Shown: positions 1 through 29,843 of the stretch, one piece after another
Layout of the letters: every line of letters starts with the position of its first letter
Position numbering within the stretch: position 1 is the stretch's first letter
Virus record (IMG/VR): IMGVR_UViG_3300020401_000064
Location: 1-29,843 of that record
Reading direction: 5' to 3' (one strand)
DNA from: a virus
Length of the DNA stretch: 29,843 nucleotides
Position numbers and translations under genes: made by a program
The notes under the pieces: model-generated
The model's database searches: none
Told to the model about the DNA's origin: nothing
What the model saw: only the letters and a program-made list of their open reading frames with translations

Positions 1-2
1 CA

Positions 3-3000
3 GATGTAGACGCGGAAGCACCAGAAGCTCCAACAGCACCAGAGGCTACTGGCGGTGAACCACCAGCAGGAGCCGCTGCCGCCCCAGAACCTACAGTAAA
101 GACCGAAACTCCAACGCTAGAAGAACCAGTTGCAGGGGGAGATACTACGCCTGTTACACCGTCTGATGCTCCCCCTGTGCCAGAGGTTCAGACAGAAGTA
201 GCTATTCCTTATAGAAACAAAAATCAGGAAACACAGATCAAGACAATTCTCAGTGACAACGGTCTTACTGAGTCTGACCTTGATGCAATACTTAGGAATC
301 CAGATAACGACGTTGTTATTACTAGCAAGGACGGCAAGCTCACACAGAAAAACATTCAGCAGCTAAAGGATAATATAGCTTTAAAGCAGGCTGACAGTGA
401 TGCTCCTCCCCAGCTAGACACAACACCACCTGAAGCACCAAAGTTAAAGTCGGAGCTTCGTGGTCTTGCAATAGCCAATGGCGTTGATCCCAAGACATTA
501 ACACCCAGTGGACGTGCTAAGTCCATAAGTAAGGCTCGTGTCCAAAAAGCTATAGACGAGGCCGAGGGTGAGTCGGAATATACTTCCCAGGTTAAAACTG
601 AACTAGACGAAATCCTAGATTTAATAGGCCCAGACGAAACAGACCCAACGGTTGTTCAAAGGGCAATCAGGTCTATGGCAAGTGCATCTGGCTACAAAAG
701 TGATGCCGATGATTTAATTGCTTTGTATGACCATGGCTACTCAAGTGTTGTTCGTAACGAGAGTATTGTTAAACCTCTCACCAAGACAGAACAGAAGAAA
801 ATAAAAACCTTAGCCCGTGCTATGAAGAAGCGTCCAGAGTTCGCAGAAACTCCCATGGACGTTATGGAAACACTAGCAAGACAAGAGATCATTGCACAAA
901 GGTCGATAGACAAGACACCTGTGCGTGGCACAGGTGAGGCTATTGCAGACGCATCAAAGTTTACGACTGCTGGAAGATCGGCGTCTACTGGAAAAATCCA
1001 AGGGTTCCTCAAGCGAGGCACTAGGATTAAGAAAGGCTCAGACTACACACTAACTGATGGTGTGAAAGTAGGACGAGCACAGTTTGGTTTTGAAGCTGCA
1101 CTTATCAAGGCGCGATCTGGCGGTGTTGATATTGTTGAATACATAACACTTGGCCCAGAAAAGATTATGACCAGAAATGGTTATGTTGATGTGCCAAAAG
1201 GAACCGTTGCGTTTGCCGATGGCGTGTCTGGCAGGCCGTTTGACAGCATGGAGTTTGCTCTTGAGTTCAGGAATGGTGGCAAGCCTAAGAGGGCTGTGGC
1301 CGCTCAAGCTGCTGAAGTTCCAGTAAGTAGAGGTGCAGAAGAAGCAGAAGGTCTTACTAACCCTGACGCCATTAATCTAGCCGACTTGCTAGAGAAATTT
1401 GGCGATGATCCTGAGACTCTTGTAAGAGTTTTAAAAGAAAGAGCTAGAACAGACAATACTCCAGCCAAGCCTAAACAGGAGATGCTTCCTGTTCAGCGTG
1501 GTAATAAGTATTTAATCATTCGAAACAAAGAAAACCCTACAGATGTAAGGCTTATTGGGCGTTCGCAGATTGCTGCTGGTGCAGATATGTCTGCTCTTCT
1601 TGGTAAGAATGGCGATCCAGCTAAGTGGGAAGCTAGGTATCTCCCTGAAGAAAACTACACCCAGAGAAAAACCAAACTACAACAGCTATTCGATCAGCTT
1701 CCTGAAGAACCTGAAGGTACAGTAGCGGGAACTCGTCTTGAGGTTGGAAATCAATCTGGCCGAGGAGATCCAATAGCCTTCGAAGATATGGCTGATGTCA
1801 GGATAGACGCAGACAAACTACAAGACGAAAGAATTGTAGAGGCGTTTGGTTATGTTAGGCGACCGATTACAAAAAATACATCGTTAATGGATGTGTATAA
1901 AGTTGCTCGCCAGCTAGACATGAGCACAAACTGGTTTAGAAACGGCGAGTATGCAGACGCACACATCAAAAGGCTAGAGGCTATCTATTCCTACATTGAT
2001 GAGGTGGCCCCAAACGGATTTATCAATAACCAGACAACTAGGGCTCAATCTGTTGCAGATGTTAGGGATGTATTCTCTAAGTATTCTAAAGAAGAGATTG
2101 AGAACGCTGTTGATTTTATTGAGAGGTTGGGTGGCGATCAAACCATTGGCCCGAAATTCAGAGAAAGTATTAGTGGTAACTACCAAGAAACTAATTTCAA
2201 AAAAGATGGTGGTATATCTCAGCAAATTAAACTTGATGGACGCTCTGGATCATTTACTGACAGGACAACTACTCTTTATCATGAGGTAGCTCACTGGGCT
2301 TACGAACACATTCTTACTCCTAGAGATAAGTTAGAGTTCTGGCGCAGTATGAACAAATACTACGATCCTAAAACTGGAGCGTTAGATTTTGAAAGGCTGA
2401 AAACTGGTGTCTCTATATACGGTAGAGGCGGCGATAGGATGCCTGGAATTGCAGACGAAATAGTTGAAGTAGAAGGTGCTGCACGTGGTGATGGTTCTCT
2501 AATTGTTAATTCATTAGACAGCCCACAAGAGTTCTTCGCTCAACAGTTTGAGGTATGGGCTACTCGACAAAGAAACATTGGTAACGATAGTTTCTGGTTA
2601 AAGATTACCAAGTACGTCAAAGGCATTATCAACAGGTATGCCCGTGATGTTGAGATTGATCCAGACCTAGAACATCTCTTTGCCAAGATATTGCCAGACG
2701 ACCAGCGAGCTAAGTTTAAGCTAGGTGATGCTACTGATGCTAAGTCAAAACGTGGCCCACATATTATACGTCGGGCAGACGAGCTTAAATATATAAGACG
2801 AGAACTCGAAGACGCAATAGATCGAGACAGTGCAAGCGGAATTGTAAATGCAACCCGTGAACTCCTTGGTTATATGCTTTCTGTTGCGCCTCGATATTCA
2901 AAAGGTAAGCGAGCAGACCTAGCCAAGAAAAAACTCAAGGCATCTTCAACTTTCAGTCCGTTTAACGGCATGAAAGGAAAGATACACAACCGCATCGACG

Positions 3001-6000
3001 AGTTATCTGGGATATTAGCTATCAACAGAAACTCCTTAGATGGCCTATCACCAGAGTCAGAAGGCATTGGTTCGTCTTACTGGGATGATGGTTTGTCTGA
3101 GGGTCTCGATGAGCAAGCTGCTGCCGACAAAATCATGGAGATATTTGCTCGTGGTGGTCTTGGAGACGAGGCTATTCCTCTCAACAATACGCTGGATGAA
3201 ATGTACCAGGCACTTGAGACTGCTTTTCAGGTTGCTGAAGGCGGGGCTATGCGGGGTTCTAAGCCAAATGTCACTGGCACTAACCCTAAAAGACCTACAA
3301 GAAGTAAGGCGGCTAAGAAAGCCAAGACGAGAAAAGCTAGAGAAGAAGCCGCGCTTGATGGTGATGCAGCACAAACAGCAAGAACTACGCCAAACAAGCG
3401 TAAGCGTGTAACTCGTGATGACAATAAAGGTCTCGATCCAGACAGTGTAGGAAGCATACAAGACTTACCAATTACAGAATTGCGTAAGTTGTATGTTCAA
3501 CACAGAGGCACTGATATGGGCGATCAAATCGCCATCCAGTTGCTACGCAAAGAAAAGTCAAAACCCCTCAAGTCAAGACTTGTTCCTGTTCCTAAATCTA
3601 TAGGTCAAGCAGGTAAAGCAGACTTAGAGAATGGTTATCTTGATGCCTTAGAAAGTGGAAACCCAGAGTTAATAACTCAGTATATATCTGAGCTTAACAG
3701 GAGAGCACTCAACAAAGGCAAAAAGAGAGGCGATCCTACAAAGGTTCAGCCTAAATACCTGTCTTCCAAAGTAATCGAGCAAGAAGTCAGAGACATGGTT
3801 GGTCTTGCATCTAGCGATGGAATACCTCCCTCTGCTCGTGCTGGAATACGTGACCTGTTGAGTTTCATTACTCATCGTGATCCAGAGGTACAAAACACCT
3901 CTCGTGTGATGACGTACAGGATGCTCAACCTACTCAACAAGACGACACGAGACTCTCTTGGCGAGACGAATATATTATCTGCCGATGATTTAGCCAGGGT
4001 AGCTAATGTCCAGCCTAGTGAAGTTGGCACGTCTGTCTTTGTTGATGTCAGAGGCCCAGAGTTTAAGAAGTACCGATCAGATATACGTCGTATGTCTATT
4101 GGTCTTACAAAAGGTAAGTCCTCTCCTTTCGATCTCATGCATGAGATAGGTCACATGGTTGTTAGGTCTGGTGTCTTGGAGCCAGGTGAGCGTGACGCAA
4201 TCGTTGAGGCTTACACACGAGCTAACAACAAGACGAAAGACCGTATCGAGAAGTTATATGCAGGGAAATATGCAGACCGTACAGACGAAGCAAGAGAAGA
4301 CCTGTTAGCACAGGAGTGGTTCTCTGAGTCTTTGGCTGAGTACATGGCAGAACGTGTAGCAAAAGGCGACATATTAAAAGCCTCTACCACGGGAGATGTT
4401 TCATCTCTCAGGATGATGAACACATTCGAGCGAACGCTGGACAAGATGCTTGAGTATGTTGCTTACATGGTCAATGGACTGATCGGAAGGAATGATATTA
4501 AGCAGCAATTCAGGCGTCTTGTTCTCTTCGGAGATATGTTTGAGAAGCCAAGACCAAACGCCTTAGCTGATGTCGTGCGATCTGGCCCAGCAATACACCC
4601 AGACCTTGCCGCTGATGCTGTAAATGACTACATAATGGCGTCTCCTCGTGCCAAACGAGAGAAGATGCTTGAGTTTGTAGAGAATGGACTGAGCAGAAGT
4701 GGGGACGAAGTTGTTCCGTTCTATCACGGCACACCAAACGGGTATGCATTTAACAGAGCAGACAACCCTAATGTCGTCATGAGACCCAGTGCTAGAGGTT
4801 TCTATGGGCCAGCAACATACTTAACAGACAGCCCAGGAGCCGCATCTCAGACGTATGCCAAGAAGCCAACACCTGAGTCCATAAGGAATCAGATCATGGA
4901 CTTGGATGTGGCAGACGATGTGAAAGAAGAGCTTCTTTACGATGCTTATGAGTTGCATGATGTTAGGAAACAAATATCAGCAAAACGTCGTGACTATTAC
5001 ATCGCTAATGCTGGTGAAGAGGCCGACACTGTAAACACACTGAAGGATGAGCTTGATGAACTTGTTGACATGGAACAGTCACTTCTTGACAACTTGTCAA
5101 CACAGGGTGTCAAAACCGATCCCCTTGTAGTTCCTGTGCTTGTGAGGGTTCGCAACCCAATTAACTTTAGACATAACGCTAGTTATGAGTCTATAAATGA
5201 TCCTGCTCTGAGAAGTATCGTTGACTACTTCAATATGACAGACACACTCAACCTCAAGGCAATGCAGAGATTTGCGGCAGCTTTTGAAGCTGGCCCAGTG
5301 ACAGGTAGAGACACCTACCTTGGTCTTGTTCGCATGCTCCAAGATTCTGGTCGTGGCAAGTTAGCCGCTCAAGCAGAATTAAATGAAGCGTTAGATGATC
5401 TTGGCTATGACGGGATGCTAACGACTCACTACAACACCTTGGACTCAGTTGGTGCTGACTCAAGGATGTTAAACGGTGAGACTTATGAGGGTGAGCAGAT
5501 GCCTCATATGGGTTTACTTGTCTTTGATAGCCAAAACATCAAGCACGTAGACGCAAACGAGTTCGACTCGTCTGATCCTCGTCTCTATCATCGTCTTGAA
5601 GAAGGCTCGATGAAGTCAGGTACGCTTGGTGCTGTTGTTAGATCAATGGCAGACGAGCAAATAGACAGCGTTGCCGATCTCAATATGGGTGCTGTTGGTG
5701 AGGTGCTTGAAGAATCTCAGGTAGAAAGATCACTAACATCAGCCATCATGTCTATGGGTCGAAGACGACCTGCTACTGATGCTGAAGTTAAAGCACTTCG
5801 CAAGCATGGCCCTCTTGGATGGTTCTCAGAAACATCGAAACGCCTGAAGGATATGGGCGCACACTGGTATGGAGATTGGTTTAAGAACCACTTCCCAGAC
5901 GTACACCAGACGTTTGCCAAGAAATACTTCCCACTGTACGACGCAATGAAGTCATTACCAGACGCACAGGGTTGGGTTGGTAGCTGGGTTCAACGTGGGC

Positions 6001-8315
6001 CAGTAGCTCTTGGACGTGCTGTAACTGGAAAGTCTCCTAATCAACCTAAGAGCTATACACGAATTGTGTCTGCTTTAAGGCGAGGAGATAAATCAAGACA
6101 ATACGCGGCTCTCAGTGACAAAGAGAAAGCAGTGTACTCCAAGATAAGAAATGCTCTTGATGCTGAATGGTCTGAGATGTCTGCACAAGGCATCATGGTT
6201 GGACGTAGAGCAAACTACTTGCCACAAGTCTGGAATAGAGACGCCATCAACTCAAACAGAGATGAGTTTCTAAACGCCATGGCTAACTTCTATATCAGAG
6301 AGGGAGATCGAAACGGTATCCCTGCTAGAACTAAAGAAGAAGCAAGCAAGTTCGCTGACTCCATGTATTACAAACTGGCCGCAGACGATGCTGATGGTGT
6401 GTTTATCCCAGAAGCAGGAGGTTCACGTAATGCAACGTCAGATCATATTGATTTTACTCGTATGCTTGATCTTGAAAACGACCCTTATAGTCTTAATGAG
6501 CTAGAGAAATTCTTAGAGGGAGACCTCCAGAACCTCCTTGTTAAATACTTCGAGGGTACATCAAGACGACTTATCCAGACGAAACACTTTGGTAATAACG
6601 TACATGGTTTCCACGATTACATTAAAGCTGCGAGCCAGGGAACACGTGGTATTGCTGATCTCTTGTCATCAAACAAGATATTCAGGAAAGACTTCGACAC
6701 CCTGAACAGTGCAGGAGAAGTAGAAACTGTTGAGGTTATTGATACAGTCGCTATGCCTTTCTCTGGAGCAAGAGATAACTCAGCTAATGAGTTCTCAGAA
6801 AACCTACTTAATGTATTCAAGTCCAGTGGTGAGGCTGCTGCAAGACAACTTCTTAAAGATATAGCTCCAACAGGTGCGGGCGGAAGAGTTCCGCAAGCAT
6901 ATGAAAGACGAGTAGATGCAATCGTCGCCGCCCTTAAAGATTACAAGGGTGAGTCAGTAGATTGGGATCAAAGCCAGTACTACATGATGATGAACTCTAT
7001 GCGTCTGGCACTCAAGAAGCCTATGAATGGTGTCGGTGGTAAGCGAGTAAACGAAATCACCAAAGCTATCAAAGGATTTAACAGTGTAACTCTACTTGGT
7101 TGGACAACTCTAACATCTCTTGGCGACCCTGCCCTTACCCTAATCCGATCTGGCTCTTTCCAAGATTGGTACAAAGGTATGAAGACAGCCGCCCTTGATG
7201 AAGATTACAGAAAGATGATCCATGACGTAGGTGTTGCGATTGAAAACATCGTACATGAGCGTCAGATTTATATGTATGGAGCATCTAACTCCAAGCTAAC
7301 TAACGCATTTTTTAACGCGACTATGCTGACGCCATGGACAGACATGAATAGGCAAGCCGCTGGTGCAGTTGGTTATGAGTCTTTCAAGACAATGCAACGC
7401 AAGGCTAACAACTTCTACCGAAGGGGTGTGCCTATTGCGGAGCAAAGCCGAGACTACAAGAAGGCACATAGATATTTAATGTCTTATGGTCTTGGTGAGT
7501 TCTTACCTACTGGTGATCGACACAAAGAAAGACTGTCAAACATGAAACTGCTGAGTGAAGACGATGCAGTTCGTCGTGCGGTCATTCAGTTCGCTGACCA
7601 ATCTATCTTCCAGCCGAATCCAAATGACATACCTATGTGGGCTCAGACACCTATAGCCTCCCTGGTATTCCAGTTGAAGAGCTTCCCACTGATGATGACT
7701 CGTCTTGGAAAGTACACGCTGGACGAAATGTTTGGTGATATGGAGACAGGAAAGCTAACAGTTAATCCAAAACGCATGAACAGAAATGCTTGGCCATTAT
7801 TGTATATGGCATCAGCAGGCCCACTGTTCGGCGGTATGGCTCTCACAGCGAAAGACTTCTCTCAAATGAGAGGTGGCGACACTGGTGAAGAGATGGATAT
7901 TCGTAACCGTAATATTCTCAAGACCCTTGGGTATAACGAGAAAATACACGGCAACGAAAATGATTTCGCTGGATGGTATGTAGAAGGGATGATGCAAATG
8001 GGTGGCCTCGGATTATTCGGGGATGTCTTGCACTCTGTAGCAACACAAGCAGACAACGGAGCTTACGGCGAGCAACGCATAACAAGCGCATTGCTTGGCC
8101 CATCATACGGCCTCTTGTCTGGCGGGGTTAGAACCTTCGCTGGTGCTAAGGATTGGGCATTGGATTCTACGCCTAGCAACGCGAAAGAAAGACAAGCTGC
8201 TAGAGAAGTTCTCGGCAGAGTTCCTGTATTTGGTGGCATCAGGTCACTCAAAGAGGCTGCGGTGGATTTCGTCGCAGGTGAATCAAGTAAAGAAAAGAAG
8301 GAGTGGTGGGAATAA
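3..8315 (+). CDS. Giant polyvalent virion protein, 5'-truncated by the window (two zincin motifs plus ART-like domain)
   Basis: The reading frame is open from base 3, so the gene enters from upstream; the GTG at 177 is only the first in-window start-like codon. Numbering from it: a Pro/Ala/Thr/Glu-rich linker precedes residue 1; a first metallopeptidase motif HEVAH lies at about 702-706, with a likely third ligand in the downstream SPQEFFAQQFE segment; a second motif HEIGH lies at about 1322-1326, followed by ESLAEYMAE; an ADP-ribosyltransferase-like domain starts at FYHGTP (about 1515), followed by GFYGPATYLTD, LGYDGM and the closing VFDSQNIKHVDANEFD. The C-terminal third has hydrophobic stretches. 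Such multi-enzyme chains match the phage polyvalent proteins thought to be injected with DNA to act in the host cell. It sits directly before the lysis cassette, as a late virion gene would. I see no RNA polymerase motif. Catalytic activity is inferred from motifs only. Confidence 0.8.
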   Translation, partial: DVDAEAPEAPTAPEATGGEPPAGAAAAPEPTVKTETPTLEEPVAGGDTTPVTPSDAPPVPEVQTEVAIPYRNKNQETQIKTILSDNGLTESDLDAILRNPDNDVVITSKDGKLTQKNIQQLKDNIALKQADSDAPPQLDTTPPEAPKLKSELRGLAIANGVDPKTLTPSGRAKSISKARVQKAIDEAEGESEYTSQVKTELDEILDLIGPDETDPTVVQRAIRSMASASGYKSDADDLIALYDHGYSSVVRNESIVKPLTKTEQKKIKTLARAMKKRPEFAETPMDVMETLARQEIIAQRSIDKTPVRGTGEAIADASKFTTAGRSASTGKIQGFLKRGTRIKKGSDYTLTDGVKVGRAQFGFEAALIKARSGGVDIVEYITLGPEKIMTRNGYVDVPKGTVAFADGVSGRPFDSMEFALEFRNGGKPKRAVAAQAAEVPVSRGAEEAEGLTNPDAINLADLLEKFGDDPETLVRVLKERARTDNTPAKPKQEMLPVQRGNKYLIIRNKENPTDVRLIGRSQIAAGADMSALLGKNGDPAKWEARYLPEENYTQRKTKLQQLFDQLPEEPEGTVAGTRLEVGNQSGRGDPIAFEDMADVRIDADKLQDERIVEAFGYVRRPITKNTSLMDVYKVARQLDMSTNWFRNGEYADAHIKRLEAIYSYIDEVAPNGFINNQTTRAQSVADVRDVFSKYSKEEIENAVDFIERLGGDQTIGPKFRESISGNYQETNFKKDGGISQQIKLDGRSGSFTDRTTTLYHEVAHWAYEHILTPRDKLEFWRSMNKYYDPKTGALDFERLKTGVSIYGRGGDRMPGIADEIVEVEGAARGDGSLIVNSLDSPQEFFAQQFEVWATRQRNIGNDSFWLKITKYVKGIINRYARDVEIDPDLEHLFAKILPDDQRAKFKLGDATDAKSKRGPHIIRRADELKYIRRELEDAIDRDSASGIVNATRELLGYMLSVAPRYSKGKRADLAKKKLKASSTFSPFNGMKGKIHNRIDELSGILAINRNSLDGLSPESEGIGSSYWDDGLSEGLDEQAAADKIMEIFARGGLGDEAIPLNNTLDEMYQALETAFQVAEGGAMRGSKPNVTGTNPKRPTRSKAAKKAKTRKAREEAALDGDAAQTARTTPNKRKRVTRDDNKGLDPDSVGSIQDLPITELRKLYVQHRGTDMGDQIAIQLLRKEKSKPLKSRLVPVPKSIGQAGKADLENGYLDALESGNPELITQYISELNRRALNKGKKRGDPTKVQPKYLSSKVIEQEVRDMVGLASSDGIPPSARAGIRDLLSFITHRDPEVQNTSRVMTYRMLNLLNKTTRDSLGETNILSADDLARVANVQPSEVGTSVFVDVRGPEFKKYRSDIRRMSIGLTKGKSSPFDLMHEIGHMVVRSGVLEPGERDAIVEAYTRANNKTKDRIEKLYAGKYADRTDEAREDLLAQEWFSESLAEYMAERVAKGDILKASTTGDVSSLRMMNTFERTLDKMLEYVAYMVNGLIGRNDIKQQFRRLVLFGDMFEKPRPNALADVVRSGPAIHPDLAADAVNDYIMASPRAKREKMLEFVENGLSRSGDEVVPFYHGTPNGYAFNRADNPNVVMRPSARGFYGPATYLTDSPGAASQTYAKKPTPESIRNQIMDLDVADDVKEELLYDAYELHDVRKQISAKRRDYYIANAGEEADTVNTLKDELDELVDMEQSLLDNLSTQGVKTDPLVVPVLVRVRNPINFRHNASYESINDPALRSIVDYFNMTDTLNLKAMQRFAAAFEAGPVTGRDTYLGLVRMLQDSGRGKLAAQAELNEALDDLGYDGMLTTHYNTLDSVGADSRMLNGETYEGEQMPHMGLLVFDSQNIKHVDANEFDSSDPRLYHRLEEGSMKSGTLGAVVRSMADEQIDSVADLNMGAVGEVLEESQVERSLTSAIMSMGRRRPATDAEVKALRKHGPLGWFSETSKRLKDMGAHWYGDWFKNHFPDVHQTFAKKYFPLYDAMKSLPDAQGWVGSWVQRGPVALGRAVTGKSPNQPKSYTRIVSALRRGDKSRQYAALSDKEKAVYSKIRNALDAEWSEMSAQGIMVGRRANYLPQVWNRDAINSNRDEFLNAMANFYIREGDRNGIPARTKEEASKFADSMYYKLAADDADGVFIPEAGGSRNATSDHIDFTRMLDLENDPYSLNELEKFLEGDLQNLLVKYFEGTSRRLIQTKHFGNNVHGFHDYIKAASQGTRGIADLLSSNKIFRKDFDTLNSAGEVETVEVIDTVAMPFSGARDNSANEFSENLLNVFKSSGEAAARQLLKDIAPTGAGGRVPQAYERRVDAIVAALKDYKGESVDWDQSQYYMMMNSMRLALKKPMNGVGGKRVNEITKAIKGFNSVTLLGWTTLTSLGDPALTLIRSGSFQDWYKGMKTAALDEDYRKMIHDVGVAIENIVHERQIYMYGASNSKLTNAFFNATMLTPWTDMNRQAAGAVGYESFKTMQRKANNFYRRGVPIAEQSRDYKKAHRYLMSYGLGEFLPTGDRHKERLSNMKLLSEDDAVRRAVIQFADQSIFQPNPNDIPMWAQTPIASLVFQLKSFPLMMTRLGKYTLDEMFGDMETGKLTVNPKRMNRNAWPLLYMASAGPLFGGMALTAKDFSQMRGGDTGEEMDIRNRNILKTLGYNEKIHGNENDFAGWYVEGMMQMGGLGLFGDVLHSVATQADNGAYGEQRITSALLGPSYGLLSGGVRTFAGAKDWALDSTPSNAKERQAAREVLGRVPVFGGIRSLKEAAVDFVAGESSKEKKEWWE

Positions 8316-8581
8316 TGGCAAAAGCAAAGTCAAAACGAGCAAGCAAGAAGTCTATGCCTTGTAATAAACCTCGTCGTCAGACGAGTGGGGGTAAGAAGTT
8401 TGTGGTCAAAGCCTGCCAGGGCGGTAAGGAAAAGATCATCCGTTTTGGTGACGCGAACATGTCCATCAAGAAGAGTCAGCCAGCCCGTAAAAAATCTTAT
8501 TGCGCTAGGTCTGGCGGTATCAAAGGTAAGAACAACAAACTATCAGCTAATTACTGGTCACGTAGAGCATGGGGGTGCTGA
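8315..8581 (+). CDS. Small basic phage protein (DUF6321-like)
   Basis: An 88-residue Lys/Arg-rich protein beginning MAKAKSKRASKKS. The ATG overlaps the stop of the giant protein in TAATG, and a GAAGGAG sequence about 11 bases upstream supports this start over one four codons earlier. The middle segment VVKACQGGKEKIIRFGD and the end KLSANYWSRRAWGC resemble from memory a small conserved family of marine phages (DUF6321), whose members also end in an AYW...W motif. Function is unknown; the high charge and position behind a virion gene suggest a small nucleic-acid-associated or virion protein, which is inference. Confidence 0.75.
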   Translation: MAKAKSKRASKKSMPCNKPRRQTSGGKKFVVKACQGGKEKIIRFGDANMSIKKSQPARKKSYCARSGGIKGKNNKLSANYWSRRAWGC

Positions 8582-8713
8582 ATGAGCTTAGTACGAAACA
8601 TTAACAAACGTCGCAAGGCGGGAACTTCACGGAGTAAAAAGAACTCCACAATTTCACCAAAGGCATACTCGGATATGAAGAAGGGTTGGCCTAAAAAGAA
8701 AGGAAAAAAATAA
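8582..8713 (+). CDS. Small basic protein, 43 aa
   Basis: A 43-codon gene starting MSLVRNINKRRKAG and ending in a Lys-rich tail KKKGKK. Its ATG follows directly on the preceding stop (TGA then ATG), and its TAA overlaps the next ATG as TAATG, so it fills the gap between its neighbours exactly, which is strong evidence that it is real. The sequence is strongly basic, with a central AYSDMKKGWP segment. It resembles from memory short proteins at the same position in other marine phages. No function is known; DNA binding or a minor virion role is a guess. Confidence 0.75.
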   Translation: MSLVRNINKRRKAGTSRSKKNSTISPKAYSDMKKGWPKKKGKK

Positions 8714-9102
8714 TGGCTATAACAAGTCTTGTTAGTTCATTAGTTGGGCCTGTAAGTGGCATCTTGGATAAGTTTATCGAAGACAAAGATCAAAGAGCAC
8801 AGCTTGCCCATGAGATAGCAACGATGACAGACCGTCATCATCAAGAACTTATGCTCGCACAGTTAGAGATTAATAAAGCCGAGGCAGCGGGCAACTGGTT
8901 TCAGTCGTCTTGGAGGCCCGCAACCGCTTGGGTTTGTGTGCTGGGTTTCACTGTGAATTTTTTGGTCTCTCCTCTTGCTGCACCGTTTGGCTTCATCGTT
9001 CCTCAAGCAGACATGTCAATCATGATGCCTGTCTTGATGGGGATGCTTGGATTGGCGGGCGCAAGAACATTTGAAAAAGTAAAAGGTGTTAATAAAGGAT
9101 AG
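8713..9102 (+). CDS. Holin of the three-helix (GTA_holin_3TM) family
   Basis: A 129-residue membrane protein. An N-terminal amphipathic stretch (SLVSSLVGPVSGILDKFI) and a charged helical region are followed by the family signature around residues 59-72 (AAGNWFQSSWRPATAW), a hydrophobic segment (VCVLGFTVNFLVSPLAAPFG) and a second one near the C-terminus (MPVLMGMLGLAGA). This fits the 3TM holins of phages and gene transfer agents, which form the inner-membrane lesion that releases a cytoplasmic endolysin. The endolysin lies five bases downstream and has no signal peptide, so it would need such a holin. Start is by TAATG coupling to the preceding gene. Confidence 0.85.
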   Translation: MAITSLVSSLVGPVSGILDKFIEDKDQRAQLAHEIATMTDRHHQELMLAQLEINKAEAAGNWFQSSWRPATAWVCVLGFTVNFLVSPLAAPFGFIVPQADMSIMMPVLMGMLGLAGARTFEKVKGVNKG

Positions 9103-9106
9103 GTAC

Positions 9107-9559
9107 ATGGCTTTTAAGTTGTCTAAGAAGTCGAAAAATAAACTCGAAGGAGTTGATAACGACCTCATAAAGTTAGCTGAGTTCGCAATATCAGTGAGCA
9201 CGGTTGATTTTGGAATATCAGAAGGGCTTCGAACCATTGAAAGACAAAAGGAGCTAGTAGAGCAAAAGCGATCTCAGACGATGAAGAGCTTACATCTTGA
9301 AGGTAAAGCCCTGGATGTTTTTGCTTTCATAAATGGTGAGGTTTGCTGGGAGCTTACTGTGTACGACGAGATAGCTGATGCTTTTGCAATGGCTAGTCGT
9401 GCCAAAGACATACCTTGTATGTGGGGTGCGGCATGGACAGTACCAGACATAGGTCAATGGGAAGGAACCATGGAACAAGCCATGCACTCTTACATTGATC
9501 TACGAAGATCGCAATCAAGGAGGCCATTCTTGGATGGCCCACACTTCCAGCTTGCGTAA
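9107..9559 (+). CDS. Endolysin, M15-type D-Ala-D-Ala/L-Ala-D-Glu peptidase
   Basis: A 150-residue peptidoglycan peptidase. It has the M15 layout: substrate-binding FGISEGLRTIERQKELV (about 36-51), zinc motif SLHLEGKALD with His63 and Asp70, a WG pair at 106-107, and the terminal zinc ligand in DGPHFQL (His146). It should cut the stem peptide of Gram-negative peptidoglycan. There is no signal peptide, so export depends on the adjacent holin. The ATG at 9107 follows an AAAGGATAGG ribosome site; an earlier in-frame GTG at 9086 lies inside the holin gene and has poorer support. Its stop overlaps the next gene (TAATG). Confidence 0.9.
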   Translation: MAFKLSKKSKNKLEGVDNDLIKLAEFAISVSTVDFGISEGLRTIERQKELVEQKRSQTMKSLHLEGKALDVFAFINGEVCWELTVYDEIADAFAMASRAKDIPCMWGAAWTVPDIGQWEGTMEQAMHSYIDLRRSQSRRPFLDGPHFQLA

Positions 9560-9729
9560 TGATGGACAGCGTGACCCTTTCGGACATATTGAATGTCCTT
9601 GTGCCTGTTATCGGAGGGTTATCGGTAATTATTTATTCGCTGATAAAGTTACACGTCGATGTTGGACATATAAAAAAACAAATAACAACTTTGTTTGACC
9701 TGCATAACAACAAAAAAGAAAAAGATTAA
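9559..9729 (+). CDS. Single-helix membrane protein of the lysis cassette, 56 aa
   Basis: A 56-codon gene overlapping the endolysin stop as TAATG. The product has an acidic N-terminus, one hydrophobic segment at about residues 10-29 (ILNVLVPVIGGLSVIIYSLI) and a charged, Lys-rich C-terminal tail. The position directly after the endolysin and the one-helix topology fit an accessory lysis protein (antiholin, pinholin or a short i-spanin), but no family motif settles which. It might also be an unrelated small membrane protein. Confidence 0.65.
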   Translation: MMDSVTLSDILNVLVPVIGGLSVIIYSLIKLHVDVGHIKKQITTLFDLHNNKKEKD

Positions 9730-9734
9730 CAACA

Positions 9735-9881
9735 ATGGAAGACAAAAATAACAACAAAGAAGTCAAATGTGAGCGATGCGGCTCCAGAAAAGAACCCAAC
9801 TATTGTCACGGACATACACAATGTGCGGATTGCAAGTGTGTAATTGATGACTGCTGTCAGGGTGAGTGTGTAACTGATTAG
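9735..9881 (+). CDS. Cys-rich, probably zinc-binding 48-aa protein
   Basis: A 48-codon gene in the gap between the membrane protein and the exported protein. It contains ten cysteines and two histidines in a spaced pattern: CERCG, then YCHGH, CADCKC, and CCQGEC near the end. This suggests one or two small metal-binding knuckles. There is no signal peptide or hydrophobic segment. The ribosome site is weak (only A-rich sequence upstream), so expression probably relies on coupling, with five bases separating it from the upstream stop. No function is recognised. Confidence 0.6.
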   Translation: MEDKNNNKEVKCERCGSRKEPNYCHGHTQCADCKCVIDDCCQGECVTD

Positions 9882-9890
9882 GAGAGTGAA

Positions 9891-10106
9891 ATGTTTATCC
9901 CTGTGATTTTAATCTGCATGACGGTTCATGTTTCGTCTTGCACATTGATAGCTAAACCAGGGGACTATCACGATACCTTAGAGGCTTGCCAAGAAGAAGC
10001 CGCATTAGTTGCTAATAATATGCAGAACTCAGAAAAATATAGAATAGCCGCAGCTATTCCTTACTGCGTTCATGCGAAAAACGCGAGGACATCTATAAAA
10101 TGGTAA
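9891..10106 (+). CDS. Small exported protein, 71 aa
   Basis: The product starts with a hydrophobic export signal (MFIPVILICMTVHVSSC, residues 1-17) and continues as a polar domain with two further cysteines (EAC about residue 33, YCVHA about residue 59). AGGAG lies six bases before the ATG. Cys17, in VSSC, could be a lipobox cysteine, or all three cysteines could be periplasmic and partly disulfide-bonded. The final codons overlap the following lipoprotein gene by seven bases, so the two are probably made together. A role in the final outer-membrane step of lysis is possible but unproven. Confidence 0.65.
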   Translation: MFIPVILICMTVHVSSCTLIAKPGDYHDTLEACQEEAALVANNMQNSEKYRIAAAIPYCVHAKNARTSIKW

Positions 10107-10261
10107 ATATATTAAAAATAATGTGTGTCGTCTTGCTTGCTGGCTGTGTATCTGCACCGCATGCTCCGCCAGAACAGCAAATAGAAATCAGCTTTGACGT
10201 TGATTGGGATTGTATTAATCAGTTCGACGAGCCACTGCCTTTCTTACATCCAGAGTGTTAA
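10100..10261 (+). CDS. Small lipoprotein, candidate Rz1-like o-spanin, 53 aa
   Basis: A 53-codon gene overlapping the end of the previous one. The N-terminus MVNILKIMCVVLLAGC carries a clear lipobox (LAGC, cysteine at 16), followed by a proline-containing stretch (APHAPPEQ) and an acidic tail with two more cysteines. Small outer-membrane lipoproteins at the end of a holin-endolysin cassette are typically o-spanins that help disrupt the outer membrane. It meets the convergent recombination operon tail to tail, with stops overlapping by about four bases. The spanin assignment is inference; the lipobox is seen directly. Confidence 0.65.
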   Translation: MVNILKIMCVVLLAGCVSAPHAPPEQQIEISFDVDWDCINQFDEPLPFLHPEC

Positions 10262-10455
10262 AAGAATAAATCTGGGCTAGGAAGTATATCTTTGGCAGAC
10301 ATATATGATTTTAGTCTGCGGTAGGATTTAGCTGTTTTCTTTTCGTTAAATACAGTCGGGTCTCGACGATACCTTCTCTCTCTTAAAACCCAATCAGTCT
10401 TGAGAGCGTGGTATAAAACGTAATCCTCATCACTCAGTAGGTGGATCGTCTTCAC
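10258..10455 (-). CDS. Hypothetical protein, last gene of recombination operon
   Basis: A 65-residue basic protein starting at a GTG whose ribosome site, GGAGGAG six bases upstream, lies inside the end of the preceding gene; the two overlap by 26 bases. The sequence (MKTIHLLSDEDYVLYHALKT at its start, then an Arg-rich middle) shows no recognised domain. It is the distal gene of the leftward operon and ends against the convergent lysis genes. Confidence 0.55.
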   Translation of the reverse strand: MKTIHLLSDEDYVLYHALKTDWVLRERRYRRDPTVFNEKKTAKSYRRLKSYMSAKDILPSPDLFF

Positions 10456-10726
10456 TCATTTCTCCTCCGAGAGCCGCATATGATGCAAGGTCTACCCAAG
10501 AGTCTTCATGATCTATCGTATTACAAAGCCTAGAGATTTTTACCCAAGCCATCATTAAGGCAACATGACTAGGTTCTAGTCTATCTCCGTGTTCCCAAGC
10601 AGAATTAATAATAACATTCCACCCATCAGCAATTCTCTGATGATTGACTCTTGTATCTCCATAGTCTTTTGCTCTCTGTCCGTTAATTAATTCAGCACTT
10701 AACTTTAAAATATCATCACGTTGCAT
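10430..10726 (-). CDS. DUF6378-like phage protein
   Basis: A 98-residue protein. The pattern INGQRAKDYGD, NHQRIADGW, a central VALMMAWVKISRL and the closing DSWVDLASYAALGGE matches from memory the DUF6378 family of small phage proteins, whose members keep the DYG, the K-x-x-R and the D-x-x-x-Y-A-A-L blocks. Biochemical function is unknown. A GGAG sits seven bases upstream of the ATG, and it overlaps the coiled-coil gene by 11 bases, placing it firmly in the recombination operon. Confidence 0.75.
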   Translation of the reverse strand: MQRDDILKLSAELINGQRAKDYGDTRVNHQRIADGWNVIINSAWEHGDRLEPSHVALMMAWVKISRLCNTIDHEDSWVDLASYAALGGEMSEDDPPTE

Positions 10727-11015
10727 TGCAGAACTCCATTTCTACAGCCTTTATCTCTGCTAGTTTTAATCTGGCAGTGTGATTTAATTCGGCTATCGTT
10801 TCTCTTATTCTTTTCCTTTTATCCCTAGCCTTCGTCACCTGATCTTTAAATTCTTTAGTTGTCTTATCGACCAGATGATTGGGAGTGTCCTCTAGGGTTT
10901 GTATCCTCTCAGAGATAGATATTATTTCATTCTGAAACTGCTCTATCTCCAAGACAATCTCTGAATACTGTTTATTCAGCATAGAAAAATCATTTAGTTT
11001 TGCCTGTTTATCCAT
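10716..11015 (-). CDS. Coiled-coil protein, 99 aa
   Basis: A 99-residue, highly charged and almost fully helical product with heptad-like spacing throughout (for example IVLEIEQFQNEIISISERI and KRKRIRETIAEL). An AGAGG site precedes the ATG by five bases, and only two bases separate it from the stop of the exonuclease gene. No enzyme motif is seen. It may be a partner or accessory subunit of the recombination enzymes, which rests only on operon position. Confidence 0.6.
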   Translation of the reverse strand: MDKQAKLNDFSMLNKQYSEIVLEIEQFQNEIISISERIQTLEDTPNHLVDKTTKEFKDQVTKARDKRKRIRETIAELNHTARLKLAEIKAVEMEFCNAT

Positions 11016-11017
11016 GT

Positions 11018-11848
11018 CTACCTCTTCTCCATTGGTTTGTAGACAAGGTAATCATCGCAGACTTCATCAGCCCTGCTGTCATGTTTAATACACCACCACC
11101 CACCATTCTGGTCTGGTCTGGCTTGTTCACAAAAATTACATTGAGGTTCAACCTGTTTGCCCTGCCAACATATACTGTTTTTAAAACAACCTTTGCATCG
11201 CCAATCAGTTCCATCTGTACTGATTTTACCTGCCCTGTTGTTTATTGCTCTCTCAATTCTTTCTTTTAAATATGCCCACTCAAACTCATCATAGTCCACA
11301 ATCTGTGCGTGATAGTCACAGTTGTTTTTATTCATGGCTATAAACAAAGTTTGTTGCAGACCAGACATACCCATCATCATGGTGCATTGTGCATAGTATT
11401 GTGGGTGTGAAATCTTTACGCCGCTTTTCTGAAACTTTTTAAACGACGCATCGTTCATGGATTTAATTTCCAAGATCATTGGGTCGTCTTGCTCTAACTC
11501 TATGAGCCCATCTGTGTGGCAAACGACGTGGCCACCTAGCTCCTCGTATGTGTGCTGTCTTCCTGTAAGACCATCAACTTCCCATACCTGTACGCCAGCT
11601 TTCTTTTTTAAGTCCTTAACAATCTCGTCTTCGAGAATATGACCTAAGTTAAAAATTCTTTTGAGTCTGGGGTTTGGCTCGTCGTTAGGGAAACCCCTCA
11701 AGTTGTAAGCAAGTAGAGCATCACAAGGATTCCCAACGATAGAAGCACCGATATACTGGCGAGCTTTTTCTCTTCTTTCCGCATCGTATCCACCGTCTAT
11801 TTTATTTATTAAGTCGAGTGCTTTTTCTTGGCTCACATCATTATCCAT
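11018..11848 (-). CDS. PD-(D/E)XK exonuclease, Cas4/RecB-like, with Cys-rich C-terminus
   Basis: A 276-residue nuclease from the ATG at 11848. Motifs in order: GHILEDEIV (Glu about 73-75), HTDG with Asp113, LEIK with Glu127 and Lys129, and HPQYYAQ, the Q-x-x-x-Y-like element of RecB/Cas4-type nucleases. The C-terminal 60 residues hold at least seven cysteines (CKGC, C, CNFC, WWC), suggesting a metal or iron-sulfur site as in Cas4/AddB relatives. It would resect DNA ends for the adjacent annealing proteins. The start is unusual: it directly follows the U-tract of a strong hairpin and has no well-spaced ribosome site. An upstream in-frame start at 11938 would run through the hairpin. Confidence 0.8.
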   Translation of the reverse strand: MDNDVSQEKALDLINKIDGGYDAERREKARQYIGASIVGNPCDALLAYNLRGFPNDEPNPRLKRIFNLGHILEDEIVKDLKKKAGVQVWEVDGLTGRQHTYEELGGHVVCHTDGLIELEQDDPMILEIKSMNDASFKKFQKSGVKISHPQYYAQCTMMMGMSGLQQTLFIAMNKNNCDYHAQIVDYDEFEWAYLKERIERAINNRAGKISTDGTDWRCKGCFKNSICWQGKQVEPQCNFCEQARPDQNGGWWCIKHDSRADEVCDDYLVYKPMEKR

Positions 11849-11876
11849 AAAAAAAGGGGGAGTTCCCTCCCCCTTT
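11849..11876 (-). terminator. Rho-independent terminator or attenuator abutting the exonuclease start
   Basis: Read on the minus strand: a perfect 10-bp stem (AAAGGGGGAG with CTCCCCCTTT) closed by a GGAA tetraloop of GNRA type, followed by a run of Ts ending exactly at the next ATG. The plus strand lacks a comparable T-run, so it acts leftward. It lies in the 34 bases between the SSB-like gene and the exonuclease, inside an otherwise continuous operon. Confidence 0.8.
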
Positions 11877-11882
11877 ATAGAT

Positions 11883-12362
11883 TTAGAAAGGAATGTCGTC
11901 GTCCAATGTGGTAGATTCCTCACCACCACCATTGGCAAGAGGGTTAAAATACTTCACCTCTTTCATGTCTTTGATTGTCTCACCGTCTCTATTAGTCCAC
12001 GGCTTCGCCAATCCCACGACGATTTCACATTTAAGACCTTGCATCGACTCAACGTCACCAGGCTGGTCAGGATTTTTATGTCCCGCTGCAACCAAAAACG
12101 ATTTCAGTTGTCGTCTTGCAATCTCTTGTGCCTGAGCACTGGTGTGAGCAATGTTCAAGTTGGCTCGAATCTGCCCTGCCCCACCATCATCAACAAAAAG
12201 AAGAACCAACTTCTTATTATTACTGTCTCCGACTGTCTCTATTTTCGCCTCTTTGCAGGTAGCTGTATATTTACCTACATCCAAGACAGGAGTCCTTGGT
12301 GTCATCTCACCGAGTTCAACACTCGATAAGTCCAAGTCCCCGAATCCACTCCAATTACTCAT
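11883..12362 (-). CDS. DUF669-family single-stranded-DNA-binding-like protein
   Basis: A 159-residue protein: a beta-rich core from about residue 25 (VLDVGKYTATCKEAKIE, NKKLVLLFVDD, LKCEIVVGL) and an acidic, flexible tail ending DDDIPF. That terminal acidic-Ile-Pro-Phe peptide is the hallmark SSB tail that recruits repair proteins. DUF669 proteins sit beside phage Sak-type ATPases and are thought to coat single-stranded DNA. A good AAAGGAG site lies six bases before the ATG, within the end of the ATPase gene, which it overlaps by eight bases. The family call rests on motif pattern and neighbourhood. Confidence 0.8.
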   Translation of the reverse strand: MSNWSGFGDLDLSSVELGEMTPRTPVLDVGKYTATCKEAKIETVGDSNNKKLVLLFVDDGGAGQIRANLNIAHTSAQAQEIARRQLKSFLVAAGHKNPDQPGDVESMQGLKCEIVVGLAKPWTNRDGETIKDMKEVKYFNPLANGGGEESTTLDDDIPF

Positions 12363-13128
12363 CTTTCTCTCCTTTCTGAGTAGAACCTTTAGCCATCTTC
12401 GCTAAAAGATCGGTTACGTTATCGCACTCCTCAAAAGGTTTGAGGACATTACGAGGGTCTCTAGCCTTACCGTGCCAACCAGACACTTCGTCAGTTACAA
12501 TGTATCGACGCACTTTAGGATGTCCTCCATCGGTCTTCTCCGTTGTTCGGACACCGCACATAACGTGATCGAAAATTGCAGGAACATGCTTGGCTACAGC
12601 ATTTCCTTTCACCAATGGCCAGTATTGAGTTACGTCGTTTGCATCTTTCTCTTCTTTAGCAAGACAAGAAACATAGACATGTACTGGCAAATCTCTGAAC
12701 CATTTGAGAGCCCCTAAGAGGTGGCGAGAATAATCTCCCCAAAGAGCCCAAGAGTTGTTTCCACCCTCTTGCTCGTTCTCAAGTTGCTCAAGTAGACGCT
12801 CAGAAAGTTCTGTTAGGGAGTCGAGTGCGATCCACTTATAACCCATAGCTTGAAACTCATCGCTCATCATCATCTTAACGATGCCTCTAAAACTATAGAG
12901 TCCTTTGTCTGGATCGTGCTTTCCATCCCATGAAGAGAAAGGAAGGTAGTCAATACCTACATCTTCTACTGACTTTAACCCTGCCTCTCCACTGAGGATC
13001 AGACCTTTACCGTATCTCTTCTGGTAATGTCTGCATTGGTAGGTTTTGCCCCATCCATGGTGGGCATATAGCAATACTTTTGTTGGCCCTGATTGCTGAA
13101 GGTCTGCTGTTGACATGACTTTAAACAT
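12355..13128 (-). CDS. Sak4-like RecA-fold ATPase / annealing protein (AAA_24)
   Basis: A 257-residue P-loop ATPase. The Walker A region is AHHGWGKT (residues 22-29), with alanine at the usual first glycine; a Walker B-like strand KWIALDSL follows, then a long SWALWGDYSRHLLGALKWF helix and later beta strands (VHVYVSCLAKEE, RRYIVTDEV). This is the architecture of Sak4-type phage recombinases, which promote single-strand annealing with the phage SSB. The neighbours fit this exactly: an SSB-like protein directly downstream and an exonuclease after that. It overlaps the upstream coiled-coil gene by eight bases. Confidence 0.8.
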   Translation of the reverse strand: MFKVMSTADLQQSGPTKVLLYAHHGWGKTYQCRHYQKRYGKGLILSGEAGLKSVEDVGIDYLPFSSWDGKHDPDKGLYSFRGIVKMMMSDEFQAMGYKWIALDSLTELSERLLEQLENEQEGGNNSWALWGDYSRHLLGALKWFRDLPVHVYVSCLAKEEKDANDVTQYWPLVKGNAVAKHVPAIFDHVMCGVRTTEKTDGGHPKVRRYIVTDEVSGWHGKARDPRNVLKPFEECDNVTDLLAKMAKGSTQKGEKDE

Positions 13129-13630
13129 TTTTCACCACCTTTACTTTCGGTGAGTTGAGGTGACGGGTCAGAAAAGATTTTATCTTTGCTTGCTCGTCTG
13201 CTGGCAGGCGTTTGAACTTCCTCTTATCCACAGATAAGGCTCTGTTCACATAGTCAGGGAGTTCAGTTTGGCCGAAATACTTCTCAAGCTCTTCCTTGTC
13301 CCATGCCCACCTCTCGCTTCTAGTAACGGTGACGCCATATCCCTTGGTGTGCTTGTATAGTTCACCCTCTTCCTCTGGGAAGTAGTGCGCTATCTCACCC
13401 TCGATCATGGCTAGTTCTTCGTCGATCTCAGCTTTGGTCTGGTTGAGTTCATGGCATCGTTCAGCGAGATCATCTAACCTATCGTTTCGCCTTAGTTCTG
13501 CCTCAGTGAGTTTAGTTTGGGAGTCAGAGGTAGATGTACTCTTTACCTCATCATCCACCGCCTTTAAGATCGGCGGCCCTTGTGTCGGGTCATAACCCGA
13601 CCACGCGGTGTCGTCGGTTTTTGTTTTCAT
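13121..13630 (-). CDS. Coiled-coil protein of the recombination operon, 169 aa
   Basis: First gene of the leftward operon, with an AAAGGAG site five bases before the ATG. Residues 1-45 are polar and probably disordered; about 45-85 form a charged helix (LDDLAERCHELNQTKAEIDE); the rest is a compact basic domain (GYGVTVTRSERWAWDKEELE) ending with a Lys/Val-rich tail. The helix-then-domain layout is loosely like Gam-type nuclease-inhibitor or DNA-end proteins, but I do not see a convincing signature. Its place ahead of the Sak4-like ATPase suggests a part in recombination. Confidence 0.65.
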   Translation of the reverse strand: MKTKTDDTAWSGYDPTQGPPILKAVDDEVKSTSTSDSQTKLTEAELRRNDRLDDLAERCHELNQTKAEIDEELAMIEGEIAHYFPEEEGELYKHTKGYGVTVTRSERWAWDKEELEKYFGQTELPDYVNRALSVDKRKFKRLPADEQAKIKSFLTRHLNSPKVKVVKNV

Positions 13631-13647
13631 CGTTTCTCCTTTATCTC

Positions 13648-13670
13648 AGGCCACCAACAATGTCTGGCCT
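13648..13670. promoter_or_regulatory. Inverted repeat AGGCCA-N11-TGGCCT
   Basis: A perfect six-base inverted repeat with 11 bases between arms (13648-13653 and 13665-13670), in the leader of the leftward recombination operon, 18 bases before its first ATG. It could be a second operator or an RNA hairpin. A further repeat, GGTGT-N7-ACACC, lies at 13680-13696. Confidence 0.4.
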
Positions 13671-13702
13671 TTCTCATAAGGTGTCTTTACAACACCATGC
13701 AG

Positions 13703-13733
13703 TGTATGATACACAATACAATACTAATGGCAA
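13703..13733 (-). promoter_or_regulatory. Leftward recombination promoter with operator 1 (TGTAT-N8-ATACA)
   Basis: On the minus strand, -35 TTGCCA (13733-13728), a 16-base spacer and -10 TATCAT (13711-13706) precede the recombination operon. The operator TGTAT-N8-ATACA (13703-13720) covers the -10 and part of the spacer and also contains the tighter palindrome GTGTATGATACAC (13702-13714). The same 18-bp pattern recurs at the integrase and CobS promoters. Confidence 0.6.
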
Positions 13734-13751
13734 GTGAAAAAGGAGACACCC

Positions 13752-13985
13752 GTGGAATGTAGGCTGAATATAAGTCGTTTAGTACAAGACGTTGGAGGTG
13801 CAACCAAGGCAGCGACGACCGCAGGCGTTGTAAGAACTGCTCCATACGGATGGATTAAACGCAACTATATCGGCAGTCCTGTTCTCGAAAAGTTACTCTC
13901 CGCTAACCCTGACATTAAAATTGATGATTACTTTGAACTAACGGAGACAACGAGTGAGCGAGACAACGAAGGATCAGGCTCTTGA
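13752..13985 (+). CDS. Cro-like helix-turn-helix regulator
   Basis: A 77-residue protein from the GTG at 13752, chosen because an AAGGAG sits six bases upstream; an earlier GTG at 13734 would place that site inside the gene. The segment VGGATKAATTAGVVRTAPYGWIKR contains a helix-turn-helix of the Cro/YdaS kind, followed by IGSPVLEKLLSANPDIKIDDYFEL, a common end for such proteins. It is divergent from the recombination operon, with the operator region between them, as a Cro or early regulator would be. It overlaps the primase gene by 32 bases. Whether it is Cro-like or the lysogeny repressor is not decided by the sequence. Confidence 0.75.
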   Translation: MECRLNISRLVQDVGGATKAATTAGVVRTAPYGWIKRNYIGSPVLEKLLSANPDIKIDDYFELTETTSERDNEGSGS

Positions 13986-15852
13986 GTATTTGGATCGTGG
14001 ATGGTCAATCATCCCTATACGACCGAGTACAAAAAGACCCGCGATAAAGTGGCAAGAATTTCAAACAAGACAACCTACTGAGGAAGAGGTTGAAAGATGG
14101 TGGACACAGTGGCCCGACTATGGGATCGCACTGGTAACAGGTGAACTCAGTGGAGTTGTAGTCGTAGACTGCGACAATGATGAGTCAATCAAGGCCGCAG
14201 AAGATGCGGAAATGTTTACCCCCGTAAAGGTCAAGACGAAGCGAGGATTACATCTCTACTTCGAGCATCCCAGGGACGGCAAAAGACGAGGCCCAAGGGC
14301 AGGTGTAAACAGTCGAGGAACAGATTGGCCTCAGATAAACGGACTAGATTTCAGAGGCGACGGTAGCTACGCACTCTTACCCCCATCAAAAAACTACAAA
14401 TGGCTTGCACCAGAAATAGATTACTCAGACATGTCTCCATGGAGAGATTGGGTTCCATCAATCCAAAGAGACGAAGGTGATTTTCATTTTAGCAATCTCG
14501 ATCTCACTGGTGTTATACCAATAAGTGAAGACGATCTACTTGGAGAGTGGGATCGCACAGCTAAATATGTGAGGGATAGCTTTCCAAATACATTAAAGAT
14601 ACCTACTGGTATGGGTAATGGCCGTAATGAAAGGGTCATGAAATACATAGCGGAAGGTATTAAAGAAGGGTACTTCGGAGCAGAGCTTCGTGTAAGAGCT
14701 ATGGCTTTTATGCGTGAGTTCTTTGAGCAGGCGTTGGACGAGAGAGAGTTCGAAGCCACATGCGAAAGTATCGAGCAGGCCGAAAGACGAAACCATCCAG
14801 AGAACTTTGCTCCTGATGGTAAGTTTCTTTTGGCTCCACAAAACCCCGAGACGTTAGAGGAAACACGTAAGCGAAAGCTAATCCACATGTCTGACGCAGA
14901 GCAGTTGCTCAAAGAGGCAGATGCAAAGACATATCTAATTGAACCTTGGTTGCCATCGAACACGATAGTCCAAGTATTCGGGTACAGCGGTCATGGCAAA
15001 TCTCTCTTTGTTCAACACGCCATGGCCGCACTTTCGTCTGGGAAAAAATACTTTGGCCCCTTCGAAATCGGTCGCGCAGCGAGCGTTTTGTATTTTGATT
15101 TCGAGATGGGAATGGCTACGATTGCTCGTCGTCTTATAGACCTAAGAGATATTCATGGTGACAGCCAAGATAGGTTGAACATATGGACTCCCTTTGTTGA
15201 TGATAAAGAAATAGATATGAACACCCGCGAAGGCATTGTGGAATTAGAGGGCTGGATTAAATACGCAAGACCAGATGTGGTTGTAATCGACACGATACGA
15301 TCAGCTTATCCTGGCCTGGGAGAAAACTCAGCAGACGAATGGGCTCGCGTCAATAAATTGGCGGTTCGTCTGAGGAACTCTGGGATGTCTGTAATCATGA
15401 TCCATCACAGCAATAAACCTAGTGAAAATGGGATTGGTAGGGAAGCAGGAAGTACTAACCAGCTTACTGTTCTGGAGACTCAGATAAGAGTTGCTCAGGT
15501 ATTCCGAGACGAAGAGACAGCTAAACAGAACGCTGCATTATATGATGGGAACTATGAAACCCCCGTATATCCTATGCTTGAGGCAAAGATACCCGATGGG
15601 TTCCAGTTGTATATGGTTATGGAGATTAGGTACGGAAAGGTAAGAGAGTGGACGGAGATGCACGACAGAGTTCAGTGGGTTGGGTTCGCCTCTCATAATA
15701 CGACAGACGAGAAGATGGTTGTGTCTAGTATGTCTACAAAACAACGTGCCAAAAATTTGGCACTTGATGGTGTAGACCCATTAGATATAGCTAACCGTCT
15801 AAATCGTCCGTTGCGTCAGGTAAGGGAATGGTTAGGTCTTTATGTGGAGTGA
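13954..15852 (+). CDS. Primase-polymerase fused to RepA-like AAA+ helicase, with C-terminal HTH
   Basis: A 632-residue replication protein. The N-terminal bifunctional primase/polymerase domain has WSIIPIRPSTKRP (about 17-29), GVVVVDCDND with Asp72 and Asp74, GLHLYF with His100 and GLDFRGDGSYALLPPS (130-145). The second half is a RepA/RecA-type ATPase with Walker A GYSGHGKS (343-350), FDFEMG and Walker B VVVIDT (Asp446), plus MIHHSNK. The last 40 residues (DIANRLNRPLRQVREWLG) look like a small HTH. It should prime and unwind phage DNA at its origin. The GTG start has GGAG seven bases upstream and is coupled to the Cro-like gene. Confidence 0.9.
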   Translation: MSETTKDQALEYLDRGWSIIPIRPSTKRPAIKWQEFQTRQPTEEEVERWWTQWPDYGIALVTGELSGVVVVDCDNDESIKAAEDAEMFTPVKVKTKRGLHLYFEHPRDGKRRGPRAGVNSRGTDWPQINGLDFRGDGSYALLPPSKNYKWLAPEIDYSDMSPWRDWVPSIQRDEGDFHFSNLDLTGVIPISEDDLLGEWDRTAKYVRDSFPNTLKIPTGMGNGRNERVMKYIAEGIKEGYFGAELRVRAMAFMREFFEQALDEREFEATCESIEQAERRNHPENFAPDGKFLLAPQNPETLEETRKRKLIHMSDAEQLLKEADAKTYLIEPWLPSNTIVQVFGYSGHGKSLFVQHAMAALSSGKKYFGPFEIGRAASVLYFDFEMGMATIARRLIDLRDIHGDSQDRLNIWTPFVDDKEIDMNTREGIVELEGWIKYARPDVVVIDTIRSAYPGLGENSADEWARVNKLAVRLRNSGMSVIMIHHSNKPSENGIGREAGSTNQLTVLETQIRVAQVFRDEETAKQNAALYDGNYETPVYPMLEAKIPDGFQLYMVMEIRYGKVREWTEMHDRVQWVGFASHNTTDEKMVVSSMSTKQRAKNLALDGVDPLDIANRLNRPLRQVREWLGLYVE

Positions 15853-16141
15853 TTGAAACAACCTTCACATCAGGGCCGAATACTCTCCTACATTCATCTA
15901 CGAAGGCGGCGATTTCTGGGTACTTCGCACGATTTGCGGCCCGTTCCTCTGCTTTTGTCTTGCTTGTAGTCGCTGGTACGAGATTAGGTTTTTGTACTCT
16001 GGACTGTTGTCGTTCGACACTATGTGAGACCTGACTAGGGGATTGGTCAGAGCTAACTTCACTATCTCGTCCAGAGTATTTTTGTCGCTTCCATTCTTCA
16101 TAAAGTTTCTCTTGTCGCTTCTGTTTTTCTGTCTTGGCCAT
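15791..16141 (-). CDS. Hypothetical charged protein, 116 aa
   Basis: Start taken at the ATG at 16141 (MAKTEKQKRQEKLYEEWKRQ); an in-frame extension to 16207 would run over two inverted repeats and adds no recognisable sequence. A basic N-terminal helix is followed by a Ser/Gln-rich disordered stretch and a short conserved-looking end (FVDECRRVFGPDVKVVSI). The ribosome site is poor: AAAGGAG is present but about 17 bases away. It is convergent with the primase gene and overlaps its 3' end by 62 bases. No function recognised. Confidence 0.5.
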   Translation of the reverse strand: MAKTEKQKRQEKLYEEWKRQKYSGRDSEVSSDQSPSQVSHSVERQQSRVQKPNLVPATTSKTKAEERAANRAKYPEIAAFVDECRRVFGPDVKVVSITPHKDLTIPLPDATDDLDG

Positions 16142-16167
16142 GTCTACTAAGCGATACACTCCTTTAA

Positions 16168-16183
16168 CGTAACGTTCGTTACG
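16168..16183. promoter_or_regulatory. Perfect palindrome CGTAACGTTCGTTACG
   Basis: CGTAACG and CGTTACG arms (16168-16174, 16177-16183) separated by TT, just upstream of the minus-strand gene ending at 15791. It is a good candidate protein-binding site and has no second copy that I noticed in the window. Confidence 0.45.
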
Positions 16184-16197
16184 AGTCCTTTGTCCAA

Positions 16198-16223
16198 GCC
16201 GACCCACCTACGGTGGGATCGGC
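16198..16223. other. Strong hairpin in divergent intergenic region
   Basis: GCCGACCCACC pairs with GGTGGGATCGGC across a TAC loop: an 11-bp stem with one bulged A. No T-run follows on either strand, so it is not an ordinary terminator. The 227-base gap 16142-16368 also holds the palindrome at 16168 and two CCTAAAGT copies (about 16278 and 16299). Confidence 0.5.
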
Positions 16224-16307
16224 TCGTCCTTAGTCAAGAACTCACGGAGTGTATCGTCTGAACGTGTAAAGATCAACCCTAAAGTTGTGTATTTAACACC
16301 TAAAGTA

Positions 16308-16336
16308 TTGCCAAATCACTTTGTATAACCTACATT
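16308..16336 (+). promoter_or_regulatory. Candidate promoter for the HTH/zinc-ribbon gene
   Basis: TTGCCA at 16308-16313, a 17-base spacer and TACATT at 16331-16336, about 30 bases upstream of the ATG at 16369. A half-site TGTAT (16322) lies in the spacer, with only a degenerate second arm. The TTGCCA -35 is shared with the leftward recombination promoter. Confidence 0.4.
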
Positions 16337-16368
16337 ACCAAATTAACTACAAAAGGAGGTACGATCTA

Positions 16369-16665
16369 ATGCCACGTAATGTTAGCGTCTCGAACGCTGA
16401 CTTGAAGTGGCTCCAGAAAAATCATTTAAATCACTCTTACTCTGAACTAGCGCAACGAGTTGGATGTTGCGTGGACACCTTAAAACGGATTCTTGTACGA
16501 GAAGGACTACAAGAATTTGAAGGGGCCAAATATCAAGTCCGTAGAGACTTCGAAGGGAAAACTTGGACACGTCCCTGTTTGTCTTGCCGCGACACTGAAG
16601 AACGCCCTAAGAACTGGTTTTTTTGCAGGTCATGCCGAAAGACAATGGGGTATGAGGACGTATGA
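16369..16665 (+). CDS. HTH plus zinc-ribbon putative regulator, 98 aa
   Basis: The ATG at 16369 has AGGAGG nine bases upstream; an earlier in-frame start lies before that site. Residues 10-45 (NADLKWLQKNHLNHSYSELA, then RVGCCVDTLKRILVREG) form a helix-turn-helix resembling resolvase or sigma-like DNA-binding domains. The second half has CLSCRD and FFCRSCR, a four-cysteine zinc ribbon. The combination suggests a DNA-binding phage regulator expressed at the head of the rightward nuclease cluster. The next ATG overlaps its stop (ATGA). It resembles from memory unnamed proteins of other marine phages. Confidence 0.7.
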   Translation: MPRNVSVSNADLKWLQKNHLNHSYSELAQRVGCCVDTLKRILVREGLQEFEGAKYQVRRDFEGKTWTRPCLSCRDTEERPKNWFFCRSCRKTMGYEDV

Positions 16666-17072
16666 GTGGTAGAGGTATGAAACAAAAGGGCGATAACTAC
16701 GAACGTGAGTTAGCCGCCTACATCAACGAACACACTTCACTTCAATCTTTTAGAGCACCTCTGTCTGGGGGAGGACACGTAGGTTTGTCTGGTGGTGCAG
16801 ACATACTCGGAGTTCCTAGTTTATTTATCGAAGCCAAGCGAGTGGAACGCCTGAACTTTCATGACGCTATGCGACAGGCTGAGACAAACATAGAAAAAAC
16901 ACAGTCGGATGACGTAGCCATCGTCATGAATAGAAAGAATCGAATGAAGACGGGGGATAGCCTCTGTTTACTTCGTCTGGATGACTTCCTTGTTTTTTAC
17001 AATGCTTTTCTCAGAGAGAAAGGTTTTGCAAAAGATGAGGGAGAAGACGAAACATTGTCCACACTGCAATAG
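16662..17072 (+). CDS. Hjc-like PD-(D/E)XK Holliday junction resolvase or endonuclease
   Basis: A 136-residue protein with a compact nuclease core: GDNYERELAAYI (Glu14 and Glu16), RAPLSGGG, GGADILG with Asp47, and LFIEAKRV with Glu57 and Lys59. The E...D...ExK order with the preceding Ser/Gly-rich loop is that of archaeal-type Hjc resolvases and their phage relatives. It would resolve branched DNA from replication and recombination before packaging. It overlaps the regulator gene by four bases (ATGA) and the following HNH gene by 38 bases. Confidence 0.75.
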   Translation: MSGRGMKQKGDNYERELAAYINEHTSLQSFRAPLSGGGHVGLSGGADILGVPSLFIEAKRVERLNFHDAMRQAETNIEKTQSDDVAIVMNRKNRMKTGDSLCLLRLDDFLVFYNAFLREKGFAKDEGEDETLSTLQ

Positions 17073-17532
17073 AACTCTTAGTATTGACAGATTTTATAAG
17101 CGAACTGGCCCAGTAGCAGAGCAGGAAGGCAGAGCAGGACAACCATACGGATACTGTAAGCACTGTAATAAAAAGAGAATGACAGGTACTCCGTATAAGT
17201 ATTTTTCTGGAACAATGCACCGTATCAGACGACGTTCCGAATACAAAAACCTAGAACACGACGTTGATAAAGACTATCTGGTTGAACTCTACAATCAACA
17301 GAAAGGTAGATGTGCCATCACCAACGTCCCCCTAAAGCTCGAACGAGGAGAGGGAGATGTCTGGGAGAACTGCTCAGTAGACAGGATTGATAACTCCATC
17401 GGCTATATGCAAGGCAACATTCGTCTTGTCTGTAGAGCCGTAAACATGATGCGATCTAACATGGGAGACGAGCTTTTATATTACTGGTGTAGAAAAATAC
17501 TTGGACAACTGGACGACCACTCGGGTTATTAA
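17035..17532 (+). CDS. HNH endonuclease-like protein with N-terminal zinc ribbon
   Basis: A 165-residue protein from the ATG at 17035. The N-terminus has CPHC and later YCKHC, a zinc ribbon. The C-terminal half has GRCAITNVPL, then NCSVDRIDNSIGYMQGN followed by IRLVCRAVNMMRS, the layout of phage HNH/endonuclease VII-like proteins. The usual D-H/H-H centre appears here as SVDRID, so a degenerate or alternative metal site is possible. It may be a structure-specific nuclease serving the adjacent resolvase, or a homing-type enzyme. Its start overlaps the resolvase 3' end. Confidence 0.75.
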   Translation: MREKTKHCPHCNRTLSIDRFYKRTGPVAEQEGRAGQPYGYCKHCNKKRMTGTPYKYFSGTMHRIRRRSEYKNLEHDVDKDYLVELYNQQKGRCAITNVPLKLERGEGDVWENCSVDRIDNSIGYMQGNIRLVCRAVNMMRSNMGDELLYYWCRKILGQLDDHSGY

Positions 17533-17549
17533 TTGCAATACTGGTACTG

Positions 17550-17585
17550 GAGCACTTCGCTTCACCCCCTGTAGGGGGTTCGCTC
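17550..17585 (+). other. Stem-loop ahead of the 17597 gene
   Basis: A six-base inner stem ACCCCC/GGGGGT with a TGTA loop (17564-17579), nested in an outer GAGC/GCTC pairing (17550-17553 with 17582-17585), ending just before the AGAGG ribosome site at 17586. No T-run follows, so it is more likely an mRNA structure or a processing site than a terminator. Confidence 0.5.
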
Positions 17586-17596
17586 AGAGGTACTTA

Positions 17597-18211
17597 ATGA
17601 CAGAAGAAGAATGGGAGACCGAAAGCATACTGATAGCGAACCGCATCAGAACTTGGTCACATAATGTAGTCGAAAAGAAGCACAAAGCGTTTAACAATCT
17701 GCCTGCTTGTCCATTTGCACGTAAAGCATGGCTGCAACACAAAGTTATGATCCATGTTACGGAGTCCCTGGATGCTGTCTTGGAGATTAAAGCTGTCAAT
17801 CCTCCCACCCAGGACATCACGTATATATTTGCCTGGACGGGATGGAAGGATATGTCACAAGACGACTTTGCAGATTGGGTATATGCACAAAACGAAAACC
17901 ATTTCGGAGTATGGCTGGCGGCTTTTCATCCTGAAGGATACGAGGCAAGCCCCATGTCAGCCGAGGGAAATGTTGACGAAATTTTCGCTGAGGTGGACGA
18001 CATATGTATCATTCTCATGCAAGAATACGACCATCTCGTAGCATCGTCTGAGCAGTTAGAGAAGTCAGGCTACTACGACAACTATTCGGAGGAAGAGAAA
18101 TCTGTACTCCGAGAAAGACAGGAGAAACTTCATGCGTGGAAACGTCAGCAAACGCACATCAACCAAGCGAGCCCCTTTGAAGAAGAAGAAGGCTACGAAA
18201 TCACCCACTAA
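17597..18211 (+). CDS. Unknown phage protein, 204 aa
   Basis: Start set at the ATG at 17597 (MTEEEWETESILIANRI), which has AGAGG six bases upstream; the longer frame back to 17501 would read through the hairpin. Notable segments are NNLPACPFARKAW (about residue 32), a beta-rich middle (THDITYIF-like ITYIFAWTGW), WLAAFHPEGYEASP, and a highly acidic, glutamate-rich C-terminal region. Soluble, no signal peptide and no known catalytic motif. A 33-codon gene lies in another frame across its last 80 bases. I do not recognise the family. Confidence 0.65.
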   Translation: MTEEEWETESILIANRIRTWSHNVVEKKHKAFNNLPACPFARKAWLQHKVMIHVTESLDAVLEIKAVNPPTQDITYIFAWTGWKDMSQDDFADWVYAQNENHFGVWLAAFHPEGYEASPMSAEGNVDEIFAEVDDICIILMQEYDHLVASSEQLEKSGYYDNYSEEEKSVLRERQEKLHAWKRQQTHINQASPFEEEEGYEITH

Positions 18212-18233
18212 AAAGGCTAAGAGGAAATACTAA
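18132..18233 (+). CDS. Overlapping 33-aa Lys-rich protein in a second frame
   Basis: An ATG at 18132, inside the 3' end of the previous gene but in another frame, has AGGAG exactly seven bases upstream. It encodes 33 residues starting MRGNVSKRTSTKRAPL and continuing as Lys-rich sequence ending AKRKY, with over a third Lys/Arg. Its TAA overlaps the next ATG as TAATG, the same coupling used in the cassette at 8.3-8.7 kb. The good ribosome site, exact coupling and composition like the small basic proteins there make it a likely real gene. Function unknown; nucleic-acid binding is a guess. Confidence 0.6.
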   Translation: MRGNVSKRTSTKRAPLKKKKATKSPTKKAKRKY

Positions 18234-18463
18234 TGGCTAGAGGAAGAATACGCAGAGACCGAGGCATCGTCTTCGGAACTATGTCCACTCCCACATCTGG
18301 TCGTGGTGTACCAAACCCTAATGGCCCTGCCGCACCTAACCCTTACCGTGTTGCAAGCAACATCTCAACTCACTTTGGACGTACTGCTGAAGGCCCGTAC
18401 AAATCTAAAGACGCGAGCAAACCTCTATATGGAGGACGAGCACGTAGCGCAAGACGGAGATAA
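18233..18463 (+). CDS. Small basic Gly/Pro/Arg-rich protein, 76 aa
   Basis: Begins MARGRIRRDRGIVFG and ends with an Arg-rich tail (GGRARSARRR); the middle is rich in Gly, Pro and Asn (SGRGVPNPNGPAAPNPY). Low predicted structure and high positive charge suggest a nucleic-acid-binding or virion-associated peptide. It starts at the TAATG shared with the 33-aa gene, and AAGAGG lies upstream. No homologous family recognised. Confidence 0.65.
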   Translation: MARGRIRRDRGIVFGTMSTPTSGRGVPNPNGPAAPNPYRVASNISTHFGRTAEGPYKSKDASKPLYGGRARSARRR

Positions 18464-18464
18464 G

Positions 18465-18638
18465 ATGGTTAAATTTTTAGATAAATTAAAAACTTTATAC
18501 ATAACTGCAAGGACGCACCCAACGGTGACGTTTGTCTTGGATAATGAACCCAAGATTACGGTTGTAGTAGATAGGAAAATCGCAGGTGGCACGGTAGCTG
18601 CCTTAATAATTGCACTTTGGATAGCAAGCATCGTTTAA
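18465..18638 (+). CDS. Small membrane protein, 57 aa
   Basis: Start at the ATG at 18465, which has GGAG five bases upstream and sits one base past the previous stop. The product has a basic N-terminus (MVKFLDKLKTLYITAR), a central beta-like stretch (PKITVVVDRKI) and a C-terminal hydrophobic helix (GGTVAALIIALWIASIV). One membrane span, no signal peptide. A frame extending upstream to 18303 is only an accident of the neighbouring gene. Function unknown. Confidence 0.65.
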   Translation: MVKFLDKLKTLYITARTHPTVTFVLDNEPKITVVVDRKIAGGTVAALIIALWIASIV

Positions 18639-18641
18639 AAA

Positions 18642-19085
18642 ATGGAACCTATATCGGTTGCCCTTACCGCTTTCACCGCGATCAAGGCAGGTGTAACGGC
18701 AGGCAAGGAAATAAGCTCACTCGCAGGCGATCTAGGTAAACTCTGGGACGCATGCGATGCCGCGAACGCGAAACACAGTAAGAAGCGTAACTCTCAGTTT
18801 AATATGTCTGCGAACGAGGAAGCACTGTCTACCTTCGTCGCAAAGCAACAAGCAAAAGACCTCGAAGACGAACTCCGCGAACTCATTATATATACGCGAG
18901 GGCAATCCGCATGGCACGAACTTCTTCAGTTACGTGCTGATATAAAAAGAGAGCGAAAAGAAGCAGAACTTCTGGCTAAAAGACAACGAGAAGAGAAGCT
19001 AGAGATGTTACTTGTAATCGGTGGCACTGTTCTTCTCGGAGCGATGGCCCTCGGTCTCGTTTGGTTTGTAGTCGTTAATCTATAA
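18642..19085 (+). CDS. Conserved phage protein with coiled coil and C-terminal membrane helix, 147 aa
   Basis: The N-terminus MEPISVALTAFTAIKAGVTA is small-residue-rich and helical; the centre (EEALSTFVAKQQAKDLEDEL then IIYTRGQSAWHEL) resembles from memory a protein found in cyanophages and other marine phages; a charged coiled coil (IKRERKEAELLAKRQREEKL) leads into one membrane segment (LVIGGTVLLGAMALGLVWFVVV). No ribosome site is obvious, so it is probably coupled to the gene three bases upstream. It ends before the integrase promoter. Function unknown; a virion or membrane-anchored role is plausible. Confidence 0.7.
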   Translation: MEPISVALTAFTAIKAGVTAGKEISSLAGDLGKLWDACDAANAKHSKKRNSQFNMSANEEALSTFVAKQQAKDLEDELRELIIYTRGQSAWHELLQLRADIKRERKEAELLAKRQREEKLEMLLVIGGTVLLGAMALGLVWFVVVNL

Positions 19086-19099
19086 CCCAAGACACACCC

Positions 19100-19136
19100 T
19101 TGACACCAACTCACTTCCTGTATATCTTGTTATACA
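19100..19136 (+). promoter_or_regulatory. Integrase promoter with operator 2 (TGTAT-N8-ATACA)
   Basis: TTGACA at 19100-19105, a 17-base spacer and TATCTT at 19123-19128. The operator TGTATA-TCTTGT-TATACA (19119-19136, a 6-6-6 inverted repeat) covers the -10, so a bound repressor would block the polymerase. The integrase GTG lies 22 bases beyond the operator. Confidence 0.65.
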
Positions 19137-19157
19137 CAAGTATCACAGGAGAGAAAC

Positions 19158-20159
19158 GTGAGCCTAAAATTAAAATTAAGAAATAAAATATGGCAGATCG
19201 AGGGTACTGTTAAGTTAGCTGACGGCGTTAAGAAAAGAGTGCGTCAGACAACTGGCTATCCCACAGCCATGAAAACCCATGCAGAAAAAGAGTTAAGCGA
19301 TCTCTTATCCGACATAATATCTGGCAAGGTTACATCTACAAGGGCTGACACAGTAGATGACATCGCTCGTCTATATCTAAGAAAGCCTGATAAGGATTTA
19401 AGCGACACATCACTACACAATCTGAGTCAACTAACACGCGACTTCGGTAAGGTTCTTATAAAAGACCTAACTCTAAGACAGCTAACCGAATGGTATGGCG
19501 AGATGGATATAGCACCATCTAGCATTAGACGACACATGACTACGGTCAATGCAATGTTAGAGTACGCAACGTCTCAAGGTGTATCGAGTGTACCCACGTG
19601 GAGACTTTCAAAACCAACAGTCGATGACAGTCGTTGTCGCTGGCTCACCGAAGACGAGCGAGATGAATTTATTTCTTGCAGCGATCCTGCTGCCAGGGGA
19701 ATCCTGGCGTTCTTTTTCTACACTGGATGTCGTCTGAGCGAGGGTTTTCGTCTTCGCGGGAGAGACCTGCGGGATGGGCAGGTAACTGTTTGGTCTCGCA
19801 AAGGCAAAGCAAAGAAGAAAAAGGTAAGACAACTACCGATCTTGCACGAGGTCGCGGTTCACATGAAGCCGTCGTACTCGCCCAGCGAATTAATTTTTCC
19901 TGATCCGAATGGTAATGAATGGACAAGACAGGAGTTCTACAGATATTTCAATCGTGTAGTCGCTGATCTATCCATTGAAGATTTCGTGGCGCATGACATG
20001 AGGCACACTTATGCATCGCACTTAGTACAGAAGGGTGTGAACCTTGTTGTCTTGCAACAACTACTGGGTCACGAAACTTTGGAGATGGTGAAGAGATACG
20101 CGCACCTTGCACCTAACAACTTGACGGAAGCCGCGCAAGTATTGAGCAAGGTGGCGTGA
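19158..20159 (+). CDS. int: Tyrosine recombinase (phage integrase)
   Basis: A 333-residue integrase from the GTG at 19158, with AGGAG ahead of it at 19148. The N-terminal arm-binding region is followed by the SAM-like core-binding domain (about 60-145) and the catalytic domain with Arg192 (GCRLSE), a beta-turn Lys near 215-217, the box HDMRHTYAS (His279, Arg282), GHE with His305 and the nucleophile Tyr314 (VKRYAHL). All six active-site positions are present, so it should be active. It implies a temperate life style. I found no attP core or tRNA-derived sequence nearby. Confidence 0.93.
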   Translation: MSLKLKLRNKIWQIEGTVKLADGVKKRVRQTTGYPTAMKTHAEKELSDLLSDIISGKVTSTRADTVDDIARLYLRKPDKDLSDTSLHNLSQLTRDFGKVLIKDLTLRQLTEWYGEMDIAPSSIRRHMTTVNAMLEYATSQGVSSVPTWRLSKPTVDDSRCRWLTEDERDEFISCSDPAARGILAFFFYTGCRLSEGFRLRGRDLRDGQVTVWSRKGKAKKKKVRQLPILHEVAVHMKPSYSPSELIFPDPNGNEWTRQEFYRYFNRVVADLSIEDFVAHDMRHTYASHLVQKGVNLVVLQQLLGHETLEMVKRYAHLAPNNLTEAAQVLSKVA

Positions 20160-20199
20160 TATGGGAGTGGGATATGAAATTAACAATGACAGGAGACTA

Positions 20200-20430
20200 A
20201 TGATGAACAGTAATAACGGTCGCCATCGTTTTCGCTCACCAATTCGGGGCGATGATGGTAAATGGTTAGCTGATTTGGTTGAGGAACTGATACTCGTGGC
20301 CTCGCGCACGAAGGAAAGAAGTAAAGGTCAGGTGAGTGGATTCGCACAAGACAACTGCGAGGACATTATGGACATGTTGATTGATATAAAAGTGGATATA
20401 CAAGAGGAGTTAAAGAATGGAAAAAGTTAA
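20200..20430 (+). CDS. Hypothetical protein, 76 aa
   Basis: Start at the ATG-ATG pair at 20200/20203, which has AGGAG five to eight bases upstream; a frame opening at 20161 has no ribosome site. Basic N-terminus (NSNNGRHRFRSPIRGDDGKW) then an acidic helical region (ADLVEELILVASRT and MDMLIDIKVDIQEEL). It lies in a short run behind the integrase and overlaps the next gene by 14 bases. No domain recognised; a small excision or regulatory factor is possible. Confidence 0.55.
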   Translation: MMNSNNGRHRFRSPIRGDDGKWLADLVEELILVASRTKERSKGQVSGFAQDNCEDIMDMLIDIKVDIQEELKNGKS

Positions 20431-20671
20431 GGTTGCGGAGATGTTCCTCGTGAAAAGCGAGGACGGAAAGCAATTCATTGGTGTTGATTTAGATTTCACC
20501 AGTGAGGTGACTAACAGGCAGGGCGGTGTATTCGTCTTGGATTTCTTGCGTCAATGTATGAACAGCGCAGGATGGACGACTAGGACGGTAATGGATATTA
20601 AGGAGACCACCAATGCACCGCTTGAAAAACACGGAGATAACGAGGACGATAAGACTGCTGAGACTAATTGA
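20417..20671 (+). CDS. Hypothetical protein, 84 aa
   Basis: Starts at an ATG with AGGAG eight bases upstream, inside the end of the previous gene. An N-terminal beta-rich stretch (VKVAEMFLVKSEDGKQFIGV) and a middle helix (VFVLDFLRQCMNSAG) end in a polar, acidic tail. It overlaps the winged-helix gene by 59 bases in another frame. No recognised family. Confidence 0.5.
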   Translation: MEKVKVAEMFLVKSEDGKQFIGVDLDFTSEVTNRQGGVFVLDFLRQCMNSAGWTTRTVMDIKETTNAPLEKHGDNEDDKTAETN

Positions 20672-20858
20672 CGATAGTCAAGACGATCTCACTATCTCAG
20701 ACATTGCCGACGCATTGGAGGTATCGCAGGTAACGGTTTCAAGGTTGCTCAAGAAACTGCATTACATTGATGTGGTAGATAAACCTTGGAATAAACGTGG
20801 TATTAAGCGAGGCAATCGTGCCTCGCAATACCTACGCAAGTGGGGTGTTACAGCTTAG
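20613..20858 (+). CDS. Winged-helix DNA-binding protein, 81 aa
   Basis: Start has AGGAG nine bases upstream. Residues 10-60 (TIRLLRLIDDSQDDLTISDI, ADALEVSQVTVSRLLKKL) form a clear winged helix-turn-helix of the MarR/IclR kind, followed by a basic wing (NKRGIKRGNRASQYLRKWG). It is the last gene of the rightward integrase group, and its end overlaps the convergent operon by 11 bases. Candidate repressor, excisionase-type or integration regulator; nothing in the sequence decides between these. Confidence 0.65.
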   Translation: MHRLKNTEITRTIRLLRLIDDSQDDLTISDIADALEVSQVTVSRLLKKLHYIDVVDKPWNKRGIKRGNRASQYLRKWGVTA

Positions 20859-21342
20859 ACGCCCACCCATCACACAACTCATCTGCGGTGTCATAAGTGG
20901 CACGTGCTAACAGACCTGCAAAGACAACTTCTGTGCCGTCTTCATTCGGCACGGAAACTTTATCACTGCCACCCTTCGTGTACTCACACACCGTGTATTC
21001 CTTATTAATTCTACTGTGAACGATGCATAAATCACCTACGCCTAATTTCTCTGCGTAGTTCTTGATGAACACACCATCAGCACGGAATGTACCCTTCAAC
21101 TTCTTGCCACTGGCATCCTCGTCGCTGACTCCCGTGAAAGACTTGATCCACCAAGACGACTTGGCTTTCGTCTTGAACCGTCCTTTTCCTCCGCTGCTGG
21201 ACGCTGCGGTGGGTTTCGGGGCGAGTGCTTCGACCTCAGCCTTAACGTCTGGGTCTGTTGCAATGGCCGTAACGAGTTCGATCTTCTCAACTCTGCTCAT
21301 GGCCTTGAATATACTTATGATACGATCAACTGTCTGGCTCAT
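20848..21342 (-). CDS. Hypothetical two-part protein, 164 aa
   Basis: Last gene of the CobS-led operon; AAGGAG lies seven bases before the ATG. An N-terminal helical segment (DRIISIFKAMSRVEKIELVT) joins through a Ser/Gly/Lys linker (about 44-62) to a beta-rich domain (GVSDEDASGKKLKGTFRADG, LGVGDLCIVHSRINKEYTVC). No known motif. Overlaps the upstream gene by four bases (ATGA). Confidence 0.55.
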   Translation of the reverse strand: MSQTVDRIISIFKAMSRVEKIELVTAIATDPDVKAEVEALAPKPTAASSSGGKGRFKTKAKSSWWIKSFTGVSDEDASGKKLKGTFRADGVFIKNYAEKLGVGDLCIVHSRINKEYTVCEYTKGGSDKVSVPNEDGTEVVFAGLLARATYDTADELCDGWASKL

Positions 21343-21608
21343 TCGTAGTCTCCTTCTGGTAGTTCGTAAGTAACATCAACGCCATGCACGTGTTGAATGT
21401 TGTGTTCGCTATTAACCTTCAACACAAAGTCGGTGTAGATTGTTGGGTTCTCACCCTCATCGTAGTCACCGTTGTGGTGTAAGTCGTAGTAAAGATTGTG
21501 GATTGCGTCGTGTATGTCTTCGCCTTCCTCAATCGTAATCGTCTCAAAGAATGGGTCTTTGAAAGCCTCATGCGCTATTATTATGTATGTCACTGTTCTG
21601 CTCGACAT
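21339..21608 (-). CDS. Hypothetical acidic protein, 89 aa
   Basis: An AAAGGAGG site six bases upstream makes this one of the best translation starts in the operon. The product is acidic with a His-rich centre (IHNLYYDLHHNGDYDEGEN) and alternating beta-like segments (VTYIIIAHEAF, IYTDFVLKVN). No family recognised. It overlaps the upstream gene by 41 bases. Confidence 0.55.
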   Translation of the reverse strand: MSSRTVTYIIIAHEAFKDPFFETITIEEGEDIHDAIHNLYYDLHHNGDYDEGENPTIYTDFVLKVNSEHNIQHVHGVDVTYELPEGDYE

Positions 21609-21792
21609 CTGTTTCCTCCTTTGTTGGTTGTTCTGTTTCGTAATGTCCGTCTTCCACTGCCCACTCGTGCTCAGGTACTTCGACCCTCACACTTATTGCG
21701 CCACCTTGGTAAGACGAAACGCGGTACGGGAATGGGCATGCCTTCACCCACTCAAGCACCATCTCCATGTTATGTATTTGATTTAGACTCAT
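21568..21792 (-). CDS. Hypothetical protein, 74 aa
   Basis: Small protein starting MSLNQIHNMEMVLEWVKACP, with a beta-like segment (GAISVRVEVPEHEW) and an acidic C-terminal tail. AGAGG lies nine bases upstream of the ATG. It overlaps both neighbours (41 and 23 bases), a layout typical of dense early phage operons. No function recognised. Confidence 0.5.
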   Translation of the reverse strand: MSLNQIHNMEMVLEWVKACPFPYRVSSYQGGAISVRVEVPEHEWAVEDGHYETEQPTKEETDVEQNSDIHNNSA

Positions 21793-21964
21793 TCGTTACA
21801 TCCTCTGGTCTAGTTATGGTTACAATTTCCCACGCAATAGCGTGTATCCAATTAGGTGAGTTCTTCTTGTCGTAGTTCTTCTCGTCCAATTCGAACTCAA
21901 GCGAATCGACCAACCTACGCACTTTGCGTAGGTGGTCTAACGTCTTGGCGTCTAAGTCTGCCAT
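21770..21964 (-). CDS. Hypothetical helical protein, 64 aa
   Basis: Starts MADLDAKTLDHLRKVRRLVD behind AGGAG (eight bases). The first 30 residues form a charged helix, followed by a short hydrophobic stretch (PNWIHAIAWEIVTITRP). The start codon overlaps the stop of the upstream gene by one base. No recognised domain. Confidence 0.5.
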   Translation of the reverse strand: MADLDAKTLDHLRKVRRLVDSLEFELDEKNYDKKNSPNWIHAIAWEIVTITRPEDVTNESKSNT

Positions 21965-22443
21965 TAGGGATTCTCCTGTCTGAAGTGAGCACCCTCCATG
22001 AACGCATCACGTAGCAGTTCTTGGAGTTCTTCTGTGGTTACAGCGTGAAACTCAGCGTCATTACCTGCAAATCTCAGTGCAGATTTGACGCCTGCTTGCA
22101 CGACCTCATCACACTTTGCATCACGTGAGATAGACTTGTCTGCCTCATGGCCCGAAGCGAACGTCCACTTGGTCGGCACACGTCCTTCCTCGGTCTCCTC
22201 GACAACTCTCTCGGATACCCTCGTCTTGGTTGCGTTAGGGTTGCGTTGCCATGGATAAGTTTTGAGCCTCGTCTTGCGGAACGATCCGCCTCCCAGGTTC
22301 TCATCCAGGGGATTGCTGAACAGATCATCCTCAAGGTCGTCGAACATTCCACCCGTGTGTGTTGTCTTGGGCTCGTCTAGCTCGACCACCTCGTTGAGTT
22401 TCTTCTTGGCAATCTTCTTGGTTAAATCCTTACCTGTATTCAT
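21964..22443 (-). CDS. Hypothetical protein, 159 aa
   Basis: Start at 22443 (MNTGKDLTKKIAKKKLNEVV), with AGGAG six bases upstream; the longer frame to 22482 lies inside the previous gene. A basic N-terminus is followed by an acidic FDDLEDDLFSNPLDENLGGG stretch, a Tyr/Trp/Arg-rich middle (RKTRLKTYPWQRNPNA) and a helical C-terminus (ELQELLRDAFMEGAHFRQE). No recognised domain; the mixed charge looks largely disordered. Confidence 0.55.
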   Translation of the reverse strand: MNTGKDLTKKIAKKKLNEVVELDEPKTTHTGGMFDDLEDDLFSNPLDENLGGGSFRKTRLKTYPWQRNPNATKTRVSERVVEETEEGRVPTKWTFASGHEADKSISRDAKCDEVVQAGVKSALRFAGNDAEFHAVTTEELQELLRDAFMEGAHFRQENP

Positions 22444-22444
22444 A

Positions 22445-22723
22445 TCATTCTCCTTTGGTCTGTTTGGTTTTGAAAAATCCATCGTACTCAGGGTGCTTAT
22501 AGTGAAAGTACCTTGCGTAATAGGCTCGATGGTTGTTGCTTAGTTTGAAATCTTCGTTGCCTGTCTCGATGTCCTCGTGCCATCGGATGCGTTCGAAGAT
22601 AGAGTTAATCGAATAGTGCTTGCGTCCTTTGCGTATTGCTTCGAACGTGTACTTCTCGACTAACTGCATGACGTGTGGGTTCTTCCTATGAAAATCCCAC
22701 ATCTTTTGTTTGAGACTATCCAT
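22445..22723 (-). CDS. Conserved small phage protein (FHRKNPHV/RIRW type), 92 aa
   Basis: Start at 22723 (MDSLKQKMWDFHRKNPHVMQ), whose ATG overlaps the upstream stop as TAATG. Conserved-looking blocks are DFHRKNPHV, YSINSIFERIRWHED and the final NHRAYYARYFHYKHPEYDGFF. I recall short proteins with this pattern in many phages, where function is unknown. The aromatic- and His-rich composition is notable. One base separates it from the next gene. Confidence 0.65.
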   Translation of the reverse strand: MDSLKQKMWDFHRKNPHVMQLVEKYTFEAIRKGRKHYSINSIFERIRWHEDIETGNEDFKLSNNHRAYYARYFHYKHPEYDGFFKTKQTKGE

Positions 22724-23265
22724 TACGCACACTCCAACATGGCGTGTGAGTCAAACCACGTTGGCTTGACATGCTCGTGGTTAGTCCACTTGTGGCACGA
22801 CTGCTTGGTGTTGATGTAATACAGACGATAACTCGACACGTGACATGATTGGTCATCCCATCGCAGCTTGCGTTCGGACTTGTGTATGTCGTAGTTGAGT
22901 TTGTATTCGTCTGGCATACATCGGGGTGGGTTGCGCCACTCGGCATCTGGTATAACCGTATGCATGGCGGTGCTCAGTGTGGGTAACAGCGATAGGCTCT
23001 TGTGGTATGTGCCGAACCTACGCTCGTGTTCCTCACCCAAAGCGAGGGCATGCTCCCATGCCCAGTTGAACGCCTGCATGCTAGTGCCAACCCACTTGGT
23101 CATGGGATGGTTCTCGTATGCAGACGCATAACCACCGTCGAAACCGTTAGCACGTGCGGCTGTAGACATCATCTGGCATGCTTCGAGAAGCATCTTGCCA
23201 ACATGTCTGTCACCTAGATCACGTGCGGCTTGACGTGGGTCATCGTCCAGAAAGAATATATTCAT
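22723..23265 (-). CDS. Pyrimidine-dimer-glycosylase-like phage protein, 180 aa
   Basis: The N-terminus MNIFFLDDDPRQAARDLGDR with HVGKMLLEACQMMSTAAR, then ENHPMTKWVG and NWAWEHALALGEEH, matches from memory a family of marine and cyanophage proteins often annotated as pyrimidine dimer DNA glycosylase-like, although few have been tested. The C-terminal half has Pro/Arg-rich PPRCMPDEYK and later cysteines. If the annotation holds, it would repair UV damage in phage DNA, useful in surface water. AAGGAGG lies six bases before the ATG. Confident as a conserved gene, less so for the activity. Confidence 0.65.
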   Translation of the reverse strand: MNIFFLDDDPRQAARDLGDRHVGKMLLEACQMMSTAARANGFDGGYASAYENHPMTKWVGTSMQAFNWAWEHALALGEEHERRFGTYHKSLSLLPTLSTAMHTVIPDAEWRNPPRCMPDEYKLNYDIHKSERKLRWDDQSCHVSSYRLYYINTKQSCHKWTNHEHVKPTWFDSHAMLECA

Positions 23266-23440
23266 AATGTACCTCCTTGATTATGGTTTTGATTTCGGAA
23301 AGGTTTGTGGAACGCACACCCTTGGCCTTGACTCGTTTGGATACATCGAGCCAAAACCGCATGTCTTTTCCGCGTCTTGGGAATAGACGCATCCACGACG
23401 TGTGTACTTTCCATTTCGTCTTGCGTTCATGCTGATGCAT
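23240..23440 (-). CDS. Hypothetical basic protein, up to 66 aa
   Basis: Fills the 160-base gap between the CobT-like gene and the glycosylase-like gene and overlaps both. The most upstream ATG (23440) has no ribosome site; an internal ATG at 23392 has a modest GGAAAG upstream and may be the real start. The product is basic (MRLFPRRGKDMRFWLDVSKR then VKAKGVRSTNLSEIKTIIKE). No family recognised. Real existence is likely from position, but the start is uncertain. Confidence 0.45.
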   Translation of the reverse strand: MHQHERKTKWKVHTSWMRLFPRRGKDMRFWLDVSKRVKAKGVRSTNLSEIKTIIKEVHYEYILSGR

Positions 23441-25391
23441 TGAACAGCTTGGAGTTATCGACTTGGAAGCGAGTTCCCAACAACGCTTGTGCGAGCTTGT
23501 CCATCACAGCACCCTCAAGGTCATCGAGGTCGTTGATCTCAACCCACTTGGGATAGAACTGCGAGACTGCATCGGATTGGATACCGATACCGATCACGTC
23601 GATGCCTGACTTCTCAACGATGTTGACTGCATCACGTGTGTATTGGTTCACGAGATCACTATCCATGGCACATGCAGGCCAACCGTCACTCAACGTGATG
23701 AATATCTTTCGCTTCTCAATACGTTGTGCAAGACGTTGATATGCATAGATGATGGCGTCACCGTCTGAGTTATTGCCACCCGCACAATCTGCGATCATGC
23801 CCATGGACGGCTTGGCCTCAAACAATCGCTCGTCAAAGTCCTTGAACACGTACATATCCAATGGCTCGCATCGGTAATCGTAGATGTTCAACTCACCTGA
23901 GTGATACTTGTCGTAGTCCTCAGACGACAACTTGAGGTCTGAGCGGTTGTTGAACCCGAGAACCTCGTACTTGACACCAGTGCGGTCGATAGCCTCACAC
24001 ACTGCGATGGCGACCTTCTGTGCAATAGACGCACGACGACGACGCATTGAACCAGACAAGTCGATCAGCATCGTGAGCGCAGTGTCCATCTCCTTGCGAT
24101 CTTCGCGCAGCTTGAACACGTTCGGCTTGGCTTGGTAGGCCGAGGTCAATCTGCGTGTGTCAAGACGACCGTTCTCCATGCCACCCTCCCAATCACGTGT
24201 CTGGGTAGCAACGAGAGCACGTTCGAGCTTGCGTCTCATGACATTGAGAGAACCACTGACTGCCTCAAGTTCCTTGGCATACTTGTTAGGCGATGCGTTA
24301 CGAAGGTCTCTCGATAGCGAGGTCTTGCCCTTACGTGAGTGCCACTTGTCTTGGCTTGAGTCGAACACCTTGTATGCGCCACGGCTCTTGCCGATTGCCT
24401 CACCGAACGAACGCTTGACGGCATCACCAAGGTCGAAGTTTTCGTACACCTCAATCTCGTCTGGGTCTTCGGACGTGACAACCTCGTGGCCACCACCTAC
24501 TCCGCCACCTTCGTGTGTACGGTCTTCGCTATCATCCCTAGATAGGGTGACTTTATCCCCATCCGTGCGAGATGGCTCGTCGCTATGGCCAGTTCCCTCT
24601 TCGTCCCCATCGGTAGGATTAGGTGCAGTACCCTCTCCCTCTCCTTTGGGCTCTCCGCTTGGTACATCACCCTCACCAGTCGCCTCACCTTCACCTCCTT
24701 CTCCGTCATCACACGGCTTTGTTGGTCGTCCAAATTCTTCTTGCTCCTCGTCGAACTCATCCATCCAATCCTCAGCGAATGACTTCGACACAGCCTCAGC
24801 CAACGTGCATACATCCTTGGTCGTCTCGCATGCGTCGAGTGCGTTGATGTACTTGTGTAGGTTGTTGCGTATGTTGTCTGGCAAGCGATCAAGACACTGC
24901 TCTGGTGTCTCGCCACCGTAGGACTTGCGACCTTCCCACGTTATCGCAACGGGGCCGATGAACTTGGGGTCTTTGAGACGCTCGTCTGTGGCATCGACCT
25001 CATCGAGAAACGTCTGATTAACCTCAGATGTGACGGCTCGTAGGTTTGTCGTCGCGCCTGGGTAATCGTCCATGACACGTCGCTCTAACCATATGTCTTC
25101 GAGCGCATTGTGTGTCTGGTGAAGTAGCTTGTTGCCCTTGTTCTTGCGACCCCACTCGTTGAGATACTCAAAGTCCGTGTGTCGAACGTGGCCTGCCTCA
25201 TGGTCAATGTAACCACGCATCACATCACGTTGCTCGTCTGTGATGTCTGCGAGTGCATCGACCGAAGGCACAGTGATTGTGTCACCGTCTGTAAATGCCT
25301 CGTTGCCACGGAATACCACGTTGATTTTGGACTCACGACCGAATACCGCACTGGTCTCAGTCATTTCGTGTTGGAATAATCCACCTTTCAT
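23427..25391 (-). CDS. cobT: CobT-like VWA protein with HEAGH zincin motif
   Basis: A 654-residue protein from the ATG at 25391 (AAGGAG six bases upstream); a longer frame to 25682 lies inside the CobS-like gene. Layout: N-terminal domain with a metal-binding HEAGH (64-68); central helical part; a long Gly/Glu/Asp-rich linker; a C-terminal von Willebrand A domain with MIDAS motif DLSGSM (about 444-449) and later TLSDGWP. This is the CobT architecture, the cobaltochelatase partner of CobS, though CobT-like/MoxR-like pairs also remodel other protein complexes. Ten bases separate it from the CobS-like gene, so the two form an AAA+/VWA pair. No CobN is present, so cobalt insertion is not established. 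Confidence 0.85.
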   Translation of the reverse strand: MKGGLFQHEMTETSAVFGRESKINVVFRGNEAFTDGDTITVPSVDALADITDEQRDVMRGYIDHEAGHVRHTDFEYLNEWGRKNKGNKLLHQTHNALEDIWLERRVMDDYPGATTNLRAVTSEVNQTFLDEVDATDERLKDPKFIGPVAITWEGRKSYGGETPEQCLDRLPDNIRNNLHKYINALDACETTKDVCTLAEAVSKSFAEDWMDEFDEEQEEFGRPTKPCDDGEGGEGEATGEGDVPSGEPKGEGEGTAPNPTDGDEEGTGHSDEPSRTDGDKVTLSRDDSEDRTHEGGGVGGGHEVVTSEDPDEIEVYENFDLGDAVKRSFGEAIGKSRGAYKVFDSSQDKWHSRKGKTSLSRDLRNASPNKYAKELEAVSGSLNVMRRKLERALVATQTRDWEGGMENGRLDTRRLTSAYQAKPNVFKLREDRKEMDTALTMLIDLSGSMRRRRASIAQKVAIAVCEAIDRTGVKYEVLGFNNRSDLKLSSEDYDKYHSGELNIYDYRCEPLDMYVFKDFDERLFEAKPSMGMIADCAGGNNSDGDAIIYAYQRLAQRIEKRKIFITLSDGWPACAMDSDLVNQYTRDAVNIVEKSGIDVIGIGIQSDAVSQFYPKWVEINDLDDLEGAVMDKLAQALLGTRFQVDNSKLFNASA

Positions 25392-25401
25392 GTTGGTCTC
25401 C

Positions 25402-27261
25402 TTATGAAAATACTCGTTGTGCAATGCCTTGAAGCACCACCTTGTCTTGCACGGTTGCGCGGTCGAGGATGGTTGTCTCAAATGCTTGCTGAAATGCCTT
25501 GGTCTCTGAGCCTGCGGGATAGAACGTGTAGAACGCCATAACCGCTTGCCCCAAGGCGATGAACCCACGAGGACTGATAGGTTGCAGAACCTTGCCCTCC
25601 TTGAACGCTTGCAGATGCTCGTGAACATACGAGTCGATCTTGTCGATGTCTGACTCCTCAAGACGTGATGCATTGGCGGCAATCAACTTCTTGCGAGCAT
25701 GCTTGGGCATGTAGTCAATGTGCGACCACACGGTGAACCTATCGAGCAACGCAATGGATTGCGGTCTTGCACCTTGGTACATCCCGAACTCATCACCTTG
25801 GCCAACGGTGTTGCCAGTTGCGAACATGCGGAACATTCTGTGTGGCTTAACCACACGACCGCCGTCCTCAGTAATCAGCAAACCGTTACCCTCGAAGACA
25901 CGTTGCATGACGTAGGATACGTCTGGCCTCACGAAGTCAATCTCGTCGAAGCATCCGATGTACGGGCCTTGCATCATCTGTGGCAAGATACCGTCAACGA
26001 ACGACGAAACTGTGTTCGTGTTGCCATGCTCGTCAGTCTCAGTCGTCAGAACGTCACGACCAATCAAGTCCATACGAGTGATCTCAGAGTCGAAGTTGAG
26101 ACGCATGAACGGATAACACAGACGTGCAGCGACCTGCTCGACGAGTGTCGTCTTGCCCGACCCAGTGTGGCCGTGCAGGTAGCACCTGTTGTTCGTGATG
26201 ATCGAGTAAAGCACTCGCATTAGGGGTTGGGGTTGGAATTGGTAGTTCTCGTCAATCTGCGGAACGTGTGGATGCGGTGCATCCCACGTCCATACTGGCA
26301 CGTCGAACGTGAACTGTTTCTTGGCCGCACCTGTGATACCGAAGACCTTGTAAGCCTCCTCGACACGTACTGAACCGCTTGGTATCGACGCATCACCTGT
26401 GGGTGTTGATGCACTTGGCTCCGTGGGTAGAGCCATCTTGGGTGCTGATTTCAGCTTGTTGATCTCAGCCGTGGCCGAGTTAATCGCACCGATCAACTCA
26501 CCGATGTCTGGCAAGCCTGCCGTGCCGAGCGTCATGTTAATCAGCTTGGCCTTGTCCTCGTCTGGTAACTCATACGTGCCAGGGCCAGACGCGATTGACT
26601 CCTCAACCCCAACGTCAATGTGTGCGTTGAGCTTGTCCTTGAGTTCAATGAACGTCGCCATTGCACCGATGCGTGTGTCGTCTGAGCGGTCAGGCGTAAC
26701 GCCGACCTCGATAGTCGAGAACACACCAGTGGCTTTTGCACTGCCGAGAACCTCGACGAATATCTCACGCACATCGTCTTCCGATGCGTAGTCTGTGAGG
26801 ATTGAGTAGGCCGACACGAGGTCGTCTAGGGACATGTCTTCGGACATGGACTTCTCCTTGGTTGTGAATAGGTCATGGTCGTTTGCGAAGGCGTTCCATT
26901 CCTTCACACCCACGTCGATTGGCCATCCAAAGTGGACGCCTGTCTTCGACTTGGGCGATGGGTTGGCATCACATGTGTTGTTCTCGATTGCGTCGAGAAC
27001 TTCGTGTGCCGTGATCTTCCCCATGACGCACATGGTTAAGACCTCGATGGGTAGTGAATCACGCAAGCCCGAGCCTGTCGGACGTGGTGATATTTGGTTG
27101 GACGCACTGCCAACGTAGTCTGACTTGTGGAACGCATTTGCGATGTCATGGTCTGAAACAGCAATGTTCGCATCCCATAGTGATCGCAGTTGCGAGCGCA
27201 GGTCGGCTTTCGTCGAGTGCGTTTGCCATGCTCTAATGCATTGGCTGGTAGCATCTGCCAT
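25402..27261 (-). CDS. cobS: CobS-like AAA+ ATPase (MoxR superfamily) with long N-terminal extension
   Basis: A 619-residue protein, about twice the length of ordinary CobS. The first ~310 residues form an unrecognised region. The rest is CobS-like: FDVPVWTWDAPHPHVPQIDE and NYQF, then Walker A GHTGSGKT (about 364-371), a DLIGRD segment, Walker B IGCFDEID (about 437), FRMFATGNT as sensor 1 and ALLDRFTVW as an arginine-finger region. AAAGGAG lies seven bases before the ATG. It should form a hexameric ring acting with the CobT-like VWA protein. Its promoter carries the same operator as integrase. The substrate is unknown: without CobN, a non-cobalamin remodelling role is as likely. Confidence 0.87.
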   Translation of the reverse strand: MADATSQCIRAWQTHSTKADLRSQLRSLWDANIAVSDHDIANAFHKSDYVGSASNQISPRPTGSGLRDSLPIEVLTMCVMGKITAHEVLDAIENNTCDANPSPKSKTGVHFGWPIDVGVKEWNAFANDHDLFTTKEKSMSEDMSLDDLVSAYSILTDYASEDDVREIFVEVLGSAKATGVFSTIEVGVTPDRSDDTRIGAMATFIELKDKLNAHIDVGVEESIASGPGTYELPDEDKAKLINMTLGTAGLPDIGELIGAINSATAEINKLKSAPKMALPTEPSASTPTGDASIPSGSVRVEEAYKVFGITGAAKKQFTFDVPVWTWDAPHPHVPQIDENYQFQPQPLMRVLYSIITNNRCYLHGHTGSGKTTLVEQVAARLCYPFMRLNFDSEITRMDLIGRDVLTTETDEHGNTNTVSSFVDGILPQMMQGPYIGCFDEIDFVRPDVSYVMQRVFEGNGLLITEDGGRVVKPHRMFRMFATGNTVGQGDEFGMYQGARPQSIALLDRFTVWSHIDYMPKHARKKLIAANASRLEESDIDKIDSYVHEHLQAFKEGKVLQPISPRGFIALGQAVMAFYTFYPAGSETKAFQQAFETTILDRATVQDKVVLQGIAQRVFS

Positions 27262-27304
27262 ACGTGTACTCCTTTAGGTAATGGTTAAGTTTAAGTTTGG
27301 TCAT
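27233..27304 (-). CDS. Possible 23-codon leader peptide overlapping the cobS start
   Basis: ATG at 27304 encodes MTKLKLNHYLKEYTYGRCYQ and three more residues, running 29 bases into cobS in another frame. Its AAAGG-containing upstream sequence (ACCTAAAGGTGTAC) is nearly a duplicate of the cobS ribosome site region (ACCTAAAGGAGTAC). It might couple or tune cobS translation, or be an accident of that duplication. Confidence 0.3.
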   Translation of the reverse strand: MTKLKLNHYLKEYTYGRCYQPMH

Positions 27305-27325
27305 GCGTCGTACACCTTTAGGTGA

Positions 27326-27355
27326 TGTATAACTCACTATACAAGGTGTAGTCAA
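27326..27355 (-). promoter_or_regulatory. CobS/CobT promoter with operator 3 (TGTAT-N8-ATACA)
   Basis: On the minus strand, -35 TTGACT (27355-27350), an 18-base spacer and -10 TATACA (27331-27326). The operator TGTATA-ACTCAC-TATACA as read on the plus strand (27326-27343) overlaps the -10, the same geometry as at the integrase. A short palindrome CACCTTTAGGTG lies just downstream (27313-27324). Confidence 0.6.
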
Positions 27356-27469
27356 GTTCTTTGGATGTTTGTGTGTCATCCTCCGAACTTCGGCTTGTCT
27401 TCGCGCACGACGAAATTGACAAGCACGGTGGTTCCGTCTCATGTGCAAAATCCTCCTCATGAAAACAGC

Positions 27470-27503
27470 GAGACCCCGAGAGGCCGAAGCCAATCGAGGT
27501 CTC
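27470..27503 (-). terminator. Hairpin, possible terminator after the MGLDQYA gene
   Basis: GAGACC (27470-27475) pairs with GGTCTC (27498-27503), continuing with CGA/TCG after one mismatch and enclosing a GGC-CGAA-GCC hairpin. On the minus strand it is followed by GCTGTTTTC, a weak T-run. The 253-base stretch 27305-27557 between the two leftward operons contains only this hairpin, one AATCCC-type repeat (27511-27525) and the cobS promoter. Confidence 0.4.
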
Positions 27504-27510
27504 ACCAGTT

Positions 27511-27525
27511 AATCCCTTTCAGGGA
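27511..27525. repeat. AATCCC-type hairpin repeat, copy A (degenerate)
   Basis: AATCCCTTTCAGGGA, with arms TCCCT and AGGGA around TTC. Followed at 27528 by GCATGCG, as is copy C. Part of a four-member set confined to the last 2.4 kb. Confidence 0.45.
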
Positions 27526-27558
27526 ACGCATGCGCTCGCCCGTGCCTATTACGTGCAA

Positions 27559-27978
27559 TTACCACCAACAGTCGTAGTACACGTGTTTCTTGGCTTTGAG
27601 TTCGCCCCTCGCCCATTTGCAGAACTCAAGGTCTTGCTCGCGATAGTCGGTCGCGCTCTCGTCTTGGAACTCGTGGCCGAAGAACAAACCGCCCAGGCTC
27701 GTGGGTAGGTCGTTGCCCTTGATCGCGGCTTCGAGCCCAATCACTGCGTCCGTGTCGAGTGACATTGGGTTGCAGTTGAACTCGTCGCGGTCGTTCCGCA
27801 CCGATTTCTTGCGATAGCCGAACTGAAAGTACAGTCGTTGCATGTACTCGTGCAGCTTGGCATGTTTGCGCCAGACGAATTTCGTCTCGACTTCAGGCAC
27901 GAGCATTGCTCTGCCTTCGCCGTCGTCGATCTCGCGTAGTGGCTCATGTGAACTGAAAGCGTATTGGTCTAATCCCAT
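27559..27978 (-). CDS. Conserved phage protein starting MGLDQYA, 139 aa
   Basis: GGAGG lies six bases before the ATG. The pattern MGLDQYAFSS, FVWRKHAKLHEYMQRLY, FNCNPMSLD, DLPTSLGGLFFGHEF, DYREQDLEFCKWARGEL and the final VYYDCWW recurs, from memory, in a family of small phage proteins that keep the MGLDQYA start, the W-R-K-H box, the LP-T-GG-FFG block and the aromatic end. Function is unknown. It is the last gene of the second leftward set, ahead of a hairpin and then the cobS promoter. Confidence 0.75.
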   Translation of the reverse strand: MGLDQYAFSSHEPLREIDDGEGRAMLVPEVETKFVWRKHAKLHEYMQRLYFQFGYRKKSVRNDRDEFNCNPMSLDTDAVIGLEAAIKGNDLPTSLGGLFFGHEFQDESATDYREQDLEFCKWARGELKAKKHVYYDCWW

Positions 27979-28039
27979 AGTTTCCTCCGTGGGTTGTTGT
28001 GAGATGCCTCATCGGGTCGTGGTCTCTCACACCACAACG

Positions 28040-28061
28040 AAAAGGGAGCCCATCGGCTCCC
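28040..28061 (-). terminator. Terminator after the kinase gene
   Basis: GGGAGCC-CATC-GGCTCCC (28044-28061), a perfect seven-base stem with a four-base loop, flanked by AAAA on the left, so the minus strand ends in four Ts. It lies 14 bases past the kinase stop. Another small hairpin, GTGGT-N7-ACCAC (about 28019-28035), follows before the MGLDQYA gene. Confidence 0.65.
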
Positions 28062-28074
28062 CTTTTTCGGCTTG

Positions 28075-28512
28075 CTACCCATTAATCCCTTCGGGATTAC
28101 GTGGGTTGGATTCCCATCGGCTCGCCATTCGCTCGCGCACCTCGTCTGGCACGTCGTGAACACTGCCGAAATCGTTCTGGCACTCGATCACGAACACGCT
28201 GTAACTGAACAGCTTGGCGAGGTTGAAGTACGGCTCCATCTCCCAACGTCGCGAGAAGGTGTTGTGTACGACGATGACGTGCTCGCCATCGAGCATGTTG
28301 TCTTCCACTCGGCTCTTACACCAATCGTGAGCCTCGCCAAGACGAGATGCGTCGAACCTGTACTCGCCATCGACCTCGAAGAAATCGTCAGCGCACACCA
28401 TGAGTCCGTCCACGTCCTCGTCCCAACTCATGTATGAGTCGAGGATTGTTCTCGCCAACGTGGTCTTGCCTGAACCTGCTAGACCTCGTACTAGGTACAG
28501 TGTCCTTTTCAT
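28075..28512 (-). CDS. P-loop kinase, polynucleotide-kinase/N4BP2-like (AAA_33)
   Basis: A 145-residue protein. Walker A GLAGSGKT (10-17) follows the first strand; CADDFFEVDGEYRFDASRLG (about 40-59) is the typical substrate-lid block; HDWCKSRV, VVHNTFSRRWEMEPYF and FVIECQND continue the pattern of the polynucleotide-kinase-like family related to NEDD4-binding protein 2. It should phosphorylate a nucleic acid end or nucleotide, but the substrate cannot be read from the sequence. GGGAGG lies five bases before the ATG. The hairpin repeat copy B overlaps its last codons (encoding NPEGING), and a terminator follows. Confidence 0.8.
   Translation of the reverse strand: MKRTLYLVRGLAGSGKTTLARTILDSYMSWDEDVDGLMVCADDFFEVDGEYRFDASRLGEAHDWCKSRVEDNMLDGEHVIVVHNTFSRRWEMEPYFNLAKLFSYSVFVIECQNDFGSVHDVPDEVRERMASRWESNPRNPEGING
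28083..28099. repeat. AATCCC-type hairpin repeat, copy B
   Basis: TAATCCC-TTC-GGGATTA, a perfect seven-base stem with a three-base loop, lying in the last codons of the kinase gene. On the minus strand the loop reads GAA. Confidence 0.6.
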
Positions 28513-28522
28513 GCTTGCCTCC

Positions 28523-28798
28523 CTAAACCTCGTAGTATTTCGTGGCCTCTGCGTCGGTCAGACAGTCCTCGCAGACGTGTCTTGTGCCGTCTGAGAACTC
28601 GTCGTCGTCGCTCCCGCATTGGTCTGGTGTCACCTCGCAATCGAGGTAGATTTGTTTGTCGCACCTGTCGCACTCGTATCCAGAGCACTCGGCACAACCC
28701 CATCCGTCGTCGCAAGGTATGCGATTAACGAACCTGCCATGGCCGAACGCTGTGGACTTGCCACAGTGTACGCATGGGTCGATGATGTCTTCGCTCAT
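28523..28798 (-). CDS. Zinc-ribbon protein, 91 aa
   Basis: Start at 28798 (MSEDIIDPCVHCGKSTAFGH), overlapping the stop of the preceding membrane-protein gene (ATGA); the longer frame to 29086 is accidental. Cysteine pairs: CVHC, C...CAEC, CDRC, C...C and CEDC, giving room for two zinc ribbons. The C-terminus is acidic (GSDDDEFSDGTR). No signal peptide. Possible DNA- or RNA-binding accessory factor; the family is not recognised. Confidence 0.7.
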   Translation of the reverse strand: MSEDIIDPCVHCGKSTAFGHGRFVNRIPCDDGWGCAECSGYECDRCDKQIYLDCEVTPDQCGSDDDEFSDGTRHVCEDCLTDAEATKYYEV

Positions 28799-29049
28799 TT
28801 CCACACCCCTTCGCGTACTGGGTGCAGTGAGTCCATGAACACGCACTGGCCTGTTCGCCACGTGCCGTCGCCGTAGTAGAAAACCTCGCCACAACCTGCG
28901 ATCCACTCGATGAACACGACCGAGAACATGGTCGTGAGCACGAGGAACATGAGGATGCCTGCGAGGACTTTGCCTACGTGCGCGAGCGTGTCTATGCGTT
29001 GTTGTCGCCTGCGTTGTAGTCGTCGTTGTCGCGTTGTTATGTATGTCAT
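28795..29049 (-). CDS. Single-helix membrane protein, 84 aa
   Basis: GGAGGC lies six bases before the ATG, just downstream of a terminator. Arg-rich N-terminus (MTYITTRQRRLQRRRQQRID), then one hydrophobic segment at about residues 27-47 (VLAGILMFLVLTTMFSVVFI), then a short aromatic, Cys-containing tail (GCGEVFYYGDGTW). The positive-inside rule predicts a cytoplasmic N-terminus. Function unknown; coupled to the zinc-ribbon gene. Confidence 0.65.
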   Translation of the reverse strand: MTYITTRQRRLQRRRQQRIDTLAHVGKVLAGILMFLVLTTMFSVVFIEWIAGCGEVFYYGDGTWRTGQCVFMDSLHPVREGVWK

Positions 29050-29069
29050 GCGTTAGCCTCCAAAAAAGC

Positions 29070-29103
29070 AAAAAAAAGCCCCACACGCGGAGCGTGTGAG
29101 GCT
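29070..29103 (-). terminator. Rho-independent terminator after the H1-like gene
   Basis: On the minus strand, AGCC-T-CACACGC pairs with GCGTGTG-G-GGCT (11 pairs with one mismatch) around a three-base loop, followed by eight Ts (29077-29070). Classic geometry. It separates the 29125 gene from the 29049 gene. Confidence 0.8.
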
Positions 29104-29124
29104 GTGTGGGTGGATGTGTGTGCG

Positions 29125-29532
29125 TTAGCTGATGCGCTTGCTGAACGCAGTCATGAACGCCGCGATTGCAGTCGCGTCTGAGCCGACCTGATCGGTCACG
29201 TATGCGGCAACCGCGTCGAAGTCGAGCGTGTCAGGCTTCGCCTTGGCCTTCGCCTTAGCCTTCGGCTTGGCGGTCGCTTTGGCCTTCGCCTTGGGCTTGG
29301 AAGCCTTCGGCTTGGGTGCGTTGCCGTTCGTGAACGCGAGGCCAACGTCGAGTGCGCCTGTGGCCAACTGCTCGGCCACGCGAGTCCAACGTCGTCTTGC
29401 GCCGTCGCGCATGTTGCCTTCGAGCTTGATGAGCACCAAGGCGTGTGCTTCGCCGTGCGTGAGTACGCCTGCGGTGATGTCTTCGTTGAGTTGTTTCACG
29501 GTCTTGCCCGCGAGTTCGTATGTGTCTGTCAT
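29125..29532 (-). CDS. Histone-H1-like Lys/Ala/Pro-rich protein, 135 aa
   Basis: AGGAG lies seven bases before the ATG. Residues 1-70 form a folded helical part (KTVKQLNEDITAGVLTHGEA, RRRWTRVAEQLATGALDVG); about 72-100 are a low-complexity KPKAKAKA repeat like bacterial H1/AlgP tails; the rest is an acidic-to-neutral helix (FDAVAAYVTDQVGSDATAIA). Such tails bind DNA non-specifically. It may condense or mark host or phage DNA, but that is inference. The repeat DNA is built from GCCTTNGCC-like units and could expand or shrink. Confidence 0.75.
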   Translation of the reverse strand: MTDTYELAGKTVKQLNEDITAGVLTHGEAHALVLIKLEGNMRDGARRRWTRVAEQLATGALDVGLAFTNGNAPKPKASKPKAKAKATAKPKAKAKAKAKPDTLDFDAVAAYVTDQVGSDATAIAAFMTAFSKRIS

Positions 29533-29578
29533 GCGATGTCTCCTGTGATGACGGTTGAGAGCGAAATTGCTCGGTAAC

Positions 29579-29593
29579 TAATCCCTTCGGGAT
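29579..29593. repeat. AATCCC-type hairpin repeat, copy C
   Basis: TAATCCC-TTC-GGGAT, five to six pairs, followed at 29595 by GCATGCG as after copy A. Lies 47 bases upstream of the H1-like gene. Confidence 0.55.
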
Positions 29594-29747
29594 AGCATGC
29601 GTGAGAGGACGACACTCCCGCCTGCGTGATGCTAAGTTCCTGAAATGGTTAGCTTCACGCACACGAGGGCATCGTTCGGAGCTACGCGAGCCTGCTCGCG
29701 GAAACGTCCGACACGCCAACAGCGAGGATTTCCTTGCTGTGGGAGTA

Positions 29748-29760
29748 TAATCCCTTCGGA
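29748..29760. repeat. AATCCC-type repeat, copy D (one arm degraded)
   Basis: TAATCCCTTCGGA; the left arm and loop are intact, the right arm is incomplete. The fourth copy of the set. Confidence 0.4.
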
Positions 29761-29843
29761 AACAGGCACTTACGGGTGCGTGTGGCGCGATCCTGCCATT
29801 TTGGGGCTCTCACGTGCGGGGGGCGGGAGGGGTCATCCCGCCG

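Follow-up and report, generated by a model that had tools for sequence, protein, structure and literature searches.

A phage-encoded CobS/CobT-like pair as a candidate stand-alone AAA+/VWA-zincin machine

The locus and its viral relatives

The window, by which we mean the whole stretch of DNA analysed (29,843 nucleotides), is a viral fragment of 29.8 kb. It is related to Roseobacter phage CRP-810, which matches many of its genes at 29-74% identity. Common to both are a Sak4-type ATPase, an exonuclease, a primase-polymerase, a glycosylase, CobS and CobT. Both the CobS-like and the CobT-like gene were confirmed where a preliminary description of this DNA had placed them (Table 1). That description had the pair heading a ten-gene operon; instead, minus-strand open reading frames (ORFs) lie on both sides, five upstream and six downstream.

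Table 1. Positions of the pair and of the features discussed with it in the window
Feature	Position	Strand	Evidence or remark
CobS-like MoxR/CobS-type AAA+ ATPase, 619 aa	25402..27261	-	AAA_5 4.1e-14; PHROG 249 2.3e-48
CobS-like N-terminal extension (residues 1-297)	26371..27261	-	AlphaFold2 model mostly helical; without known family
CobT-like protein, 654 aa: zincin-type N-domain, acidic disordered linker, C-terminal VWA/MIDAS	23427..25391	-	CobT_C 3.1e-32; PHROG 1576 1.8e-70
66-aa ORF directly 3' of CobT	23240..23440	-	most constant downstream companion
Pyrimidine-dimer DNA glycosylase-like gene	22723..23265	-	Pyr_excise 5.8e-7; PHROG 624 6.8e-45
95-aa protein, PHROG 13625	22445..22732	-	1.4e-25; 26/82 related loci
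Further downstream small genes (21964-22482, 21339-21608, 20848-21342)	20848..22482	-	4, 0 and 12 of 82 loci; not constant companions
Recombination module: YqaJ-type exonuclease, DUF669/SSB-like, Sak4-type AAA_24 ATPase, Gam-like	10430..13630	-	proposed functional context; does not adjoin the pair

A good ribosome-binding site precedes each gene of the pair, AAAGGAG in the case of the CobS-like ATG. We place the CobT-like start at the ATG at 25391, 10 nt after the end of CobS, because the homologues favour it and a good Shine-Dalgarno site (AAGGAG) supports it; the longest ORF, a 751-aa version from a TTG at 25682, was rejected on the same grounds.

The downstream genes had been described as small and of unknown function, which holds for most of them within the window clade and fails for the glycosylase-like gene, the nearest DNA-related neighbour of the pair. 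Nor do they always travel with it. Among 82 related viral loci surveyed, the 66-aa ORF is present in 48 (1-3 kb from the CobT start) and the glycosylase, which the CRP-810 annotation has at the same place, in 39, and the others vary. The recombination module lies about 10 kb from the pair; its Pfam matches are YqaJ (4.7e-6) and AAA_24 (2.6e-20), together with DUF669 (0.0096) and Phage_Mu_Gam (8.4e-4), both of which are below the Pfam cut-off.

A CobT-like partner beside a phage CobS had seemed unexpected, yet adjacency is the rule. The pair is found in 76 of the 82 loci, and in the remaining six the available sequence runs out at or close to CobT, which would cut off CobS. Phage cobST pairs have indeed been reported before, in almost all CRP-810-type phages, where the annotation makes them auxiliary metabolic genes whose function is uncertain (PMC11288001), and in tailed viruses infecting eight orders, with cyanophage cobT usually misannotated as a peptidase (PMC8651126). 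The window pair resembles the CRP-810 type in gene order, N-terminal extension and downstream glycosylase (48-51% identity) and differs from it in its divergent sequence and in several neighbouring small genes. It is a member of an already known phage cobST type, and the earlier surprise was overstated.

Domains and conserved motifs of the two proteins

The CobS-like protein has the features of a MoxR/CobS-type AAA+ ATPase with a VWA partner: Walker A and B are intact, and a MIDAS-bearing VWA protein is encoded next to it. Walker A (GHTGSGKTT) and the DE of Walker B are invariant or nearly so among relatives. In a fold search with the predicted model, the core is closest to NorQ/CbbQ. The N-terminal extension of about 310 residues that had been pointed out is real, since the AAA core begins near residue 305-330 and the extension (~300 residues) is conserved across CRP-810-type relatives. 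It has no match in Pfam, and the structure prediction that the preliminary description had proposed is now available (Table 1). The idea that the extension might be a fused DUF3150 was ruled out for want of similarity, and DUF3150 had no match among the window proteins scanned. A Ros/MucR-like zinc finger considered for the N-termini of SSU5 and nickie CobS was likewise set aside, the match being below cut-off.

The CobT-like protein exceeds the Pfam gathering cut-offs for CobT (PF06213; 35.5 versus 26.1 bits) and CobT_C (PF11775; 112.5 versus 21 bits). It carries HEAGH at residues 64-68, a downstream NALEDIWLE motif and a MIDAS motif, DLSGS, at residues 444-448. Residues H64, E65 and H68, N95, E98, D99 and E103, and D444, S446 and S448 are invariant in the CobT alignment (A6). 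The sequence thus combines HExxH with a downstream helix bearing acidic ligands, as in zincins, and the predicted model places these residues, with good confidence, on helices 52-71 and 88-109. In the same model residues 216-311 are of low confidence and the VWA domain is well predicted. The closest folds to the latter are the Rea1/Mdn1 MIDAS domain and NorD; VWA domains filled the results of these fold searches, in which the zincin domain was matched to no known fold.

HExxH is present in the window CobT and in homologues from SSU5, ICP2, a Rhizobium phage, cyanophage S-PM2, integrative and conjugative elements (ICEs) and IncC plasmids. Most phage, ICE and plasmid homologues keep it, although counts from some loci are partly circular because the zincin motif belonged to their search pattern; in SSU5, ICP2, the Rhizobium phages, S-PM2 and the IncC plasmid it was checked without motif selection. 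The motif has been lost from the CobT of nickie and BUCTxx99, and catalysis is therefore not always required. In cellular alphaproteobacterial CobT it is found in none of the 30 top matches, in genomes with CobN and in those without it alike. In T4-like S-PM2 the protein adjoining the CobS-type AAA+ carries HEVGH and a MIDAS motif; this 'peptidase' is very divergent and has no Pfam match.

These patterns bear on the suggestion that a host cobaltochelatase pair was captured and now drifts in the window without a function, a suggestion whose one point of support is the database annotation as CobS/CobT. Walker, MIDAS and zincin residues are conserved over diverse loci, the two genes are nearly always together, and they group in a viral clade of their own, on a long stem (see below), all of which make such drift extremely improbable.

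Gene neighbourhoods and a proposed remodelling machine

We further note where relatives of the pair are encoded. All 43 ICE-type CobT loci have DUF3150, 31 have an exonuclease and 25 have RecT/Bet, and many of the ICE-like loci lacking an exonuclease or RecT/Bet end at contig ends. IncC plasmids show the order ssb-bet-exo-DUF3150-CobT, and a CobS-type ATPase is encoded a few genes upstream of it. These ICE and IncC CobS-DUF3150-CobT modules share with the window a CobS-type AAA+ and an HExxH-bearing CobT-type VWA protein, and their hosts often lack CobN; they differ in the DUF3150 partner, the adjoining exonuclease/RecT/Bet genes, a shorter CobS and a CobT of only 21-25% identity.

Among phages, the order in SSU5, nickie and Rhizobium phages is ligase-CobT-CobS-DnaE (DNA polymerase III), and in a Stenotrophomonas phage helicase, primase, CobT and CobS are followed by DnaE. 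S-PM2 has gp47/gp46-'peptidase'-CobS-gp45/gp44, and in ICP2 and cobavirus T5S1 a few genes separate the pair from primase, helicase and polymerase genes downstream. Nearness to replication genes within single phages is not significant, since 18 of 62 gene pairs in ICP2 and 10-12 of 60 in T5S1 are as close. In the window clade, 16 of the 17 long non-cobavirus records have a Sak4-type AAA_24 ATPase that scores over cut-off. These observations suggest that an AAA+/VWA-zincin machine is common to many phages and conjugative elements, often amid DNA replication or recombination genes. We found no paper in the open-access literature linking cobST with DNA recombination. Phages also keep many metabolic genes in the replication module, which counts against arguments from gene context.

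The best fold matches to the window pair belong to systems that combine an AAA+ ring with a VWA/MIDAS domain, namely NorQ-NorD, CbbQ-CbbO and Rea1/Midasin. There the MIDAS domain links the ring to a protein complex, which then undergoes remodelling; the targets are nitric oxide reductase, Rubisco and the pre-60S ribosome. We know of no zincin domain in any of them. By analogy, the phage pair may remodel a target and might also cut it. The CobS-like protein would assemble as an ATPase ring, to which the CobT-like protein would dock through its VWA/MIDAS domain and offer the target, and the N-terminal domain of the latter, probably a zinc metallopeptidase, could clip that target. Gene context makes one of the phage's own proteins for DNA replication, recombination or repair the candidate target. 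We consider it somewhat probable that the pair is a stand-alone, two-component remodelling machine of this kind, acting on such a target. The evidence directly in hand consists of sequence motifs, predicted folds, gene contexts, the absence of CobN from phages and failed family cut-offs.

The same machine may instead serve in virion assembly or counter-defence, or act on host protein complexes. Its architecture alone does not tell which target is involved, because NorQD, CbbQO, GvpN and Rea1 serve unrelated complexes, and most downstream genes in the window clade are small and without known function. CobS is also weakly similar to the defence ATPase IetA, though not beyond the Walker A region. 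A PADLOC scan gave no match for CobT, and a defence role by this route was ruled out, as the matches are only at the level of Walker A. Moreover, in ICEs, in IncC plasmids and in several lineages of phages the pair is encoded amid genes for recombination or replication, and we regard a target outside DNA metabolism as unlikely.

Relation to cobaltochelatase and ancestry of the pair

The aerobic cobaltochelatase CobN-CobS-CobT (e.g. the solved 9uka) has a homologous CobS-type AAA+ and CobT-type VWA protein encoded by adjoining genes, and its subunits are themselves the closest solved structures to the window proteins by profile search. In contrast to that system, the window has no CobN, the zincin motif is retained, the CobS extension is absent from cellular CobS, and both proteins fall below the NCBIfam equivalog cut-offs: the CobT-like protein scores 129.9 bits against TIGR01651 (cut-off 759) and the CobS-like protein 170.6 bits against TIGR01650 (cut-off 558.6). 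A cellular pair (L169) passes both, with 993 bits for CobT and 641 for CobS. The absence of CobN seen in the preliminary description extends well beyond the window, with no cobN in either the window or complete CRP-810 and none in 28 other pair-bearing virus records (0 of 29 pair-bearing phage records), although a host could still supply CobN. Hosts of relatives frequently do not: 18 of 23 genomes with ICE-type pairs lack it, and E. coli, one of the control genomes, gave no CobN match, despite being host to SSU5-like phages and IncC plasmids that bear the pair.

Roseobacters use a B12-dependent ribonucleotide reductase (RNR), and an RNR match occurs in all six cobavirus-like records, one of them weak. 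Both fit the view of the genes as auxiliary metabolic genes, as does the placement of the window CobST as sister to the cellular pair in both trees. According to this published proposal, viral CobST replaces or boosts the small chelatase subunits of the host, drives host CobN and raises cobalamin for the B12-dependent RNR (PMC8651126). Against it stand the failed equivalog cut-offs, the long stem of the cellular clade, hosts of relatives, such as E. coli, that lack CobN, and the 17 long non-cobavirus records in the window clade, none of which has an RNR, whatever its class. The proposal is further weakened for the CRP-810 host lineage, the CHUG roseobacters, because these lack cobG and cbiX (PMC11288001) and de novo B12 synthesis (PMC9426536). 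We therefore judge it quite improbable. The pair is probably not a cobaltochelatase subcomplex, and the label 'cobaltochelatase' is then wrong. Of the two options that had been offered, driving host CobN is the less likely, and a stand-alone MoxR-VWA machine is better supported, by the failed cut-offs, the retained zincin, the lack of phage CobN, the CobN-less hosts and the relatives in DNA modules.

The CobS and CobT trees each contain one cellular clade and one window-type viral clade, both well supported. In both, the cellular clade takes in all nine sampled pairs from CobN-bearing genomes, and its stem is long (1.6 and 2.4 changes per column). The window proteins do not cluster tightly with cellular CobS/CobT; they stand apart in a viral clade with a long branch, though one that is joined to the cellular clade as sister (99/95 for CobS, 82/95 for CobT). 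Because the clades are separate and the branches long, the phage pair was not taken from a host recently. With NorQ/CbbQ as the root, the ICE type branches off first, followed by SSU5-type phages and then the cellular and window types. An approximately unbiased (AU) test did not reject (p = 0.056) a tree in which the cellular pair falls outside every mobile pair; the root, and with it any direction read from it for the ancient transfer, is therefore only suggestive. It is possible, though we hold it doubtful, that cellular CobS/CobT descended from a mobile-element AAA+/VWA-zincin machine and that CobT lost its metallopeptidase site on recruitment to CobN, in which case phage cobST would be the older form and not a stolen one.

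Many virome studies count cobS and cobT as B12 auxiliary metabolic genes. If such pairs are DNA replication or recombination machines, statements on viral B12 metabolism would have to be revised, and why phages carry cobS, a question of long standing, could be tested directly in CRP-810, SSU5-like phages or IncC plasmids.

Surroundings of the viral CobS/CobT pair

G+C goes up from about 0.45 to 0.54 in the part of the window that bears the pair (about 22-30 kb). A short protein encoded here carries an Ala-Lys-Pro repeat run and is histone-like in composition, and comparison locus L006 encodes a similar protein upstream of its own pair. The P-loop kinase-like gene is present in just one of the 82 related viral loci. 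The repeated hairpin-like element in the window may represent terminators or regulatory sites.

Features in the window and comparison loci
Feature	Locus	Positions	Remarks
Hairpin-like repeat	Window	28083-28106; 29579-29602	TAATCCCTTCGGGAT; intergenic
Small P-loop kinase-like protein	Window	28075-28512	AAA_33, PHROG 2071
Ala-Lys-Pro-repeat protein	Window	29125-29532	12-nt repeats in DNA
CobS-type protein, phage SSU5	L005	9884-11119	N-terminal Cys2-His2-like motif
CobS-type protein, phage nickie	L164	9003-10229	N-terminal Cys2-His2-like motif
Viral CobT	L114	4462-6342	HEAGGH in place of HExxH

Motifs in viral CobS-type and CobT proteins

The motif that opens the SSU5 and nickie CobS-type proteins resembles the Ros/MucR zinc finger, with a score below the Pfam cut-off, and is a possible DNA-binding domain. 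The variant zincin motif of the L114 CobT appears to be longer by one inserted residue.

CobT and CobN in alphaproteobacteria

Among 241 alphaproteobacterial genomes, CobT is found in 188 and CobN in 101, the two occurring together in 98. Since 90 of these genomes have CobT but no CobN, cellular CobST, too, is often present without the chelatase.
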